Source of the DNA: an uncultured Poribacteria bacterium
GTDB lineage: Bacteria > Poribacteria > WGA-4E > WGA-3G
NCBI GenBank assembly: GCA_951812525.1
Contig: OX638316.1
Span: forward strand, 496,001-560,000
Length of the DNA: 64,000 bases
Direction: 5' to 3'
The position numbers were made by a program, and so were the translations under genes. The notes under the pieces are model-generated. The model saw nothing but the letters and a program-made list of their open reading frames with translations. It did not search any database and was not told the origin of the DNA. Position 1 is the first letter of the stretch; each line of letters begins with the position of its first letter. Positions 1 to 64,000 of the stretch are shown piece after piece.

Positions 1-3
1 CTG

Positions 4-534
4 ATGATTGTTACGTGTAATCTACGTAATGAAGACAGCAAAATTGATTGGTACCTAATTCAAGCACAGTCAAATGCACATAAGGAATTGTCCTTTCATC
101 ACGTTGCGAGACCTGTAATAGATATTCAAACCGAGAAGAAAGCTGAAACTGGTTATAGCGAATTCTGGGCACCGGTCCGCCAAGGCGAACTGGGTAAACT
201 ATTTGCAGGTAAACCGGTCCCGATTAGTAATGAAGGTTGGATAAGCAAGCATACCCGCAATATTGGAGTAAGCCTCTTTCTTATCAACCAACGATGCTAT
301 GTTCAATTGTACTTTCAAGGAGAAGACCGCTCGGAACGTAGAGATAGAGTTATGGCGTTATTTCCAGAATCCGATTATGTTTATGAATATAACGATTCAC
401 CCAAACAGATAAGAGTGCAATTCCCGATCCTTAACAAAGGCAAAAATGACAGAGATGATTGGGATGAAATTCGCGAGAAATTAGTCTCCATGGGTACCGA
501 CATCTACAACAAAATTAACGAATCTGACCTATAG
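4..534 (+). CDS. DUF4268-like protein, possibly 5'-truncated
   Basis: The 176-residue product has the layout of a DUF4268 domain: an aromatic W-A-P-V-R-Q-G segment near residue 56, then a strand-rich core (about residues 80-150) ending in an acidic D-D-W-D-E-I-R helix. DUF4268 is a domain of unknown function often found at the C-terminus of nuclease-like proteins. The ATG lies 3 bases from the window edge and the preceding codon is a sense codon in the same frame, so the true start, and perhaps an N-terminal domain, may lie outside the window. The next gene begins 13 bases after the stop, which suggests co-transcription. The coding call is firm and the family assignment moderate; no biochemical role can be read from the sequence. 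Confidence 0.6.
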   Translation: MIVTCNLRNEDSKIDWYLIQAQSNAHKELSFHHVARPVIDIQTEKKAETGYSEFWAPVRQGELGKLFAGKPVPISNEGWISKHTRNIGVSLFLINQRCYVQLYFQGEDRSERRDRVMALFPESDYVYEYNDSPKQIRVQFPILNKGKNDRDDWDEIREKLVSMGTDIYNKINESDL

Positions 535-547
535 TGCTGAACTTAAT

Positions 548-1096
548 ATGCCATTTGTTGTTGAATTATACTTTGACCTCTCAACTGAAGAGTGCATCCG
601 TGATGTCTGGACAGCCATTGACGAAGCCGGAATTAGTGATTCCATGATTAAGGGCGGTTACCGTCCACATGTATCACTTGGGGTCTGCAATCATATTGAG
701 CTTAATACGTTTACACAAGAACTTTCAACCTTTGCTGCAGGTATTGCACCATTTCGATTGTCATTCCCCAATATAGGTATCTTTTCTACATCAGAAGGGG
801 TTGTCTTTTTGGGTGTAACGGTCACCGAGCAATTGCTCAGTGTACATGCAAGGTTCCACGGAATCTTCAAGAAACACGCACAAGAACAACGGGAATATTA
901 CACTGTTGGAAATTGGACACCACACTGCACGCTCGCTTTCGGTTTGTCGGAGCATGAGATTGCAGAAGCAATAAAAATTTGTCGACAATTCGCTTTACCG
1001 ATTTCCACGGACATCAAAGAGATCGGAGTGGTAGAAGTCTCCCCTACGAGCTGTCAGACCCTGTATTCATGCAGCCTCAAGTCAGAGAAGGAATAG
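548..1096 (+). CDS. 2H phosphoesterase / 2'-5' RNA ligase family protein
   Basis: This 182-residue protein carries the two H-x-S/T motifs that define the 2H phosphoesterase fold: P-H-V-S around residues 40-43 and P-H-C-T around 125-128. The two histidines normally form a symmetrical active site that acts on 2',3'-cyclic or 2'-5' phosphodiester bonds in RNA or small nucleotides. Length and spacing fit the 2'-5' RNA ligase (LigT-like) group. No clear Shine-Dalgarno precedes the ATG, which sits 13 bases after the upstream stop, so translational coupling is possible. The physiological substrate is not known. An archease (RNA ligase partner) lies at the other end of the window, too far away to call a shared operon. 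Confidence 0.8.
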   Translation: MPFVVELYFDLSTEECIRDVWTAIDEAGISDSMIKGGYRPHVSLGVCNHIELNTFTQELSTFAAGIAPFRLSFPNIGIFSTSEGVVFLGVTVTEQLLSVHARFHGIFKKHAQEQREYYTVGNWTPHCTLAFGLSEHEIAEAIKICRQFALPISTDIKEIGVVEVSPTSCQTLYSCSLKSEKE

Positions 1097-1127
1097 AAGT
1101 ATTTCAGATAGATTCAAAATATAACAG

Positions 1128-2933
1128 ATGAATTTTGTGGGAACCAGTTTCAAAAGTGAATCTACATTCACAAAAATTATCCTACTCTGTATCCTAATTT
1201 CCTCAGGTATTCTGGTGTTCAGGCATGTAGGACACAGTGGGATTACCTACTGGGACGAAGGATTTCACGCTGTCGTCGCCCGGAATTTGACAAAACATCC
1301 GCTCAAATTCACACTCTACGATCAACCGTGGCTTCCTTACGACTACAAAGGTTGGGGAGATAACCACATTTGGCTGCACAAACCGCCTGTCGCCATGTGG
1401 ACAATCTGGCTCTCACACCTAATTTTCGGTATCAACACGTTCGCGCTCCGGTTACCATCCGCAATCAGTTTTGTTGTGACGACTTGGTTGACTTATCGGA
1501 TCGCTGCAGATCTCTTTGACAAACGGACAGGACTCATTGCTGCGTTTCTCCAGGCATTCAATCCGTTCCTTTTTGAATCTGTCCACGGTTATCGCTATTC
1601 GGATCATATTGACATCGCGCTGCTCCTCTGGGTGCAAGTTTCATGCTGGTTTCTACTCCGTGCCATTCGGAGCGGAAAACGGAGGAATTATATTTTATCA
1701 GGCATTACGATGGGGATCGCGTACCTATCGAAAAGCTACCTTGCACTCATCACTTTTGGCATTGCGCTTGTCGTTTGGTGTGTTGCGCGAGGAAAAGAGA
1801 TTTATCACACGAAAACCCCATCGGATAATAGCACGCGAAGTGGGACAACAGAAGTAAAGATTCGTCTCAGCGACATCGGCTTACAACTCTTGGCGGCAAT
1901 TGCGACCGTGGCACCGTGGACAATCTATTGTCTGATTTACTATCGCAAAGAATTTTTATGGGAACACAAACGCGTCCTCGATCATCTCAACACCGATATC
2001 GAAAGCTGGGGAGCAAGTTGGGATCGACCGTTGTTTGACTATATGCCGTTGTTCTATCCGATGTTTTATACTGCACTCGTTGCGGCGGTACTGTGCCTAA
2101 TCGTGGTTATGTTCAAACGCTGGAGGTTAGTGGAACTTTTTGTGTTAGCATGGGGAATTGGTGTAATTGTCCCACACACACTGGCACAGACAAAAACACC
2201 GTCAGCAACAATGATTGCCGTCCCATCGCTGTTGATTTGCTTAGCAGCCGTTATCAGCCGAGCATGGCAACGACGCGACTGGATTTATACTTCAATTTGG
2301 GCGGCAGGGATGTTTGCTATTACAGTCATCTCTGGTGGACGTACGCTCGTCGAAAGCCGAGATCAGTTTGATGAACTCAATATGGTTGCCCCTTTTATTC
2401 AGGCTAATTTCTGGATCGTTGAGCAGCTGATTGGGTTTGGTGTGTTGCTCGCAATTTTTGCCGGTGCGTATAGGCTAATTCGACAGCACAATTCACAAAG
2501 GTGGTTTTTACTTGGACTCCGTACGGTCGCACTTGTGATTGCATTGTTCTATGCGGGATATTATGTACACGCAGCATACAAGGTTACAGAACGGAATTAT
2601 AAGGTTCCTTTATATGAAACGAGTGGTCAACGTCTTCAACGCGAGTTGCCAGAGAACGCTTGCTTCTTCCTTGACGATGAACGCGTCGGAGCACATTTCG
2701 ATTTGATGTATTATGCCGACCGGTCAACATATCAGATTTATAATAAGCACATGAAACAGCCTCGCAATTTCAAGACCCAAGCCAAGAAAGCGCGTGAAGC
2801 GGGTGCGATTCCTTATCTCTTCTCCATCAAAGAGACAGCTTATAATTACCCACTGTTTACTCAAGGCGAAGTAGATATTGGGAATGGAAAAATGCAACGA
2901 TACCGGGTTTTTGAAATTACGGAAACTCAGTAA
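1128..2933 (+). CDS. GT39/ArnT-like membrane glycosyltransferase
   Basis: A 601-residue polytopic membrane protein with an N-terminal membrane segment (about residues 17-32), the acidic D-E pair at residues 43-44 in the first periplasmic loop, an H-K-P-P motif near residue 87 and about ten further hydrophobic segments. This is the architecture of dolichyl/polyprenyl-phosphate-sugar-dependent GT-C transferases (GT39 and ArnT/PMT_2 family), in which the loop acidic residues are catalytic. Such enzymes move a sugar from a lipid carrier onto a lipid or protein on the outer face of the inner membrane. The soluble C-terminal part (from about residue 500) is probably periplasmic. Acceptor and donor cannot be told from the sequence. 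Confidence 0.85.
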   Translation: MNFVGTSFKSESTFTKIILLCILISSGILVFRHVGHSGITYWDEGFHAVVARNLTKHPLKFTLYDQPWLPYDYKGWGDNHIWLHKPPVAMWTIWLSHLIFGINTFALRLPSAISFVVTTWLTYRIAADLFDKRTGLIAAFLQAFNPFLFESVHGYRYSDHIDIALLLWVQVSCWFLLRAIRSGKRRNYILSGITMGIAYLSKSYLALITFGIALVVWCVARGKEIYHTKTPSDNSTRSGTTEVKIRLSDIGLQLLAAIATVAPWTIYCLIYYRKEFLWEHKRVLDHLNTDIESWGASWDRPLFDYMPLFYPMFYTALVAAVLCLIVVMFKRWRLVELFVLAWGIGVIVPHTLAQTKTPSATMIAVPSLLICLAAVISRAWQRRDWIYTSIWAAGMFAITVISGGRTLVESRDQFDELNMVAPFIQANFWIVEQLIGFGVLLAIFAGAYRLIRQHNSQRWFLLGLRTVALVIALFYAGYYVHAAYKVTERNYKVPLYETSGQRLQRELPENACFFLDDERVGAHFDLMYYADRSTYQIYNKHMKQPRNFKTQAKKAREAGAIPYLFSIKETAYNYPLFTQGEVDIGNGKMQRYRVFEITETQ

Positions 2934-2946
2934 TTGGATGATAATT

Positions 2947-3321
2947 ATGAAAATTAAACCAATCAAAACCAAAGCAGACTATGAAGCTGCACTACAAGAA
3001 ATAGAACAACTTTGGGGGTCAAGTTACGGTTCACCAGACGGAGATAAACTTGATGTGCTCGTTACGTTGGTGGAGGCTTATGCAGAAGAACATCATCCTA
3101 TTCCGCCGCCAGATCCTATCGAAGCAATCCTTCACTATATGGAAAATCAAGGTTTATCTGAACATGACCTTGAGCCCTATCTCGGTTCACTCCCGTGTGT
3201 ATCGGAAGTCTTGAATCGACAGCGCAGCTTGTCTCTGGACATGATTCGGAAATTGCACAAGGAGCTTGGAATTTCAGCAGATATCTTGGTTCAACCTTAT
3301 GCATTACGGACAGCCTTGTGA
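2947..3321 (+). CDS. HigA-like HTH antitoxin (orphan)
   Basis: This 124-residue protein resembles the HigA group (COG5499): it opens with the typical K-I-K-P-I-K-T-x-x-D-Y-E-x-A-L segment, has an acidic middle, and ends in a helix-turn-helix around residues 70-115. HigA antitoxins bind the HigB RNase and repress their own operon. The ATG at 2947 is chosen because family members begin M-x-I-x-P-I; an upstream in-frame ATG at 2938 also exists. The start is 14 bases after the glycosyltransferase stop. No HigB-type toxin lies on either side, so it is either an orphan antitoxin or a stand-alone regulator. Confidence 0.8.
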   Translation: MKIKPIKTKADYEAALQEIEQLWGSSYGSPDGDKLDVLVTLVEAYAEEHHPIPPPDPIEAILHYMENQGLSEHDLEPYLGSLPCVSEVLNRQRSLSLDMIRKLHKELGISADILVQPYALRTAL

Positions 3322-3428
3322 ATGACAAGAGATTTTATTGGAATTATTTTTGACGACATTTTTTTCCGCAATCAACTCGTCATCAAAATCCACACAATAT
3401 ATTGTATTATATGAGGTAAAACGAAAAT

Positions 3429-6410
3429 ATGAAATTATCACGATATAAACTACTCTTATCCACAATTCTCGCACTCGCCACGCTATCGGCAAGTGCAGAG
3501 GTGGATTGGAAAGCCCTTGATGTCGGCAATCTATCATCCGCTATCTATAACACCGCAGTTGTTGGGTTCCCCAGCAATCCTACCGCGAATCCTTCAGGGT
3601 GGTGGCCCGCTGGTACGAACGACTCCTACATTTTTGAAGGTGATATCTGGATCGGTGCGAAAAAAGGCGGAGAGGTCGCTGTTTCCGAATCAGATGGCAG
3701 GCAAAGCGAAATTTGGCCCACCGACGATGTTCCGCAAGTGGTATCAAATAAACCCGGTGTGACGTCCAAAGGAACACCGACAAACCAAGCAATCATGTTC
3801 AAATGTTCCGATATGAACGCTGAAGCCAACAAGGGGTTGATTCTCGGTTTAGAACTTGAAGTCAACGGATTCCAATGGAGTTACGCCCCGCTCTACGATT
3901 TCTTTATCCTTGAGTATAAGGTCACAAACGTTGGTGGTGACACGCTTGAAGATCTGTTTATGGCGTTCCGTTACGACGTGGACATCTCCAGTAATGAAAC
4001 CGGGACAGCCAGCTACTCCGCTGATGACTTTGTCGCTCTGGATCAGACACCGGATGCGCTCAATCCAGTAGACCATCCCAATCGTTACCTCTCCTACGGA
4101 TTTTCTAATGCCTCTGCCCCTGGCTACATAGGCTTACGGGTATTGGATGCGTACAAAGGGGATAATCCTGCGGATCCCACGGCAAAAATTCCGTTTACCG
4201 CACACAAACGGATTACGATCTCCACAGACCCATCGACTGATGCCGAGATGTATGCTCTCATCAGTACTCCGGGTGTTGAACCGCTTCCAGCAAACTATGA
4301 CGATCAACGCTTCATCCAATCTTATGGACCGGTTGAATCGTTCGCTCCGGGTGACTCCTTCAACATTATCATTGCCGTGGCGATTGGTGAAGGACTTGTT
4401 GGCTTGCAAGCCTCTGCGGACTGGGCACAGAAGTTGTACGACGACGACTACGTCGCCCCAGCACCTCCTCCCTCACCACTGGTAACCGCTTATCCTGCTG
4501 ACGGACAGGTAACCCTCGTTTGGGAAAGCGAAGGACGTTGGATTGATAAAGGGGTCGGCAAACAGATCGAAGAATATATTGACGCAACCGATCCGGAGAA
4601 AATTTTTGAAGGGTATCGCGTCTATAGGCGAGGTGTTTCTTATGACGAATCCACTGGCAATCCTGTCGAAGATTGGACAATGTTAATGGAGTTCGATAAA
4701 CCGAGCGCGACTGGCAATTTTTTCACGGTCTCGCACGTTGGTAAGCAGTCGGACGCTACCATTGAAAGCATGGGCGACGAACCTTTCTTCGCCGATTTCT
4801 TCAAAAGTGCCATTTATATCATCAAATTCAACTCCAGTACAAGTTTTGAAGTCATCAACACGACGCTTTGGGAAGTCATGGAGTATAATCCAGCATTTCC
4901 AGGAAATGGCGGTGGGTATGTCATTATCAAAGATGAAAATACGTATGAACCGTATCCCGATGGAACATATCAGTCGGGTGCCTTGATGTATTTTGGTGGG
5001 CTTTATGTGACAATAACCGATGGACCTTCAGGACCTCCGGTCGCTGGCGACATATTCCAAATCGTCTCCACCCCTTCGCAGGCACTCGGTGAGGATGCAG
5101 GTATCAAGAACTTTTACACTGATGAAGGATTAACCAACGGACTCGAATACACGTATGCGGTGACATCGTTTGACACAGGCAACCCGAAAACCGGGTTAAT
5201 CTCAATGGAGAGCAGCCAGATTGAGACGATGGTGCATGTCGTTCCGCGCGCACAACCCGCTGGATACCGAGAACCGACTGCTGATATTGAACAGCATGGA
5301 CAAGGAAGCGTTACTATTGAACCGTCGGTCCTTGCACCCAACAAAGTAACAGGACACCAATATAAAATCGTCTGGTACGGTGCGAAACCGATAGGTGCTG
5401 GCGCATACATTACAGGTCCGGGTTATCAGCCGCCTGCTTATGAGATTGTCGATATGACAACAAACCAGACTGTTGTGGAGAAACAATTCTTTGATTGGTA
5501 TGATCCCGAGCACCAAGAGGCTGTTGAAACACTCTCGCCGATGGTTGATGGCGTTGTCTTGAAGATAACAGGGGTTGACGTATCATACGAGAGCCCAACC
5601 CAAAACTCAATTAAGGACGTTAAATTAACTGCAGGTTCCGTGACAGGTTGGGAAGTAGCCATCCAATCTCCAGGGTTTGGTGAGAACACTTGGCCGAATA
5701 TATGGTGGTCAACCTATTATCGCCCACATACTTATTCAATTACATTTATTGATGATACACATGTTAAGGTGGTGGACGAGAACACTGGTGAAGAAATTCA
5801 ATTTAACCCCGAGCGCGGCGATGGATACGCTATTCTGACAGGTACAGGTTGGAGTGATACATACAATCCAGCAGAAACACCAGGGTTCTTTCGGATTTAC
5901 ATTCGGAGTGCGTATGTCTACATTAAAGATCCGAACGGTGAAATCTCTGCTGGAGATGCTTTCACTGTTGAAATGGAGGGTGTCAGTGCACCACAGGACG
6001 GCGACGAGTTCTTTTTGAATACAAAAGGAGAGACCCTCGCCGCTGAAAATATCGAAAACGACCTTGGAAAAATTCGTGTGGTTCCGAATCCGTACTTCGT
6101 CACGAACAGGGCAGTAATATCGGAAGGCACAGATAAAATCTTCTTTACACATCTGCCACCACGCTGTAGCATTCGGATTTATACATTAGCGGGTGAATTA
6201 GTTCAAACAATAGAGCACATAAGTACCGCCCCTTACAACCCAGATGTCCGCTTAGCACAAGGCGACAAAGGCGGAACGGCATCTTTTGAACTCCTTAATC
6301 GCTATAATCAGGCACTCGCAAGCGGTGTTTATATCTACCACGTCGAAGCCCGAGACGAAAGTGACACTGTCGTCGGCAACAAAATCGGCAGATTTTCCAT
6401 TATTCGATAA
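3429..6410 (+). CDS. Large secreted protein with FN3-like and C-terminal FlgD-Ig-like domain
   Basis: A 993-residue exported protein. A signal peptide ends at about A23 (S-A-S-A). A fibronectin-III-like segment begins near residue 350 (P-L-V-T-A-Y-P-A-D-G). The last 90 residues form a FlgD-Ig-like tail with the hallmark N-P-Y, I-R-I-Y-T-L-A-G-E-L-V and A-S-G-V-Y-I-Y motifs. Such tails act as sorting domains for type IX-like secretion in the Bacteroidetes/FCB group and are common in related phyla. It is followed after 70 bases by a PorV/PorQ-type outer-membrane protein, the usual partner class. The middle 600 residues show no recognisable catalytic motif. Cell-surface or extracellular location is inferred from the signal peptide and tail. 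Confidence 0.8.
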   Translation: MKLSRYKLLLSTILALATLSASAEVDWKALDVGNLSSAIYNTAVVGFPSNPTANPSGWWPAGTNDSYIFEGDIWIGAKKGGEVAVSESDGRQSEIWPTDDVPQVVSNKPGVTSKGTPTNQAIMFKCSDMNAEANKGLILGLELEVNGFQWSYAPLYDFFILEYKVTNVGGDTLEDLFMAFRYDVDISSNETGTASYSADDFVALDQTPDALNPVDHPNRYLSYGFSNASAPGYIGLRVLDAYKGDNPADPTAKIPFTAHKRITISTDPSTDAEMYALISTPGVEPLPANYDDQRFIQSYGPVESFAPGDSFNIIIAVAIGEGLVGLQASADWAQKLYDDDYVAPAPPPSPLVTAYPADGQVTLVWESEGRWIDKGVGKQIEEYIDATDPEKIFEGYRVYRRGVSYDESTGNPVEDWTMLMEFDKPSATGNFFTVSHVGKQSDATIESMGDEPFFADFFKSAIYIIKFNSSTSFEVINTTLWEVMEYNPAFPGNGGGYVIIKDENTYEPYPDGTYQSGALMYFGGLYVTITDGPSGPPVAGDIFQIVSTPSQALGEDAGIKNFYTDEGLTNGLEYTYAVTSFDTGNPKTGLISMESSQIETMVHVVPRAQPAGYREPTADIEQHGQGSVTIEPSVLAPNKVTGHQYKIVWYGAKPIGAGAYITGPGYQPPAYEIVDMTTNQTVVEKQFFDWYDPEHQEAVETLSPMVDGVVLKITGVDVSYESPTQNSIKDVKLTAGSVTGWEVAIQSPGFGENTWPNIWWSTYYRPHTYSITFIDDTHVKVVDENTGEEIQFNPERGDGYAILTGTGWSDTYNPAETPGFFRIYIRSAYVYIKDPNGEISAGDAFTVEMEGVSAPQDGDEFFLNTKGETLAAENIENDLGKIRVVPNPYFVTNRAVISEGTDKIFFTHLPPRCSIRIYTLAGELVQTIEHISTAPYNPDVRLAQGDKGGTASFELLNRYNQALASGVYIYHVEARDESDTVVGNKIGRFSIIR

Positions 6411-6480
6411 TACATTCGTTTACGGTAACCTCGACTAGGGCACGCTCCAATGGGACCCAATCGAGGAACAGGAGAACTCA

Positions 6481-7545
6481 ATGCGATATATACCTCATAT
6501 TCTTTTATTCACGTTTCTCTTATTCTGGACTGTTCCCATCCATGCCACGACTAACGTTGGCACAGCCGGGGCACAGTTTCTGAAAATCGGTCCGGGCGCA
6601 CGCGTAGATAGTCTCGGCGGCGCGTTTGGTGGACTTGCCGACGATGTGACTAGCATCTACTGGAATCCAGCAGGCATTAGCCAACTCGAAAAAACCAGCT
6701 TTTCAGATACTCATACGGTCTGGCTTGCCGATGTCCGCTACAACTATTTAGCCTTCGCTACGCCAATAAAAAATATAGGCACCTTGGGAGCGAGCGTCAC
6801 GTTCCTCAACCTCCCTGATACGGAGATCACTACGCTGGCAAAACCCGACGGAACAGGTCTCTGGTATTCTGCTTGGGATACCGCAGTCTCACTGGCGTAT
6901 GCCAGACAACTTTACGAACAAGAATCCGGCGTTAAATTGTCTGTCGGTATTAACGCCAAATACATCCACCAACAGATCCATCGGGAAAGTGCCAGAGGCG
7001 TTGCAATTGATGTTGGCACTTTATATCACACTGGCTGGCGGAGTCTACGCATCGGGATGTGTTTCTCAAACTTCGGACCCGAGATGCGCTTCGGTGGTCC
7101 TGATCTGGTGAGCGGTTCGGAAGTAGCAGGCGATTCAAGGATATCAGATTACCGCCCGTTTCCAGATACAACAAATCCAGCACGGAAAGCGGAATTAGAG
7201 ACTAACGAATTTCCGTTACCCTCCAATTTTAGGCTCGGTATCGCCTACGATGTCATCGACACTGGCAACAATCTCCTCACCCTCGCAGTTGATGGGAACC
7301 ACCCCAACGACAACAGCGAGCGGTTGAATATCGGCATGGAATACTGGTACAGAAAGATGGCGGCGATTCGTGGCGGTTACAAATTCCGATTGGGCGAAGA
7401 CCGCAGTGATGACGAAGAAGGTCTCACACTCGGATTGGGCATTCATCTGAACCTTGGCAAAAGAGTCCTTGCCCTCGATTACGCTTTTGCCGACTTTGGA
7501 CATCTACAACAGGTCCATCGAGTAAGTTTGGGACTACAGTTTTAG
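6481..7545 (+). CDS. PorV/PorQ family outer-membrane protein
   Basis: A 354-residue protein with a signal peptide (about residues 1-22, cleavage near H-A) followed by the PorV/UPF0164 signature: G-T-A-G-A-Q-F-L-K-I-G-P-G-A-R then G-G-A-F-G-G-L-A-D-D-V and Y-W-N-P-A-G-I. The rest alternates short amphipathic strands and ends in L-G-L-Q-F, a C-terminal aromatic residue typical of outer-membrane beta barrels. PorV shuttles type IX cargo to the attachment complex; PorQ-like paralogs have related roles. A good Shine-Dalgarno (aggag) precedes the ATG. Its position directly behind a FlgD-Ig-tailed protein suggests the two work together. Confidence 0.85.
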   Translation: MRYIPHILLFTFLLFWTVPIHATTNVGTAGAQFLKIGPGARVDSLGGAFGGLADDVTSIYWNPAGISQLEKTSFSDTHTVWLADVRYNYLAFATPIKNIGTLGASVTFLNLPDTEITTLAKPDGTGLWYSAWDTAVSLAYARQLYEQESGVKLSVGINAKYIHQQIHRESARGVAIDVGTLYHTGWRSLRIGMCFSNFGPEMRFGGPDLVSGSEVAGDSRISDYRPFPDTTNPARKAELETNEFPLPSNFRLGIAYDVIDTGNNLLTLAVDGNHPNDNSERLNIGMEYWYRKMAAIRGGYKFRLGEDRSDDEEGLTLGLGIHLNLGKRVLALDYAFADFGHLQQVHRVSLGLQF

Positions 7546-7555
7546 GAAAACAAAT

Positions 7556-8956
7556 ATGGCAAACAGACCGAACATCGTTTATCTCCTCTCGGATCAGATT
7601 CGGGCGTGTTCATTGCCGGTATACGGCGACACGCAGATTGAGACACCACACATCGATCGGCTCGCGCAAGAAGGCACCGTCTTTTCAAACGCAATTGCCA
7701 CAGCACCCGTCTGCACACCCTATCGCTCCATGCTACTCACTGGACGACATCCACAGACAACTGGTCATCTCATTAATTTCGTCAAAACTCGGCATGATGA
7801 AATTGGACTTGGCGACGTTTTCAGCAGAAACGGCTACCGGACGGCATGGGTCGGTAAATGGCATCTCCATACAGGTTCATTCCCGGAAATCGGCGGGCGC
7901 GACTACGTTCCCGAAGGACGCGATCGCCTCGGCTTCCAACACTGGCGCGGCTATAATTTCCACACCGACTATTACAATGGGACAGTGAATCTCGACGACT
8001 GGCGGAACGAAAGATGGGAGGGTTACGAGACCGATGCACTGAACCGATACGCCTTCCAATTTATGGATGATATGGACGACGACAATCCATTTTGCCTGTT
8101 TATCTCTCCACATCAAGCACATTCTACGCCCTACGAGTTTGCCCCGCAAAAATATTACGATCGGCTGCCTGCGGAACTCCAGCTGCCGGAAAATGTCCCC
8201 GACTCGATTAAAGCAGAATCGTTAGAAATCTACCGACATTATCTTGCTATGACGTTGACGGTGGACGATATGCTCGGCAAATTGATGGCGTATCTCGAAA
8301 GAACGGGACGTGTTGAAAACACGCTGCTTGTATTCGGATCCGACCACGGAACACAAGGTGGAGGACAAGGCATCAATTTCTGGGCGAAGCGGGAACCGTA
8401 CGAAGAATCCATTAAAGTGCCACTGATTATGCGGCTTCCCGGCGTTTTTGACGGCAACCGCACCTGTGACACACTCACATCACCTGTAGATCTGTTCCCA
8501 TCACTCTGCGGACTATGTGGTATCCAGCCACCTCGAACAGTGGAAGGCTACGACCTGTCGGCATCTTGGCGCGGTGAAACCGATGCCTTTGAACAGGATG
8601 CCGTCTTAACAATGAATTTCGGCGCAACTTACGACTACCTTGTCAACGGTAACGAGTGGCGCGGTCTCCGCACAAAAACGCACAGTTACGCGCGCTGGCT
8701 CGACGGCAAACGGATGCTATACGACGTGGAAGCAGACCCGCTGCAGATGAACAATCTGATCGATAACCCGGAAGCAGAGTCGTTGGCTGGCGAAATGGAA
8801 AACACTCTCTCAAATCTGATGGATGCCCGAAACGACAAACTCCAACCCGCAACAAGCTACACGGATTGGTATGACCTGCAACGTCGTATCGTCCGTAACG
8901 CCCACGGTCCGCTTGGTGATCCAGAAGATGAACCTGATTGGTCGCTACTAAAATGA
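7556..8956 (+). CDS. Formylglycine-dependent sulfatase
   Basis: A 466-residue type I sulfatase without a visible signal peptide. The formylglycine site is C53-T-P-Y-R57 (C-x-P-x-R), followed by L-L-T-G-R. The N-terminal metal-binding strand reads S-D13-Q14, where many family members have D-D. A later G-S-D-H-G-T motif supplies the second set of calcium ligands. These enzymes hydrolyse sulfate esters, or rarely phosphonate or phosphate esters, and need an FGE or anSME maturase, neither of which is in the window. The gene follows the PorV-like gene by 10 bases. The substrate is unknown; a sulfated glycan is the usual guess in this kind of genome. Confidence 0.9.
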   Translation: MANRPNIVYLLSDQIRACSLPVYGDTQIETPHIDRLAQEGTVFSNAIATAPVCTPYRSMLLTGRHPQTTGHLINFVKTRHDEIGLGDVFSRNGYRTAWVGKWHLHTGSFPEIGGRDYVPEGRDRLGFQHWRGYNFHTDYYNGTVNLDDWRNERWEGYETDALNRYAFQFMDDMDDDNPFCLFISPHQAHSTPYEFAPQKYYDRLPAELQLPENVPDSIKAESLEIYRHYLAMTLTVDDMLGKLMAYLERTGRVENTLLVFGSDHGTQGGGQGINFWAKREPYEESIKVPLIMRLPGVFDGNRTCDTLTSPVDLFPSLCGLCGIQPPRTVEGYDLSASWRGETDAFEQDAVLTMNFGATYDYLVNGNEWRGLRTKTHSYARWLDGKRMLYDVEADPLQMNNLIDNPEAESLAGEMENTLSNLMDARNDKLQPATSYTDWYDLQRRIVRNAHGPLGDPEDEPDWSLLK

Positions 8957-9086
8957 TTTGACAACACCGCCGTCTCACAGCGAGATTTCCAAATTTACTC
9001 AACTCTACAAGGAATTGAAGTTGAAATTGAACAGACTGCTATCAATTGTTGGAAATTTCTTCACAGATAGGTTGAAAAAGTGTTTG

Positions 9087-9644
9087 TTATTCAGGTGGTT
9101 GCTGAACAGTAGGCAACTGATGCCCTCGAATAAACTCCTTGAGAATCTGCACTACGCTATCAAACTTTGCAAAGTCAACAGCACTCCCATTTGCACAAAT
9201 CCAGTCGCAAAATTCCTGCTTCTTGAACTCAGGAATTACAATAGATTTGCCGTGAGTTCCTTTTTTGTGTTTTTCTTCGTAGAAACAGTCCTTAAAAAGG
9301 TGTGAAGGCAAAAGGTTTTCGATCCCTCTTTTCTCCTCAGTATCTTCAATATTCTTCGGAATTGATCTTATCCAAAGCTTCTCAATTTGCTCATCTGGTT
9401 TATTTGCATCCCAATCGTAAAGGAGCAATATGGCATGGTTGAAAGACGATGGATGCGCCGTGTAAACTTTGCGAAAATTATTTAATCCCGTCTGTCCTCC
9501 ACCGCCATCCCCCTCATTGTCTTCTTTGCCAACAGGTCTAATATCCAAAGAATTCAGAAGTTCTTTCTCATCAAGCAGATTCAATGCTTTTTGAATATAG
9601 CGTACATCCGATTTTCCTTCTGTCAGTACAACAGGCTTAGTCAC
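9087..9644 (-). CDS. TOPRIM-like nuclease-domain protein downstream of a toxin-antitoxin pair
   Basis: The 185-residue protein starts V-V-L-T-E-G-K-S-D-V, which matches the first TOPRIM strand with its catalytic glutamate (E9), and has L-L-Y-D-W-D-A around residue 75, matching the D-x-D metal site. TOPRIM folds occur in primases, topoisomerases, RNase M5 and OLD-family nucleases. Here the domain seems to stand alone, with a conserved-looking acidic and aromatic C-terminal half. It begins 14 bases after the antitoxin gene on the same strand, so it is probably the third gene of that operon. A nuclease or DNA-repair/defence role is inference from the fold only. Confidence 0.65.
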   Translation of the reverse strand: MTKPVVLTEGKSDVRYIQKALNLLDEKELLNSLDIRPVGKEDNEGDGGGGQTGLNNFRKVYTAHPSSFNHAILLLYDWDANKPDEQIEKLWIRSIPKNIEDTEEKRGIENLLPSHLFKDCFYEEKHKKGTHGKSIVIPEFKKQEFCDWICANGSAVDFAKFDSVVQILKEFIRGHQLPTVQQPPE

Positions 9645-9658
9645 ACCTGTTTGTCTTC

Positions 9659-9997
9659 CTAATCTGCGGTTTCAAGGTTCGCTCTTGTATCCGTCATGGG
9701 TTTAACAAATAACTGACACTCAAGCGCGTTCAGCATGGTCCTAAGCATGTCTAACCGCGGAGCGTTTTTGCTAAATAGCATCTCTAAGAAGATTTCAGGG
9801 GCAATATTAGTGCGTTTGGAAAGCTCAGAAACCCCACCTTGTGATTCTACGAAGGTTCGGAGTCCCATTAGAAAAAAAGGCAAATCCCCGTCAATGAGAT
9901 ACTCCTCCAACGTTAACTGGAGATAGTCAATTGCCGCCTCTCGATCATTAGCAAGTCTCTCAATTTGGTATTCGCGCCAGTTTCCCATTTCTCTCAT
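9659..9997 (-). CDS. Addiction-module antidote (COG3636-like, HTH)
   Basis: A 112-residue HTH protein with the layout of COG3636/TIGR02684-type antidotes: an N-terminal helix that binds the toxin, D-G-D-L-P-F-F-L-M-G-L-R, then an XRE-like helix-turn-helix (G-G-V-S-E-L-S-K-R-T then P-R-L-D-M-L-R-T-M-L-N-A-L). The start codon overlaps the toxin stop by four bases (ATGA), so the order is toxin first, antitoxin second, as is usual for this subfamily. It should neutralise the upstream RelE/ParE-like toxin and repress the shared promoter. The last ten residues extend beyond the HTH. Confidence 0.85.
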   Translation of the reverse strand: MREMGNWREYQIERLANDREAAIDYLQLTLEEYLIDGDLPFFLMGLRTFVESQGGVSELSKRTNIAPEIFLEMLFSKNAPRLDMLRTMLNALECQLFVKPMTDTRANLETAD

Positions 9998-10335
9998 CGG
10001 TGCCCTCCCTTATATTCCTGCCAATAAGCTTTTGCGATTTCAATATCCCGCGTTTGCGATGTCTTATCTCCACCACAGAGCAGAAGAATGAGTCTGTCGT
10101 CAATTTGACCGAAATAGATGCGATATCCTGGACCGAAATGGAGACGCAATTCAAAGACCCCTCTACCAACAGATCGACAATCGCCAAAATTGCCATCTTC
10201 AAACCGCTCAAGTCGTTTGTCAATCCTGTTTTGCGTATTTTTATCTCGAATAGATTCAAACCATTCAATAAACGGCTGTCTACCATTTGAAGCCCGGTAG
10301 TATTGTATTTCTCTCAGACGTGCGTTGTTACGCAT
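9994..10335 (-). CDS. RelE/ParE-superfamily toxin (COG3657-like)
   Basis: A 113-residue basic protein matching COG3657/TIGR02683 killer proteins: an N-terminal strand (R-E-I-Q-Y-Y), F-I-E-W-F-E-S-I-R-D, the R-I-D-K-R-L-E-R-F-E-D-G-N-F-G-D helix, V-G-R-G-V-F-E-L-R-L-H-F-G-P-G-Y-R-I-Y-F and a C-terminal L-L-L-C-G-G-D-K strand. This is the RelE-like fold that cleaves mRNA at the ribosome or, in ParE types, poisons gyrase. It overlaps the antidote by four bases. A repeat carrying an outward extended -10 sequence lies about 55 bases upstream and may supply the promoter. Confidence 0.88.
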   Translation of the reverse strand: MRNNARLREIQYYRASNGRQPFIEWFESIRDKNTQNRIDKRLERFEDGNFGDCRSVGRGVFELRLHFGPGYRIYFGQIDDRLILLLCGGDKTSQTRDIEIAKAYWQEYKGGHR

Positions 10336-10390
10336 TAACGATCTTTCTATGGCTCGCGCCCCATTGACATAAACAGATTCATTGATTACC

Positions 10391-10555
10391 TATTATAACA
10401 CAAGTTGCTACGTATATGATTTTAGGTCACGAACCCTATTTTTCAGCCAGATGCGTTCATTTTTGCGAAAAGTTTGGCGTGTTCCTTGTCATTTTCGGCA
10501 CAAAGATGCACAACCTAACAGGTTATGCTACAAGGTGGCAATTTGGGTTATTATA
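10391..10555. repeat. MITE-like dispersed repeat, copy 1 (165 bp)
   Basis: This is nearly identical to 61041-61179, apart from 26 extra bases in the middle (after gcgttc). Both copies are bounded by imperfect inverted ends (ttataac..aacttgc / gcaa..gggttattata) and contain nested inverted pairs: tagg/ccta, ccttgt/acaagg and aacct/aggtt. The outer end facing the toxin gene carries TGTTATAAT, an extended -10 on the minus strand. It lies between the toxin gene and the glycyl-tRNA synthetase promoter. Confidence 0.85.
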
Positions 10556-10603
10556 TCGCATTCTCTCTTGAAATGCAATGAAAACGGACATCTTGAAAAT
10601 CTA

Positions 10604-10632
10604 TTGCTTAAAGAAATCTGTTATGTTACAAT
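10604..10632 (+). promoter_or_regulatory. Putative sigma-70 promoter of glyQS
   Basis: TTGCTT, a 17-base spacer and TACAAT, about 50 bases ahead of the glycyl-tRNA synthetase ATG. No T-box-like leader is evident between promoter and gene. Confidence 0.5.
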
Positions 10633-10681
10633 AAATATGCATCAATCACTACTAAACGGAGCGTGCTAAGCAAAAACAGAT

Positions 10682-13600
10682 ATGACTCTTCAAGAAATAA
10701 TTTTAGCGTTAGAAAAATTTTGGGCAGATCACGGGTGCATTATTCAGCAACCGTGCGATATAGAGGTCGGCGCAGGGACATTTAATCCCGCCACTTTCCT
10801 ACGATGTCTCGGTCCAGAGCCGTGGCAAACGGCTTATGTAGAACCTGTTAGACGTCCAACCGACGGCAGATACGCAGAAAACCCCTTTCGCGTCGGGGCA
10901 TACTATCAATACCAAGTAATATTGAAACCGGCACCTGAGAATGTGCTTCCGCTTTACCTTGAGAGCCTATACCATCTCGGTATCTCACCGCGTAAAAATG
11001 ACATCCGATTTGTGGAAGACGATTGGGAATCGCCAACCCTCGGTGCCTCTGGACTCGGTTGGGAGGTTTGGTGGAACGGCGCAGAAGTCACGCAATTCAC
11101 CTACTTTCAGCAGATGGGAAGCATTGATCTTGCGCCTATATGTGCCGAGATTACCTACGGACTCGAACGCATCGCACTCTACTTGCAGGATGTGGATGAC
11201 TTCTTTGACATCCGTTGGAACGAACATCTCAACTACGGCGATGTCCATCGACAAAGCGAAGTAGAATACTCAACTTACAATTTTGAGCAGGCAAATGTAG
11301 AAATGCTGTTTGACCTGTTCAGTACCTACGAGCAGGAAACCCATGCCTGTTTAGATGCCAGGTTAGTGTTACCAGCGACCGATCATGTTCTGAAATGCTC
11401 ACATACCTTCAATATGCTGGATGCTCGCGGTGTTATCAGCGTCACGGAACGGGTGAGTTACATTGAACGCGTACGGCGACTTGCACAACGAATCGCACGG
11501 GCGTATGTCAAACAGCGTGAAGAGATGGAACATCCACTTCTCGGAAAATGGGCTCCGGTAGGAGAGATTTGTAATCCCGACTCTTCTGAAACACAAAAAT
11601 CTGAGAAAGTTACGCAAGATACCGCCGATCTCCTATTTGAAATCGGTACTGAAGAGATACCGGCGAGTTATGTCCCGCCCGTCCTTGCGCAGCTGCGCGA
11701 AATCGCAACTGACTCCCTTACAAATCACAGAATTCCGTTTGGCGAAATCGAGACACTCGGGACACCGCGTCGCATTACACTCAGTATCAAAAACATAAAA
11801 ACGCTCCAAGAAAGCCAAGAAACAGAGGTTGTGGGACCGCCAAAACGCGTCGCCTACGATGAGAACGGCGAACCGACCAAAGCAGCTATCGGCTTCGCAA
11901 AGACCCAAGGCGTTGAACTTACAGCACTCCGCATCGTTGAAACCGAGCGTGGAGAATATGTTGCCGCCTCTAAACTGGAAACAGGAGAACCTGTACAAGA
12001 AGTGTTGCAAACGCTCCTGCCCGAATGGATCGAAGCCCTTCGCTTCCCCAAAACCATGCGCTGGGAAACACAGTCCAAAGAACCGCGTGCCTTCGCACGC
12101 TTTGCGCGTCCTATCCGGTGGCTTGTTGTGCTATTAGGAGACGAAATTGTCAACTGTGCTTACGGTGATGCACACGCAGGACGGGTAACTTACGGACATA
12201 GATCCTTGCACCCCGAACAGATAACTTTGGCATCAGCAAACTTAGATACCTACACCAAGCAACTACGTGATGCCGGTGTGGTTGTCTGTCCAAAAGAGCG
12301 TCGCGAGACAATCAAAAAACAGGTAACAGACATTTTTGAAGCAGAAGGTTGTCTCCCAAAATTGGACGATGAACTGCTCGACACGGTGAACTATCTCGTA
12401 GAGAATCCACAACCTATCATCGGCAATTTCAGCGAGTCGCATTTGGAAATACCGCCTGAGGTGCTAATTACGGCGATGAAGAAGCATCAACGCTATTTTC
12501 CAGTGTGGAAAAACGACACTACACTCGCCGCGAAATTCATTACGATTTCCAACGGGACAGACGGTAATATCGACGGCGTTCGCCACGGGAACGAACGCGT
12601 TCTCCATGCAAGACTCAATGACGCAGAATTTTTCTATAGCGAGGATCAAAAAACCAGTCTTGTCGATAAAGTTGAACGTTTAGGTGCGGTTATTTTTCAC
12701 GCCAAACTCGGTTCTCTCTTGGATAAAGCAGAACGGCTCAAAGCACTGATTGCATTCATTGGTACGCAACTGGAACTTACAGAAACGACTGTCCGTCATG
12801 CAGAACGCGCAGCCTGGCTCTGTAAGGCAGACTTAACGACCCAAATGGTCATCGAATTTCCATCATTGCAGGGCATTACAGGACAATATTACGCCCAAAA
12901 TTCCGGCGAAGCAGAACCTGTTGCCACAGCTATTGCCGAACATTACCAACCGCTTGGTGCAGATACACCACTTCCCGAAACCGAAGTCGGTGCGATCGTC
13001 GCAATTGCGGATAAAATTGACACTATTGCCGGATATTTCGGGATAGAAGAACGTCCTACAGGCTCACAAGATCCGTATTCGTTACGGCGACACGCCCTTG
13101 GTACAATCCGTATCCTCCAAGATCGACAGCTTCCACTTTCTTTGGACACCGTCGTAGAAAAGGCACTCTCTCTGTACAAAGTCGCGTTAGCCGATGACAC
13201 ACAGGCAAGTGTTCTCAATTTCATCAAAGAACGCCAACGCGTTATCTTGCTGTTGACACACCAATATGCCCCCGATCTTGCCGATGCTGTCTTGGCAGTT
13301 GGCGATGTTGATATTATTGATATTCTCAAACGCGCCAGCGCGCTTGCCGAATTTCGCTTGACACCAAATTTCGAGGAAGTGTATAATGCTCTCAACCGGG
13401 TATTGAGAATTTTACCAGAGAATGCTCCAGAAACTGTAGACCCTGCGCTTCTGGAGGACAACGCTGAAAAGCAATTGTATGCACATATCACAGAGGTAGA
13501 ACCGAACCTTAAACAATGCATTCAGGGACGCAACTACGCTAAACTCCTAACGCAACTTGCCACTTTACAGCCAGCAATAGACACATTCTTTGATGACGTG

Positions 13601-13717
13601 CTGGTCATGGCAAAAGATCCAGCACTGCGTACAAACCGACTGGCGCTGCTGAACCGAATTGGGCGATACGTTTATGCCGTCGCAGATCTCACAAAACTTG
13701 TAATCGCTGGAAAGTGA
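10682..13717 (+). CDS. glyQS: Glycyl-tRNA synthetase, fused alpha-beta chain
   Basis: A 1011-residue fusion of the two subunits of bacterial-type (alpha2beta2) glycyl-tRNA synthetase. Residues 1 to about 300 are GlyQ: class II motifs with [12 protein letters not shown], the G-A-G-T-F-N-P strand and [17 protein letters not shown]. From about residue 315 the GlyS chain begins ([11 protein letters not shown]), with the HD-like middle region (P-K-T-M-R-W) and the C-terminal tRNA-binding part. It charges tRNA-Gly in the cytoplasm. Fused chains are known in chlamydiae, some planctomycete relatives and other lineages, so the fusion is real and not a frameshift artefact. The linker (about 290-315) is short and polar. 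Confidence 0.97.
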
Positions 13718-13808
13718 CACAGGCGTGCCCAGCTTGAGAAAGCGCATCGTCTTTTAGATTACCAGATGTAGTTCATAAGCTAGGGATAGACAAAAGAGAG
13801 GAAAAAAC

Positions 13809-16800
13809 ATGAAACGACCCCTTGAACATCTGCCGTGGCAGATAAGCCTCATCCTTATGTTTACTGCTGCTATTACCCTCCTGATTGGGTGTGGAGAGAA
13901 AGAAAATAGGGACATTATTGAAGCGCGCGCCGCTATTGTTCGCGGGGATTACACCGCCGCACAAGCAGCCGTTCAAAAGACCGAGGCTGGAAACCAAGAA
14001 GCAAAACACCTGAGTGCTTTCTTGCAAAATCGGACACGCACTGATATAAACAGTTGGCATCAAGCAATTTCACAATCAAATGCGTATCTGGAAACATTGA
14101 CCGCCGACATCATGACTATCGTATTGCAGGAAGATCCGGACTCCGACGAACTCGACCGGCAGGAACGCCTTACACGCTCACAGAACTCTACCTCTGGTCT
14201 CTTTGCTCTATCACTCGCTGAGGCGGTCGAAAAACGCCCAGAATTGCTATCCGAGCTAGTATCACACGCTGATGCTGCTGTTGTCACAGCACTTTTAGCC
14301 GCAGAGAAGTGCTACCAGCCTAACGCACGCGCAGCCGTCAGGCAACTGATGACAAAGCTTGGACACGGAGAATCCGTTGTTGAATTACTGCAACAAGCAA
14401 CACACCACTCAGACCCAGCGATACAAAAAGAGGCTGTCCGTCATCTCGGTGCAATGCGTAAGCCTGAACTCATACCAGTCTTTGAAGACGTTCTCGCCAA
14501 AGCCGATAGCCCACCAGAGGTGGCGTATATGGCAATTGTCGCCCTCGAACAAATGAGAATGGTCCTCTCTGATGGTGAAGCCATCGTGACTGGATTGCAA
14601 CTCGCACTCAAAAATAACAGTGCACAGGTCCGGATGCACGCCGCAAAACTCATTGGAACTATCCAAGCGCAAACTGCTGTTCCAGACCTTATCAGACTTC
14701 TCGCGGATCCGAACACCTACGTCAAAGATACCGCTATAGATGCTCTCAACCGTATAGGGACACCGGCGATTGCCCCGCTACTTGAGGTACTGCACACCAA
14801 AGCACGGAACCTCATTCCTGATGAAGACACCGGCTTCACCACAGAATATCAATACATCGCCAGTGCTTACATCGATAATTTGTGGATGAAAAAGTATCGA
14901 ATTGGCACGCAATCAGCCGCCATCAAGGCACTCGGACTCCTTAAAGCAGAAGAAGGTGTAAAACCTCTCATAGCAGAATTAGCGAATGAAGAATTACAAG
15001 TAGATGCCCTGGCATCACTTGTCGAAATGCGTGGTGTTGCCGTCCCACTTATGATTGACGCGCTCAAAAATGCGCCAGACAAAATTCGGGTGAAGGTTGC
15101 AGATGGACTCGGACAAATCGGGGACCGGCGCGCAATAACTCCGCTTATTGAAGCATTAAACACAGATCCACATAAAGAGGTGAAGGCATTCGCAGCAACA
15201 GGGCTTGGCAACATGCGGGCACGTGGCGAAAATAATAGCGCAGTCACTGCGCTCACCAATGCACTTTCTTATGACGATACCACAGCTACCAACGCAGCCG
15301 AAGCTCTCGGAAACATCAGTGTGTCTACAGAAGAGGCTGTTCAAAAACTGATTATCATCGCAATGGATAAGCAGATGCGTGAAACATTGCGCTCCGCAGC
15401 GTTGACAGCACTCTGGCGACTCAAACCGGAAGCATCAGTCCAACCGATGCTCCTTCTCGTGTTTAGCGACGAAACTAGTCCTGTACTCCGTGCCAATGCT
15501 GTTAAAGTCCTGAGTCGCATACAAGCACAGGAAACTGTTCCCATCTTGGCCTGGGTTCTCTCCACACGATATGATGAAATCTCAGACTTTCAGAGACACA
15601 TGAAACGCGAGTATAAAACACTTGACGCGCTCCGAACACAGGTCAACTCTTTCCAGATTCAGTGGACACCCGATTATCCTCAGACAAACTATCGCACATG
15701 GGGCGAACTCAAACCGATCCCCAGTCTTGTCCGTAGTGAAGTCGCACGCGCACTCGGCATCATCAAAGGAGACGCTGTTATAGAACCGTTAGCGCGCGCA
15801 CTTGAGGACGATGGTCGTGCGACAGTGCGGCAAGGCGCAGCATGGGCTTTTGGCGAAGTCACGGGAGATCCCGCAATCGCCGCCCTTGTTGCGGCACTGA
15901 AAAAAGATAAACAAGGGGTCGTCCGGCAAGAAGCAGCTATTGCTTTGGGTAAAATCAAAGGCGAAAAAGTCGTAGCACCGCTTGTAGATGCCCTGAAAAA
16001 TGACAAGTATGAAACGACGCGCTTTGAAGCAGCAAAAGCACTTCTAGAGATTCAAGCAGGAGACAAAGGACTCGTTGATATAGTAAAGAAAGGCTTGGGG
16101 AATTTCGATGATGGATACGAAGTCCAAGCAGTGCAAGACCAAGTTATCGCGTCATTAATCAAAGATGGAAATGAAGCGACATCTCGATTCGCCGTTGAGG
16201 CACTCAAATCTGCTGATGATGAATGGGTCCGATGGGCAGTTGTCCATGTATTGGGGGCAATTCATAAAAAACCTGCCCTTGATACAATGCTGGCAGAACT
16301 GAATCACCCAAGCTACGTCGTTCGCAGACGGGCAGCGGAATCTCTCGGTGGTTTTAAAGAACGGCGTGCGGTCGATCCATTAATCGAGGTTCTTGAGAAC
16401 AGCAACGAAATGAAATCCATACGTGCCGGTGCCGCCGCTTCGCTCGGTGCGCTTAAAGATGAACGCGCCTCCGCATCTCTTCTGACTGCACTTACCGATG
16501 AAAACGCCGAGGTCCGATTGAAAGCCGCAGCAGCCTTAGGAAATCTGAAGGATTCCAAGGCTGTATCGACACTCAGCAAAATGGTTGAAAATCCCTTAGA
16601 GCCTGACGATGTTCGTGCGGCTGCCGCAACCGCTCTCGGTAACATTGGGGATAAATCAGCTGAACCTGTCCTGATCCGTGCTTTAGACATTCGCGTAGGA
16701 GATATAGCCAAGAACGCCATTGTCGCCTTAGGAAAACTTGAAAGCGAAACGGCTATTCCAAAGCTTATCGCTATCCTTGAAGATAAACGAGTAACCTTGG

Positions 16801-17666
16801 ATGCCAGCACAGATAAATTAGCTAAGGCTTCTGCCCGGACAAAAGCAGCAACTGCCCTCGGCGAGATCGGCGGATCGCGCGCCGCTGAAGCGATTGGTAA
16901 ACGACTCGTTGACAATACCGAACATATCGTTGCTCTTGAGGATGCTGCAAACAGGAAAGCCAACGGTGCTGACGACCTAAAACGAAACTGGAGTTGGGAA
17001 GTTTTTGTCAACGCCGCCAAAGAATTAGACTTACCGGCGTTTGTTGCCCCCAAAATGGCTGCACGTACAGCGGACGAATGGGAAAATCTTCAAGTTAGAA
17101 ATGCCGCAATGGTTGCTTTAGGGAGATGCAGCGCAAACGGTGCTGGCATGGACATCTCACAACTCAAACAACGCTTAACTGACCTAGACATTGACATCCG
17201 AAAAGCCACAGCACTTGCCATTGGACAAGCCGGAATTCGGGAACTCATACCAGAACTCGTTCAGATAATGAATGGTGAAAACGAAATCGAGAAGGATGTC
17301 CGACGTGCTGCCACACAAGGGCTTGGCGAACTCGCAGATGAAACAACAACTGATGCACTCATCGCAGTGATGAACAATGACGACAACCATGTTGAAATCC
17401 GGCGTGACGCGTCAAGAGCATTGGGCAAAATTGGAACCGACAAAGCCGTAGAAGCATTGGTGGAAAAACTAACGTCACTGCACAAAGCTCAAATTACAAG
17501 AGGCTTCCGACTTGATGCTATTAAGGCACTTGCGGACGCTAAAGGCGCGAAGGCAGTCACATTGTTAGAATTGGTTCTCCAAGACCAAGACGCAGAGATT
17601 CATTTCCAAGCGGCAATCGCCCTCTTTGAAATCACGGGTAAAAGTTATGGCTACAATTTTATTTAA
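13809..17666 (+). CDS. Giant HEAT-repeat (PBS-lyase-like) lipoprotein
   Basis: A 1285-residue protein with a lipoprotein signal (lipobox L-I-G-C28) and then, over almost its whole length, tandem HEAT/EZ-type repeats with the consensus A-V-x-x-L-I-x-A-L-x-D-x-x-x-x-V-R-x-x-A-A-x-A-L-G-x-I-G. Breaks near residues 345-365, 590-640 and 1040-1085 contain non-repeat insertions. HEAT solenoids are protein-binding scaffolds. Anchoring by lipid suggests a periplasmic or outer-membrane-facing role. It is preceded by a good ribosome-binding site (agagg) and lies 91 bases after glyQS. No enzyme domain is visible. Proteins of this kind are common in Planctomycetes- and Poribacteria-like genomes, without known function. 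Confidence 0.85.
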   Translation: MKRPLEHLPWQISLILMFTAAITLLIGCGEKENRDIIEARAAIVRGDYTAAQAAVQKTEAGNQEAKHLSAFLQNRTRTDINSWHQAISQSNAYLETLTADIMTIVLQEDPDSDELDRQERLTRSQNSTSGLFALSLAEAVEKRPELLSELVSHADAAVVTALLAAEKCYQPNARAAVRQLMTKLGHGESVVELLQQATHHSDPAIQKEAVRHLGAMRKPELIPVFEDVLAKADSPPEVAYMAIVALEQMRMVLSDGEAIVTGLQLALKNNSAQVRMHAAKLIGTIQAQTAVPDLIRLLADPNTYVKDTAIDALNRIGTPAIAPLLEVLHTKARNLIPDEDTGFTTEYQYIASAYIDNLWMKKYRIGTQSAAIKALGLLKAEEGVKPLIAELANEELQVDALASLVEMRGVAVPLMIDALKNAPDKIRVKVADGLGQIGDRRAITPLIEALNTDPHKEVKAFAATGLGNMRARGENNSAVTALTNALSYDDTTATNAAEALGNISVSTEEAVQKLIIIAMDKQMRETLRSAALTALWRLKPEASVQPMLLLVFSDETSPVLRANAVKVLSRIQAQETVPILAWVLSTRYDEISDFQRHMKREYKTLDALRTQVNSFQIQWTPDYPQTNYRTWGELKPIPSLVRSEVARALGIIKGDAVIEPLARALEDDGRATVRQGAAWAFGEVTGDPAIAALVAALKKDKQGVVRQEAAIALGKIKGEKVVAPLVDALKNDKYETTRFEAAKALLEIQAGDKGLVDIVKKGLGNFDDGYEVQAVQDQVIASLIKDGNEATSRFAVEALKSADDEWVRWAVVHVLGAIHKKPALDTMLAELNHPSYVVRRRAAESLGGFKERRAVDPLIEVLENSNEMKSIRAGAAASLGALKDERASASLLTALTDENAEVRLKAAAALGNLKDSKAVSTLSKMVENPLEPDDVRAAAATALGNIGDKSAEPVLIRALDIRVGDIAKNAIVALGKLESETAIPKLIAILEDKRVTLDASTDKLAKASARTKAATALGEIGGSRAAEAIGKRLVDNTEHIVALEDAANRKANGADDLKRNWSWEVFVNAAKELDLPAFVAPKMAARTADEWENLQVRNAAMVALGRCSANGAGMDISQLKQRLTDLDIDIRKATALAIGQAGIRELIPELVQIMNGENEIEKDVRRAATQGLGELADETTTDALIAVMNNDDNHVEIRRDASRALGKIGTDKAVEALVEKLTSLHKAQITRGFRLDAIKALADAKGAKAVTLLELVLQDQDAEIHFQAAIALFEITGKSYGYNFI

Positions 17667-17781
17667 TCGCCCATTAACGCTATCAATTTGTAGTGTATAC
17701 CCGTATGTGTCCCACGCAAAAGTGCTTCTCTTAGCAGATTCCTAATCAAACAAATAAACTTCTTTCAATAAGGAGAATTTT

Positions 17782-18105
17782 ATGGCTTTTTTTGAATTAC
17801 GGCAATACAGAACGCAACCCGGTCAACGCGAGAATTGGGTGAAATACATGGAAGAAACTGTTATCCCTTTCCAAATTTCTAAAGGGATGGTTGTGATTGG
17901 TAGTTTCATCGGTGAAGAAGAGGACGATCTTTATGTCTGGATTCGCCGTTTTGAGAGCGAAGCACAGCGTGAACAACTTTACGCAGCCGTTTATGAAGAT
18001 GATCGGTGGCTAAACGAAATCTCATCACGCGTTGGTGAACTCATCGATAGGGAAAAAATCGTTGTTACGCGGCTTGAACCCACCTCGCGCTCGGCACATC
18101 AATAA
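17782..18105 (+). CDS. NIPSNAP family protein
   Basis: A 107-residue ferredoxin-like alpha/beta-barrel protein: F-F-E-L-R-Q-Y-R-T-Q-P-G at the N-terminus and V-V-I-G-S-F, then L-Y-V-W-I-R-R-F-E-S in the middle, as in NIPSNAP domains. These small dimeric proteins are of poorly defined function, sometimes linked to monooxygenase-like or sugar-acid catabolic operons. A strong Shine-Dalgarno (aaggag) precedes the ATG. The PhyH-type gene starts 33 bases downstream, so the two are likely co-transcribed. Confidence 0.85.
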   Translation: MAFFELRQYRTQPGQRENWVKYMEETVIPFQISKGMVVIGSFIGEEEDDLYVWIRRFESEAQREQLYAAVYEDDRWLNEISSRVGELIDREKIVVTRLEPTSRSAHQ

Positions 18106-18138
18106 TAAAATAGTCTTCTCCATAACGGGGGTGCCTTG

Positions 18139-18885
18139 ATGAACGCTGAAGAAAAATACCTGTTTGACCTGTGGGGGTATATCAACATCGAAAGCGTCTT
18201 GGAAACAGACGCACTCGCTGAACTGAACACCCTCATCGATGCACAGGAGTATGCCGATCCGGTTGACGATGATGTTCACTCACAAAGATTCGGCGGATTC
18301 TTGAATTGGGAAAATGACGCATTCCGAAAACTCCTCAACCACCCGCGAATCATGCCGTTTTTAGCAGAGATAGTTGGTCCAAAATTTCGGCTCGATCATG
18401 TCTACGGTATTTTGATGATAAACGGAAATCCAGGTGGTATGCTCCACGGTGGCGGCACGCCATACGACCCAGCGCAGTACTATGTTTTCCGAAACGACAG
18501 GATGTATAACGGCTTAACCGTTGCGTCATGGGCATTAACCGACATGCTTCCAGGACACGGGGGTTTCTGCTGTATTCCGGGCAGCCATAAGAGCAATTAT
18601 CCGTGTCCATCGCAGCTCCGACCGGTGCAAGACAACAAGATTTGTATGGCACCGGTGCATCAGAAGGCGGGAGATGTCGTCATCTTCACGGAGGCACTGA
18701 CACACGGTACTCTCCCATGGACCGCAACCCATCAACGCCGCTCAATTCTTTTCAAGTACTCACCAGGTCACGCCTCATGGGGACAAGGCAGATACAACGA
18801 TGAACTCCGCAATCTGATGTCAGACGAAGATCAGAAATTGATGCTTGAGCCACCTTATGTTGCAAACCGGAAACCGGTAGTTTAG
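18139..18885 (+). CDS. Phytanoyl-CoA dioxygenase (PhyH)-family protein
   Basis: A 248-residue member of the Fe(II)/2-oxoglutarate-dependent PhyH superfamily: N-terminal F-D-L-W-G-Y-I-N-I-E-S-V-L, a core D-H-V-Y-G-I-L-M-I-N-G-N-P-G-G, and the distal histidine strand G-D-V-V-I-F-T-E-A-L-T-H-G-T-L-P-W with a following Arg pair. The usual first iron motif H-x-D is not clean here (M-L-H-G-G-G), so activity is uncertain. ATG 18139 is preferred over a TTG one codon upstream. It follows the NIPSNAP gene. The substrate is unknown; many marine bacteria carry dozens of such paralogs. Confidence 0.85.
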   Translation: MNAEEKYLFDLWGYINIESVLETDALAELNTLIDAQEYADPVDDDVHSQRFGGFLNWENDAFRKLLNHPRIMPFLAEIVGPKFRLDHVYGILMINGNPGGMLHGGGTPYDPAQYYVFRNDRMYNGLTVASWALTDMLPGHGGFCCIPGSHKSNYPCPSQLRPVQDNKICMAPVHQKAGDVVIFTEALTHGTLPWTATHQRRSILFKYSPGHASWGQGRYNDELRNLMSDEDQKLMLEPPYVANRKPVV

Positions 18886-18929
18886 GAGTGCGCCCTTGTA
18901 GGTGTTTCTGGGAAGGCGGAATGCTCTAC

Positions 18930-20075
18930 CTACCAGTCCGCCACGCTGCCATCTGTATCATAATAAAACTCGCCGCCAAGCTCCTCTGGATAGGTATCAA
19001 GCGTTCGTTCAGCCTCCTGCTCGTTAATTTCAAACCCAAGTCCCGGCTTGGTTGGTAATTCAATGTGCCCATCCGTAACCTGCCAGTCCTCAGCCAATAA
19101 GCCAGCACCTAAGCCATCATCTATCTGCTCTTGAATCAGAAAATTCGGCACAACAGCATCAACATGAAGGGAGGCGGAAAAGGCAACTGGTCCGATAGCG
19201 CAGTGCGGTGCGATGTGCATGTAGTAAACCTCCGCCATGTTGGCGATCTTCTTTAGTTCAGTAATGCCACCGGCGTGAGAGGTATCAGGTTGCAAGTAAG
19301 CGACTGCCTGTTTCTCAAAAACCTCGCGAAACCCCCAACGGGTCAGCAGACGTTCGCCTGTTGCAATCGGAAAAGGGACATGGTCAGAGATCAGTTTGAG
19401 TGCATCCACATTCTCTTGCGGAATCGGCTCTTCAACGAACATGGGACGCATGCCTTTAAGTTCATGGCAGATTTCAATGGCGAGTGCGGGTGTCATCTTT
19501 CCGTGAAAATCAAAGGCAAGTTCGACATCGGGTCCCACCCACTCACGCATGAGATAGGCACGTTCTACAAATTCATCAATAACCGCAGGAGGTTCGTGTC
19601 CACGCCACTTGCCACCGGGACCACTCTTAAACGCCGTGTACCCTCCTTTTTCCTGTAAAAACTCAAGGCGCTCTTTCGCAGCGGCTTTTCCTTCGTCCGT
19701 TAAGCTGCCGATGCCCCAATGTGCATAAACGCGGATGCGGTCGCGTACAGCACCGCCTAATAACTGATAGGCAGGCACGCCGTGATATTTGCCAGCAATA
19801 TCCCACAATGCCTGATCTATCCCCGACAAGGCAGACATCAGGATGTTACCGCCTCGGAAAAATGCAGAGCGATAGACATGCTGCCAGTGATGTTCAATAC
19901 GCAACGGATCCTTGCCGATGAAATAATCAGCAAGTTCCTCAACAGCCGCACACGTACTTTTCGGTTTACCTTCAAGTGTCGTTTCGCCCCAACCGACGAT
20001 GCCAGTATCCGTCGTGATTTTCACAAGGCGCATCCGACGGCGCGGGTAGAATTGTTCAATAGTAGCAATTTTCAT
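18930..20075 (-). CDS. Enolase-superfamily dehydratase, D-galactonate dehydratase-like
   Basis: A 381-residue mandelate racemase/muconate lactonizing enzyme family member. The metal ligands are D189, E215 and E241; catalytic H191 (D-F-H-G) and H291 (A-P-H) are in the positions used by galactonate/gluconate-type sugar acid dehydratases. The N-terminal capping domain and the G-E-T-T-L-E-G loop fit this group. The expected reaction is syn-dehydration of an aldonate to a 2-keto-3-deoxy sugar acid. A good ribosome-binding site (aggaa) precedes the ATG. It is divergent from a sulfatase gene 120 bases away, suggesting joint control. Substrate cannot be fixed from sequence alone. Confidence 0.88.
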   Translation of the reverse strand: MKIATIEQFYPRRRMRLVKITTDTGIVGWGETTLEGKPKSTCAAVEELADYFIGKDPLRIEHHWQHVYRSAFFRGGNILMSALSGIDQALWDIAGKYHGVPAYQLLGGAVRDRIRVYAHWGIGSLTDEGKAAAKERLEFLQEKGGYTAFKSGPGGKWRGHEPPAVIDEFVERAYLMREWVGPDVELAFDFHGKMTPALAIEICHELKGMRPMFVEEPIPQENVDALKLISDHVPFPIATGERLLTRWGFREVFEKQAVAYLQPDTSHAGGITELKKIANMAEVYYMHIAPHCAIGPVAFSASLHVDAVVPNFLIQEQIDDGLGAGLLAEDWQVTDGHIELPTKPGLGFEINEQEAERTLDTYPEELGGEFYYDTDGSVADW

Positions 20076-20195
20076 TAGGATTTCCTTTTTTTATAGTTGT
20101 CGGTTAACACTTGTGGCAGTTGCACAAGTGTTCTTCGTCTGAAACTGCTCTTGTCCGAAAACCGAAAACTGACGACCAAATAATAGGAGAAAAAT
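20076..20195. promoter_or_regulatory. Divergent intergenic region with perfect hairpin
   Basis: This 120-base region separates the divergent dehydratase and sulfatase genes. It holds a perfect 10-base inverted repeat, aacacttgtg / cacaagtgtt with a 7-base loop (20106-20132), which could be an operator for a dimeric regulator, and a short tail resembling the tcagtt-type repeats seen elsewhere in the window. Confidence 0.4.
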
Positions 20196-21530
20196 ATGTC
20201 CTCACGACCCAATATTCTTTTTATGATTGCCGACGACCACCGGTGGGATGCCATCGGTGGCATGGGCGATCCAACCGTGAAAACACCGACATTGGATTCA
20301 CTCATGGCGCGCGGAACAACCTTCCGTCAAACACACATCATGGGATCTCTCGTCGGTGCTGTCTGCGTCCCGAGTCGTGCCGCTGTACTCACTAGTGCGA
20401 ACCTCTTTCGCAGCGGTGGAAACCAAATTAACCAAGATTTGGCAGTTTGGCCACAGGTCATGCGTGAGACCGGATATCACACATTTTTTAGTGGCAAATG
20501 GCACAACGACCGACAAACGTTTACCAACAGTTTTGATGACGGTGCTAAGATTTTCTTTGGTGGAATGAGTGATCAATATAAAGTGCCAGTTTTCGATTTC
20601 GATTCAACGGGAAAATACCCGAGTGATGCCAAGTACATTGGAGAAAAGTTTTCGACGGAACTGTTTACAGACGCTGCCGTGCAATTTATAGAAAACTACG
20701 ACGAAACGGATCCTTTTTTTCTTTACCTCTCCTTTACTTCACCACACGATCCGAGGACCGCTCCAGGAGAATACGCGACCATGTATCCACCAGAGGATAT
20801 ACCTACTCCAGAGAATTTCCTCCCAGAACACCCATTCGATAACGGTGAGATGCGTATCCGAGACGAAGTATTAGCACCATTCCCGCGCACGCCTGAAATT
20901 GTGCAACAACACATCGCCGACTATTATGGAATGATTACACACATGGATGCGGAAATGGGACGTGTGCTGCAAACGTTGGAGGCTACTGGACATCTCGAAA
21001 ATACTATTATTATCTATACCGCAGATCACGGACTTGGTGTCGGACAACACGGATTGCTGGGCAAACAGAATCTCTACAACCACAGTATCCACGTTCCATC
21101 AATATTCGCTGGACCTAGGATCCCCGAAGGTGAGACAGTGGATGCTTTAACGTATTTGTACGACGTATTTCCCACTGTTTGTGATCTTACCGATGTCGCA
21201 TGTCCAGATACAACGGAAGGGTGCAGCTTAGTGCCATTAATGAGAGGCGACGTAGATCGGGTGCGAGCTACAGTCTTCGCGGCGTATAAGGATATTCAAC
21301 GCACTATTAGTGATGGTCGGTGGAAACTCATCCGTTACTATGTGTCTGAAGAGACGGGTGCCGGCACAAATTGCATCCAACTTTTCGATCTGGAGCAAGA
21401 TCCGTGGGAGACGACAAACCTTGCCGATTCATCTGAACATGCTGACCGTATCCGCTCACTTGCAGCAGACATGGAAATGTGGCAAACCGAGACGAACGAT
21501 TTCTTGAAAGACACGCCAGTACTACTGTAA
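20196..21530 (+). CDS. Formylglycine-dependent sulfatase
   Basis: A 444-residue type I sulfatase. The N-terminal metal site is A-D13-D14-H; the formylglycine motif is C57-V-P-S-R61, the canonical C-x-P-S-R; Y-T-A-D-H-G-L-G-V-G-Q-H-G-L-L-G-K carries the second metal and sulfate-binding residues. No signal peptide is visible, so a cytoplasmic location or unusual export is likely. A clear Shine-Dalgarno (aggag) precedes the ATG. It is transcribed divergently from a galactonate-dehydratase-like gene, consistent with breakdown of a sulfated sugar or sugar acid. Maturase genes are not in the window. Confidence 0.92.
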   Translation: MSSRPNILFMIADDHRWDAIGGMGDPTVKTPTLDSLMARGTTFRQTHIMGSLVGAVCVPSRAAVLTSANLFRSGGNQINQDLAVWPQVMRETGYHTFFSGKWHNDRQTFTNSFDDGAKIFFGGMSDQYKVPVFDFDSTGKYPSDAKYIGEKFSTELFTDAAVQFIENYDETDPFFLYLSFTSPHDPRTAPGEYATMYPPEDIPTPENFLPEHPFDNGEMRIRDEVLAPFPRTPEIVQQHIADYYGMITHMDAEMGRVLQTLEATGHLENTIIIYTADHGLGVGQHGLLGKQNLYNHSIHVPSIFAGPRIPEGETVDALTYLYDVFPTVCDLTDVACPDTTEGCSLVPLMRGDVDRVRATVFAAYKDIQRTISDGRWKLIRYYVSEETGAGTNCIQLFDLEQDPWETTNLADSSEHADRIRSLAADMEMWQTETNDFLKDTPVLL

Positions 21531-21541
21531 TGGAAACGCAG

Positions 21542-21563
21542 GGACGGGTCTCCGTGCCCGTCC
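21542..21563. terminator. GC-rich hairpin between convergent genes
   Basis: An inverted repeat ggacggg / cccgtcc with an 8-base loop, between the convergent sulfatase and glycerate kinase genes. No U-tract follows, so it may be a dispersed palindromic repeat rather than a strict intrinsic terminator. Confidence 0.4.
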
Positions 21564-21571
21564 ACCCTCTC

Positions 21572-22720
21572 CTATTGGGTGCGTATCTTATTTCCGATAA
21601 CAACCAATCGTGCCGCTTGCTCCGCTGTGTCAGCTATTAACCGCACGGCGTCTTCAACAGCACCCTCAAGAGACATCGGTTCTTGGACAATACCCAACAT
21701 TGCATCTATACCCGCCTCGTAGACGGCTTCAGCACCGTCACCGATACCACCAGCAATCGCAATGACAGGGATATTGCGTGCTTTCGCCACTTTTGCAACA
21801 CCGACAGGCGTTTTACCAAATGCCGTCTGGAAGTCCAATTGTCCCTCACCCGTAAAAACGAGGGAAGCACCCTCCACCTGTTCTTCGAGTTTAACAGCAT
21901 CAATCATAATATCAACACCGAGCCTCAACTCTGCATCGAGAAATGCCATGAGTCCTGCCCCTAATCCGCCAGCGGCACCTGCACCAGGAATGTCATTAAA
22001 AGATCTTCCGAGCGTCTGGGTTAAAACCCCGTCAAAATGTGCGAGACATTCATCTAAGGTTTCAATCATCTCAGGGGTAGCACCTTTCTGTGGTCCATAG
22101 ACGTGTGAAGCACCATCTGGACCGGTCAACGGATTGTTAACATCACAGGCAACAACTGTTTCGGTTTCAGCAATAGCCGGATGTAAACCCGTTATATCGA
22201 TTGATCGCAACTTTTTGAGATTTCCACCACCGCGCGAGATTTGTTCTCCGTTGGCATCCAACAATCGGACCCCGAGTGCCTCCGCCATTCCGACCCCGCC
22301 GTCGTTTGTCGCGCTGCCGCCAATACCGATAATCAAGCGTCTGCAGCCTGCTTCTAAAGCGGCATGAATCAGCTGACCGGTGCCATAAGTAGTAGTGCGA
22401 AGCGGATTCCGTTCGTGCGGCACAACAAGCGTGAGACCGGAGGCAGATGCCATCTCAATGACAGCAGTCTCCCCATCTGCAAGAATGCCGAATTTCGCGT
22501 CAACTTCGTTTTCGAGTGGTGCAAGCACACGATGTGTCTGAATGTGACCGCCGGTAGCGTCAACGAGGGACTGCACGGTGCCTTCACCACCGTCCGCCAT
22601 TGGAACTTTCTCAATAATAGCATCAGGAAACACGCGACGGATCCCTTGCTCAATCGCATTCGCGGCTTCAAGGGCACTGACACTTCCTTTAAATGAATCG
22701 GGTGCGACTACAATTTTCAT
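21572..22720 (-). CDS. Glycerate 2-kinase (GlxK/GarK family)
   Basis: A 382-residue GlxK-family glycerate kinase. It shows the starting A-P-D-S-F-K-G-S motif, M-A-D-G-G-E-G-T near residue 45, G-I-G-G-S-A-T-N-D-G-G-V-G-M and a C-terminal E-G-Q-L-D-x-Q-T. It phosphorylates glycerate to 2-phosphoglycerate, the last step in feeding sugar-acid and glyoxylate catabolism into glycolysis. The start at 22720 gives the canonical N-terminus (M-K-I-V-V-A-P-D-S-F); longer frames add an unlikely Cys-rich extension. A near-consensus promoter ends 7 bases before this ATG, so the transcript is probably leaderless. This fits the neighbouring sugar-acid dehydratase. Confidence 0.95.
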   Translation of the reverse strand: MKIVVAPDSFKGSVSALEAANAIEQGIRRVFPDAIIEKVPMADGGEGTVQSLVDATGGHIQTHRVLAPLENEVDAKFGILADGETAVIEMASASGLTLVVPHERNPLRTTTYGTGQLIHAALEAGCRRLIIGIGGSATNDGGVGMAEALGVRLLDANGEQISRGGGNLKKLRSIDITGLHPAIAETETVVACDVNNPLTGPDGASHVYGPQKGATPEMIETLDECLAHFDGVLTQTLGRSFNDIPGAGAAGGLGAGLMAFLDAELRLGVDIMIDAVKLEEQVEGASLVFTGEGQLDFQTAFGKTPVGVAKVAKARNIPVIAIAGGIGDGAEAVYEAGIDAMLGIVQEPMSLEGAVEDAVRLIADTAEQAARLVVIGNKIRTQ

Positions 22721-22727
22721 AACCGAT

Positions 22728-22756
22728 ATTCTATCACAAGCATCGCAACTTGTCAA
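22728..22756 (-). promoter_or_regulatory. Promoter of glycerate kinase, probably leaderless
   Basis: On the minus strand: TTGACA, a 17-base spacer, then TAGAAT. The -10 ends 7 bases before the ATG at 22720, which puts the transcription start at or next to the A of the ATG. No Shine-Dalgarno lies between. Confidence 0.7.
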
Positions 22757-22960
22757 ATTCAGATCACACGGCTGCGGGGTATTCATTCTCTAGCTTTCAG
22801 CTCGGAAACCTCGCCTACCGTGATAGCAGTAAACTGAATGTGTCTATCCAAAAAAGCACCAATGTGCTATACTCTGAAAAAGCTGTGCCGGCGTTCTGCC
22901 AAAAGAACGAACGGATTTCGTAGCATCATATCAACTATAAAAAAACAGGTGACACATCAC

Positions 22961-23728
22961 ATGGACTGGCAACTGGAAACAACTGTCTCCGACGAACAGG
23001 TCGACTTTTACAAAGAGAACGGTTATCTCACTTATGGACGGATCTTCACAAAAGCAGAACTGGATACACTCCGAGATTATGTGGACGAGATGATCGAGAA
23101 TTTGCCGGAAGGAAGGCGTCCAGAACAGATGGACGTGCCACATTTTGAGCATCCATTTTTGTTCAAATACCTGACCCACCCGCGTGTACTAAAGGCCATC
23201 GAACGATTTATCGGACCGGACATTGTCCTCTGGTCAAGCCACTTTATTAGCAAGCGGGAACACGACGGCATGGCTGTTCCATGGCACCAAGATGGTGTCT
23301 ATTGGGGCAAATCTCTGGAGCCGATGCACGTTATCACGATGTGGTTAGCCGTTGATGAATCGAAAGTTGAAAACGGCTGCATGCGTGTCATTGCCGGTAG
23401 CCACAAACTGCGTGATCGCCGCTATGAAGAGGTCGATCGTGCAAATAACCTTTTCGGCAGCGAAGTCGTGGAGGAAGACTTAGACGCATCACAAGTGGTC
23501 AATCTTGAATTAGAAGTCGGTGAGTGCCATTTTCACGATGCATGGACAATCCACGATTCCAGCCCGAACGTCTCACAGAAGCGGCGGTGTGGCTATACAA
23601 TGCGCTACATGCCTGCGGATGTTCGCTACCCTGGTGCGGAGTGGCGGCGCAAGCACTATATCTACTTGCTGCAAGGCGAAGATAGAACAGACGGATTTAA
23701 TACCTACACGCCTGTCCCAGAATTTTAA
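22961..23728 (+). CDS. Phytanoyl-CoA dioxygenase (PhyH)-family protein
   Basis: A 255-residue Fe(II)/2-oxoglutarate dioxygenase. It has F-Y-K-E-N-G-Y-L near the N-terminus, the iron motif W-H-Q-D (H-x-D), a distal F-H-D-A-W-T-I-H-D-S-S strand that gives the third ligand, and the 2-oxoglutarate-binding Arg in R-R-C-G-Y-T-M-R-Y. The start is set at 22961 because the family N-terminus begins there; the in-frame extension upstream to 22838 is basic and Cys-rich and looks non-coding. Gene order (glycerate kinase divergent, amidohydrolase downstream) does not reveal the substrate. Confidence 0.9.
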   Translation: MDWQLETTVSDEQVDFYKENGYLTYGRIFTKAELDTLRDYVDEMIENLPEGRRPEQMDVPHFEHPFLFKYLTHPRVLKAIERFIGPDIVLWSSHFISKREHDGMAVPWHQDGVYWGKSLEPMHVITMWLAVDESKVENGCMRVIAGSHKLRDRRYEEVDRANNLFGSEVVEEDLDASQVVNLELEVGECHFHDAWTIHDSSPNVSQKRRCGYTMRYMPADVRYPGAEWRRKHYIYLLQGEDRTDGFNTYTPVPEF

Positions 23729-23774
23729 CGGCTGAAGAGCATCTAACCGCACAGGAAAACGAAAAGGAGAGTCT

Positions 23775-24635
23775 ATGCGTCCCTATTTTGATGTACATTG
23801 CCATATCGGCATGACGGTATCGCGCGCCCCGACCGTCGGACAGAGCGTCGGAAGATGTCTGGCGCGGATGGCATCAGCAGGCGTAATCGGCGCAATTCCG
23901 TGTCCAACTGGTGGTAGTCCACAAGCACGCGGCGTATTGGACACACGCGCACAACACGAGACAATCGCCAACGCATGTAAATTATATCCAGAACGTTTTC
24001 CGATTGGACTTGGAATCGCTGAAGTTCGACACGAACAAGCAGGCGTCGACGAATTAGAAAGGGCAATGCGGGAAGACGGTTTAGTCGGATTTATGTGCCA
24101 TCCAGGGTTGTCTGGACATTCACTCAGTGGTGAGCTGCACGGATTCCTTGAAGTCGTGGCAATGCACAACGGATTATGCCTGCTACATCAGGCAGGCTCC
24201 ACTCGAAACATTGCTGCTTACGCAAAGCGATTTCCGTCCGTAACATTTATTATTGGACATGTTTCGATGAACAAAACCGGACATCTCGATGCAATTGCTG
24301 AGTGCGGCAAATGTGAGAATATCTGGTTTGACGTAGCACAGAAGCCAGAAGGTGCGGATGCGAGTTGGGACTTGGTGCATCTCATCAACAACCTTGGTAA
24401 CGATAGAGTCATGTTCGGTAGCGATCTACCGTATTATGATTTTCGCTTGGTACAAGCGCAGATTGAGTCGGCAAAACTCGATGATGAAACGAAGGAGCGG
24501 ATTGCTTACCAGAACGCTGTACGGTTGGTCCAGCAATTTCGCGGAGACTGGACAGCAACGCTAACCGCTATAATGCCGCCACAGCTCTATTCAGATGCTG
24601 AAATATGGGAGGCAAACGGAGCGAGACTCCGCTAA
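23775..24635 (+). CDS. Amidohydrolase-family TIM-barrel protein (COG2159-like)
   Basis: A 286-residue metal-dependent hydrolase. The first metal motif is H-C-H (residues 8-10), a mid-barrel H-Q-A-G-S and G-H-V-S-M-N follow, and G-S-D-L-P-Y-Y-D near residue 220 carries the last metal ligand (D). This is the layout of COG2159 amidohydrolases, which include decarboxylases and lactonases. A strong Shine-Dalgarno (aaggagag) supports the ATG. It is 46 bases downstream of the PhyH gene, on the same strand. The C-terminus (A-N-G-A-R-L-R) matches a short palindromic DNA sequence. Substrate unknown. Confidence 0.85.
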   Translation: MRPYFDVHCHIGMTVSRAPTVGQSVGRCLARMASAGVIGAIPCPTGGSPQARGVLDTRAQHETIANACKLYPERFPIGLGIAEVRHEQAGVDELERAMREDGLVGFMCHPGLSGHSLSGELHGFLEVVAMHNGLCLLHQAGSTRNIAAYAKRFPSVTFIIGHVSMNKTGHLDAIAECGKCENIWFDVAQKPEGADASWDLVHLINNLGNDRVMFGSDLPYYDFRLVQAQIESAKLDDETKERIAYQNAVRLVQQFRGDWTATLTAIMPPQLYSDAEIWEANGARLR

Positions 24636-24667
24636 CTGGTTAAAAGGACTTAAATCGCGACGAACGA

Positions 24668-25528
24668 CTACTTGACAATCTCAACTGCACGAATCCGACG
24701 ACGGAGCACAAAAATACAAAGGGTTATCAGTGCGATTTGGGTGAGGAGTGCCCAAATCCAATGGACACTATAATTTTGCTGACCGCCAAATATTGTTGTG
24801 CCGAGAATGTCGTAGTTCGCCCAAATCGAGACAACAGCTACTTTGCTGGTGCGTGCGAGTGCTTTGATGACTTCGTAGACAACAGGCGAACCAAACCACA
24901 CAGCAGAGAAACCGATTATAGCATAGCGAGGATTCGCGGTCAGCGATGAGAACAACAGCATCAATAGACTCGTAGACAGTGTAATAATCACCGAATAAGC
25001 GATGATCGCAAACGGAACCCAGTAGTTCTCTTTCAGGAAAGAGGTCCCGGCTAACAGGGAATGTTCAAGAAATAGCAATAGCCCAGAGACCAGCGTGAAG
25101 CAACCCAGTAGGATACCGATAACAGCAAATTTACCAATTAAGTAATCAATCCACGAAAGTGGTTTAGATAGATAGAGCGAAAGGGCGTTGTTCTTCAGAT
25201 CTGTGGAGATTAATCCGGAACCTCCGAAAATAGCAATTAGTGCAACAAGAAATGTGGACGGAACGGGCTCTATTCGGAACAGGAATCCCTGAAAAAATTT
25301 GCTATCAATCTGAAATGGGAACTCTACACCCGGCACCTGATTAATGATATAGATAAGTATTGCGTGAACAAAGATATAGATTAAGGGAGGAATTGCGACG
25401 ATCAATCGGACAAATTTGCGTTGCGCCAGTAGTTTCAACTCTGCCTTTGCAATAATCCACCATCGTGTACGACTATGGGTTTTCAGCGTGCCTTCCCAGT
25501 GACGGTAGTTCTGTGTGTGAATAGGCAT
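24668..25528 (-). CDS. ABC-2 type transporter permease
   Basis: A 286-residue membrane protein with about six hydrophobic segments, a cytoplasmic N-terminal arm (W-W-I-I-A-K-A-E-L-K), and L-I-S-T-D-L-K-N-N-A-L-S-L-Y-L-S-K-P-L-S, the cytoplasmic coupling region typical of ABC-2 permeases. It should form a membrane channel for an exporter driven by an ATPase. No ATPase gene lies next to it in this window. It begins 38 bases after a small lipoprotein gene on the same strand and converges with the amidohydrolase gene. Cargo unknown. Confidence 0.85.
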   Translation of the reverse strand: MPIHTQNYRHWEGTLKTHSRTRWWIIAKAELKLLAQRKFVRLIVAIPPLIYIFVHAILIYIINQVPGVEFPFQIDSKFFQGFLFRIEPVPSTFLVALIAIFGGSGLISTDLKNNALSLYLSKPLSWIDYLIGKFAVIGILLGCFTLVSGLLLFLEHSLLAGTSFLKENYWVPFAIIAYSVIITLSTSLLMLLFSSLTANPRYAIIGFSAVWFGSPVVYEVIKALARTSKVAVVSIWANYDILGTTIFGGQQNYSVHWIWALLTQIALITLCIFVLRRRIRAVEIVK

Positions 25529-25566
25529 ATTTTTTAACTTAGCCCCGTTCCATGAATAACGTCGCT

Positions 25567-26106
25567 TTAAAACTTATAGATGGCAGTTCTTTCTAAGTCA
25601 TCCGAGAAGGGACCCTGTTTTTCAGTCTGGATCTCAACAACAATGACCCCCAAGTGAGTATCACGCTCTGGATCTTCCTCGATCAAGAAGCGTGGGATCT
25701 CCCCCGTCAAGAGCCGATCCAGTCTATTAAGTTCCTGTGACCAGCGGAGGTCAATCAACCTACCGTCATAGACCTTTCGATGCTTTTCGCCATTACGGAT
25801 GGAGTAGACTTGAGCATTGGTGGTAAAATCGGCTTCAGAGATCGTACTCACGCCAACACTGGGACTAAGAATGCTTTGGTTCCATACCAGTGGTCTCCCA
25901 TTTCTGTCAGTCAGATAAATTCTCAAGTCAATCCTGTCAACTCGCGGATCCGATTGAATTTCAATGCCTTCAAAATTCTGAATCACGCCACTCCCACATG
26001 AAAACACAAAAAGAACACAGATGCCGACGAGCACCAGGTTCCGTAATTTCAAGTTAAAGCGAAATTGATCTCGGAATAGATCAATTTGTCTCTGCTTTAC
26101 ATTCAC
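25567..26106 (-). CDS. Hypothetical lipoprotein
   Basis: A 179-residue protein with a long basic N-terminus, a hydrophobic stretch (residues 22-36) and a lipobox ending F-S-C37. The mature part is strand-rich (R-I-D-L-R-I-Y-L-T-D-R-N-G-R-P) and could be a beta-sandwich. It precedes the ABC-2 permease gene by 38 bases on the same strand, so the two may form an export or cell-envelope operon. No family was recognised. Confidence 0.7.
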   Translation of the reverse strand: MNVKQRQIDLFRDQFRFNLKLRNLVLVGICVLFVFSCGSGVIQNFEGIEIQSDPRVDRIDLRIYLTDRNGRPLVWNQSILSPSVGVSTISEADFTTNAQVYSIRNGEKHRKVYDGRLIDLRWSQELNRLDRLLTGEIPRFLIEEDPERDTHLGVIVVEIQTEKQGPFSDDLERTAIYKF

Positions 26107-26253
26107 ACCTATTCTCTCCTTTCATGCTTTTTTAAGAGCAACTTTCAGACTTCTTATAGAAATTGATTTCATCTATTATACCTGTTCTTAGGGACAGATG
26201 TCAATCCCATTTTTATAGCAAGTTTTCGCTCGCGAGCTGTGCCAAAATCCGCC

Positions 26254-26281
26254 TTGTATCTTTTTGTAGACGTGATATAAT
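26254..26281 (+). promoter_or_regulatory. Promoter of the YjjX-type gene, probably leaderless
   Basis: TTGTAT, a 16-base spacer and TATAAT; the -10 ends 6 bases before the ATG at 26288 and no Shine-Dalgarno is present. Confidence 0.65.
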
Positions 26282-26287
26282 AAAGTT

Positions 26288-26839
26288 ATGACACCCGCTA
26301 AAGTCTTAATCGGTTCAGAAAACAGCGTAAAAATTGAGAGCACGCGGCAAAGTTTCTCAAGATTTTTCAAACCTGTAGAGGTACAGGGATTACCCGCTGA
26401 TTCTGGTGTTCCCGCCCAACCGATTAACGAAGAAACGTTCACAGGTGCCAAAAACCGTGCTGAATGCGTAAAATACATCAACGACGAACAAGGTCTCAAT
26501 GCTAATTTTTTTGTTGGTATTGAGGGTGGAATACTTCAACTATACAACAGATGGTTCCAATTCTCTGTCATCCATATATTGGATCAACAACATCAAGAAA
26601 GTTTCGGTACAACCGGGTTGTATGAATTGCCCAACTGGATAGTCGAGAAACTTCTGGCAGGTAGCGAATTAGGACATATCATCGACGAACTCGCTCAAGA
26701 TTCCAACACAAAAGAGAAACAGAGTACTATCGGATTTCTAACAAACGGGGCAGTAGATAGATTGGAAAATAATACGCGAGCGATAACGTTTGCCTTAGTT
26801 CCTTTTCTTCAGGAAAATCTCTATTTTCAGTCAGAGTAG
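26288..26839 (+). CDS. yjjX: Inosine/xanthosine triphosphatase (YjjX/DUF84 family)
   Basis: A 183-residue non-canonical purine NTP phosphatase. Visible family motifs are G-S-x-N-x-V-K-I-E-S-T near the start, the G-L-P-A-D-S-G-V-P-A-Q-P segment with downstream G-A-K-N-R-A, and V-G-I-E-G-G near residue 80. The enzyme removes ITP and XTP to protect nucleic acids. Promoter spacing implies a leaderless mRNA. The gene stands alone, 35 bases ahead of the alcohol dehydrogenase gene and divergent from the lipoprotein-permease pair. Confidence 0.85.
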   Translation: MTPAKVLIGSENSVKIESTRQSFSRFFKPVEVQGLPADSGVPAQPINEETFTGAKNRAECVKYINDEQGLNANFFVGIEGGILQLYNRWFQFSVIHILDQQHQESFGTTGLYELPNWIVEKLLAGSELGHIIDELAQDSNTKEKQSTIGFLTNGAVDRLENNTRAITFALVPFLQENLYFQSE

Positions 26840-26874
26840 CATAAAGCTCCCACAGCAAATTTCGGAGGAACCTC

Positions 26875-27957
26875 ATGAAAGCTGCAGTACTATATGAAAC
26901 CGACACGCATTTAAAAATTGAAGAATTCGACTTACCGCGCCCAAGTGCAAATCAGGTCCGGGTGCGATTGGTAGCCAGCGGTGTCTGTCACTCCGATTGG
27001 CACGTCGTTAAGGGAGACTGGCCCCAGGTCAAGCTACCTGTCATCCTCGGACATGAAGGTGCTGGGGTTGTAGAAGAGATTGGAAACGATGTAACGCAAG
27101 TGCAGGTCGGCGACCATGTGATCCTCTCGTGGAAACGGAACTGTGGTTACTGCGAAATGTGTCAGAAAGGGTACCCGAATTTATGCGCGCTCCCCGCCGA
27201 CGGTTCAGGCAAACCCGCTATAAAAACGAGCGGACGTGAAATCGATCAGATGTCTGGATTGGGAACTTTCGGAACCGAGACGCTGGTGCCACAGGACGCA
27301 GTCGTTCCCATTGATAAAGACATGCCATTCGCACAAGCTGCACTCATCGGATGTGGTGTGATGACAGGTGTCGGTGCCGCTATCAATACAGCAGAAGTTT
27401 CACCGGGTAGCTCAGTGGCTGTCTTTGGATGCGGCGGGGTTGGGCTAAACTGCATACAAGGCGCTGCTCTCTCTGGTGGTGAGCCTATTATTGCCGTGGA
27501 TGTATTAGACAATAAACTTGAACTCGGCAAGCAGTTCGGTGCCACGCATACGGTAAACGCCTCTAAAGGTGACCCTGTAGAACAGATTAAGGAGATCACT
27601 GACGGACACGGTGTCCATTATGCTTTTGAGGCAATCGGGTTGATTGGTGAAACGTTCCGGCAAGCGATTCTCTGTACACGAAGCAGAGGCGTGACGGTCT
27701 TCGTTGGGCACGCACCGGAAAACACCGCTGTCGAGTTCGATGCTCGGATGCTAATAGCAGAGAAAACGGTTATCGGTTCTCTATACGGGACGGCGCGCCC
27801 GCATGTGGACTTCCCACGGATGGTTTCACTTTATAAATCAGGACAACTAAAACTGGATGAACTTGTAACGCGCACCTATCCGTTGGAAGGCATAAATGAT
27901 GCGTTTGAGGCTTTGGCAAGGGGTGAAGTCGCACGGAGCGTGCTGGATTTAACTTAA
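26875..27957 (+). CDS. Zinc-dependent alcohol dehydrogenase (MDR superfamily)
   Basis: A 360-residue medium-chain dehydrogenase. Catalytic zinc ligands C38 and H60-E61 (G-H-E-G-A-G-V-V-E-E-I-G), structural zinc ligands C90, C93, C96 and C104, and the Rossmann motif G-C-G-G-V-G are present. Similar to class III / NDMA-type and other bacterial alcohol dehydrogenases; NAD(P) preference and substrate are not evident. A good Shine-Dalgarno (ggagga) precedes the ATG. Confidence 0.9.
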   Translation: MKAAVLYETDTHLKIEEFDLPRPSANQVRVRLVASGVCHSDWHVVKGDWPQVKLPVILGHEGAGVVEEIGNDVTQVQVGDHVILSWKRNCGYCEMCQKGYPNLCALPADGSGKPAIKTSGREIDQMSGLGTFGTETLVPQDAVVPIDKDMPFAQAALIGCGVMTGVGAAINTAEVSPGSSVAVFGCGGVGLNCIQGAALSGGEPIIAVDVLDNKLELGKQFGATHTVNASKGDPVEQIKEITDGHGVHYAFEAIGLIGETFRQAILCTRSRGVTVFVGHAPENTAVEFDARMLIAEKTVIGSLYGTARPHVDFPRMVSLYKSGQLKLDELVTRTYPLEGINDAFEALARGEVARSVLDLT

Positions 27958-27999
27958 AATGGTAAGAAAGGAACGGTTTATGGGTACCGACTGCATGCT

Positions 28000-28052
28000 A
28001 ACAAAAACGCTTGGAGGAAAGAGAAGATGATTATCCACTCTGCGTTTTTGTT
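28000..28052. terminator. Inverted repeat between convergent genes
   Basis: The arms aacaaaaacgc and gcgtttttgtt (11 bases, perfect) are separated by about 31 bases. They lie between the convergent alcohol dehydrogenase and lipoprotein genes and could act as a bidirectional terminator. The loop happens to contain a short reading frame, which is probably chance. Confidence 0.4.
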
Positions 28053-28091
28053 GTATCCTTGAGATACCCAAGAATCAATCTAACGAGGCAT

Positions 28092-28544
28092 TTACCAATG
28101 TGTCGGATAATGAGACGGGTGAAAATGTGCCACATACTTCCCATCAATGAAAGGAAGTTCTGCTTTTCTAAGCTTATAGTATCCTTCTACAACATCACAA
28201 AATATTTCCGCTGCCTCTATAGTATCAAACTCAAATCTATTTAATCCGGCTGTGTCGAGTTCTGGATATTTATGTAGGAAAGTGCTCAATCGCTGCATTT
28301 CGCTTTCCTCCTTATCGCAAAACTCATTATCCCACATATAGAAAAGCTTGACGGTGTTTTCAAGTGCGATAGAGTCAAGTGCTGATTGAACGGAATCAAG
28401 AACCGTATCTGAAGGTTCTTCATCCACGCTATAGGCGATATAGGCTTGTTTCACATCAAGCCGGTCACATCCAACCAGCGTCAATGTAAATACCACAACC
28501 AGAACTGAAAAGAAAACAGACAAAGTAGATGTTGTAAATTTCAT
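28092..28544 (-). CDS. Hypothetical small lipoprotein
   Basis: A 150-residue protein with a clear lipoprotein signal: basic start, hydrophobic stretch and lipobox L-V-G-C26. The mature part is acidic, with several Asp/Glu-Ser segments and an F-E-F-D-T-I-E-A-A-E-I-F helix, and ends in an H-F-H-P-S-H-Y-P-T-H-W His-rich tail that could bind metal. A good Shine-Dalgarno (ggagg) supports the start. No family recognised. Confidence 0.75.
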   Translation of the reverse strand: MKFTTSTLSVFFSVLVVVFTLTLVGCDRLDVKQAYIAYSVDEEPSDTVLDSVQSALDSIALENTVKLFYMWDNEFCDKEESEMQRLSTFLHKYPELDTAGLNRFEFDTIEAAEIFCDVVEGYYKLRKAELPFIDGKYVAHFHPSHYPTHW

Positions 28545-28644
28545 TTCCCTTCCTCCAAAAACTATGGGAAAACCCGAAAAATTGAAACGTGATTTTCACC
28601 ATCATAGCACATGAAGAAAAATTAAGCAATAGAATTAATTAGGA

Positions 28645-29454
28645 CTATTCAAGAATACGCGCCATGCGCTCACGAATCCACGCTTTGTGTTCAGGATGTG
28701 TGTGAATATAGAAGGTGCCATTCTGAATCGCGTTAGAGACCTGCTCGGCTACTTCTGCAGGTGATAACCCAGCCTCCATCTCGGCACGGGCATTCCGAGA
28801 ACCCCCAATAGCTTGTTGATGTAACGGTGTTTCTGTCTTTGGATTTTGCAATGCATCCGGACGGTTTCGTGCAGCGTCCAGAATTCCAGTTTGGACCCAT
28901 CCGGGGCAAAGCACATGTACCTGGATATTCGCCTTTTTCTCCGCCAATTCATCAGCGAGTGTTTCAGAAAGGACAACAATTCCGTGTTTGCTCACCTTGT
29001 AGATGCCTTCGCCACTGCCTCCCACTAAACCTAAGATAGAAGCAGTGTTAACAATATGACACTCGTCACCTTGTGCGAGCATGTGTGGAACAAATGTGCG
29101 GATGCCGTGGATTACACCCCACAGGTTAACACCCAATACCCACTCCCAATCGGCGAGGGTATGTTCCCAGATAGGACGACTACAGACAACGCCAGCATTA
29201 TTGCAGAGGATATGCACTGCCCCAAAAGTGTCCAGCGTCTGCGCAGCGAGGTTTTCAACTTCCGAAGCTTTTGAGACATCCGTTCTGACAGCGAGAACTG
29301 TTGCCCCTTTGGCACTTAAGTCCGCATCAAGTTTGGCTAACTGTTCTTTGTCAACATCGGCGAGGACGACTTTCATGCCTTCAGCGGCAAACCGCTCCGC
29401 CAACCCTCTCCCGATGCCGCTCGCTGCGCCAGTAATAACGGCAACATTTTGCAT
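28645..29454 (-). CDS. Short-chain dehydrogenase/reductase (SDR)
   Basis: A 269-residue classical SDR: NAD(P)-binding T-G-A-A-S-G-I-G (residues 8-15), N-N-A-G-V, active-site S and Y-K-V-S-K (Y-x-x-x-K), and V-L-C-P-G-W after the catalytic helix. ATG 29454 is used; a TTG nine bases upstream would overlap the DUF169 stop. It begins 5 bases after the DUF169 gene and probably belongs to the same transcript as the radical SAM selenoprotein gene. Substrate unknown. Confidence 0.92.
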   Translation of the reverse strand: MQNVAVITGAASGIGRGLAERFAAEGMKVVLADVDKEQLAKLDADLSAKGATVLAVRTDVSKASEVENLAAQTLDTFGAVHILCNNAGVVCSRPIWEHTLADWEWVLGVNLWGVIHGIRTFVPHMLAQGDECHIVNTASILGLVGGSGEGIYKVSKHGIVVLSETLADELAEKKANIQVHVLCPGWVQTGILDAARNRPDALQNPKTETPLHQQAIGGSRNARAEMEAGLSPAEVAEQVSNAIQNGTFYIHTHPEHKAWIRERMARILE

Positions 29455-29459
29455 GACCT

Positions 29460-30146
29460 TCAAAGCTCCGCTTGGCGTTGCTGATGATATTCCTCTAATG
29501 CGCGATTTGCATTCACAATTGTCTCTAACTTTTCAACAATTGCATCAATGTGCTCACCAGGGAAAGCGAAGTAGAAGTCATCATCGGAAAGTGACGTATA
29601 GACGCGGTTACCGATACACCCCAAACTGCTTGCACTCCGACCACCCTCTACGACAGCCGGGATGACAGCACACGTCGGTCTACCCATGACCCCGTCTTGC
29701 GTCTCAATACCTGCAGCGGTTGCAGCTTCCGTCAAGAGCATCATCTGTCTCGGTGTCCCGGAGATAATGACGACATCAGGCATACCAGTCGCATCTGCTA
29801 ACGGAGAATAGACCGCACTCTGGAAAGGGTTTTCCCGACGTGGTATACCGGGGACCTCCTCCATAGCGAGGTAACCGAGTTCCACCATCAGTCCGAGGGT
29901 GTTTTCAAGTTCTTTGGCTTGTGTATCGGGCAACTCAACGTTGTGTGTATAACATCCGATTGGACAGTTATAATGGTCTGATGCTTCGGTATAGAAGGAT
30001 TTGCCTTCCGCAGCACGTCGCCAATAGGTGCAGCCGGAGGGTTCCACTTTCTCAGTATGTGGAACATCATCGGGGCGTACATCGTGAAAAGTTACGGCAA
30101 CAGGGGCAGTTTCCAAATTAAGTAGTTGTTGAATTTGTTCTGACAT
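29460..30146 (-). CDS. DUF169 domain protein
   Basis: A 228-residue DUF169 protein: L-E-T-A-P-V-A-V-T-F-H near the N-terminus, then two Cys-rich blocks (S-G-C-T-Y-W-R and N-C-P-I-G-C-Y-T-H) and a P-R-Q-M-M-L region. DUF169 proteins of unknown function occur beside metabolic radical SAM and methyl-transfer genes. The three Cys residues could coordinate metal or an iron-sulfur cluster (inference). It has a good Shine-Dalgarno (agaggaag) and starts 24 bases after the read-through stop of the radical SAM selenoprotein gene. Confidence 0.85.
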   Translation of the reverse strand: MSEQIQQLLNLETAPVAVTFHDVRPDDVPHTEKVEPSGCTYWRRAAEGKSFYTEASDHYNCPIGCYTHNVELPDTQAKELENTLGLMVELGYLAMEEVPGIPRRENPFQSAVYSPLADATGMPDVVIISGTPRQMMLLTEAATAAGIETQDGVMGRPTCAVIPAVVEGGRSASSLGCIGNRVYTSLSDDDFYFAFPGEHIDAIVEKLETIVNANRALEEYHQQRQAEL

Positions 30147-30170
30147 GTTTCTTCCTCTATAAGATGAATT

Positions 30171-31571
30171 TTAAATGTGAATTGGGACGAACTGCCCTTC
30201 AGTAGGTTCCGCTCAGCAAAACCACGCTTCCGTGAGGCGTGGTGCGGGTAGATGTACATCGCCCCTCTGTTTCGGAGGAGCCTGTCCTTGCATATCGGCG
30301 GCGAGTGCCCATATCCGATAAAAGGTTTCCAGAGCATCAACACCAGCGCGGGCATCGTTTTCAACAAGATCATTAACCGTTTTATGAAGCTCATCCATTC
30401 GGGCATCGGGGTGTGACCATGCGTAACTGAAGGCGGCTTCATCAAGTGTAAGCGAAAGTGTTTCCACCTCAGGACGGTTGAGTAGATATGAACCGGGCGG
30501 AATTAGCAAGCGAACCGTATATTGCACCGGATCTACATGATAGACGAGTCGATGTGTATCAATAAACTGGAGGATCTCAAGATAGTCTTCTAAGGTTGTC
30601 CACGGTGTGAACGGCACCCAAGTCGGACGTAGCGCGATTCCGGCTCCGTGAACGATGTCAATTGCTTCCTCTACATCGGCACGCGTGTGATGTTTCTCTA
30701 AGATTGTTAACACACACTCGTTCAGCGCTTCAACTGCAGAGATGACGAACCGACATCCGAGTTGCGCGAATTCTGGAAAGTGCTCTCTATTTTTTAGAAT
30801 GTGTTCAACCTTGGTTGTAAAATCGAAGGTTAGACTCGGAAAAGTCTCGTGCATTGCCCGGAGGATGCGTAGACCATGTGTCGGACCGTTAAGGAAATCT
30901 GGATCGCCGAAGGTGATATGCGTAGCACCTTCTACCACTTGTTCATGTATCTCAGCGAGCACAGTGTCGCGTTGCACAGCGAGAAACCTACCGTCATAAA
31001 CCGGTGGAATGGGGCAGTGTGTGCAGAGATGCTTGCATCCGTGGGTCGTCTCTGTATACCCGACGGTTCGCACCTCACCATCGTTTTCAAATTGGGCATA
31101 CAGCTCCAGCGGCGGCAGCTCTGCAATCGAGAAATCGGGTTCCTGGACTTCAGATTGTTCTTCCTTTACAAGGGACTCCACCAGTTCGACAAGTTGCGTT
31201 GATGCTTCGCCGCTGATGCAAAAGTCAACACCGTGTGAAAGTAGGTAGCCGGCGTTGAGTGTCGCGTAAAGCCCGTACATACAGATAGAGACATCTGGAT
31301 TGATTTGTCGGATGCGGTGCAAGAGGGAAATACCGAGTCTGAGTGCTGTATGCATCGGAACGGAAATCCCGATGAAACGTGCACGCTCGACCTTCTCAAC
31401 GTCCAACGATTCGACAGCAATGTCAATTACATCAGGTGTGAATCCTGCTTCCTCAAGAGCGCGGAGTGGACGCGTAAGCCCGATCGGTCGATGTCCGAGT
31501 TCGTAGCAGGAGATCAAGAGTATTGCGCCGGGGGCGTGAATCGCTGAGGAGATTCGCGTTTCTGTTGCCAT
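30171..31571 (-). CDS. B12-binding radical SAM selenoprotein (CUAEP-tail family)
   Basis: A cobalamin-binding domain (residues about 15-130) precedes a radical SAM core with cluster motif C179-x3-C183-x2-C186. The frame reaches a TGA at 30213-30215 straight after W-F-C452. If read as selenocysteine it continues Sec453-A-E-P-T-E-G-Q-F-V-P-I-H-I to TAA at 30171, giving 466 residues and the exact Cys-Sec-Ala-Glu-Pro tail of the CUAEP/CCAEP-tail radical SAM (seleno)protein family. After the TGA lies a possible short hairpin (gggc / gtccc, with a bulged base and a five-base loop) 15-29 bases downstream, in the range where bacterial SECIS elements lie. The ATG is 7 bases after a -10 box, so the mRNA is probably leaderless. 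Reading it as a plain TGA-terminated protein would lose 14 residues. Substrate unknown. Confidence 0.88.
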
Positions 31572-31578
31572 GTTCAAT

Positions 31579-31607
31579 AAGATAGCACGGCATCAGAAAA
31601 TTGACAA
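31579..31607 (-). promoter_or_regulatory. Promoter of the radical SAM selenoprotein gene
   Basis: On the minus strand: TTGTCA, 17-base spacer, TATCTT; the -10 ends 7 bases before the ATG at 31571, again a leaderless arrangement without a Shine-Dalgarno. Confidence 0.6.
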
Positions 31608-31659
31608 TAGAATAATGGGTAGAGAAAGCGAAAGTCTTCTAACGGATTTCCAAATACTC

Positions 31660-33033
31660 CTATCTCGAAAGCCGTCGAAGGATGTTGTGCGTAATGTGTT
31701 CAACGACGGCATCGCCGCCTGCCAATCCGTGCGACCAGTCGGTTGTGGCAGCCGTAAAGACGGTTCCACCTTGTGTATAGATACCCATCGTCGCAGCACC
31801 CGTTCTCCCTCTTTCCCAGCGTTCGTACCACTCGCAATCATCAGAATGCCAGCGGACAGGAGCAGTGGCGAGGATCGTGAAACTTTCAGGCGTACCATCG
31901 CGATAGGTGGGAACCGGTAAACCGTCTTCAAGGGTCCACTCACATCCGTCGCATTCATAGCCAACAATAGTATTCTCTCCACCGAAAGTGTCATCTTGCG
32001 CGAGGTTCGTTCCGTCAAACACCCAATGCCCTGGACGATGGGCTGTGTATTCTCCGGGACCATCCATAAACTGTCCGTGGCTCAAATGATAACCGCCCTG
32101 AAGAAAGCCCACACCGGTCAAATGATTCTCAGGACGATCCACCAGATAATGGCTCCACAGCGTACTGAGGGTACTGTGATCATCGGTTTTGTAAACAGGA
32201 TCCTGATTGTAAGTCTGCTTCCAGCAGACGAGTGCTCTGCCGTCATCTTCGGAGCGGACTTGCCAGCAGACAGAATTCCCGCTAAAGAAGGCGGCATTTC
32301 CACCATTCGCGATAAATGCCTCAAGATTATCGCGCATCGGAGCAGACCAGTATTCATCATGCCCAACACTCAGAACGAGTTTGTAATTCTCTAAGATCTC
32401 AGGATGGAACTCCAGATCACTATTCGCAGCGTAATCAAGCATATACCCGTTCTGTTCCGCCCAGACAATAAATGGCAATTCCCAGTTCCTAAAGATACCG
32501 CGAGTAGGTCGGTCAAACGAGACGCGATTTCCCTGTATCTTACTCCGCCCATGATATCCGTAAAGGCTAAAGCCACCCCAGTTATTGTATGCATTGTAGG
32601 TGTTGGTCGAAAGTTGAAGCAGCATTGAGGTGTTTGCCCCCGGCTTCGCCGGACGAACAATAAAGAAGAGTGTGCTTTCAGCTGTGCGGTGATTTCTGTA
32701 GATGTCGGTACCACCGCCATCGGTCACACGGAGCGTACCTTCATAATAGCCGCTCTGCCACGTTTCAGGCACTTCAAGCGTAAAGGCAGAGGGCCATCCA
32801 CATCCCTGTGATGATACATCTTCGGGCACCGAGTGCGCTTCACCGGGAAGTTCTGTTTGACTCCAGACGACCTCGCGCGTTGCGCCGATGCGAGCAATCT
32901 CAAGTGAATAGTTCTCCGCACTCGTCGAAATATGGAATGCGATTTCGCCACCGGGTGTATAACTGAGCTGGTGGGTGTATCCGTCAATATAGAGCGGTCT
33001 GATTTGGTTCTCGGTCTGCGTTAAAGTCGCCAT
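31660..33033 (-). CDS. N,N-dimethylformamidase beta-subunit-like protein
   Basis: A 457-residue protein whose N-terminal third is a beta-sandwich (Y-T-P-G-G-E-I-A-F-H-I-S) and whose main part, from about residue 125, carries the features of the dimethylformamidase large-subunit C-terminal domain: N-T-Y-N-A-Y-N-N-W-G-G, S-L-Y, P-F-I-V-W-A-E, L-S-V-G-H-D-E-Y-W-S, F-F-S-G-N-S-V-C-W. In the real enzyme this domain holds the mononuclear iron site. The start at 33033 has a strong Shine-Dalgarno (aaaggagc). Activity on a formamide is not proven; many such homologs in environmental bacteria have unknown substrates. Confidence 0.82.
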   Translation of the reverse strand: MATLTQTENQIRPLYIDGYTHQLSYTPGGEIAFHISTSAENYSLEIARIGATREVVWSQTELPGEAHSVPEDVSSQGCGWPSAFTLEVPETWQSGYYEGTLRVTDGGGTDIYRNHRTAESTLFFIVRPAKPGANTSMLLQLSTNTYNAYNNWGGFSLYGYHGRSKIQGNRVSFDRPTRGIFRNWELPFIVWAEQNGYMLDYAANSDLEFHPEILENYKLVLSVGHDEYWSAPMRDNLEAFIANGGNAAFFSGNSVCWQVRSEDDGRALVCWKQTYNQDPVYKTDDHSTLSTLWSHYLVDRPENHLTGVGFLQGGYHLSHGQFMDGPGEYTAHRPGHWVFDGTNLAQDDTFGGENTIVGYECDGCEWTLEDGLPVPTYRDGTPESFTILATAPVRWHSDDCEWYERWERGRTGAATMGIYTQGGTVFTAATTDWSHGLAGGDAVVEHITHNILRRLSR

Positions 33034-33101
33034 TATGTGTGCTCCTTTGATAGGTGGCATCATTCGCCAGTTGAAACACCAACGATATTAAGGCTATTTT
33101 T

Positions 33102-33130
33102 TTGACCCTTTTCGTTAAATATGCTATTAT
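33102..33130 (+). promoter_or_regulatory. Putative sigma-70 promoter of the PhyH gene
   Basis: TTGACC, 17-base spacer, TATTAT, giving a leader of roughly 70 bases before the ATG at 33208. Confidence 0.6.
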
Positions 33131-33207
33131 TCTTACAATCTTTCCGCTTTTTGTCATCTTAATTCTCAACATTGTCCAAACTCTGGAACGCATAAATTAG
33201 GAAAAAA

Positions 33208-34065
33208 ATGAATACAAATCAAAAACAGAAAATCCCTTTATCGTCTGAACAGATGGATCAGTGGGAAAACGATGGATATTTGCTGCTAAAAGGGGTCGTC
33301 CCGGAATCTGCTATCAATGGTGTACGTGATAGCTTCGCGAGTGTTGTAGATGGTATAATACGCGAGTTGAAAGAAGACGGGATCATCAAAGATGAAGGGT
33401 CAGAACTCCCTTTCGAAACACGTCTCCTACAAGTCGCTGGTGAACATGCCAACCGCTTCGGTCGTTCTTGGCGTAACCAAGTTGCGACTCCTGAAATTTT
33501 CGATCTGCACCACGCACCACTCCTCGTAGACGCAATCGGGCAACTCACAGGCACAGATGTCATTGGACATCCCGTTTTCAATGCTCGTCCCAAACTCCCC
33601 GGTCAACAACTGACTGTCGTCCCATGGCACCAAGACAGCGGCTATTTCGGTACGGTGAGTGAAAGTTCTCTCATTCCGACTGTATGGATACCGCTGGTGC
33701 CGGTAGATGAGAGCAACGGCTGTTTGCAGGTGGTTGCAGGATCACATCAATTGGGGGTCGTTAACCATCATACAGAAGAACGGGAAGGGAAGTTTCTTGA
33801 GGTAATAGACGAACTTATAGATACCTCTCGTATTGTCACGTGTCCTATGGCGTTAGGGGATGCCTTAGTGTTCCACAATCTGACGCTCCACCGATCTCTA
33901 CCACACACCACAAGCGAGATTATCCGTTGGGCGATTGACATTCGTTACCTTCGTGATGGTGATCACCCGGGTACAATTTATTGGAATGACTCGGATTTTA
34001 AGTGGGTTATCCGTAGCCAAACGCAACCGGTGACACCTGTGACGCAATGGCTTGAAATGTGGTAA
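33208..34065 (+). CDS. Phytanoyl-CoA dioxygenase (PhyH)-family protein
   Basis: A 285-residue Fe(II)/2-oxoglutarate dioxygenase with W-E-N-D-G-Y-L near the start, the iron motif P-W-H-Q-D-S (H-x-D), G-C-L-Q-V-V-A-G-S-H, and the distal V-F-H-N-L-T-L-H-R-S-L strand with the third ligand and following I-R-W. It is the third PhyH protein in the window and is monocistronic, with its own promoter; it converges with the TonB receptor gene. Substrate unknown. Confidence 0.9.
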   Translation: MNTNQKQKIPLSSEQMDQWENDGYLLLKGVVPESAINGVRDSFASVVDGIIRELKEDGIIKDEGSELPFETRLLQVAGEHANRFGRSWRNQVATPEIFDLHHAPLLVDAIGQLTGTDVIGHPVFNARPKLPGQQLTVVPWHQDSGYFGTVSESSLIPTVWIPLVPVDESNGCLQVVAGSHQLGVVNHHTEEREGKFLEVIDELIDTSRIVTCPMALGDALVFHNLTLHRSLPHTTSEIIRWAIDIRYLRDGDHPGTIYWNDSDFKWVIRSQTQPVTPVTQWLEMW

Positions 34066-34090
34066 CAATCATACACAAATCCGTTAAGGT

Positions 34091-36487
34091 TTAAAAAATC
34101 ACTTCAAGCCCGATCCAAGCGGCACGAGGAGCACCTGGAGAAAGAAAACGCGAGTCCTCGAATTCGTCTCCGAGTACTTCGTCAGCCTCTCCAAACAGAC
34201 CAAAAGTTTCATAGGCTTCATCAAAGAGATTGTGTACCTTAGCGAAGATGGAGAGATTGTTCCACAATAGATATCTGCCGCGTAGATTAACGATGCTGTA
34301 GCCCGGAATCTGATCGATTAAATTGCCTTCGTCCCCACGAAAAACTTGACTGGAGTTGATAAGAACGTTCGCTCCCAAAGATAGTGCGTCGGTTACAGCA
34401 AACGCGATATCTGCCTTGAGGTTATGTTGGGGAACGCCAGGAATACGGTCGCCTATCTCTACATCAATTTCTCCAGCTTGTGCTTCCGGATGGTTGGGAC
34501 TGCTAACTGTTAAATCGGTCTCGAAGGTTGCTGAGATGTAGGTATAACTGAGTACGCCGTGCAAGCGGTTGAAAAGACTGCCACCGATATTGAGTTCAAC
34601 ACCTTGGCGGAGGGTTCGCGCAACATTTTGAAAATAGCCCTCGTTGGTGAGGGCACCACTGCTAATAAAGATGAGGTCGTCAAAACTCGTTGCTCGAAAA
34701 TAGTCGGCGTTCCACGCGAGACCACCTAATTCACCACGTAACCCTGCCTCCCAAGTTTTAGTTACCACCTGATCTAACGGCGGATCAGCGACAAAGGCGT
34801 TGGGCAGTCTGCATGGTGCCTCAGGATCGGCACACGTCAATTCGACGGGTGTAGGCACACGCGAGGCTTCACTATAACTGCCATAGAATGAAAAAATGCT
34901 ATGGACTTGATAGATTAGACCTGCCGCTGGATTGAAACGCCCAAAGGTATGGTCTCCATTGAGTTCAACCCCAATCTGGTCGCGCAACACAATTTCCGTC
35001 ATGTTGTATCGCCCAGACACAGTGAGATGGAACCGTGGTGTGATGGAAAAAGTATTCGTCGCATAGATGCCGATATTCTGAACCCCAGTCTCGACATCCA
35101 CAAAAGATTCACTTTCAAAAATACCACTGCCCACTGTGCCTCGATCCGGTGTCAGACTTGCTAACTCGGTTTCGGAATTAAACAGAGCCCCGCCACGGTC
35201 AAAACTCGCACCGACAATGAATTGATTTTCGCGGCTGACAATAGGATTCGAGAAGGTTGCCTGCAAAGTTGCTCCGTATCCGCCTTGACGCGTTTGACTC
35301 GTATTATTTGTAGCGTTGAACCCACCGTCATCATCGTCATCATCGTCTCCACCTACCGCAGTCTCTGCGTCATCGTCCGCATTAATTTCGATCTCTTCGT
35401 CATCGTGATCATCCTCAGTGAGACGGACATAGTTCCCAAGCTGGTCCTTCACACGTTCTTCATCGGCGTCTTCACCAACACACAGAAAACCTACATTTTT
35501 AGGATCTTCACACGGTTCAAAATCTGAGTCGTCGCCATTGAAGGTCTGAACATTGTTACGTCGGTAGTAGACCGTGCTCGCTAACATCACGTTGTCTGAC
35601 CAAGCATGACTACTGCGTAGGTTCGCCATGAGCATATTGTTTTCCGTCATGTCCGGATGTGTAAACACAGCACTCCGTTCCGTGTTAAGGAGCTGAATCG
35701 GTAGAGCACCGTTGCCTAAAAGTTCGTTATCCGCCAAGGTCAGACTTAAGTTCAGTGTGGTAGCGTCTTCTTGCCATCCGATGTTGCTAAAGAACTGCCT
35801 GACATCAGAAGGAGAGAAATCGCGCCAGCCATCTTCCCTAAAGAGATTACCGCTGACGAAATAACTCAACTTTTGATTATGACCACCGCTCGAAAATTCA
35901 ACGGCTCTACGTGTGAATGAACCGCCGTATGTCTTTACCTTGTGCCCTGGATGTGTAAAGCCTGTTTTAGTTTTTAGTGAAAGCGCACCACCAAGCGTGT
36001 TCAAGCCGAAGAGCGGATTTGAGCCGGACATCAAGTTGATGCTGGCGATCGCGGATTGGGGAATGACATCCCAATTCACCGTATCACCAAATAACTCATT
36101 AACACGGGTACCGTCCTGATAAGTCGCTAATCCCTGCGGCAATCCGAGCAAAGGGGAGGCGGTAAAACCGCGAAAGCGGACATCGGGTTGGAAAGGGTTA
36201 TTCTGTGCCTCGTTAATATGTACACTGCCTAAGTTAAGATTGATAAATTCGGCGAGGTCCAAACTTTGGGTGGCATCAACTTCGGTACTGGTCGCTGTTT
36301 GGATATTGGCAGGAATTTTATCTTTCGGGAGTCCAACGCCGTGAACAGGCGTCACTCCAATTACCTCAATCGGTTCCAACTCCACTGGTTCTTCTTCGGA
36401 ATGTGCCAGCGTCCTTCCAAACATGAGTAGAAACGCCCCAATACATATACACACTAAAGTCTTAAAAAAGCCATTTGATAGGACCAT
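34091..36487 (-). CDS. TonB-dependent outer-membrane receptor
   Basis: A 798-residue protein with signal peptide (about residues 1-29), a plug domain (about 40-160, including F-R-G-F-T-A-S-P and the G-L-N-T-L-G-G-A-L-S-L strand) and a beta barrel ending in the aromatic signature G-L-E-V-I-F. It imports a ligand such as a siderophore, vitamin or oligosaccharide with TonB energy. An unusual loop at about residues 350-390 is almost entirely Asp/Glu with a run of seven aspartates. Good Shine-Dalgarno (aaaggag). The N-terminal TonB-box-like segment is E-P-I-E-V-I-G-V. No SusD-type partner is adjacent. Confidence 0.92.
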   Translation of the reverse strand: MVLSNGFFKTLVCICIGAFLLMFGRTLAHSEEEPVELEPIEVIGVTPVHGVGLPKDKIPANIQTATSTEVDATQSLDLAEFINLNLGSVHINEAQNNPFQPDVRFRGFTASPLLGLPQGLATYQDGTRVNELFGDTVNWDVIPQSAIASINLMSGSNPLFGLNTLGGALSLKTKTGFTHPGHKVKTYGGSFTRRAVEFSSGGHNQKLSYFVSGNLFREDGWRDFSPSDVRQFFSNIGWQEDATTLNLSLTLADNELLGNGALPIQLLNTERSAVFTHPDMTENNMLMANLRSSHAWSDNVMLASTVYYRRNNVQTFNGDDSDFEPCEDPKNVGFLCVGEDADEERVKDQLGNYVRLTEDDHDDEEIEINADDDAETAVGGDDDDDDDGGFNATNNTSQTRQGGYGATLQATFSNPIVSRENQFIVGASFDRGGALFNSETELASLTPDRGTVGSGIFESESFVDVETGVQNIGIYATNTFSITPRFHLTVSGRYNMTEIVLRDQIGVELNGDHTFGRFNPAAGLIYQVHSIFSFYGSYSEASRVPTPVELTCADPEAPCRLPNAFVADPPLDQVVTKTWEAGLRGELGGLAWNADYFRATSFDDLIFISSGALTNEGYFQNVARTLRQGVELNIGGSLFNRLHGVLSYTYISATFETDLTVSSPNHPEAQAGEIDVEIGDRIPGVPQHNLKADIAFAVTDALSLGANVLINSSQVFRGDEGNLIDQIPGYSIVNLRGRYLLWNNLSIFAKVHNLFDEAYETFGLFGEADEVLGDEFEDSRFLSPGAPRAAWIGLEVIF

Positions 36488-36602
36488 TTCTCACTCCTTT
36501 CGGTTGGTGGTGGATACGCTAATTGAACCCGTGGACTCCACTACGTGCACATCCATGATATACCGCGAATGGCCTTTAGGCAAGGATAAATTGGGCATTC
36601 TA

Positions 36603-36792
36603 CAGACATAGCACTCCGTCGGAGTACAGAGCACAATCCCTATCCATAAGAGATAGGTCTGCTGCGTTTTAGGTTGGTGGTCGCGAAATGTAAAGCTAAG
36701 ACAAATTGTGCTTTAGGAGCACAATTTGGAGATCGCTCCTACAGGAAGAAGTCGGGAATCGGAGTTCCCTCCTACAGAAGAACTGAATGATC
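36603..36792. repeat. Intergenic palindromic repeat cluster
   Basis: The 390-base region between the TonB receptor and diketogulonate-reductase genes has no gene. It holds several hairpins: actccg/cggagt, cctatc/gataggt, and a perfect 11-base stem caaattgtgct / agcacaatttg (36702-36728). The segment 36751-36792 recurs with a few changes at 49013-49054. Confidence 0.65.
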
Positions 36793-36812
36793 CAAAACAG
36801 ACGCGAAATATC

Positions 36813-36841
36813 TTGCATTTTTCTCAGACATTATGCATAAT
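36813..36841 (+). promoter_or_regulatory. Promoter of the diketogulonate-reductase-like gene
   Basis: TTGCAT, 17-base spacer, CATAAT, about 36 bases before the ATG at 36878; a gagga ribosome-binding site lies in the short leader. Confidence 0.55.
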
Positions 36842-36877
36842 GATACTTAACAAATTAATGAGGACAGACAGAATTAT

Positions 36878-37897
36878 ATGAAACGTGTGCCTTTCCAAAC
36901 TTTACAAAATGAACTTTACCGAGTGCTCGCTACTGTCGGGTTTACCGATGAGCGAGCAGTGTTATGTGCGAGGCTATTCGCCGAAAATCAGCGAGATGGC
37001 GTGTACTCACACGGATTGAATCGCTTTCCTGGGTTCGTTGCTGGACTCGAAAACAAACAGATCGATTTCCAGGCAAAGCCGGAGAAGACTGAAAGTTTCG
37101 GAGCGTTAGAACGGTGGGATGGCAAGATGGGGATAGGACTTGTCAACGCCCATTTCTGTATGCAACGGGCAACGGAACTTGCGGACATACACGGTATGGG
37201 GTGCGTCGGGCTTTCAAATACGAACCACTGGATGCGCGGCGGCACTTATGCGTTACAGGCAGCGGAAGCGGGATATATCGGAATATGCTGGACGAATACA
37301 ACCCGACTGATGCCGCCGTGGGGTTCCGCGGAGAAAAAGATTGGGAATAATCCGATGGCGATTGGCGTCCCACGAAAAGAGGGACATCTTCTGCTTGACA
37401 TGGCGATGAGCCAGTATTCAAACGGAAAATTAGAAGTCTTAAAACTGCAGGAGAAAAAACTGCCACTACCGGGTGGATACGACACTAATGGAGAACTAAC
37501 AATTAATCCGGGCGAAATTCTTGACTCCGAAAGACCGCTCCCTATCGGCTATTGGAAAGGTTCCGGACTGGCTTTGGTACTTGACACGATGGCATCCGTT
37601 ATTTCAGGCGGGCAATCCACACACGAAATCGGGAAGCAGGGATCCGAATACGCGGTTTCTCAGGTGTACATCGCGATGAATGCCACAGGAATGATGGGAC
37701 AAGCAGCATTGAACGAGACAGTTGCAGCGATTATTGACGATTTCCACACAGCGATACCCTTAGACGAAAATGAAAGTGTCCGGTATCCAGGAGAAGGCAT
37801 GTTGCGTACACGACAGGAAAGCCTTGAAAAAGGGGTCCTTGTAGACGAATCACAGTGGCAAGCGTTACTGGAATTGAACAAAAACGAGGCAGGATAA
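36878..37897 (+). CDS. dlgD: 2,3-diketo-L-gulonate reductase-like (malate/L-lactate dehydrogenase family)
   Basis: A 339-residue Ldh-family oxidoreductase with strong resemblance to YiaK/DlgD over its whole length: D-G-V-Y-S-H-G-L-N-R-F-P near residue 43, N-T-N-H-W-M-R-G-G-T-Y near 112, G-Y-I-G-I-C-W-T-N, P-P-W-G, N-P-M-A-I-G-V-P and I-G-Y-W-K-G-S-G. YiaK reduces 2,3-diketo-L-gulonate with NADH. The pathway genes that follow YiaK in enterobacteria are not present, so the substrate may be another 2-keto acid. It fits the sugar-acid theme of the region. Confidence 0.85.
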   Translation: MKRVPFQTLQNELYRVLATVGFTDERAVLCARLFAENQRDGVYSHGLNRFPGFVAGLENKQIDFQAKPEKTESFGALERWDGKMGIGLVNAHFCMQRATELADIHGMGCVGLSNTNHWMRGGTYALQAAEAGYIGICWTNTTRLMPPWGSAEKKIGNNPMAIGVPRKEGHLLLDMAMSQYSNGKLEVLKLQEKKLPLPGGYDTNGELTINPGEILDSERPLPIGYWKGSGLALVLDTMASVISGGQSTHEIGKQGSEYAVSQVYIAMNATGMMGQAALNETVAAIIDDFHTAIPLDENESVRYPGEGMLRTRQESLEKGVLVDESQWQALLELNKNEAG

Positions 37898-37913
37898 GTT
37901 TCAGATTTTTGGC

Positions 37914-37941
37914 TTGCACTCTTTTTGCATCGGCGTATAAT
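37914..37941 (+). promoter_or_regulatory. Promoter of the Gfo/Idh/MocA gene
   Basis: TTGCAC, 16-base spacer, TATAAT, about 60 bases ahead of the ATG at 38004. Confidence 0.6.
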
Positions 37942-38003
37942 ACAGATTAACATGGAACTTGCAACGCTCTACATTATCACAAATTGTATTTGGGAGACAA
38001 CTC

Positions 38004-39128
38004 ATGACCTTACGGGCAGGGATGGTAGGTTGTGGCGGGATTAGTCGAAGCCACGCGGGCGCGCATGCGAACTTGGAGGGCATCGATCTCGTCGCAATGT
38101 GCGACATAAACACAGATGCCCTTAACAACCGTGCCGATGAATACAACGTCTCAAATCGATACACCGACTATGAGGAAATGTTTGCACGCGAAGCACTTGA
38201 CATTGTGAGCGTGTGTACACATGCGCCTTTACATGCACCAATCGCGATTGCTGCCGCACAAGCAGGTATCCATGTTTTATCTGAAAAGCCGTTGTCTGTC
38301 GATTTAGAAACGGCGGACCAGATGTTCAAGGCGTGTCAGGAAGCGGGGGTCCACTTAGCAGTCAGTCATCAATTCCGATTTACACCGCTCTTTCGCCACG
38401 CGAAATCTCTGATTGCTGCGGGGAAAATCGGTGAACTCCGTTCAATACGCGAAGTCGGCAAAGGACGTGAAGCGGGATTCGAGTTGATGGAGATGGGTGT
38501 CCACTATTTTGATGAGATGGACTTCTTTTTGGACGGCATCTCTTGGATTCAAGCACATATTACATATCAGGGGCACGATGTGACGGAAGCAGACATTATG
38601 CACAGCAGTGAGTTGTGCAAAACCGATCGGCGCGACAACGGTATTGTCGCAGGAGACACGATGCTCGTGCATATCGGTGGTGGAAACAGTGCCTACGGTA
38701 TCATGGAACTTTACTGTCGTGAACCGAGACACGGTTGGATGATGGGACCGCATCTGCTTGGTTCAGAGGGGCAATTGATGATTAAACCGAATCCAGACAC
38801 AGGTATAGATGAGATGTGGCACTGCCCCTTCGATGTCTCGTTTGCCGCACATACACCCACGTGGGAACGGATAGAACTTGACGCATCAGCGTTTATAATC
38901 TCTGGAAAAGCATGGCAGGCTCGACACACGATCTGGAGTGCGAAAAATATACGAGACGCAATTCTGAACGAAAATCAACCAGAACTCGGCGGACGTAACG
39001 CCCTTACGTCGCTTGAGTGTGTAAGTGCGACCTATGTCTCCCATTTCAGCGGGACAAAGGTGCAACTGCCGTTAAAGGAGCGGAGCCATCCGCTTGCAAA
39101 ACGTCTTAACACAGGAGCAAACAATTAA
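38004..39128 (+). CDS. Gfo/Idh/MocA-family oxidoreductase
   Basis: A 374-residue sugar/inositol dehydrogenase-like protein: Rossmann start G-M-V-G-C-G-G-I, D-I-N at the end of strand 2, V-S-V-C-T-H-A-P-L-H, then the catalytic-site motif E-K-P-L-S (Lys in EKP) and M-G-V-H-Y-F-D-E near residue 167. It is expected to oxidise or reduce a sugar or sugar-acid hydroxyl with NAD(P). The start at 38004 has a gggaga ribosome-binding site. The stop overlaps the next ATG by one base, so it is translationally coupled to the FAH-family gene. Confidence 0.9.
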   Translation: MTLRAGMVGCGGISRSHAGAHANLEGIDLVAMCDINTDALNNRADEYNVSNRYTDYEEMFAREALDIVSVCTHAPLHAPIAIAAAQAGIHVLSEKPLSVDLETADQMFKACQEAGVHLAVSHQFRFTPLFRHAKSLIAAGKIGELRSIREVGKGREAGFELMEMGVHYFDEMDFFLDGISWIQAHITYQGHDVTEADIMHSSELCKTDRRDNGIVAGDTMLVHIGGGNSAYGIMELYCREPRHGWMMGPHLLGSEGQLMIKPNPDTGIDEMWHCPFDVSFAAHTPTWERIELDASAFIISGKAWQARHTIWSAKNIRDAILNENQPELGGRNALTSLECVSATYVSHFSGTKVQLPLKERSHPLAKRLNTGANN

Positions 39129-39976
39129 TGAAACTTGCATTCTTTAACGATCATCAACTCGGCGTAATAACAGGAAACGGAATCGTTGACATCAATGCTG
39201 CTCTCAGCGGCATCTCCTATCATACACCACAAGAATTAATACGTATGGTGATTGAAGATTTCGATAACCTACGTCCCAAAATAGAAGATGTAGTTGCGAA
39301 CGGTACTGCTACTGATTTGGACAGTGTTAGTCTCAAAGCACCGGTACCACGCCCAAGTCAACTCGTTTGTCTTGCTGGCAATTACATTGAGCCAGATAGT
39401 CCATCTCGTGGTGAGTTCAACGCTTTTCTGAAATCGCCAACCGGTATCATTAACACGAACGATACAGTTGAGCTCCCAGAAGCAGACGTAACGGTGTTTC
39501 ACTTTGAACCAGAATTAGCGATTGTTATCGGCAAGCCAGCAAAACATCTCTCCGAAGAGAATGCGTTAGATTGTGTATTCGGTTACACACAATTCATTGA
39601 TGTGTCCGCACGGGGCTTACCTGGTGGTTTCTTTTTAGGGAAAAGTTGGCACACGTTCGCGCCTATGGGACCAGCCATTGTGACTGCTGACGAAGTGGGG
39701 GATGCGAATGCACTCGGCGTGCATCTCTGGATTAATGACGGTTTGCAGCACGACTTCTCAACCAACTCCATGGCACGCTTCATTCCAGAATTGCTGGCAG
39801 AAGTAACCAATGTAGTAGCACTGGAACCGGGTGATGTTGTATCGACAGGCACACATCATGAGGCACTTACTGCGGTTGGCGATGGAGATACAGTTCGATT
39901 ATCAGTAGAAGGTTTCGGTCCAGCATTGGCAGTTGACGTACGCGACCCGTTAAAACGGACAACCTGGCGCGGTTAG
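39128..39976 (+). CDS. Fumarylacetoacetate hydrolase (FAH)-family protein
   Basis: A 282-residue FAH-fold hydrolase. Metal ligands are visible in H-F-E-P-E-L-A-I-V-I-G-K (E-x-E) and in the following T-Q-F-I-D-V-S-A-R (D), with G-K-S-W-H-T-F-A-P-M-G-P downstream. Members include 2-keto-3-deoxy sugar-acid hydrolases, oxaloacetate decarboxylases and 2,4-diketo-3-deoxy-rhamnonate hydrolases. Overlap with the Gfo/Idh/MocA gene and co-occurrence of sugar-acid dehydratases make a role in sugar-acid catabolism likely. Confidence 0.88.
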   Translation: MKLAFFNDHQLGVITGNGIVDINAALSGISYHTPQELIRMVIEDFDNLRPKIEDVVANGTATDLDSVSLKAPVPRPSQLVCLAGNYIEPDSPSRGEFNAFLKSPTGIINTNDTVELPEADVTVFHFEPELAIVIGKPAKHLSEENALDCVFGYTQFIDVSARGLPGGFFLGKSWHTFAPMGPAIVTADEVGDANALGVHLWINDGLQHDFSTNSMARFIPELLAEVTNVVALEPGDVVSTGTHHEALTAVGDGDTVRLSVEGFGPALAVDVRDPLKRTTWRG

Positions 39977-40021
39977 AGCATTTGTACAGCAAGTTTTTGC
40001 TTGTAACTTTACAAAAAAGTG

Positions 40022-40051
40022 TTGACAACTGTATCAACTTATGTGTATAAT
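40022..40051 (+). promoter_or_regulatory. Consensus promoter with long leader before TIG-domain lipoprotein
   Basis: Perfect TTGACA and TATAAT hexamers with an 18-base spacer. The leader of about 145 bases contains two imperfect direct repeats around acttttaatagtaag and acttttaacagcaag (roughly 40096-40155). Confidence 0.75.
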
Positions 40052-40200
40052 AATTGAAGGTGTAACTTAGAGGTTTTCCTCTAATCCACGAAATTCTACT
40101 TTTAATAGTAAGTTTTGGATAGCGGACTACGCCACTTTTAACAGCAAGATTTGGCGCGGTACGGAATGAGAACCCTTCTGACGATAAGGAGACTGAATTA

Positions 40201-41127
40201 ATGAAAAACCCCAGAAACATAGCCGTGCTGGCTGCCCTCGCGATTGTCTGTGCATGGATGGCAGGCTGCGCTGGCTGTAATCCAGAACCCGTCCCGACTG
40301 GAATGAGTCCTACACAGGGACCCGAAACCGGTGGAACAACTGTCCAGATTACCGGCGAAAAATTTGACATGAAAAACGGCGTAACTGTGACGTTCGGCGG
40401 TAAAAATGCGCAAAGCGTAACGGTACCCACCGAAACACAAATAACAGCGGTGACTCCTAGCGGCATGGCGGGACAATCCGTGGCCATTGTCGTTACCAAC
40501 AAGGGAAAACCTGAAGTACCCGTCACGCTTTCACAGCAATTTACCTATACCGACGCGACTCCACCAACGGTCACAATGAATGAACCTGTCGATGGAACAG
40601 TTATCTCTGAATACGAAGATTCGCTAAATGTGATGATTCCTATATCAATCGCGTTTAGTGAAGCGATTGACAGCAACAGTGTCTCTGTGGATGTATCTGT
40701 TACCAAAACGGAAGATTCGATGAGCGAACCGATGAGTGCGACCCTGTCAGGCACAGTTACCGGCAGCGGTGATTCTGTAGCGTTTACATCCGATATGCCG
40801 ATGCGCGCAGGACGTATGTACACCGTTACCGTCTCTGGTGCCACTGATATGGCTGGCAATGTCCTTGAAAATTCGCATAGCTTCAGCTTCAGCACAACCA
40901 GCCCAGAAATGCTTGACAGATACCATGTACGGGAAGAGGATATCCAAGTAGACAACGGAGAAGCTGCCCTGAAGCGCATCGCTGCACGTCCTGAGATTTT
41001 TGATAACGAGGAAATGTGGGAACGGTTAGTTAGAGCGAATCAGGATTATTACATCTTCGATCGGACAAAACTGAGTGTGGGACAACTGCTATTGATCCCG
41101 CGTGGACGCGCCTGGGGTGATAAGTAG
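40201..41127 (+). CDS. IPT/TIG and Big_5-like domain lipoprotein
   Basis: A 308-residue lipoprotein: lipobox M-A-G-C23 then a Cys-x-x-Cys pair, an IPT/TIG domain (about residues 33-118, P-T-Q-G-P-E-T-G-G-T-T-V-Q-I-T-G), a Big_5-like Ig domain (about 123-230, P-P-T-V-T-M-N-E-P-V-D-G), and a C-terminal 70-residue part ending L-S-V-G-Q-L-L-L-I-P-R-G, which resembles half of a LysM motif. A surface or periplasmic role with carbohydrate or peptidoglycan contact is inferred. It has a consensus promoter and an intrinsic terminator, so it is a strongly expressed single-gene unit. Confidence 0.82.
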   Translation: MKNPRNIAVLAALAIVCAWMAGCAGCNPEPVPTGMSPTQGPETGGTTVQITGEKFDMKNGVTVTFGGKNAQSVTVPTETQITAVTPSGMAGQSVAIVVTNKGKPEVPVTLSQQFTYTDATPPTVTMNEPVDGTVISEYEDSLNVMIPISIAFSEAIDSNSVSVDVSVTKTEDSMSEPMSATLSGTVTGSGDSVAFTSDMPMRAGRMYTVTVSGATDMAGNVLENSHSFSFSTTSPEMLDRYHVREEDIQVDNGEAALKRIAARPEIFDNEEMWERLVRANQDYYIFDRTKLSVGQLLLIPRGRAWGDK

Positions 41128-41148
41128 ACAAGTTCTTAACACAGATCG

Positions 41149-41177
41149 AAAAGCCGTGTACCTGTTACACGGCTTTT
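41149..41177 (+). terminator. Rho-independent terminator
   Basis: A 12-base perfect stem aaaagccgtgta / tacacggctttt with a 5-base loop and a following T-run, 22 bases after the TIG lipoprotein stop. Confidence 0.9.
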
Positions 41178-41213
41178 TTGTTTTTCCGAATACTATAACC
41201 GGTAGAGGAAATT

Positions 41214-42959
41214 ATGTTTGGTACACAAAGAGATTTTAAGAACCGTATTGCCGAATATCAGAGCAGCTTCGTTGGGATCAAGCATCTGCATCGGTTGTCG
41301 CCAAGGCGTCCGACGCCGCACCAACCAATCACCCTCTACGTAACCACATCTGGCGGTATCGCTTACGACTCGGTGCACTGTTGGATAGATGCAGATGGTG
41401 AAGAAACGACATTTGAACTTGCCCCAAGTGAATCGGCGTGGAATACACTCGAATGGCGATACGTGCAACAGTGGCACGGACAAATTCCACCGCACCCAAA
41501 CGGGACAATAGTACGCTATAAGATCGGCGGTAAGGTTGTGGGTTCGGACAGATGGATCTTTGCAGATAATCAAACGCGAGTGTTATCGGAAGCAACAGAA
41601 TTCGCCGTCTCGGTAGACGATTATGATGTACCGGTGTGGGTGCGGGATGCTGTTATCTACCACATCTTTCTGGATCGATTCTACCCGGGAGACGGCGTGC
41701 CATGGAAAAAACCGACGAACCTTTCCGGATTTTTCGGTGGTACATTACGCGGTGCGATTCAGAAACTCGACTACATTCAATCGCTGGGCTGCAATGCTAT
41801 ATGGCTCTCGCCACTTTTTGCAAGTCCAACTCACCACGGCTACGATGCGACAGATTACTATACCGTTGAACCACGGTTCGGCACGAACGCTGAATTGATA
41901 GAACTGATTGACAAAGCACATCAGCGTGGCATACGAGTTATCCTCGATTTTGTCGCCAACCACTGGTCAAACTATCACCCAACATTTCAGGCGGCACAAC
42001 GCGAGCCAGATAGTGAGTATCGTGCGTGGTACACATGGCAGCGGTGGCCCGACGCATACACGAGTTTCTTCGGCGTGAAGGGAATGCCACAACTGAACCT
42101 AAAACACAAACCGGCGAGCGATTATCTATTGGAATGCGTTCAACATTGGCTACGCAACGGCGTTGATGGCTACCGGCTTGATTATGCGCCGGGACCACCG
42201 CATACGTTCTGGGCAGATTTCCGTCAGGCTTGTAAAGCGGTGAACCCTGATGCTTTTCTGTTCGGAGAGGTGGTCAGTCATTCAGAAGTGATAGCGTCTT
42301 ATATTCCGCATTTTGATGGGTGTCTTGACTTTTTGCTTGCGGAGGCACTTCGGAAGACTTTTGTTCTTGAAACCTCAACGCTACTGGAATTCGAAGCTTT
42401 TTTAGCAGCACATGAAACTTACTTCCCTCAAGACTTTTCCCTACCCGCTTTTCTGGATAATCACGACATGACGCGTATCCTCTATTTAGCGAGGGAAGAT
42501 AAAGCGAAGGTTCGGTTAGCGGCACTGGTGCTTTTCACACTCTCGGCACCACCTGTAATCTACAACGGCACTGAGGTAGGAGTCTCACAACGAAACCCGC
42601 TAGGACGTTTTGAAGAGGCACGTTTACCAACACCGTGGGGAGATGGAGTTGACAAAAATTTGCTCGCTTATTTTCGACGTTTGGGAGAGTTACGTAGACA
42701 GTTTTCAGTGCTTACTTCAGGGAAACGAGAGGTTGTCCATCTGAACGTTCAAAAGGGAACTTATACTTACGCTCAGACTTCAGAAACCGGTGATGTCTTG
42801 ATTGCACTGAATACAAGCAGACGTTCTCAAACAATTGATGTTTCGATTTCGTCCCTACAAACTTCTGCAAAAGACTTACTTAATGGACACCAAGTGACAG
42901 TATCAGGAGGCTCCGTAAGGATTTCGCTTCCAGCGCAAAGTGGTGCATTTATCGCCTAA
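41214..42959 (+). CDS. GH13 alpha-amylase-family glycoside hydrolase
   Basis: A 581-residue enzyme with an N-terminal beta-sandwich (about residues 1-135) and a GH13 (beta/alpha)8 barrel. Conserved regions are D-F-V-A-N-H (region I, about 244), G-Y-R-L-D-Y-A with the nucleophile near residue 321 (region II), G-E-V with the acid/base near 351 (region III) and L-D-N-H-D-M with the third carboxylate near 413 (region IV). No signal peptide is evident. The N-domain and short C-domain resemble neopullulanase/cyclomaltodextrinase types, but specificity cannot be set. Good ribosome-binding site (agaggaa). Confidence 0.92.
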   Translation: MFGTQRDFKNRIAEYQSSFVGIKHLHRLSPRRPTPHQPITLYVTTSGGIAYDSVHCWIDADGEETTFELAPSESAWNTLEWRYVQQWHGQIPPHPNGTIVRYKIGGKVVGSDRWIFADNQTRVLSEATEFAVSVDDYDVPVWVRDAVIYHIFLDRFYPGDGVPWKKPTNLSGFFGGTLRGAIQKLDYIQSLGCNAIWLSPLFASPTHHGYDATDYYTVEPRFGTNAELIELIDKAHQRGIRVILDFVANHWSNYHPTFQAAQREPDSEYRAWYTWQRWPDAYTSFFGVKGMPQLNLKHKPASDYLLECVQHWLRNGVDGYRLDYAPGPPHTFWADFRQACKAVNPDAFLFGEVVSHSEVIASYIPHFDGCLDFLLAEALRKTFVLETSTLLEFEAFLAAHETYFPQDFSLPAFLDNHDMTRILYLAREDKAKVRLAALVLFTLSAPPVIYNGTEVGVSQRNPLGRFEEARLPTPWGDGVDKNLLAYFRRLGELRRQFSVLTSGKREVVHLNVQKGTYTYAQTSETGDVLIALNTSRRSQTIDVSISSLQTSAKDLLNGHQVTVSGGSVRISLPAQSGAFIA

Positions 42960-42985
42960 AACGTGTCCAAGATGTGACAGAAAAG

Positions 42986-43032
42986 AAAAAGGGGATCGGC
43001 AACTACACAATTCAGTTACCGATCCCCTTTTT
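42986..43032. terminator. Bidirectional intrinsic terminator between convergent genes
   Basis: Long stem aaaaaggggatcgg..aact / agtt..ccgatccccttttt with runs of A and T at both ends, so it can stop transcription from both the GH13 gene and the P460 lipoprotein gene. A diverged duplicate lies at 44457-44496. Confidence 0.9.
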
Positions 43033-43052
43033 ATAGGTGTTGTAAGATGGAA

Positions 43053-44207
43053 TTACTGGGCATCGCCGGCACCGTTGCCGTCATCAGCACCATTGTCCAT
43101 GCCATCATCCATCATGCCATCGTCCATCATATCGTCTGCCATGTCATCCATGGAAAGTGAGACGAAGACACTATCGTTCTCAGCTTTGGCATGGCAATCG
43201 TGGCACCCCTGAGCCATAGCCACGGGAATGGATTGTGGTGTCATTAACTCGTCCATTTCTGAATCCCGCTGAGTCGCACCGTATATCCAACCGTTGTGTT
43301 CGGCATACATAGCGTCGTCGGTTTTCACCATCGTTACGACTTGCTTGACAAACGTGTTGGTTTCATCCATGGCTTCCTTGACAATCATGCTTCCCGCGGG
43401 ATACGCTGTCCCTTCCATGTTCGCCGTTGCACTCGAATCGTTGAAATAGACGGTCCGAGAACCCATGCCGTGAGCAACCCCGGTTCCCACCGGTTCTGGA
43501 AGCGTAACGTGCGTCCACGATTGATGTGTTTCCACATCCGTCATCATGTCCGCCATCATATCCGTCATGGCGTCTGTCATGCCATCATCGATCATCATGT
43601 CGTGAGTCATGGCATCATCCACCGTGTCGTCCATGGAGAGTGAGACGAAAACGCTGTCATTATCGGCTTTGGCGTGACATCCATGGCATCCGACGCTGTT
43701 TTCCAGGCTGCCTCCGCCGACCATCATATATTCATTTGTTTCCGATGCCCGAGCGTACTTGACGTACATCCAACCGCCATGGTCAGCATACATCGGATCA
43801 TCGGTTTTCGTCATCACCGCTTTTTTCGCGACGAAAGTGTTGGCATCGTCCATGATTGTCTTAACAATCACTGTCCCTGCGGGATAAGTCGTTCCTGCCG
43901 TGTTTGCCATGACACCTATATCATTGATGTAGGCAGTGCGGGTACCTTCGCCGTGTGCTGCGCCGGTTCCCCCAGGATTCATAGCTGCAGCAGCTTCTGC
44001 TACGGTCATCGCAGGTGCTGGAAGCATAACATGCTCCCATGACATGTACATCGTCGAATCCATCATATCCATCATCATGTCCATCATATCATCCGCAGCC
44101 ATCATTTCTCCGGCAACCGGATCCAAGACTTTCTGCGTTCTATTACAGGATACGAAAGTGACACAAGCGATCAAAATCGCAATTAAAGCGATTCGAAGCT
44201 TTAACAT
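43053..44207 (-). CDS. Lipoprotein with two cytochrome-P460-like heme domains and Met/Asp-rich segments
   Basis: A 384-residue lipoprotein (lipobox F-V-S-C21). Two tandem repeats of about 150 residues each contain S-W-E/T-H-V, G-T-x-A/G-V-A-H-G, Y-P-A-G-T/S-V/M-I-V-K, M-Y-A-D/E-H-x-G-W and a C-x-x-C-H heme motif followed by A-K-A (near residues 174 and 336); this is the cytochrome P460 layout. P460 domains bind heme c and are linked to hydroxylamine, NO or peroxide chemistry. Between and around the domains are Met/Asp-rich stretches (M-M-D-D-x-type). Its own terminator follows. A redox or metal-handling role at the outer envelope is inferred. Confidence 0.85.
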   Translation of the reverse strand: MLKLRIALIAILIACVTFVSCNRTQKVLDPVAGEMMAADDMMDMMMDMMDSTMYMSWEHVMLPAPAMTVAEAAAAMNPGGTGAAHGEGTRTAYINDIGVMANTAGTTYPAGTVIVKTIMDDANTFVAKKAVMTKTDDPMYADHGGWMYVKYARASETNEYMMVGGGSLENSVGCHGCHAKADNDSVFVSLSMDDTVDDAMTHDMMIDDGMTDAMTDMMADMMTDVETHQSWTHVTLPEPVGTGVAHGMGSRTVYFNDSSATANMEGTAYPAGSMIVKEAMDETNTFVKQVVTMVKTDDAMYAEHNGWIYGATQRDSEMDELMTPQSIPVAMAQGCHDCHAKAENDSVFVSLSMDDMADDMMDDGMMDDGMDNGADDGNGAGDAQ

Positions 44208-44456
44208 TATTATCTCCTATTCTATAATATTCATAAGTAAAAGGATAACGAAGAGTTGCGGGCTTTAAAGCGACAAAGCCCATCCACCTCATTGTGTCCC
44301 TCTTCAAATCCATATATTACACAACTTCATTATAAATTATATGATAACAATTCACAAATTTCAAGAAAAAACACAACGTAGAAGGACCCTACACTGAGTT
44401 CAATCCTACTGAACGTGAGTTTTATACCAAGCATTGGTGCTCACAGATTATGAAAG

Positions 44457-44496
44457 AAAAAAGGAATCAGCAACTACAACATACAGTTACTGATCC
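44457..44496 (-). terminator. Intrinsic terminator, paralogous to 42986-43032
   Basis: Imperfect stem atcag-c-aact / agtt-a-ctgat with T-run on the minus strand, 27 bases after the Met/Asp repeat lipoprotein gene. The same sequence pattern follows the P460 lipoprotein gene. The rest of the 315-base gap 44208-44522 shows only the P460 gene's leader with its aggag ribosome-binding site. Confidence 0.75.
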
Positions 44497-44522
44497 CTAT
44501 TAAGATATATTCTGAAACGGAA

Positions 44523-44891
44523 CTACTGGGCGTCGCCATCCATGCCATCGTCCATGCCGTCGTCCATCATGCCGTCGTCCATCATGCCGTCGTCCATCAT
44601 GCCGTCGTCATCCATCATGCCGTCGTCCATCATGCCGTCGTCCATCATGCCGTCGTCCATCATGCCGTCGTCCATCATGCCGTCGTCCATCATGCCGTCG
44701 TCCATCATGCCGTCGTCCATCATGCCGTCGTCCATCATGCCATCATCACCTGTCATGTCGTAACCTTCAGTCATGCTGTCGTCCATCATGTCATCAGTAA
44801 CAGGTGTCATGACCTGCTGTGCTCTTTCGCAGGATACGAAGGCAAAACAACAGACCAACATAGCGATTAAAATCATCTGAAACTTTAGCAT
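44523..44891 (-). CDS. Met/Asp/Gly repeat lipoprotein (MMDDG repeats)
   Basis: A 122-residue lipoprotein. The signal peptide and lipobox F-V-S-C21 are closely similar to those of the adjacent P460 lipoprotein, and both end in Gly/Asp-rich D-A-Q. The mature part is about a dozen copies of M-M-D-D-G, with one copy carrying an extra D. The heme domains of the paralog are absent. Dense alternating Met and Asp side chains could bind Cu(I), Ca or other cations (inference). The gene probably arose by duplication of the neighbouring gene, loss of the P460 domains and expansion of a short repeat. Confidence 0.8.
   Translation of the reverse strand: MLKFQMILIAMLVCCFAFVSCERAQQVMTPVTDDMMDDSMTEGYDMTGDDGMMDDGMMDDGMMDDGMMDDGMMDDGMMDDGMMDDGMMDDGMMDDDGMMDDGMMDDGMMDDGMDDGMDGDAQ
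44540..44746. repeat. 15-base coding tandem repeat
   Basis: About a dozen units of the 15-base unit gccgtcgtccatcat, nearly identical in DNA sequence, with one 18-base unit. It encodes the M-M-D-D-G array in the lipoprotein gene. The near identity of units points to recent slippage expansion. Confidence 0.95.
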
Positions 44892-45101
44892 TGTTAGTGC
44901 TCCTTATTTTATCTCTAGAGTAGAAAGTTAAGGAAGAGCTGCATATCTCTTGATGAAACTTCAAAGTGTTAAAGACCATTCACGTCAGAGTGCGACCCTT
45001 CAAATCCCATGTACTACTACATAACTTTAGTATATTATATCAAATTTCGCTTTAATTTTCAAACAAAAAAAATTAGAAGCACTATGATTCAGAGATTGCT
45101 T

Positions 45102-46787
45102 CTATGGATTGGTTTTTAGAATTTCCGAACGAACCTTTAGGATATAGGGGTGTTTAGGTGCTAGGTTAAAAGCATTTTCAATTTCACTCCGAGCATCGGT
45201 GATCCGGTTGAGACGGTAATAGACAAGAGCAAGTGTAGCGCGGTGTATCGGTTGTCTATCGCTTTTAACAGCGGCTTCGGCAAGCGAGAGAGCTTCAGCA
45301 AGCTTCATGTTTTTCCATGCCAGCAAAGATGCTAACGCCTCTTTTGGAAATGGAACGTCCGGTGCGAGTTGGATCGCACGGCGGAAGTCGGTCTCTGCCA
45401 TATCGGATTCGCCCTGTTTCTGATAAACTTTGCCACGCCACAAATACCCGGGTGCCCATGTAGGCTGGTGCTGTATTCCCATCGTCAGTGCCTGCTCGGC
45501 ATCTGCCAAATCCCCTTTCTGTTCGTGCAGATTCGCGAGCTGCACATAGGTATCCATAAAATCGGGTTCATGTTGGATAAGGGTGAGATAGTGCGATGCA
45601 GCTGCTGTTTGATTTCCGAGTTTTGATTCTATCATACCGAGATGAAAAAGTGCCTGACGCGAAGCAGGTTCTGTCATAAGCACACGTTGATATGATTTCT
45701 TAGCGACTGTCAATTCGCCGAGTTGCATTTGAACGTAGGCATAATCTTTCAACGCCGGTGTAAAGGTGTCATCCGTTTCAAGTGCCTTCTGCAGAGGCGT
45801 TAAGGCACGCTGAGGTTGTTTATTTTTGATGAACCAATGTGCCTGACGAAGGTAACGTTCTGCCGACATGCGGCGGTAACGTGTCTCGACAACTTCGGCA
45901 TCCTTGGTGTGCCCCATATCGCGAAGGACCGCAGCGAGTGACTTGTGAAATATCGGTTCGCTCGGTGCATGGCGGATGGCACGTTCATAAAAACGCTGGG
46001 CAACAGTGAGTTGTCCACGCCTTACCCCGACTTCGCCACGTCCGAACGCAGCACTGGCAAGCGTTTCGTCTTGGGTGAGTGCTTCCCGAAAAACGGCATC
46101 AGCCTCGTCAATTCGGTTGAGTTTGAGAAGTACATGCCCCAGATTATTATAGGCAGCTGTTGTATCTGGTTGCAATTGGACAGCAACAATATAGTATCTA
46201 CGAGCCTGCTCGAAGTTCCCGCGCTCGGTTTCAATCTGTCCGAGAGCGACATACCACGCCACGGGTGCATCTTCGCCAGCACCTTTAATGGCTTCTTGGA
46301 ACAATGTATCGGCTTCGTCAAGCTGCTTATTGCGGTGGTACGCAGCAGCGAGTTTGGCTTGTACCATAACCTGTAGGCGCGATCTTGCGACATCCCCTTG
46401 TGGTTGCGTTGAGAGGAGTTGCAAGGCACGTTGAAAGGCAGCAACAGCAGTGGGATAGTCCTTCAGTTTTGCAGCGGCATCACCCTCTCCAATGTAGACG
46501 ATCGGAAATTCAGGTGCATCTTTGGCGAGGGCACGGTATAAATGGAGTGCCTCACTCCATTGTTCTGATTGGAATGCACGCTGCGCGTTCTCCAACCGCT
46601 TTTGGAACGCCTTCGGATAATGCTCTATATCATCAGATAAAGGATCTCCAAATGTCAAGGTGGCACACAAAAATAGGAGACTCCCAATGAATAACAGTCT
46701 CCATTTCCCGATTAGAACACTGCGTTGTGCTTTTTGATTTCCCGTGAGGTGTAGATCGTAATAATTCCACATCCGTCTATTTTCCAT
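45102..46787 (-). CDS. TPR-repeat protein with N-terminal membrane segment
   Basis: A 561-residue protein with a basic start, a membrane/signal segment (about residues 28-46), and from about residue 60 a long run of tetratricopeptide repeats (for example A-A-Y-N-N-L-G-H-V-L-L-K-L-N-R-I-D-E-A). Consistent with a periplasmic, membrane-bound or secreted scaffold; similar TPR proteins help assemble outer-membrane or secretion systems. The ATG at 46787 overlaps the SurA-like gene by 11 bases, so the two are co-translated. No catalytic domain. Confidence 0.85.
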   Translation of the reverse strand: MENRRMWNYYDLHLTGNQKAQRSVLIGKWRLLFIGSLLFLCATLTFGDPLSDDIEHYPKAFQKRLENAQRAFQSEQWSEALHLYRALAKDAPEFPIVYIGEGDAAAKLKDYPTAVAAFQRALQLLSTQPQGDVARSRLQVMVQAKLAAAYHRNKQLDEADTLFQEAIKGAGEDAPVAWYVALGQIETERGNFEQARRYYIVAVQLQPDTTAAYNNLGHVLLKLNRIDEADAVFREALTQDETLASAAFGRGEVGVRRGQLTVAQRFYERAIRHAPSEPIFHKSLAAVLRDMGHTKDAEVVETRYRRMSAERYLRQAHWFIKNKQPQRALTPLQKALETDDTFTPALKDYAYVQMQLGELTVAKKSYQRVLMTEPASRQALFHLGMIESKLGNQTAAASHYLTLIQHEPDFMDTYVQLANLHEQKGDLADAEQALTMGIQHQPTWAPGYLWRGKVYQKQGESDMAETDFRRAIQLAPDVPFPKEALASLLAWKNMKLAEALSLAEAAVKSDRQPIHRATLALVYYRLNRITDARSEIENAFNLAPKHPYILKVRSEILKTNP

Positions 46788-47745
46788 CACTTTCCTGCGT
46801 CAAGGCATCATCCAAAATATGCCAACTCTCCTCTTCTCTCCGTTCGGCTAACCACGCTGCGAATCCGGTTTTTGCTTTTTCCTGCTGAATGCGATCAATA
46901 ATCTCTTCGCTAACCTCCGCATAGGCTTTTTGGCGCGCCGGGTTATTCCGGACGTGCTCAAGAATCTGGTATCCCTCTGAAACAGGGAAGAGGGCACTTC
47001 GCTCAGAATCTTGCAATTCGGCGACAATAGCACCTAACGGTGTATCCACCTCAAGGGTCAAAACTTCAAGCTTCATGGCTAACTGGGTTTCATACACTTC
47101 GCGAACAGTTTCAAATGTTTCGCCTTGCTGCAAACGCATATAGAGTTGTTGTGTCAGATCTTCGACTTTCTGCTTCTCTGTCTCCGATATATCCTTCGGA
47201 ATAGCGATAAACAGTGCATTAAAAGTGACTGTAGGTGGCATGATAAATTCGGTACTGTTCGCATCATAGTATGACCTGGCTAACGTCGCAACCTCGGCAC
47301 TATTAAGGGCATTAAAAAATATGCGACGGAAGAATTCATCATAAACCAGCTGTTCATAAACCCACGCCTTAAGTGCTTCGTCTTCCAGTCCATGCTGTTG
47401 CAGGGCGCGTTGGAATGCTGTATCTGAATCATATCTTTTACGAATTTCGTCTATCTTTTCCGCTACCCGTGCGTCGCGCTCGGTAACCACAATGCCCAGT
47501 CGCTTAGATTCCTGTAAAACCAATTTGCGGTTGATGATCGCATCAAGGGCAGCGCGTCTTTCGGCGGTAGTCCGTGCCTCTGTAACACGCGTCCCCATGA
47601 TAACGGCAATACCCAATTCACTGTCGAGTTCGCTGCGTGTAATGGCATTTTCATTAACAACAGCAACGACATAATCAAGCAATACCTGTGCGTTTGCACT
47701 GCCTACGATACAGAACAGAAGCAGAAAGGCGACGTAACGTATCAT
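46777..47745 (-). CDS. SurA-like periplasmic chaperone / peptidylprolyl isomerase
   Basis: A 322-residue protein with signal peptide ending near A-N-A19, then the SurA N-terminal signature V-V-A-V-V-N-E-N-A-I-T-R-S-E-L and helical chaperone core, followed by a parvulin-like region (from about residue 175) that is poorly conserved. It should assist folding of outer-membrane proteins. It starts one base after the dehydratase stop and overlaps the TPR gene downstream. Confidence 0.82.
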   Translation of the reverse strand: MIRYVAFLLLFCIVGSANAQVLLDYVVAVVNENAITRSELDSELGIAVIMGTRVTEARTTAERRAALDAIINRKLVLQESKRLGIVVTERDARVAEKIDEIRKRYDSDTAFQRALQQHGLEDEALKAWVYEQLVYDEFFRRIFFNALNSAEVATLARSYYDANSTEFIMPPTVTFNALFIAIPKDISETEKQKVEDLTQQLYMRLQQGETFETVREVYETQLAMKLEVLTLEVDTPLGAIVAELQDSERSALFPVSEGYQILEHVRNNPARQKAYAEVSEEIIDRIQQEKAKTGFAAWLAERREEESWHILDDALTQESDGK

Positions 47746-47746
47746 A

Positions 47747-48916
47747 TTATCGTGGATTCCTCGGTGTTAGCCACTCCTCTTCAATGTGCAGACCGAGTCC
47801 AGGACCGTCATTTGGTGAAATATAACTCTCTGTAGGGAGAGATTCGCCTTCAAACAGCTTTGTTTCCTCTAAAGGCACACCCGGTGGGACACCGAGGTAG
47901 TATTCTACCCAAGGTGTATTGGGCATAGCAGCAGAAAGATGAAGTCCAGATTGCCGGAGTCCACCACCGTGAAAGATAACGGTTAGACCGGCAGCGTCAG
48001 CGAGATGGCAGATCTTAACACATTCGGTTATGCCACCCACCCAGAAGGTGTCTGGCTGTAAGATATCCAAACATCGTCTTTCGATAATTTGTTGAAATGG
48101 GAAACGGGTGTAGTGATGTTCGCCGCTTGCCAAACTCACCCAATCGACAGCCTCTCTAACTTTCACCAAACCGTCAATGTCTTCAGGAATGAGAAACTCC
48201 TCGATCCACTTGAGACGATAGGGACGGAGACGCTGTGCCAAGCGAATGGTGTAATCAACATCAAAAGCCATGTAGCAATCGAGCATAATTTCAACATCAT
48301 CACCGACTGTTTCCCTTGTTTTCGCGACCAATTTTTCGTTTTCCTTCAAACCCCATTCACCGTCAACAGGTCCGTAAGGACACGCCAACTTAACCGCCTT
48401 GAATCCGAGTTCCAACTGCCAATCGGTATCGTTGCCGGTCGCGTAGGCGAAAAGCTTCTCACGTATCGGACCACCAAGGAGTTCATAGACGGGTTGGTTT
48501 TTAATTTTGCCGATAAGATCCCATAAGGCAATGTCAACACCGCTGATTGCACAACTGGTTAATCCTTGCGAACCGTAAGGTTTGGACATACGAAACATCA
48601 TATCCCAAAGCTTTTCAACGGCGAAACAATTCTCACCAATCAGCATCGGTGCGAAATGCTCATCAATAATCGCCGCAACAGGCGTTCCGAAGGAGGTTTC
48701 GCCTATACCCCACGTGCCGTCCTCGGCGGTGACTTTGACGTAGACGGTATCCCACTTCGGCATCCAACTGGAACGGTGGCGTTTGTATTGGGGGTAACGC
48801 GACATCGGGTTCGCGACTTCAGCGTGGACGTTCCATGCATCGCGACGCTGTTGTGTGCGTTTGCCGTCGCGCGGCGGCACATTGATTCGGACTGTTTGGA
48901 TGTCTTTTATCTTCAT
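47747..48916 (-). CDS. Enolase-superfamily dehydratase, L-rhamnonate dehydratase-like
   Basis: A 389-residue member of the enolase superfamily. Metal ligands are D213 (M-L-D-C-Y-M), E239 or E240 (W-I-E-E) and E266 (S-G-E-H-H), with catalytic H316 (F-H-G-G-G). The segments N-P-M-S-R-Y-P and S-G-E-H-H-Y-T match rhamnonate dehydratase (RhmD). It would convert an aldonate to a 2-keto-3-deoxy acid. ATG 48916 has a ggag ribosome-binding site; a second ATG lies 12 bases upstream. The gene is upstream of, and one base from, the SurA-like gene. Confidence 0.85.
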   Translation of the reverse strand: MKIKDIQTVRINVPPRDGKRTQQRRDAWNVHAEVANPMSRYPQYKRHRSSWMPKWDTVYVKVTAEDGTWGIGETSFGTPVAAIIDEHFAPMLIGENCFAVEKLWDMMFRMSKPYGSQGLTSCAISGVDIALWDLIGKIKNQPVYELLGGPIREKLFAYATGNDTDWQLELGFKAVKLACPYGPVDGEWGLKENEKLVAKTRETVGDDVEIMLDCYMAFDVDYTIRLAQRLRPYRLKWIEEFLIPEDIDGLVKVREAVDWVSLASGEHHYTRFPFQQIIERRCLDILQPDTFWVGGITECVKICHLADAAGLTVIFHGGGLRQSGLHLSAAMPNTPWVEYYLGVPPGVPLEETKLFEGESLPTESYISPNDGPGLGLHIEEEWLTPRNPR

Positions 48917-48980
48917 GTCTCGCTCCATTTAAGGTTTGCAGCATAATACCATAAGCCGGCATTTAATTCAAATGTAGCAG

Positions 48981-49054
48981 TTGTCAGTTGTCAGCTATCA
49001 GCAGTCAGTAAGGTCGGGATTCGGAGATCCGTCCTACAGAAGAATTGAACGGTC
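48981..49054. repeat. Short palindromic repeat cluster
   Basis: Positions 48981-49010 contain the ttgtcagttgtcagctatcagcagtcag type of motif; 49013-49054 is a copy of the sequence at 36751-36792 (cggagatccgtcctacagaag type). It lies in the intergenic space between the dehydratase gene (minus) and the TrpD-like gene (plus). Confidence 0.75.
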
Positions 49055-49073
49055 TTGCGCAGAACTCGCAAAT

Positions 49074-49102
49074 TTGTTTTAAACGCCGATATGCAGTATA
49101 AT
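49074..49102 (+). promoter_or_regulatory. Promoter of the TrpD-like gene
   Basis: TTGTTT, 17-base spacer, TATAAT, about 62 bases before the ATG at 49164. Confidence 0.6.
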
Positions 49103-49163
49103 AGAATTCTTCACACATTCTACCACAAAAACACGATTGAAGTCGCTCGGAGGACCTTGTGCA

Positions 49164-50654
49164 ATGGAAGATTTTAATACTCATGCATACACACCAGCAT
49201 ATCCAGGACCGAATACAGACCTGCTTGAAGCACAGGCGAGAGTTTGCACGGGACCGCATCAGACGCGTCCATTAGGCATAAATCCCTCGGATTCACCGCA
49301 ACCGGAGCCGATTCTCGAAACGATTCTGAAGTCTATAGCGGGTAGGTTACCGGAAACGGAGACGGCTTCAGGCGCACAAATGGGAGCGTTTTTCGCGGCG
49401 ATGACGCTCCGCGCCTATTTTCCAGAATCGACACAATGGAGTCCGGCAGAAGAGGCAGCATTTCATAAATACCGTTCAGCACTCACAAAACAATCACCAC
49501 CAGAGATCCAGTATCTGATGAACCTCGATTGTGGCTATGCCCCACGGAATCCGACAGAGGCAGTTGTCGTGAAAGCATTGGAAAAGATTTTGCGGGCAAA
49601 ACATTTAAGTTACGTTGAAACCCGCGAGATGTGCGAAGCTATCCTCAGCGACGATGTAAAACCGGCGTTCAAAGGTGCTGCACTTATAGGACAACGGATG
49701 AACCGCGAAACATATCAGGAGGTACGAGGCTATCTTGATGCGTTTTTCGGACCGGAAGCGGTCAAACCTATTGATGTTAGAACGTTGACGCATTTCGGGC
49801 AGCCTTACGATGGCGCAACACGTTACTTTCGTCCGACGCTCTTTGTGGCAGCGGTGCGCGCGGCACTCGGTGAGGCATCACTCCTCCATAGTGTGGATGC
49901 AATGCCGCCGAAGAATGGTGTAACGGAAGAGACTATCTTAAAGGCACTTGGTGCAAACACGCGCTTATCGCTGGCACAAACCGCATCGCTGATTACGGAC
50001 GCATCGATCAGGTTTGGATACATCAGCCAACGCGAGTATTGTCCAGCGGCTTATGATTTGCGCGAATTGCGGGTGCACATCAAGAAACGTCCACCTTGGG
50101 CAGCGACAGAAAAGGCACAACAATTCTTTTCGGCGCAGGAAGCGAATTATATGGTACTCGGCTACTACCATATCGGCTACGAGAAACCGCTCCTTCAATT
50201 GGCGTGGGAACGCGGGCTTGATGCCGCTATCGCTGTGAAGGGTGAGGAAGGAACAAGCCATTATGCCCTGCGTCTTGGAAAGCCGTCTACACATGACCGA
50301 ATGGCAATCAACTATTCGCAAGGCTTCCACCGCGTGAACGGTGTCCGTGAAGACTTCGCAATGGATATCGATCCAGAAATTTACGGATTCAACTATGCTC
50401 GGAGTCCGCGTCCAGAGGTCGTAAGCGCGCAGGCATTCGCGGAAGCGGGTGTGGCAGCTTTATCGGGTGAAAAAGGACACATCTACGATAGGATTCTGCT
50501 GAACACTGCAATGGTTGACTATCTGTTGGGAATCTACCGAGAGCCTGAGGAGGCACTGACACGTGCACAGTCGGTGATGGACAACGGGCGGGCGTTGAAA
50601 CATTTGCAGGCGTACATAACCGTCAGCAATCAGCTATCAGCAGTCAGCATTTAG
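49164..50654 (+). CDS. Anthranilate phosphoribosyltransferase-like protein (glycosyltransferase family 3)
   Basis: A 496-residue protein that resembles the TrpD / glycosyl-transferase-family-3 fold, including the helical N-terminal domain (about residues 80-190) and a C-terminal phosphoribosyl-transfer-like core with V-K-G-E-E-G-T-S-H around residue 370. True TrpD has a G-T-G-G-D motif; here the aligned region is H-F-G-Q-P-Y-D-G-A-T-R, so phosphoribosyltransferase activity is not assured. Start 49164 has a ggagg ribosome-binding site. The last ten residues (V-S-N-Q-L-S-A-V-S-I) are encoded by a repeat element. Confidence 0.75.
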   Translation: MEDFNTHAYTPAYPGPNTDLLEAQARVCTGPHQTRPLGINPSDSPQPEPILETILKSIAGRLPETETASGAQMGAFFAAMTLRAYFPESTQWSPAEEAAFHKYRSALTKQSPPEIQYLMNLDCGYAPRNPTEAVVVKALEKILRAKHLSYVETREMCEAILSDDVKPAFKGAALIGQRMNRETYQEVRGYLDAFFGPEAVKPIDVRTLTHFGQPYDGATRYFRPTLFVAAVRAALGEASLLHSVDAMPPKNGVTEETILKALGANTRLSLAQTASLITDASIRFGYISQREYCPAAYDLRELRVHIKKRPPWAATEKAQQFFSAQEANYMVLGYYHIGYEKPLLQLAWERGLDAAIAVKGEEGTSHYALRLGKPSTHDRMAINYSQGFHRVNGVREDFAMDIDPEIYGFNYARSPRPEVVSAQAFAEAGVAALSGEKGHIYDRILLNTAMVDYLLGIYREPEEALTRAQSVMDNGRALKHLQAYITVSNQLSAVSI

Positions 50655-50697
50655 ATACCGTTCGATCGTTGATTACTGACGGCTGATAGCCAACAAC
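50621..50697. repeat. Palindromic repeat at the TrpD-like gene end
   Basis: An inverted pair gctatcagcagtcag / ctgacggctgatagc (14 of 15 matching) separated by about 27 bases. The left arm lies inside the gene and encodes its C-terminus; the right arm is intergenic between convergent genes and could act as a terminator. Confidence 0.75.
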
Positions 50698-50704
50698 TAA
50701 TTTT

Positions 50705-51847
50705 TTAAATATAACCAGTCGAGCCATCAGGACGGATAGGACAGGTGCGTTGCCAATGGATGTATTCGTTGTCTGTGATTGCTGCTTCGTCCACCTCTAC
50801 ACCCAAACCGGGACGGTCCCGTAACTCCAGATAGCCGTCTTTCGGAAGATAAGGTTCATCTACCCAAGCGTTCCATTCCGTCTCAGTAGGCAAGAGATAT
50901 TCCAAAATTTTGAAGTTCGCTGTTGCAGCGGCGAAGTGTACATTGACAGCGGTTGCCAGTGGTCCCATCGGATTATGAGGTGCAATACTCACGTAGTGCG
51001 CTTCGGCGATCGCGGCGATCTTGCGCATCTCCAGCAACCCGCCGCAGACACAAATGTCTGGCTGAATGATGTCAGCCCCTTGCCCGGCGATGATGTCCAG
51101 AAACTCAAAGCGCGTATAGAGGGACTCTCCAGTGGCGAGTGGAACCTGCATCTGAGAACGTAGACGCGTCCACGCAGGGATGTGCTCAGGTCGGAGCGGT
51201 TCCTCGTAAAAATACGGGTCGTAGGGTGCAAGGGCATTGGCGAGTTGCAGCGCGCGAATCGGCTCGAAGATTTTGGCATGTGGATCGAAGGCGAACTCCC
51301 ACTCTGACGGCGTATTTTCCCGTATCTGCTCAAAATAGGTCGCGGCGGCATCGCAGACGCGTCCCCACCGATCTGCGTCGGGATCAAGCTGATAAGGACT
51401 GGTCTTGAACGCCGTGAATCCCCAATCCTCATGGAGTTTGCGTGCCTGATCAGCGGCTTCAATGCCATCTCTACCACCGATGCCGCGGTAGACACGGATG
51501 CGGTCTCGTGCATGTCCACCGAGGAGCATGTAGACCGGCAAACCCGCTGCTTTTCCACTGATGTCCCAAAGGGCGTGATCAACAGCAGAAATAACAGCAA
51601 GACCGGCACCACCTGGTGGAAAACGAAACTGCTGATGCAGTTTCAGCATGATATATTCAATCCGCCTCGGATCGGCGCCCTGAATCATCTCAAAGATATA
51701 GTCGGCAATGGGTTCAACAGAGAGATCTGGACCCGTAGAGTAAGCTTCACCCCATCCGTAGAGCCCTTCATCTGTTTCTACCTTGATGAGACCACGGGGT
51801 CGGTTACCAAAGCGTGCCATAAAGGTTTTGATAGCAGTGATTTTCAT
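50705..51847 (-). CDS. Enolase-superfamily dehydratase, galactonate dehydratase-like
   Basis: A 380-residue member of the enolase superfamily. Metal ligands D188, E215 and E241, and catalytic H190 and H291, fall at nearly the same positions as in the galactonate-dehydratase-like protein at 18930-20075, so the two are paralogs with probably different substrates. Expected product is a 2-keto-3-deoxy sugar acid. The gene converges with the TrpD-like gene and has only a weak ribosome-binding site. Confidence 0.86.
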   Translation of the reverse strand: MKITAIKTFMARFGNRPRGLIKVETDEGLYGWGEAYSTGPDLSVEPIADYIFEMIQGADPRRIEYIMLKLHQQFRFPPGGAGLAVISAVDHALWDISGKAAGLPVYMLLGGHARDRIRVYRGIGGRDGIEAADQARKLHEDWGFTAFKTSPYQLDPDADRWGRVCDAAATYFEQIRENTPSEWEFAFDPHAKIFEPIRALQLANALAPYDPYFYEEPLRPEHIPAWTRLRSQMQVPLATGESLYTRFEFLDIIAGQGADIIQPDICVCGGLLEMRKIAAIAEAHYVSIAPHNPMGPLATAVNVHFAAATANFKILEYLLPTETEWNAWVDEPYLPKDGYLELRDRPGLGVEVDEAAITDNEYIHWQRTCPIRPDGSTGYI

Positions 51848-52062
51848 TTTTTAACTATGGCCTCCGTTCTGCCCTCCACTTCGTTTCGGGCAGGTTTTTG
51901 GTTAAGTCGCAGGGACTTCAACAGTTGCGCGGGATAATTTCAGGAGGACGTGCGTCAGTTACCTATTCTATTCCTACCACAAACTGATCCTTGCTTAAAC
52001 AGATATCCGATCTAACCACAAACCTCTTAACCGACTGCTGACTGCTAATCGCTGACCGCCAA

Positions 52063-53607
52063 TTACCATGGATGCGTCCGAAACGGTGATGCCGGTAGCC
52101 CTTCCTTGTTCGCTAAATTGGGTTCAGCATTTTGATGCCAACCAAATCGGACTGCAACAGGATTCGCAACGGTGTCACTGGAAACGAGGATTGTGTTGCC
52201 GTCAATTGTTGCTTTCGCTTCGATAAATTGCTTGTCTTCACCTGCGATTTCAAACCATGTGAGCGGCATTTCATCTTGCGCCATCAATCCACTACCGACG
52301 AAATCAAAACTGAGTCGGATTGTGTTTCCCTCTACTTCCATTGATTTGTAGTGCGGACCGGAGTAGGTTACATCATCTCTGCCGTAGGTTTTTGCAAGTG
52401 CCCACAACGCAAGTCGTCTACCCACCTCCTGTTTGTTCCGGGGGTGGATGTCCTTGAGGTTGCCAATGTCCGTTGTCACAGCCATGCCGGTATTCGGGAC
52501 AGATAAGGTTGCTGTTTGTGCTTCCCAAATCTGTGGTAAAAAGAATGGATCTCCGATCCATCCGCCGTAATTAAACGGTGCGAGTTGAACAAAATAGAAA
52601 GGGAAATCACCTTGTCCCCAGACCTCGCGCCATCCGTTGATGAGTGCTTTCATCTTCTCGTGGTAGAGCATACCGTCTTGAAGGTTAGATTCACCTTGAT
52701 ACCAGAGCGCGCCCCGTATAGCATAAGGGACAATCGGATACACCATGCCGTTGTAAAGTCCGGTCGGTCTCGCTTGATGCCTTAGTGAGTGTCTATTTTC
52801 AGGTATCTGCGTAAGACGGGTGTCGGTTTCCAATGCCTCCCGCGTCTCCGCAATCCACGTTTCAATCGCCTTCATTTTCTCGGGAAGTTGCTGGCGATAG
52901 TTTTCATGTGCCTCTTGAATCTCTTTAGATATAGACTCAAGTGCCGGAACACTGGTAAAACCGGCAGGTGGCGTCCACGGTTCAATGCGGGTGCCGCCCC
53001 ACGAGGTATTGATTAATCCGATAGGGACATCAAGGTTTTTATAAAGTTTCCGCCCGAAATAGTAGGCAACGGCAGAGAAACTTTCAATTGTCTCAGGCGT
53101 AGTTTCGGACCAGTCTGCCTCTACGTCATGCTGAAGCAGCCCTGATGGTTTACGCGGCACATCAAACAATCGGATAGTTGGATAGTTCGCTGCGGCGATT
53201 TCTGTCTCGCTGTCTTTTGAGGCACGTACCGACCATTCCATGTTTGACTGTCCGGAGCAGACCCAAACCTCACCGAAAAGGATATTCGTCAGTTCAAGGG
53301 TATTTCCACCAACGATCTTGAGTGTATAGGGACCGCCTGCAGCCATCGCGGGGAGTTTGGTTCGCCAGTTGCCTGCTGCGTCGGCAACCGCGGTGGTTGA
53401 GGAAACGGGTTCTGCACCTTCGTTCTCGGTGCTGAGGGTTATCGTGATTTCCTCGCCTGTGGATGCCCAGCCCCAAATGGGAACTTGTATGTCGCGTTGC
53501 AACACCATGTTATTGCCGATGACGCTGGGTAAAGTAATCTCGGCATGCACGAGGGCTTGTGTAAAGAATAGTAGAAAACCGATAAGAGATAGAGTGATTC
53601 GTTTCAT
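52063..53607 (-). CDS. Sialate O-acetylesterase-like (SASA/SGNH) secreted protein
   Basis: A 514-residue protein with signal peptide (cleavage near H-A22) and an SGNH-type esterase core: G-Q-S-N-M-E-W with nucleophile S121, A-L-W-Y-Q-G-E-S-N as block III, and a distal D-x-H-P-R-N-K near residue 385. Family members remove acetyl groups from sialic acid or other acetylated glycans. The start at 53607 with an aaggg ribosome-binding site is preferred over longer frames that begin inside the neighbouring recD2 gene. Context suits degradation of acetylated polysaccharide. Confidence 0.9.
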   Translation of the reverse strand: MKRITLSLIGFLLFFTQALVHAEITLPSVIGNNMVLQRDIQVPIWGWASTGEEITITLSTENEGAEPVSSTTAVADAAGNWRTKLPAMAAGGPYTLKIVGGNTLELTNILFGEVWVCSGQSNMEWSVRASKDSETEIAAANYPTIRLFDVPRKPSGLLQHDVEADWSETTPETIESFSAVAYYFGRKLYKNLDVPIGLINTSWGGTRIEPWTPPAGFTSVPALESISKEIQEAHENYRQQLPEKMKAIETWIAETREALETDTRLTQIPENRHSLRHQARPTGLYNGMVYPIVPYAIRGALWYQGESNLQDGMLYHEKMKALINGWREVWGQGDFPFYFVQLAPFNYGGWIGDPFFLPQIWEAQTATLSVPNTGMAVTTDIGNLKDIHPRNKQEVGRRLALWALAKTYGRDDVTYSGPHYKSMEVEGNTIRLSFDFVGSGLMAQDEMPLTWFEIAGEDKQFIEAKATIDGNTILVSSDTVANPVAVRFGWHQNAEPNLANKEGLPASPFRTHPW

Positions 53608-53641
53608 CTGTTGCCCCTTAGAATTTAAATGGTTAATTATA

Positions 53642-56038
53642 TCAATCCTCTTGAAGGCGTTCGGCGAGGTAACTGTTGCGTTCCATGACCTGATTGTTGC
53701 GGATGCAAATAGCAAGTGCTTGTTTGGTGCCGACGATCACGACACGCTCCTTCGCACGGGTAATGCCGGTATAGAGAAGATTCCGTTGTAGCATGAGATA
53801 GTGTTGCGTGTGCAATGGCATAACAACGGCAGGATACTCGCTACCTTGTGCTTTATGGATAGTCGTAGCATACGCCAAGACGAGTTCTCCTAAATCTGCT
53901 GTGTCGTAAGCTACCTGTTTATCGGGGAACTGAATGCGGACTTTTTTGTCGATGTGCTCAATTGCGACAACCCTCCCGATATCGCCGTTAAACACGTCGT
54001 AGTCGTAGTTGTTGCGGATCTGCATCACCTTATCACCGATACGAAAACCACCTATAGTGCGAGATCGATCGGAAAACTGAGATACTTGTCCACGAGAACG
54101 TGGTCCGAAACGCGCCTTTTCCAACGGGTGGGTTGCTGCTGGAGCGGCATATTCGACGTTCAATACCTCTTGGAGGCGTTTGTTGAGACTTTCAGTACCG
54201 AGTGTCCCGCGCCGCATCGGACATAGAAGTTGGATGTCGTCTATGGGATGGTAATCGTAGTGTTGCGGTAGCCGATCAGCAATGAGGGAACATATTAATT
54301 CAACAATTTCCTCCGGGTCGTCTTCTTCTATAAAGAAAAAATTCCGATCCGCGTCGCCAGTGAGCTCTGGAAAATCGCCCTTGTTAATACGATGGGCATT
54401 CATGACGATCATACTCTCCTGCGCTTGGCGGAATATTTCAGTCAATTGGATGACGGGTATCCTCTGCGAATCAATGAGTGACTTGAGGACATTGCCCGCA
54501 CCGACAGAGGGCAGCTGATCGACATCCCCGATGAGGATGAGAGTCGTATTGGGTCGGATTGCTTGCATCAGACGGTTCATCAGGACGAGATCTACCATAG
54601 ATGTCTCGTCAACAATGACCACATCTGTGTCCAATGGGTTCTGCCTATTTCGTTTAAAGGCGTTAATCTGTGGAGAAAATTCAAGAAGCCGATGGATGGT
54701 TTTGGCTTCACCGCCGGTTGTTTCACTGAGGCGTTTCGCGGCGCGTCCCGTGGGTGCCGTTAAGGTGATACGTCTGCCCTGCACTTCAAACAAGCGAATC
54801 ATACCAACGGTCGTCGTCGTTTTACCGGTGCCGGGTCCGCCGGTGAGAATCATCGCACGTGCTGTCATCGCAGTCTGGATGGCTTCGCGCTGCTGTGGTG
54901 CGAAATGGATACCCATCTCCTGCTCCAACTCGGTCAGGACTGCGGTATTGATAGATGATGCTTCTGGCTTTCCGTGGATGAAGCCTTGATCTCCATAAGA
55001 TAGGAGCCGCAAAAACTGGTTTGCGACTCCCAGTTCGGCATAGTAAAAAGGAGCGAGATAGATGGCGGAGTGGTCATCAGTTATCGGTTGTGAGTTGTGG
55101 GTTGAAAGAGGTGCTTGATGCGCGTCAGAAGTTTCTGGCTGAAGACTATTCACTGAAGACTGAGAATTAGTCTCGTAATCGGTATGTATCTCACCTACGG
55201 CAACTCGTTCCTCGGTGTGTAGCAAGTCTGTAAAATCGGGGACCATCACCTCTTCTTTTTCAATGAGGGCAAGGATACCTTCCTCAATCGCTGTCGGCTC
55301 CTGTTCAAGCATGGTTTGGCATGCCTCAATAAGTTCGCCATGATGTTGAAAGACGTGCCCTTCATCTGCCTTTTGGCTCAGAACGTATTTGATCCCCGCT
55401 TCGACTCTGTGTGGCGCGTCCTTATCTATGCCGAGTTTTTGTGCGATTGTGTCTGCCGTTACAAATCCGATGCCGTAAATATCATCTGCGAGACGATAAG
55501 GATTCTCTGTAACGATGGCGATTGCATCGTTTTCATAAGTCTTGTAAATCTTTGCGGCGTGTGTTGTGCTGACATCGTGTGATTGGAGGAAAAGCATAAC
55601 GTTTTTAATTTCGCGCTGTGCCTCCCACGCCTCCTTGATGATTTTCACGCGATGTCGTCCGATGCCAGGGATACGTGCTAACTTTTCAGGCTCCTGCTCA
55701 ATGATATCCATGGTATCCATGCCGAATTTGTGAACGATGCGTGTCGCCATCTTCGGACCGATACCCTTAATCAGACCGGAGCCGAGATATTTTCTTAATC
55801 CGACTACATTTGCGGGCAGGATCGTTTCATACTTCTCAATTTGGAACTGTCTGCCGTATCTGGCATTGTCTACCCACTCACCTTGGAGCAGCAAACTCTC
55901 GCCTGGATTGACAGACGCCAAATTGCCGACGACAGTGATGAGTTCGGAATGGTCTCGCGCGGAAAGCCGACCGACAGTATAGCCGGTATCAGGGTTTTCA
56001 TAGACGATACGTTCAAGTATACCCTGTAGCGTTTCCAT
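53642..56038 (-). CDS. recD2: RecD2-type ATP-dependent DNA helicase
   Basis: A 798-residue RecD-like helicase. The N-terminal OB-like domain and two helix-hairpin-helix motifs (G-I-G-P-K-M-A and I-P-G-I-G-R-H-R) precede an ATPase with Walker A G-G-P-G-T-G-K-T-T near residue 400, Walker B V-I-V-D-E-T-S-M-V-D, and motif V/VI (Y-A-T-T-I-H-K-A-Q-G-S-E-Y). It unwinds DNA 5'-3' in repair and replication rescue. An in-frame Ser/Asn/Asp/Glu-rich insertion at about residues 285-322 is derived from a dispersed repeat. Confidence 0.95.
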   Translation of the reverse strand: METLQGILERIVYENPDTGYTVGRLSARDHSELITVVGNLASVNPGESLLLQGEWVDNARYGRQFQIEKYETILPANVVGLRKYLGSGLIKGIGPKMATRIVHKFGMDTMDIIEQEPEKLARIPGIGRHRVKIIKEAWEAQREIKNVMLFLQSHDVSTTHAAKIYKTYENDAIAIVTENPYRLADDIYGIGFVTADTIAQKLGIDKDAPHRVEAGIKYVLSQKADEGHVFQHHGELIEACQTMLEQEPTAIEEGILALIEKEEVMVPDFTDLLHTEERVAVGEIHTDYETNSQSSVNSLQPETSDAHQAPLSTHNSQPITDDHSAIYLAPFYYAELGVANQFLRLLSYGDQGFIHGKPEASSINTAVLTELEQEMGIHFAPQQREAIQTAMTARAMILTGGPGTGKTTTTVGMIRLFEVQGRRITLTAPTGRAAKRLSETTGGEAKTIHRLLEFSPQINAFKRNRQNPLDTDVVIVDETSMVDLVLMNRLMQAIRPNTTLILIGDVDQLPSVGAGNVLKSLIDSQRIPVIQLTEIFRQAQESMIVMNAHRINKGDFPELTGDADRNFFFIEEDDPEEIVELICSLIADRLPQHYDYHPIDDIQLLCPMRRGTLGTESLNKRLQEVLNVEYAAPAATHPLEKARFGPRSRGQVSQFSDRSRTIGGFRIGDKVMQIRNNYDYDVFNGDIGRVVAIEHIDKKVRIQFPDKQVAYDTADLGELVLAYATTIHKAQGSEYPAVVMPLHTQHYLMLQRNLLYTGITRAKERVVIVGTKQALAICIRNNQVMERNSYLAERLQED
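55075..55172. repeat. TCAGTTATC repeat inserted in frame in recD2
   Basis: This segment of recD2 aligns over about 95 bases with the intergenic element at 58843-58941, including the shared ttgatg..g..tcagaagt.tctg block, the atcagttatc start and the ctgaagact end. It keeps the reading frame. Confidence 0.85.
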
Positions 56039-56108
56039 TTTTTTGTCCGGATTCGTAGGAAGGTGAGCAGCTCACGGTCTCTTTAACCTGCTGACCGTCA
56101 GTTTTAAC

Positions 56109-57341
56109 TTATCCCATTTCCGTCATCAATTTCCGAAAAGCGTTGAGTTGCGGAGGAATGATATGTGTTGTATCGGTTTTATTTTCAAGTGCCTCAATGG
56201 TTTTGAGTCCGTTGCCGGTGATAGCGATAACTATCGATTCATCCCGTCCAATGTGTCCGTTGTCTATCAATTTTTTCGTTGCGGCGAGTGTAACACCACC
56301 AGCGGTTTCAGTAAAGATCCCTTCTGTGGAAGCCAGGAGTTTGATCGCTTCTACAATTTCAGGATCGGTGGCGTGTTCACCGACTCCCCCGGAGTTACGA
56401 ACTGTGTCAACAGCATAGATGCCGTCTGCGGGATTACCGATAGCGAGTGATTTAGCGATCGTATTCGGCTTCACGGGTTTTACAAAATCGCTATTCTCTT
56501 TGTATGTATTGACTATGGGACCACAGCCTTCGGCTTGCGCAACGTGAATTTTGGTATTTGGTTTGTCTATTAAGCCTAAAAGGTGGAATTCTTTGAGTGC
56601 TTTACCAATTTTTGTAATGAGAGAACCACCAGCGGCAGGTGCGATAATATGTGCCGGTGCTTTCCAACCGAGCTGTTCAACGAGTTCAAAGCAGAGGGTC
56701 TTCGAGCCTTCGGCGTAGAAGGGACGGATATTGATATTGACAAATGCCCACGGATAAACACCGCCGATTTCACTGCACAGGCGATTGACCTCGTCATAAG
56801 TCCCAGTAATACCCACAACGGTGGGGGCATAAACGAGAGATGCGACGACTTTTCCGACCTCAAGATCAGCCGGAATAAAGAGGAAACAATTGAGTTTTGC
56901 GATAGCGGCATGCGCGGCAACGGCGTTCGCGAGATTACCCGTAGAAGCGCAGGAGACGGTGTCGAAATCGAATTCCTTTGCCTTGCTCAATGCAACAGCT
57001 ACAACCCGATCTTTGAAAGAGAGTGTTGGGTGGCAGACGGAGTCGTCTTTGATATAGAGCTCTTTGACTCCGAGCGCATCGCCCAGATTCTTAGCTCGGA
57101 TGAGTGGAGTAAATCCGGTGTTGTCCCCATCTGTCGGCTCTCCATCTACAGGCAGGAGATCGGCATAACGCCATAAGTTTTCTGGTCCATTTTCTATTGA
57201 ACGTCTTGAGATAGATTTTTGTATCTCTTCATAATTATAGTCTACTTCCAGAGGCCCAAAACAGAATTCGCAAACGTGAAGCGGTTCTTTGGGATACTTG
57301 TTGTCACATTCGCGGCATCTGAGGCCCAATACTTTTTCCAT
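56109..57341 (-). CDS. thrC: Threonine synthase
   Basis: A 410-residue PLP enzyme of fold type II. N-terminal Cys pairs (C9/C12 and C24/C27) form the zinc-ribbon-like segment of many bacterial threonine synthases; the PLP lysine is K110 in P-T-L-S-F-K-D-R; the later A-A-G-G-S glycine loop binds the cofactor phosphate. It converts O-phospho-homoserine to threonine. The start at 57341 has a good aaggaag ribosome-binding site. Plant-like extended N-terminus is absent. It converges on no gene and lies 70 bases downstream of none of the operons; single unit. Confidence 0.92.
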   Translation of the reverse strand: MEKVLGLRCRECDNKYPKEPLHVCEFCFGPLEVDYNYEEIQKSISRRSIENGPENLWRYADLLPVDGEPTDGDNTGFTPLIRAKNLGDALGVKELYIKDDSVCHPTLSFKDRVVAVALSKAKEFDFDTVSCASTGNLANAVAAHAAIAKLNCFLFIPADLEVGKVVASLVYAPTVVGITGTYDEVNRLCSEIGGVYPWAFVNINIRPFYAEGSKTLCFELVEQLGWKAPAHIIAPAAGGSLITKIGKALKEFHLLGLIDKPNTKIHVAQAEGCGPIVNTYKENSDFVKPVKPNTIAKSLAIGNPADGIYAVDTVRNSGGVGEHATDPEIVEAIKLLASTEGIFTETAGGVTLAATKKLIDNGHIGRDESIVIAITGNGLKTIEALENKTDTTHIIPPQLNAFRKLMTEMG

Positions 57342-57504
57342 TGTTTTCTTCCTTTTCGATTTTTTAACTACCCAGGTTTTCGATAGATTTGAATACCGTC
57401 TCAATAGATAAGTCAGTAGTCAAGAGTCAGTAAAGCGGGTTACCCTCAATCGAAAACCTGTTACATTTCGCAATTCTGATTTATGAATTCTATCAGTTAA
57501 AAAA

Positions 57505-58833
57505 TCAAATTGTCAATTGAATGTTAAATTCGTTTTTCCCGGGTTGCAATGTGAGACGAATAAAAAGTAGGTGTTCTCCTACCCATCTGACATCATCTGC
57601 GTTAGACTCGGTTAGTTGTAAGCCGTCGTGGTCGCCCCAGACTGTTATCCCGTAGGGCATTGCCCTTGTCGATTCTACTGTGATGGCGATATGTAATTTT
57701 GTGCGGTGTCGCGTCGGTGAAAAGCCAGTGAGCGTCGGTTTTTGCGTCACAAGCGGTGACACCTGTTCGCCAGTATAATTTTTAATTTCAACAGGCTCCA
57801 TAGTCCCTTCAACGAAGGTTAATTCACATGCGGCATCGTAATAGCACATTTTTAACGCCGCCTTCGAAACTTCAGTTTCGTCCTGTGTTGTCGGAACTGT
57901 TTCTACAATAGTCGTCGGTTCGGTCCGTTTGCACTGCGTAATATAATCATCAACGATCTCAGAGAGCGACAGCGATTTAGTGTTTTGATTGCCAACAACA
58001 TGAGCGAAATATGCGTCCAATCGTTCCAGTCCCTCTTGTCCGAGTTGTGCGACAGTGTAAGGGTCTATGTGCTCCACATAACCGAGCCAGCGATTCCACG
58101 CGGTGTTCCCTACATAGGTTTCGTAATGCTGCTTCGCTGTCCCGTTTATGAGTGCTGCGCGAAGATTATGGACATCCTCGGCGAGGTGTCCGGCGGTATA
58201 ATACGGAACGCCAACAATTTTCTTAAATGGTGCCGCACCGTCTTCGCCAGTGTCCCTTCGAGTTAGGATGGTATCAATGTACGTTGAAGCCTCAAACGGA
58301 TAAAAGCATCCAAAGCCACCGCGGTCGAGTTCCGCTTTGGATGCCCGAGTATCTTCAGAATCACTATCTTCTTGTTTCCAATGATAACCCCAGAGCCCTC
58401 GGAACCCCGACTGTTCAAGCGTGTCGAGGAAGACATCGTGCTTGAACGCTGCGCCTGCAACACTGGGTTCCGCCCAAGGTATAGCGCGTTTGAGTCTTTC
58501 CCACTCTCTGGTTATATATCCCGGTAGTTTCTCTCGCATTGTAACGAAATGCGATGCCATAGCTTCCGTACTATTACCGGGATTCGCGTTTTGTTCCGCC
58601 TCCCAATTGGCATCCCAGATGGGTTTGGCATCGAGTATCAGCAAAGGCGCATCGCCATTCTCCGTGTGCCACGTCGTGAGCAATTTAGCAATTAATTGGA
58701 CGGACTTGGTGTCTGTTGCCCATGTTATCGGTATACGGTGCTTGTGGGCGACCTCCGCGAGTAGCTGGACACCTTCGAGCAGTCGCTCCCGGTCTTCGCC
58801 TATTGCTGTGCTTACCAATCCATAATTCAACAT
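57505..58833 (-). CDS. Protein of unknown function, possible polysaccharide-deacetylase-like N-domain
   Basis: A 442-residue cytoplasmic-type protein with no signal peptide. Residues about 1-200 (I-P-I-T-W-A-T-D-T, L-L-I-L-D-A-K, G-F-R-G-L-W-G-Y-H-W) hint at the NodB-like polysaccharide deacetylase or a related TIM-like fold, and the last 100 residues form a beta-sandwich (Y-G-I-T-V-W-G-D-H-D-G). No complete catalytic motif is visible, so the function is open. It is a single gene downstream of a repeat element. Confidence 0.7.
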   Translation of the reverse strand: MLNYGLVSTAIGEDRERLLEGVQLLAEVAHKHRIPITWATDTKSVQLIAKLLTTWHTENGDAPLLILDAKPIWDANWEAEQNANPGNSTEAMASHFVTMREKLPGYITREWERLKRAIPWAEPSVAGAAFKHDVFLDTLEQSGFRGLWGYHWKQEDSDSEDTRASKAELDRGGFGCFYPFEASTYIDTILTRRDTGEDGAAPFKKIVGVPYYTAGHLAEDVHNLRAALINGTAKQHYETYVGNTAWNRWLGYVEHIDPYTVAQLGQEGLERLDAYFAHVVGNQNTKSLSLSEIVDDYITQCKRTEPTTIVETVPTTQDETEVSKAALKMCYYDAACELTFVEGTMEPVEIKNYTGEQVSPLVTQKPTLTGFSPTRHRTKLHIAITVESTRAMPYGITVWGDHDGLQLTESNADDVRWVGEHLLFIRLTLQPGKNEFNIQLTI

Positions 58834-58842
58834 TTTTTCAAT

Positions 58843-58941
58843 GATTATCAGTTATCTGTTGTTGGAAACCACCCGTTGAAAGCGGTTTTTGATGTGCATC
58901 AGAAGTCTCTGACTGAAAACTGATAACTGAAGATTAACAGC
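58843..58941. repeat. TCAGTTATC repeat, intergenic copy
   Basis: About 99 bases bounded by the inverted ends tcagttatc and gataactga; related to the insertion in recD2. It sits just upstream of the unknown gene at 57505-58833. Confidence 0.8.
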
Positions 58942-59078
58942 TCACCTTTTGTCCCTTCCGTTGGTGTTCGCATTTAATAACGTAGAGTTACGCCGTTGGG
59001 CTACGCTAAAACAGATCCACGAAGTAGCGATCCGGAGATCGTGCATATACAAGCATCGGGAGCACAAAATCTATTTTA

Positions 59079-59786
59079 CTATTCTAAAAAGACGGTAACA
59101 CCCATGTCCGCATATTTTTGACGGGTGCTGGGGCTGCCATTTCTAAAGCAGACAGCGGTCGTTGTTCCTTCCAAGGCTCTGGCGACGTATTCAACACAAG
59201 CGTCTACGGTCTGGAGTGCATGATTCGGGTGGCTCTCAATACTGAACGTCAGATCAGCGGGACCGAATGAGAGACAATCAACACCAGGTTTAGCGAGGCC
59301 TCGAGCATGCGTAACGGCTTCTATGGATTCGACTTGCATCCAGAGAACACCGTATGAGTTCCACCAATCGGCGTACTCAAGTCGTTCTTTGCCTTCGGAA
59401 TTCACGCGCGGTGCACCACCCCAACTCCGGATCCCCTGTTGCGGGTAGTAGAAAGTAGCGACTGCCTCGTTTACCGTTTCGTCTAATTCAACCTGTGGTA
59501 CCTCAATACCAGAGGGACCTAAATCGAGGTAGTTGCCGATGAGATAGGCGTTTCGGGTATGCTTAATCCGGAAGTTGACGAAAATACCCAGTTCATTCGC
59601 CATATTACAGAAGGCAACAAGTCGATCCTCGTTGTATGGAGAGTGTTGGCTATCCACGGCGACAAAATCATAACCACCCTCTTCGACTTTGGCGACGAGT
59701 GCGTCGGCAGATGCTGCCATAGAGACGTTAGCGCCATAGACGAGTTCCCCGTTATGTATCCGCTGTTTCAAATTTGCTGCTGACAT
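59079..59786 (-). CDS. HpcH/HpaI-family aldolase (2-keto-3-deoxy acid aldolase-like)
   Basis: A 235-residue class II HpcH/HpaI aldolase: G-A-N-V-S near residue 18, V-A-V-D-S-Q-H-S-P (metal or substrate H48), G-I-E-V-P-Q-V and M-Q-V-E-S (E metal ligand), and G-P-A-D-L (D). Relatives include 2-keto-3-deoxy-L-rhamnonate aldolase (RhmA) and hydroxy-heptenedioate aldolase. The start at 59786 has a gagga ribosome-binding site. It pairs logically with the rhamnonate-dehydratase-like gene at 47747-48916, which is distant. A perfect promoter and a leader hairpin precede it. Confidence 0.9.
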   Translation of the reverse strand: MSAANLKQRIHNGELVYGANVSMAASADALVAKVEEGGYDFVAVDSQHSPYNEDRLVAFCNMANELGIFVNFRIKHTRNAYLIGNYLDLGPSGIEVPQVELDETVNEAVATFYYPQQGIRSWGGAPRVNSEGKERLEYADWWNSYGVLWMQVESIEAVTHARGLAKPGVDCLSFGPADLTFSIESHPNHALQTVDACVEYVARALEGTTTAVCFRNGSPSTRQKYADMGVTVFLE

Positions 59787-59883
59787 TGTCATTCCTCGCT
59801 TCTTTGGTGCAGCTTGCAAGCCGAAATTTAGTGTTAAATACTGCCTGCGGTGCCCTCGTACAATTCCGTTTTTCTACAACCTC

Positions 59884-59977
59884 AATAGCATAGTGAGATG
59901 CTATTCCTGAATCAAGCGGACATTACACGTCACACCTGAATCCTTATAATTATACCGCAAAAAGAGTTATCTGTCAA
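59884..59977 (-). promoter_or_regulatory. Consensus promoter and hairpin leader of the aldolase gene
   Basis: On the minus strand: TTGACA, 17 bases, TATAAT (59949-59977), the exact consensus. The 156-base leader contains a perfect hairpin aatagcat / atgctatt with a 6-base loop (59884-59905). No known riboswitch was recognised. Confidence 0.75.
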
Positions 59978-59994
59978 CGGATTTATGTCTGGCA

Positions 59995-60340
59995 CTAGGG
60001 TCATTTAGTTTTCGCGATTTTCATAGATTTTTCGAGGAAGTCGCGATCGGGATTTGCAGGATAAGAGGATTTAGAGAATAAAAGGGTGTGTGGTGAATCT
60101 TTAATTTCACAGTTTTCATAGTAAACCATAAAATATGGTTGATTTGGGAAGATGCCATGAACACAGGTGGTGACTGGGTTTTTGGTAGTTTTGGGGGAAG
60201 GTTAGTTTTATAGTTACTATGAAAATTTCATAGTGTCGATGGATTGTCTGAAGCAGCATTATACAGGATTCGGTCGTCCGTTTTTTCCTTTAGTTTGTAT
60301 GTTCATGGGGTTGGATATAGGTTACTGTATACAGAAAGGG
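59995..60340. other. Hairpin-dense gene-free region
   Basis: This stretch shows no convincing gene. It starts with ctagggtcatttagtttt, a half-element also seen at 63812, and has the motif tttcatag three times (60019, 60114, 60226), two of which are arms of palindromes: actatgaaa-a-tttcatagt (60216-60234) and aaccata-aaa-tatggtt (60124-60140). Confidence 0.5.
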
Positions 60341-60490
60341 GTAGGGAAAGTAGGGGGAAAAGTATACGGAAACTAGTAGGGAAAGTAGGGGAAAGTAGGG
60401 GAAAGTAGGGGGAAAGTATACGGAAACTAGTAGGGAAAGTAGGGGAAAGTAGGGGAAAGTATACGGAAACTAGTAGGGAAAGTAGGGGGA
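60341..60490. repeat. Nested G-rich tandem repeat
   Basis: Three outer units of gtatacggaaactagtagg plus inner 10-base units gtaggggaaa (about three each). GGG and GGGG runs recur about every ten bases on the plus strand, which fits G-quadruplex spacing. No gene overlaps. Confidence 0.9.
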
Positions 60491-60523
60491 ATTTGTATGT
60501 TATGTTGGATTTGGTAATGTTGG

Positions 60524-60543
60524 ACCAAATGGTAACATTTGGT
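60524..60543. other. Perfect hairpin
   Basis: Stem accaaatg / catttggt with loop gtaa, directly after the G-rich repeats. Possible operator or transcript hairpin; no T-run. Confidence 0.4.
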
Positions 60544-60655
60544 GGACTAAAGTTATCAGAAGAAAACCGAGTCTGTATATGGGTTTAGGGCGTATTTTCT
60601 GTGATTTTCTGTTGTTAAAAAATAATTTGGGTGGCAAGTGTAACATTGTTAGAGT

Positions 60656-60847
60656 TCACACCGGCTCCATTACAAAGCGCACTTCGTTCCCGTCCAACAC
60701 GAGGAAAATATCGAACTCCAATTCTGCACCCAGTGACTGTTTCACGGTGTCAAGTGCCTCGCGGACAAGTGGTGCAATCTTCGACGCGAGTTCCAACGGG
60801 GATAAATCTGTTGTAAAGTCTAATTCCACTTCCAATCTGTGTTTCAT
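60656..60847 (-). CDS. Small hypothetical protein (63 aa)
   Basis: A 63-residue acidic alpha/beta protein with an amphipathic middle helix (L-S-P-L-E-L-A-S-K-I-A-P) and strands at both ends. A ggag ribosome-binding site 7 bases before the ATG supports it. The opposite strand also has an open frame, but with no ribosome-binding site and poor composition. No family recognised; about 90 bases of AT-rich DNA follow before the next repeat. Confidence 0.55.
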   Translation of the reverse strand: MKHRLEVELDFTTDLSPLELASKIAPLVREALDTVKQSLGAELEFDIFLVLDGNEVRFVMEPV

Positions 60848-61040
60848 CTGATAACTCCAACTTCACTGTCACGATGATAGTCATGCCATCACGAGAACTG
60901 TGTTACACTTAACTGGTATACTCCCAAACGCCCATTATAAACCCACACCTAAAATAGGTTTATTTGTGTAGGTTATTTTTTATATAGTATACTACATCTT
61001 GGCTTCAAAATCAAATTTATTTTTTTATGCGTTGTATTGA

Positions 61041-61179
61041 TATTATAACCCAACTTGCTACGTATATGATTTTAGGTCACGAACCCTATTTTTCAGCGAG
61101 ACGCGTTCCTTGTCATTTTCGGCACAAAGATGCACAACCTAACAGGTTATGCTACAAGGTGGCAACTTAGGTTATTATA
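61041..61179. repeat. MITE-like dispersed repeat, copy 2 (139 bp)
   Basis: The shorter copy of the repeat at 10391-10555, lacking a 26-base middle segment. It lies upstream of the archease promoter. The remaining gap between 60848 and the archease gene is AT-rich with no gene. Confidence 0.85.
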
Positions 61180-61303
61180 ATATATAGGCGGATAAAAAGT
61201 CAATAAGGTTCTATAGTAAATTTTATAATTAACAATACACTGTGGATTGGCGAGGTTGAGAAATCTAACTCGCAGCGTCAAGAGAGGTGTGCAGCTTTGA
61301 GGA

Positions 61304-61332
61304 TTGACAGCACAAGATTTTCGGGGTATTAT
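61304..61332 (+). promoter_or_regulatory. Promoter of the archease gene
   Basis: TTGACA, 17-base spacer, TATTAT, with a 26- to 41-base leader depending on the start used. Confidence 0.7.
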
Positions 61333-61373
61333 GTTGTCGTGCGTGGAGAAAAATTGTGATGGCGGAGAAGTAC

Positions 61374-61793
61374 ATGGAACCTTATGAATATCTTGAACAC
61401 ACAGCTGATATGGGGCTATTGGTTAGGGGTAAGCATCTGTCTGACCTCCTGAAGAACGCGGCGCAAGGGCTTTTTGATACAATAGCGGTCGTCGATACCA
61501 TTGATGAGACAGCATCAATCGAGATTCATCTTACTGCTGAATCTGTGGAAGAACTGTTTGTGGGATGGCTCGATGAACTCATCTTTCGGCACGAGACAGA
61601 GGAAATTTTCTTTAAGCGAGCGGACATTCACCGGTGTAGCGAAACGGAGATGTCTGCAACGGTTTACGGTGAACCGGTAAATTTTGATAAACACGAGGTC
61701 TACACCGAAATTAAGAGCGTCACATATCACCAATTGAAAGTGCTACAAAAGACCGATGGGAGTTGGTGTGCCCAAGTGATTTTTGATCTCTGA
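61374..61793 (+). CDS. Archease
   Basis: A 139-residue archease: Y-E-Y-L-E-H-T-A-D-M-G-L-L-V-R-G at the N-terminus, D-x-A-x-E-E-L-F-V-G-W-L-D-E-L-I-F near residue 60, and H-Q-L-K-V-L-Q at the end with the metal-binding His/Asp pattern. Archease activates the RtcB tRNA/RNA ligase; rtcB is not in this window. ATG 61374 has a ggag site 7 bases upstream; an alternative ATG at 61359 adds five residues and has a weaker site. Own promoter. Confidence 0.9.
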   Translation: MEPYEYLEHTADMGLLVRGKHLSDLLKNAAQGLFDTIAVVDTIDETASIEIHLTAESVEELFVGWLDELIFRHETEEIFFKRADIHRCSETEMSATVYGEPVNFDKHEVYTEIKSVTYHQLKVLQKTDGSWCAQVIFDL

Positions 61794-61803
61794 GACATCT
61801 CCA

Positions 61804-63726
61804 CTACGGATAAAATTGATACATTGTGGTGTTCAAAAGGATATTTAGAAGACTCCACGTACTGCCCATTAGATAATCACCGAGGACTAACCCCAAAAAG
61901 AATGGGATCACGCGGCGATAACTCTGGATACCGCCGTGTCGGAGGATGATCCATTTTAACGTCAGGGCAATCAATAGTGGAATCCAGAGATCGGACATCT
62001 CTTGGTTGCTCGCCATGACATAGCCGAGTGGATGCAAGGGTAGCCAGAAGAATTTTATCCTTAGGTAGGTAAGCACCATCATCACAGAAAAGCCGATGCC
62101 GATGAATATTACACCGAGCCAATCCGTATCAAGTGGGTAGGTAATCCAGTTGGTTAGCCGTCCGAAGTATTCTCTACCATAGCCGAGTGCCCACGGTCCA
62201 AAGTAGCCTGAATCCGCCCCGAATTGATAATAGAGATGCAGTTGTACCCAAAAAGCGACAAGCCCGCCGAAAACAGTGGCGATGATGAGCGTTAAGAGCA
62301 TACGACGTTGGTTAATATTAGCGACTTCAGCGATTTTAAAAGCTTCCAGTTGATGCGGCATCTGTTGTGGACGGTAATCTCGATTGAAAAAGCAGACGGA
62401 AAGTGCTGTCAAGTTCTGTGCGCCGATACGGTGTGTCCCCAGAATCGTGTTCAAGATGTACCGAGGTGCTTGCCAATGATAGGCGTGAACAAATATACCT
62501 GATTCTGCCCGGATACGCGTTGTTACCAAAGGTGTTATGAGAAATAGGATGGCGAAAGTGAAGGCAAGCCAAGGTGCCATGCCCGCCTTGTAGAGAAGAA
62601 ACGCAAACAGCAGGATACCCAAAACAAAACCCCACACAGCAACCCGATACGGCATCGGTTCATCGTTCTGTTCGCTCGGAGGTTCACGCCCACTGGATGG
62701 TAGCACACTTCTCAAAACGCTTACAAAATGTCGTTTGCCAGTCCAGCCGAAGAAAAAACAGAGTCCCACAAAAGCACCGATTGTCTGCTCATTAAGATAG
62801 GGGAAACGAGGGATGCTACTCCACCCGACCGCTTTGGCTAAAGCGACTTCGTTCCGATAGATAAAATAGAAAAATGTTGTGGAAAAAAGGATATCCAACG
62901 GCATAAGGAACATAAGTCCGATGGCAAATGGGTAGAAAGCGGTGATGATGGTACCATAGAGGCTGAAAGGGGCTTCCTGAAACGAGAAAAAACGGCGTGT
63001 CACTGGAATGTGCGGAATTACGGGGTAGAGATGACTCAGCCCATTGAACAAGCTAATACTGGCGGCAATTGCGAAACCGATCCACATCCGCTTATTTCGG
63101 AAAAAGCCCGATGCCGGATTCGTCATTGCAAGGGGAAGTTGAATAATCGGGAAGGTGAGACGTTCACGCTGGGACCACTGCCGACGGAGAATCGTGTTGA
63201 GACACATGAAGATGAACGCTATCACTGTAAATAGCAACAACCACGCCCCTACCACGGGTATCCAAACCTGTAAGTGGTGTGGACGATACAGACTCGACTC
63301 TCCAAGATAGTAGCCGCGGAGGGCATCTCTATCCGAAACAGTGAGCCATTGCGGAAGATGATGCCAAAATAGTTCCCGCCATTCGTTCTCTTCTGTTGCA
63401 AACCAGAAACTATGTCCGAGGACAGACAGGACCGCTTGCAAAATATCGCATCCAGCGAGTGAAGTGGCGAAACTGAGTGTCACATAGAGGAGTAAGAGTT
63501 CCCCCTGCTTGAGGGCAAAATTACTGCTTAGGAGACGAATGACCGCGTTAATCAGCATCACCGCAGTGAGGATGAAAATGACATTGGATAGGGGAACTAC
63601 CCACGTTGGAAAGGTATAACGGACTATTTCCATCTGGATGAGGAAATAGCAGTTGATGGGTGCGCTAACGGCAAAAATGCATAGGATGCGCCATGTTAAG
63701 GCACGCTGTTGTGGGGGAGAAGTCAA
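61804..63726 (-). CDS. Large polytopic membrane protein (DUF6785-like)
   Basis: A 640-residue membrane protein with about 14 hydrophobic segments, opening L-T-W-R-I-L-C-I-F and containing S-L-A-G-C-D-I-L-Q-A-V near residue 90, a polar loop about residues 110-150, and Q-R-E-R-L-T-F-P-I-I-Q-L near 192. It resembles the DUF6785/DUF6784 proteins of Planctomycetes- and Poribacteria-like genomes, which look like transporter folds, but no solute is known. It converges with archease, leaving 10 bases. Confidence 0.78.
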   Translation of the reverse strand: MTSPPQQRALTWRILCIFAVSAPINCYFLIQMEIVRYTFPTWVVPLSNVIFILTAVMLINAVIRLLSSNFALKQGELLLLYVTLSFATSLAGCDILQAVLSVLGHSFWFATEENEWRELFWHHLPQWLTVSDRDALRGYYLGESSLYRPHHLQVWIPVVGAWLLLFTVIAFIFMCLNTILRRQWSQRERLTFPIIQLPLAMTNPASGFFRNKRMWIGFAIAASISLFNGLSHLYPVIPHIPVTRRFFSFQEAPFSLYGTIITAFYPFAIGLMFLMPLDILFSTTFFYFIYRNEVALAKAVGWSSIPRFPYLNEQTIGAFVGLCFFFGWTGKRHFVSVLRSVLPSSGREPPSEQNDEPMPYRVAVWGFVLGILLFAFLLYKAGMAPWLAFTFAILFLITPLVTTRIRAESGIFVHAYHWQAPRYILNTILGTHRIGAQNLTALSVCFFNRDYRPQQMPHQLEAFKIAEVANINQRRMLLTLIIATVFGGLVAFWVQLHLYYQFGADSGYFGPWALGYGREYFGRLTNWITYPLDTDWLGVIFIGIGFSVMMVLTYLRIKFFWLPLHPLGYVMASNQEMSDLWIPLLIALTLKWIILRHGGIQSYRRVIPFFLGLVLGDYLMGSTWSLLNILLNTTMYQFYP

Positions 63727-63811
63727 ATCAATATGCCCCTGTTAAATCTATAGGATGTCCCCTCGATTGTAGCAGACATGCGATGCATACACAAGTGAAT
63801 TATGGACATAG

Positions 63812-63996
63812 CTAGGGTCATTTAGTTTTAAGAAATAAGTTTACCTATGTGAAGGATTTCTGTTGATGGATGCCCGAATTTATTCGGGTTGCGTGTATTG
63901 TCCCGAACAAGAATGTAATACAAGGAATGGATTTCGTCTATCCCCAGACGAAATCCGGGCGTCCGGATATAAATTATTGGAAAACTAAATGCCCCC
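63812..63996. repeat. MITE-like element with terminal inverted repeats
   Basis: Ends gggtcatttagtttt (63815-63829) and aaaactaaatgccccc (63981-63996) match as an inverted repeat over 14 of 15 bases. Inside are two perfect hairpins: cccgaat / attcggg (63873-63888) and ggatttcgtct / agacgaaatcc (63929-63956). No gene is present. A sister left end lies at 59995-60012. Confidence 0.75.
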
Positions 63997-64000
63997 GGGA

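Follow-up and report, generated by a model that had tools for sequence, protein, structure and literature searches.

A predicted CUAEP-tail radical SAM selenoprotein of Poribacteria, related to ArsL, and its association with DUF169 and L-amino-acid ligase genes

The NCBIfam model NF040546, "CUAEP/CCAEP-tail radical SAM (seleno)protein," names a protein family whose mechanism and pathway are undescribed as far as the literature was searched. These searches returned nothing on CUAEP or RCCLKC and nothing on selenoproteins in Poribacteria, and the main text of a 2026 review of prokaryotic selenoproteins contains neither an NF04054x accession nor the string CUA. Selenocysteine (Sec) also occurs in some members of the ArsS-type radical SAM enzymes, TIGR04167 (PMC13188914, PMC9312934), but these form another family with another motif, GxxU. 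In this study, we examined a CUAEP gene in a 64-kb stretch (here named the window) of a poribacterial genome. The gene gives no match to TIGR04167, and we compared it with its homologs and with ArsL, the related radical SAM enzyme of arsinothricin synthesis.

Reading frame, domains and family membership

The gene (positions 30171 to 31571, minus strand) starts with ATG at 31571 and runs through T-E-A-W-F-C to a TGA at 30215-30213, its single internal TGA, which corresponds to residue 453. Past this codon, the same frame encodes A-E-P-T-E-G-Q-F-V-P-I-H-I and closes with TAA at 30173-30171 (tail and stop, 30171 to 30212), exactly as read in the preliminary description. The read-through product has 466 amino acids and the C-terminal motif W-F-C-U-A-E-P, of which C-(U/C)-A-E-P is invariant among 52 homologs. 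It matches NF040546 with 627 bits over positions 1 to 466 of 468 (curated cut-off, 500) and shows the same full-length match, tail and Sec/Cys site with no essential difference, so that the gene is a full member of the family to which it had been provisionally assigned. The second-best family was ArsL (NF040542). At 332 bits, below the ArsL cut-off of 450, and with neither an RCCLKC motif nor an ars neighborhood, the gene is not an ArsL proper.

The product harbors a B12-binding-like Rossmann domain (residues 19 to 130; 31182 to 31517, minus strand; PF02310, 38 bits) and a radical SAM core (residues 174 to 313; 30633 to 31052, minus strand; PF04055, 47 bits) with a CX3CX2C [4Fe-4S] motif (residues 179 to 186; 31014 to 31037, minus strand) that is invariant in the 52 homologs. 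A motif check of the protein found no DxHxxG, so it is at most a candidate cobalamin-binding protein despite the PF02310 match. The predicted structure has a pLDDT of 88.8, and its best solved folds are OxsB, AprD4 and TsrM. The tail lies in a segment of only moderate confidence (pLDDT about 65 to 70), so that any contact between the tail and the active site is conjectural. Searching solved structures with the CUAEP sequence returned distant radical SAM enzymes only and no ArsL structure. An Rfam scan of the 64-kb window gave no match, and no CUAEP homolog was found in phages.

Selenocysteine decoding of the UGA codon

Five lines of evidence, regarded here as independent, agree on Sec: the decoding machinery, alternation with Cys, a hairpin, selection and distribution. 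Decoding of the CUAEP UGA as Sec is very well supported by these comparisons. Among 79 tail-complete homologs from named genomes, the codon is TGA in 57 and TGC or TGT in 22, and A-E-P follows in all of them. Thus, the Cys-containing homologs anticipated by the preliminary description exist, and no homolog ended at the Cys without a conserved A-E-P, which would have spoken against Sec. A CUAEP gene over the cut-off was present in 48 of 98 relatives; the full-length copies contain exactly one internal TGA each, and all full-length poribacterial homologs have this same TGA. Across 57 sequences, the codons for A-E-P differ freely at their third positions but never at the other two. Judged by this comparison, selection acts on the amino acids encoded 3' of the TGA.

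The source genome, a single contig of 5.06 Mb, encodes selA (594 bits), selB (336 bits), selC and selD (358 bits), with the tRNA-Sec (78 bits) located 40 bp from selB; an absence of sel genes, the other objection raised beforehand, can therefore be dismissed. The selD gene of this genome (G000:C1:3914052-3914975, plus strand; locus L047) has a UGA of its own, at C-A-G-U-A-S-K, and is itself a selenoprotein candidate.

A clear tRNA-Sec (at least 56 bits) accompanies the Sec form in 17 of 18 genomes outside Poribacteria, but the Cys form in 4 of 22 genomes. When the tail is left out of the tree, the Sec/Cys state has to change 4 times, compared to a mean of 16 after shuffling of the labels, indicating that the state is stable and was switched a few times. 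Among named genomes, "Candidatus Poribacteria" metagenome-assembled genomes are the closest (89% identity for the nearest, L053). The Sec form also occurs in Planctomycetota, Rokubacteria, Methylomirabilota, Acidobacteriota, Chloroflexota and Gemmatimonadota, and the Cys form in Nitrospirota, Ignavibacteriota and Bacteroidota.

Homolog comparison and covariation revealed a bacterial SECIS-type hairpin at 30185 to 30197 (minus strand), with a 4-bp stem formed by GGGC (30197-30194) and GUCC (30188-30185) and the loop AGUUC (30193-30189), which begins 19 nt past the TGA. Taken alone, the sequence of this gene gives a weak hairpin (-4.1 kcal/mol; z, -1.5). Folding of single read-through sequences was uninformative or ambiguous, with some favoring another long pairing, and the case for the hairpin thus rests on the comparison of homologs. 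The stem is complete with all four pairs, and with an AGUU-type loop at a fixed position after the codon, in 56 of the 57 TGA genes, but in none of the Cys genes (0 of 22). In an alignment of 20 sequences, 100% of the cells pair, G-C, U-A, G-U and A-U pairs interchange, and two pairs change on both sides; the covariation score was reached by 0 of 500 shuffles. Stem and loop include a Gln codon, for which all 57 Sec genes use CAG, whereas the Cys genes use CAA (13) or CAG (9). The possible SECIS element noted earlier is thereby substantiated.

Standard gene callers end the frame at the TGA, as does RefSeq in the case of Thermomicrobium roseum, and this would be correct if the codon were a true stop followed by A-E-P by chance. 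However, the A-E-P-T codons are conserved with variation at third positions only, the Cys homologs run on into the same tail, the hairpin is restricted to TGA genes and the genome holds a full sel set. These comparative data already refute a true stop, which we consider very improbable. Translation of the frame past the UGA, whatever the residue, would also be expected if the codon were read through a general code change or by a near-cognate tRNA, e.g., one for Trp. This is extremely improbable, as the homologs have Cys and never Trp at the site, ordinary genes of the same genomes end with TGA, and both the hairpin and the Sec machinery are present. What the comparison shows is the pattern of Sec decoding, in which SelB and tRNA-Sec would read the UGA at 30215-30213, directed by the AGUU-loop hairpin 15 nt downstream.

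Annotation that stops at the UGA drops the only Sec of the CUAEP protein together with its probable functional tail. For the cultured organism T. roseum, RefSeq names the protein CUAEP/CCAEP-tail (WP_012643191.1; L133:5944-7380 on NC_011961.1) yet closes the gene at its TGA; beyond this codon, the frame reads A-E-P-L-E-D and is followed by a GGACCC/GGGTCC hairpin. The gene in the window had been called a hidden selenoprotein, which agrees with the truncated T. roseum record but less well with the NCBI model, where the tail is already named.

Partner genes, co-occurrence and a second candidate selenoprotein

Downstream of CUAEP, at a distance of 24 bp and on the same strand, lies the genome's single DUF169 gene (29460 to 30146, minus strand; PF02596, 103 bits). 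The third gene of the run encodes an SDR oxidoreductase (28645 to 29463, minus strand; PF00106) that is conserved in poribacterial loci and was seen beside CUAEP only in Poribacteria. DUF169 is present in 38 CUAEP loci of Poribacteria, Planctomycetota and Nitrospirota, usually as the adjacent gene in the same orientation. Conserved Cys residues of the DUF169 family (in G-C, D-H-x-x-C-x-x-G, G-x-P-x-C and a further G-C) suggest a metal or cluster site. Upstream of CUAEP, the window contains a DMFA2_C (dimethylformamidase-like) gene at 31660-33063, and related genes are conserved in this position in 23 poribacterial loci.

An L-amino-acid ligase gene (ATP-grasp_4 plus LAL_C2) follows CUAEP directly or one gene downstream in 15 loci, which belong to Nitrospirota, Acidobacteriota and Ignavibacteriota; NfuA and SufS genes were found near CUAEP in other loci. 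Eight Nitrospirota loci (L120, L127, L129 and others) also have, after the ligase and on the opposite strand, a gene for a protein of about 144 amino acids with no Pfam match. In Poribacteria, the ligase is present but unlinked to CUAEP; the ligase of the source genome (C1:3884335-3885570, minus strand) has 56% identity to a Nitrospirota ligase.

We counted co-occurrence in genomes of the window's taxonomic order that are at least 90% complete. CUAEP and the ligase were both present in 41 genomes and both missing in 15, with 0 genomes having CUAEP only and 1 the ligase only (Fisher, 7e-13, although such values are not true probabilities for related genomes). The corresponding counts for CUAEP and DUF169 were 37 with both, 4 with CUAEP only, 1 with DUF169 only and 15 with neither. 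In two genera, several lineages lack CUAEP, DUF169 and the ligase all at once, which indicates co-occurrence beyond shared ancestry, although these genomes are not independent samples. Neighborhood and co-occurrence show CUAEP, DUF169 and the L-amino-acid ligase as apparent members of one pathway. We hold with high confidence the combined reading of a selenoprotein that belongs to NF040546 and shares a pathway with these two partners.

The co-occurring ligase has the same two domains as BacD-type L-amino-acid ligases but scores far below the BacD cut-off and differs in an invariant Cys, replaced by UGA in the window's clade. This Cys, in I-G-G-L-C-A-R-T, is kept in 48 of 51 sequences, and the codon is TGA in the other three, which belong to the source genome (G000; locus L138:1491-2739, minus strand) and the closely related G024 and G035 (loci L157 and L166). 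In all three, 116 codons past the TGA stay open and, compared among these genomes, show strong constraint on the protein, which speaks against a pseudogene; between the source genome and G024, this part has a dN of 0.036 and a dS of 0.50, similar to the stretch upstream. A SECIS-type hairpin is conceivable at the ligase UGA, but it does not outperform shuffled sequences, and a different fold is favored in one of the three genomes. Hence, we rate the ligase of these three genomes only as a probable second selenoprotein. The literature searched contained no case of Sec in an ATP-grasp amino-acid ligase; if true, this would place Sec in an uncommon role, beyond the classical redox enzymes.

Possible chemistry and kinship with ArsL

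The CUAEP family is, by sequence, homologous to ArsL. The two align over 400+ residues, covering the B12-type and radical SAM domains, with 34 to 38% identity. ArsL ends on R-C-C-L-K-C, whereas the CUAEP tail, C-U-A-E-P or C-C-A-E-P, follows about 50 extra residues; in both proteins, the C-terminal tail thus presents two adjacent thiols (or a thiol next to a selenol). No relatives of ArsR, ArsB, ArsQ or ArsN were found near the 79 CUAEP loci, and weak methyltransferase matches occurred at two loci only, so that the neighborhoods do not point to arsenic as the substrate.

From these likenesses, we infer that the CUAEP enzyme may cleave SAM in an ArsL-like manner and move a SAM-derived group, possibly 3-amino-3-carboxypropyl, onto a thiophilic substrate that would be held by the vicinal Cys-Sec of the tail (Cys-Cys in other phyla). 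The unusual amino acid resulting from this reaction could then be coupled into a peptide by the ligase. We propose this specific chemistry, from SAM cleavage and group transfer to the Cys-Sec-held substrate and the ligase-made peptide, by analogy and only tentatively. A wider reading is likewise doubtful in its full form: CUAEP, DUF169 and the ligase would constitute an undescribed, widespread pathway that yields an unusual, metalloid- or selenium-bearing amino acid of the ArsL type, held on Cys-Sec, and incorporates it in a peptide. Within the clade of the window, this pathway would use two selenoproteins, since the invariant Cys of the ligase would also be replaced by Sec.

Metal(loid) binding by Cys-Sec has a serious competitor. 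The residues may instead form a redox pair (disulfide or selenylsulfide) serving to regenerate the enzyme or to reduce the substrate, in line with the mostly redox roles of bacterial Sec residues and with iron-sulfur upkeep, as Nfu, SufS and Suf-type genes adjoin CUAEP in several loci. However, where Cys-Cys or Cys-Sec residues are directly vicinal, they more commonly serve as a metal(loid) site than in redox, and the same vicinal pair is found in the tail of ArsL, a homolog that converts As(III). We give the redox role a little less than an even chance. Hence, of the redox-active Cys-Sec pair proposed in the preliminary description, the Cys-Sec is supported, while metalloid binding, suggested by the homology to ArsL, is at least as plausible as redox activity. 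The match to the B12-binding domain PF02310 and the methylases TsrM and CysS among the nearest folds would also fit a cobalamin-dependent C-methylase acting on a peptide or lipid. We regard this as unlikely, given that ArsL and no methylase family is closest in sequence, that the equally close fold AprD4 is a dehydratase without methyl transfer and that the DxHxxG motif is missing.

With this gene, a family already named by NCBI gains poribacterial members, and the novelty of the gene as such is therefore modest. New for specialists are its possible function, the kinship with ArsL, the three-gene co-occurrence and the UGA in the ligase. Homology to ArsL and the co-occurrence with DUF169 and the ligase across phyla turn a functionally uncharacterized radical SAM selenoprotein into a testable pathway. 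As in several CUAEP clusters, ATP-grasp ligase genes lie near ArsL, in three of the four ArsL clusters examined. The CUAEP and ArsL clusters may thus follow a common logic, in which an unusual amino acid, the product of a radical SAM enzyme, is built into a peptide by a ligase.

Follow-up and report, generated by a model that had tools for sequence, protein, structure and literature searches.

A dispersed heptamer-armed element inserted long ago, and in frame, in the recD2 gene of a Poribacteria genus

The window analysed here is a stretch of 64,000 nucleotides from an uncultured Poribacteria bacterium. It belongs to a 5.06-Mb single-contig genome (G000). The gene of interest is recD2 (53642-56038, minus strand), which encodes the SF1B helicase RecD2 (798 aa). 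The protein matches TIGR01448 (helicase_RecD2, E 2.7e-265) with 882 bits, above the cut-off of 500. Its Pfam domains are OB_YrrC, HHH_RecD2 (residues 141-230), AAA_30, SH3_13 and UvrD_C_2, with the ATPase starting at residue 380. All the domains of known RecD2 proteins (TIGR01448; D. radiodurans structures 3e1s, 3gp8 and 3gpl) are present, and the ATPase motifs are intact. What differs is the linker between the N-terminal region and the motor, which is ~65 aa here and ~14 aa in the RecD2 of other Poribacteria families. The spacer between the threonine synthase-like gene (thrC) and recD2 is only ~70 bp in G000, G037 and G030. Many relatives have an extra gene there (L102-L121), whose product we take to resemble a Uma2/DUF820 endonuclease-like protein.

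The preliminary description reported that a stretch of about 95 bases in recD2 (55075-55172) can be aligned with an intergenic repeat at 58843-58941. This similarity is far above chance. A local alignment of 55076-55160 with 58847-58934 scores 64.5, while the best of 2000 dinucleotide-Markov shuffles scores 26. BLASTN aligns 55101-55159 with 58875-58933 at 81% over 59 bp, and in the outer arm the two copies agree at 15/16 positions, with gaps of 6 nt and 9 nt in between. The insertion leaves the frame intact. Its ~33 codons (residues ~290-322) encode a polar linker in the interval between the HHH region and the ATPase, just as had been described.

The same description called the repeat dispersed, and this is correct. 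Copies are too diverged for BLAST-type searches (a genome search with this intergenic copy, taken as 101 nt, found no match but itself), so profile models were used. R1 was built from the recD2 elements and intergenic copies of G000 and its relative G037. It has at least 122 matches in this genome, with some copies matched once on each strand. R2 rests on 22 intergenic copies and contains neither recD2 nor its intergenic partner; those 22 copies were chosen with R1, which contains recD2, so their selection is not wholly independent, but the contrast with 34 outgroup loci given below is. R2 matches the recD2 element (55069-55168, minus strand; 40 bits, E 1.5e-11) as well as the intergenic copy, hereafter e2 (58837-58943, minus strand; E 8.6e-11), which lies between genes 59079-59819 and 57505-58833 and was also delimited by spacer comparison. 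Other copies in the window lie at the 3' ends of the convergent genes 49137-50654 (plus strand) and 50705-51847 (minus strand) (50622-50706, E 1.3e-9) and within the spacer 20076-20195 (20087-20184, E 7e-7). Two partial copies were found: one ends at the stop codon of gene 52063-53715 on the minus strand (52002-52063, E 9e-7), and the other is a heptamer arm only (48975-49018, E 1e-6). The pair formed by recD2 and e2 is not special, since the genome has on the order of 100 copies or more.

A copy is ~100 bp long and has inverted arms of degenerate TAACTGA heptamers flanking a short core (~35 bp). The left arm has TTATCAG-type heptamers, the core is often AAGAGG...CCTCTT, and the right arm has heptamers of inverse sense (AACTGATAACTGAC). 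Most full copies show these terminal inverted repeats. A search for tandem TAACTGA and its close variants gives 42 matches in this genome vs 5 for the reversed control. In recD2, read in the coding sense (minus strand), the 5' arm (55141-55169) is degraded, and the alignment with relatives has (AGTCAGC)n there in most of them. The core (55104-55140) reads ..CAGAAACTTCTGACGCGCATCAAGCACCTCTTTC, and the 3' arm (55074-55103) is AACCCACAACTCACAACCGATAACTGATGA, without stops in the coding register. An example peptide spanning the linker ends in ..HSAIYLAPFYYAELGVANQFLR. Cores vary among copies, and that of recD2 belongs to a subfamily whose clearest member has the palindrome AAGAGGTATTGATACGCATCAAATACCTCTT (L318). 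Because cores differ, RNAalifold gave no consensus structure for the family. Self-complementarity was compared with 500 shuffles: 17 of them score as high as the copy at 50622 and 4 as high as the copy at 20087, whereas e2 is weak (83/500). The recD2 copy has lost its self-complementarity in this genome (287/500), so that its palindrome is deduced from relatives and from other members of the family. Rfam gave no match at E<=0.1, a search that does not test the Rickettsia elements discussed below. In the literature searched, we found no published account of such repeats in Poribacteria.

The window contains other repeats too. A second dispersed repeat of ~140-165 bp occurs at 10391-10555 and 61041-61179 (93-96% identical). 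A short repeat, GTCGGGAATCGGAG..CCTCCTACAGAAGAA, occurs at 36751-36792 and 49013-49054 (86% identical), and strings like it lie next to several heptamer copies in other parts of the genome. A 15-nt tandem array (CATGCCGTCGTCCAT) lies in a predicted gene at 44523-44806 and gives a low-complexity protein repeat. There is also a G-rich imperfect tandem array with units of ~54 nt (GTAGGGAAAGTAGGGG) at 60306-60491.

To follow the insertion across relatives we used 37 genomes that belong to the same genus (g1) as G000 and 46 from elsewhere in the phylum. Almost every RecD2 match in the named genome collection comes from a 'Candidatus Poribacteria' MAG, and identities go down to 59%. The gene was obtained from 36 of the 38 g1 genomes, the relatives being mostly MAGs. 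R2 matches the linker in 33 of these 36 loci (best E 5.5e-17), and the three short genes that it misses (G006, G020, G028) keep the core. At 34 recD2 loci of other Poribacteria genera and families R2 has no match. The idea that this is an ancestral RecD2 segment, which would put the same stretch of protein in distant homologs, was rejected on these 34 loci. At E<=1e-9 the family has at least 11-96 matches in g1 genomes (many counts reach the scoring limit), none in sister genus g2, and 0-7 in sister genus g3; for other genera the count is zero in 15 of 16. The repeat family is abundant only in g1. The preliminary description took the insertion to be recent. Since all 36 recD2 genes of the genus have the element or its core, this must be wrong. 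As judged from its presence and absence in these genomes, the insertion is specific to the genus and predates its diversification.

The intergenic copy has a different history. An orthologous copy is found in G037, and there is a clean empty site in G032, G024, G036, G015 and G007, where the genes corresponding to 59079-59819 and 57505-58833 are spaced by two bases (TAG-TA-ATG). Other relatives have different elements in this gap, and e2 itself is common to G000 and G037 only. Across 17 relatives the junction has different elements by species, usually directly after the TAG stop, which makes it an insertion hot spot. Comparison of empty and filled sites has the left edge fixed after TAG and the right edges varying, and no duplication was seen. 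Since e2 is limited to two genomes and five relatives have an empty site, the recD2 copy is the older of the two, and the younger e2 cannot be its source. Their special likeness points to copying out of recD2 or to a subfamily common to both, and not to a capture by recD2.

One can imagine that recD2, which lies ~3 kb away, gave rise to e2 by copying or gene conversion before G000 and G037 split. The recD2 copy does predate e2, and e2 matches the recD2 of G037 at 51 of 59 bases (score 78), while other placed copies of G000 score at most 38. However, the genus has cores of this kind at about 10 places that are not recD2, and a similar one is at 1383872 in G000 (L141). Similar cores outside recD2 make a third source of e2 possible. 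The e2 copy of G037 also scores only 43 against the recD2 of its own genome and 54 against other copies. We regard seeding from recD2 as possible but would not bet on it.

It is worth considering what the linker itself can tell us. Its length is 9-22 aa in other families, 42-69 aa in g2 and g3, and 45-82 aa in g1. The long linkers of g2 and g3 occupy the same place in RecD2 and are unrelated in sequence to that of g1. Since linkers were already long and unrelated in the sister genera, the element entered an expanded, relaxed linker on the branch leading to the genus. With long linkers across the whole family, the exact ends of the insertion cannot be placed. AF2 with a 34-sequence alignment gives a pLDDT of 77 (40 with 11 near-identical sequences). 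Residues 271-318 are below 50, a confident strand begins at 325, and the flanking domains are mostly 80-90. Between species the element region is 49% identical and the rest of RecD2 86%. Together these values imply that the linker is a variable and probably disordered loop, although low pLDDT in a gap-rich part of the alignment is weak evidence for this. Small hairpins are nested in frame within the element in G002 (17-bp arms, TTTGACCAACAACTCGT), with a different one in G008; the linker regions concerned are those of L026, L031 and L008 (recD2 of G002, G008 and G024). Units of CTTCCAAT are nested inside the element of G015 and G031.

The preliminary description spoke of domestication as a protein linker. 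Capture in frame is supported, but a gain of function is not, and tolerance fits at least as well. True domestication would mean that selection maintains the inserted linker for some role in RecD2, such as spacing the N-terminal region from the motor. It has been kept in 36 of 36 genes over the age of the genus, and none has gone back to a linker of ~14 aa. However, a selected spacer does not sit well with 49% identity next to 86%, a length that ranges from 45 to 82 aa, or other repeats nesting inside. No constraint other than stop avoidance is seen. Selection on the linker appears to act only on frame and the absence of stops. We think a selected function is quite improbable.

It is still harder to argue that nothing was inserted. 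A disordered linker rich in Ser, Gln, Thr and Asn could have grown in place by slippage and converged on the heptamers. Linker length does vary freely, the arms clearly expand and contract, and at that place the sister genera have long linkers of unrelated sequence. But the DNA of both inverted arms and of the core matches intergenic copies (E-values down to 5.5e-17), and it does so only in the genus that is rich in the family. The same anatomy is found at independent sites of other genes. Growth in place is very improbable. We give even less credence to a recent capture, in which the 58843-58941 repeat was copied into the recD2 of this species and is now being domesticated: e2 is indeed the best match of the recD2 copy among the placed copies of this genome (63 vs <=45), but the presence of element or core in 36/36 genes and the five empty e2 sites refute it unless most recD2 copies were gained independently, and the direction, if any, is from recD2 to e2 or else parallel descent from one subfamily.

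The recD2 insertion is no isolated case: throughout the genus, members of the family have repeatedly entered the loops of proteins. With genes called by a finder that uses a simple codon model, 68 copies were placed in this genome: 43 intergenic, 19 touching a gene end, and 6 inside a predicted gene (the window is ~91% coding). Genes are strongly avoided and gene ends favoured. For 27 of 62 copies an edge falls no more than 12 nt from a stop codon, vs 15.9 expected in the same gaps (maximum 24 in 200 placements). There is no enrichment near starts (17/62 vs 16.9 expected). In-frame copies in this genome are found in a BatA/VWA protein, a Reg_prop beta-propeller protein, and two proteins without a Pfam match. 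We did not count as evidence the intragenic candidates L171 and L172 (N-termini with uncertain starts) or 4777868 (an uncertain 69-aa ORF). Orthologues of the BatA-like gene have the in-frame insert present or absent by species, at two sites, and in G031 a family copy of 68 bits lies in an open ORF. A loop of the propeller gene ranges from ~20 to ~110 aa, with in-frame presence and absence between species and repeated DSNQPSAVSRQQ units in G036. Near query residues 547-752 of the propeller gene (L236-L256) several species have extra large in-frame inserts, with strong family matches inside the open frame.

How can such an element be read through? A heptamer arm gives the same heptapeptide in any frame because 7 = 1 mod 3, so each unit shifts the frame by one. 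The TCAGTTA sense is open in all frames, and the TAACTGA sense reads LITDN-stop-stop (PMC4679880). One arm of an inverted element is therefore bound to run into stops. In the recD2 genes of g1 the stop-bearing arm typically reads T-D-N-R-Q-L-T-T-D-N, with ACCGACA as the heptamer in the stop register (TGA to CGA, TAA to CAA). TGA is found in 0 of 23 stop-register heptamers of recD2 vs 26 of 60 in the other registers (Fisher 3.7e-5) and 102 of 154 heptamers of copies outside genes (p 2.7e-10). It must be noted that heptamers of related species are not independent and that an open frame is required by construction, so stop avoidance here describes frame keeping and is no proof of function. Outside genes, element frames are open in 10 of 162 cases. 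The heptamer arms give a simple account of reading without frameshifts, and two transitions per 21 nt are enough to make the stop-bearing arm translatable.

We argue that a dispersed heptamer-armed element was genuinely inserted into recD2, in frame and long ago. Most probably that element is selfish and MITE-like and is tolerated in disordered loops. In the ancestor of g1 it entered a recD2 linker that was expanded and unstructured by then. The stop-bearing arm would have become readable once its stop-register heptamer had undergone both TGA to CGA and TAA to CAA (..TDN-RQ-LTTDN..). Later the arms grew, shrank or were overwritten, and further small repeats nested inside, always in frame. Depletion from genes and enrichment beside stop codons are what one would expect of a selfish family. 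The data show directly that the recD2 segment belongs to the family, where it falls in the phylogeny, that stops are avoided, and that other sites are filled in some species and empty in others; spread by transposition and the lack of a benefit are inferred. Neither a target-site duplication nor a transposase was identified for the family, and no partner IS was recognised. A broader scenario is that Poribacteria independently evolved protein-invading repeats whose arms are readable in any frame and which spread in a non-classical way (e.g. templated hairpin copying), with copies in genes, such as that of recD2, seeding intergenic ones and conserved proteins steadily gaining disordered loops. 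Taken as a whole, we consider this scenario unlikely.

The family can be compared with three known systems. Like MITEs, it is short and non-coding, has inverted terminal arms and a high copy number, and is present or absent in close relatives. Unlike MITEs, it has arms that vary in length by heptamer units, and no target-site duplication or partner transposase was found for it. The heptamer itself has been described before. Direct TAACTGA repeats are known from Beggiatoaceae, Cyanobacteria and Bacteroidetes (MacGregor 2015, PMC4679880), a study from which Poribacteria are absent. The Beggiatoaceae-type arrays are mostly intergenic, direct, and just upstream of start codons, with only one inverted case; some overlap ORF ends, and the few inside ORFs are in the reverse sense that avoids stops (PMC4679880). 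The Poribacteria family shares the heptamer and its variants and is likewise mostly intergenic. Unlike those repeats, its arms are inverted around a core, it is enriched at stop codons with no preference for start codons, and it is also read in the stop-bearing sense after stop loss.

A further parallel is found in Rickettsia. Rickettsia palindromic elements (RPEs; Ogata 2000, 2002) are palindrome-like, ~100-150 bp long, and occur both between genes and in frame in unrelated genes (PMC10969869). They differ between species, the added peptide is tolerated, and nearly half of the RPEs of R. conorii are in ORFs; the frequency of this in-frame invasion in Rickettsia has been termed unusual (PMC10969869). 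The Poribacteria family is also both intergenic and in frame inside unrelated genes. The dozens of sequenced relatives allow presence, absence, age and stop loss to be traced at each site, so the question of how a selfish repeat becomes a protein linker is directly testable here. There are also differences. The host phylum is unrelated, the arms are heptamer arrays, the core is not conserved as a peptide, and most Poribacteria copies are intergenic, with nearly every frame closed. By analogy the Poribacteria family would work like the RPEs. In-frame invasion by short palindromic repeats, best known from Rickettsia, would then be the same strategy with another architecture in a distant uncultured phylum.
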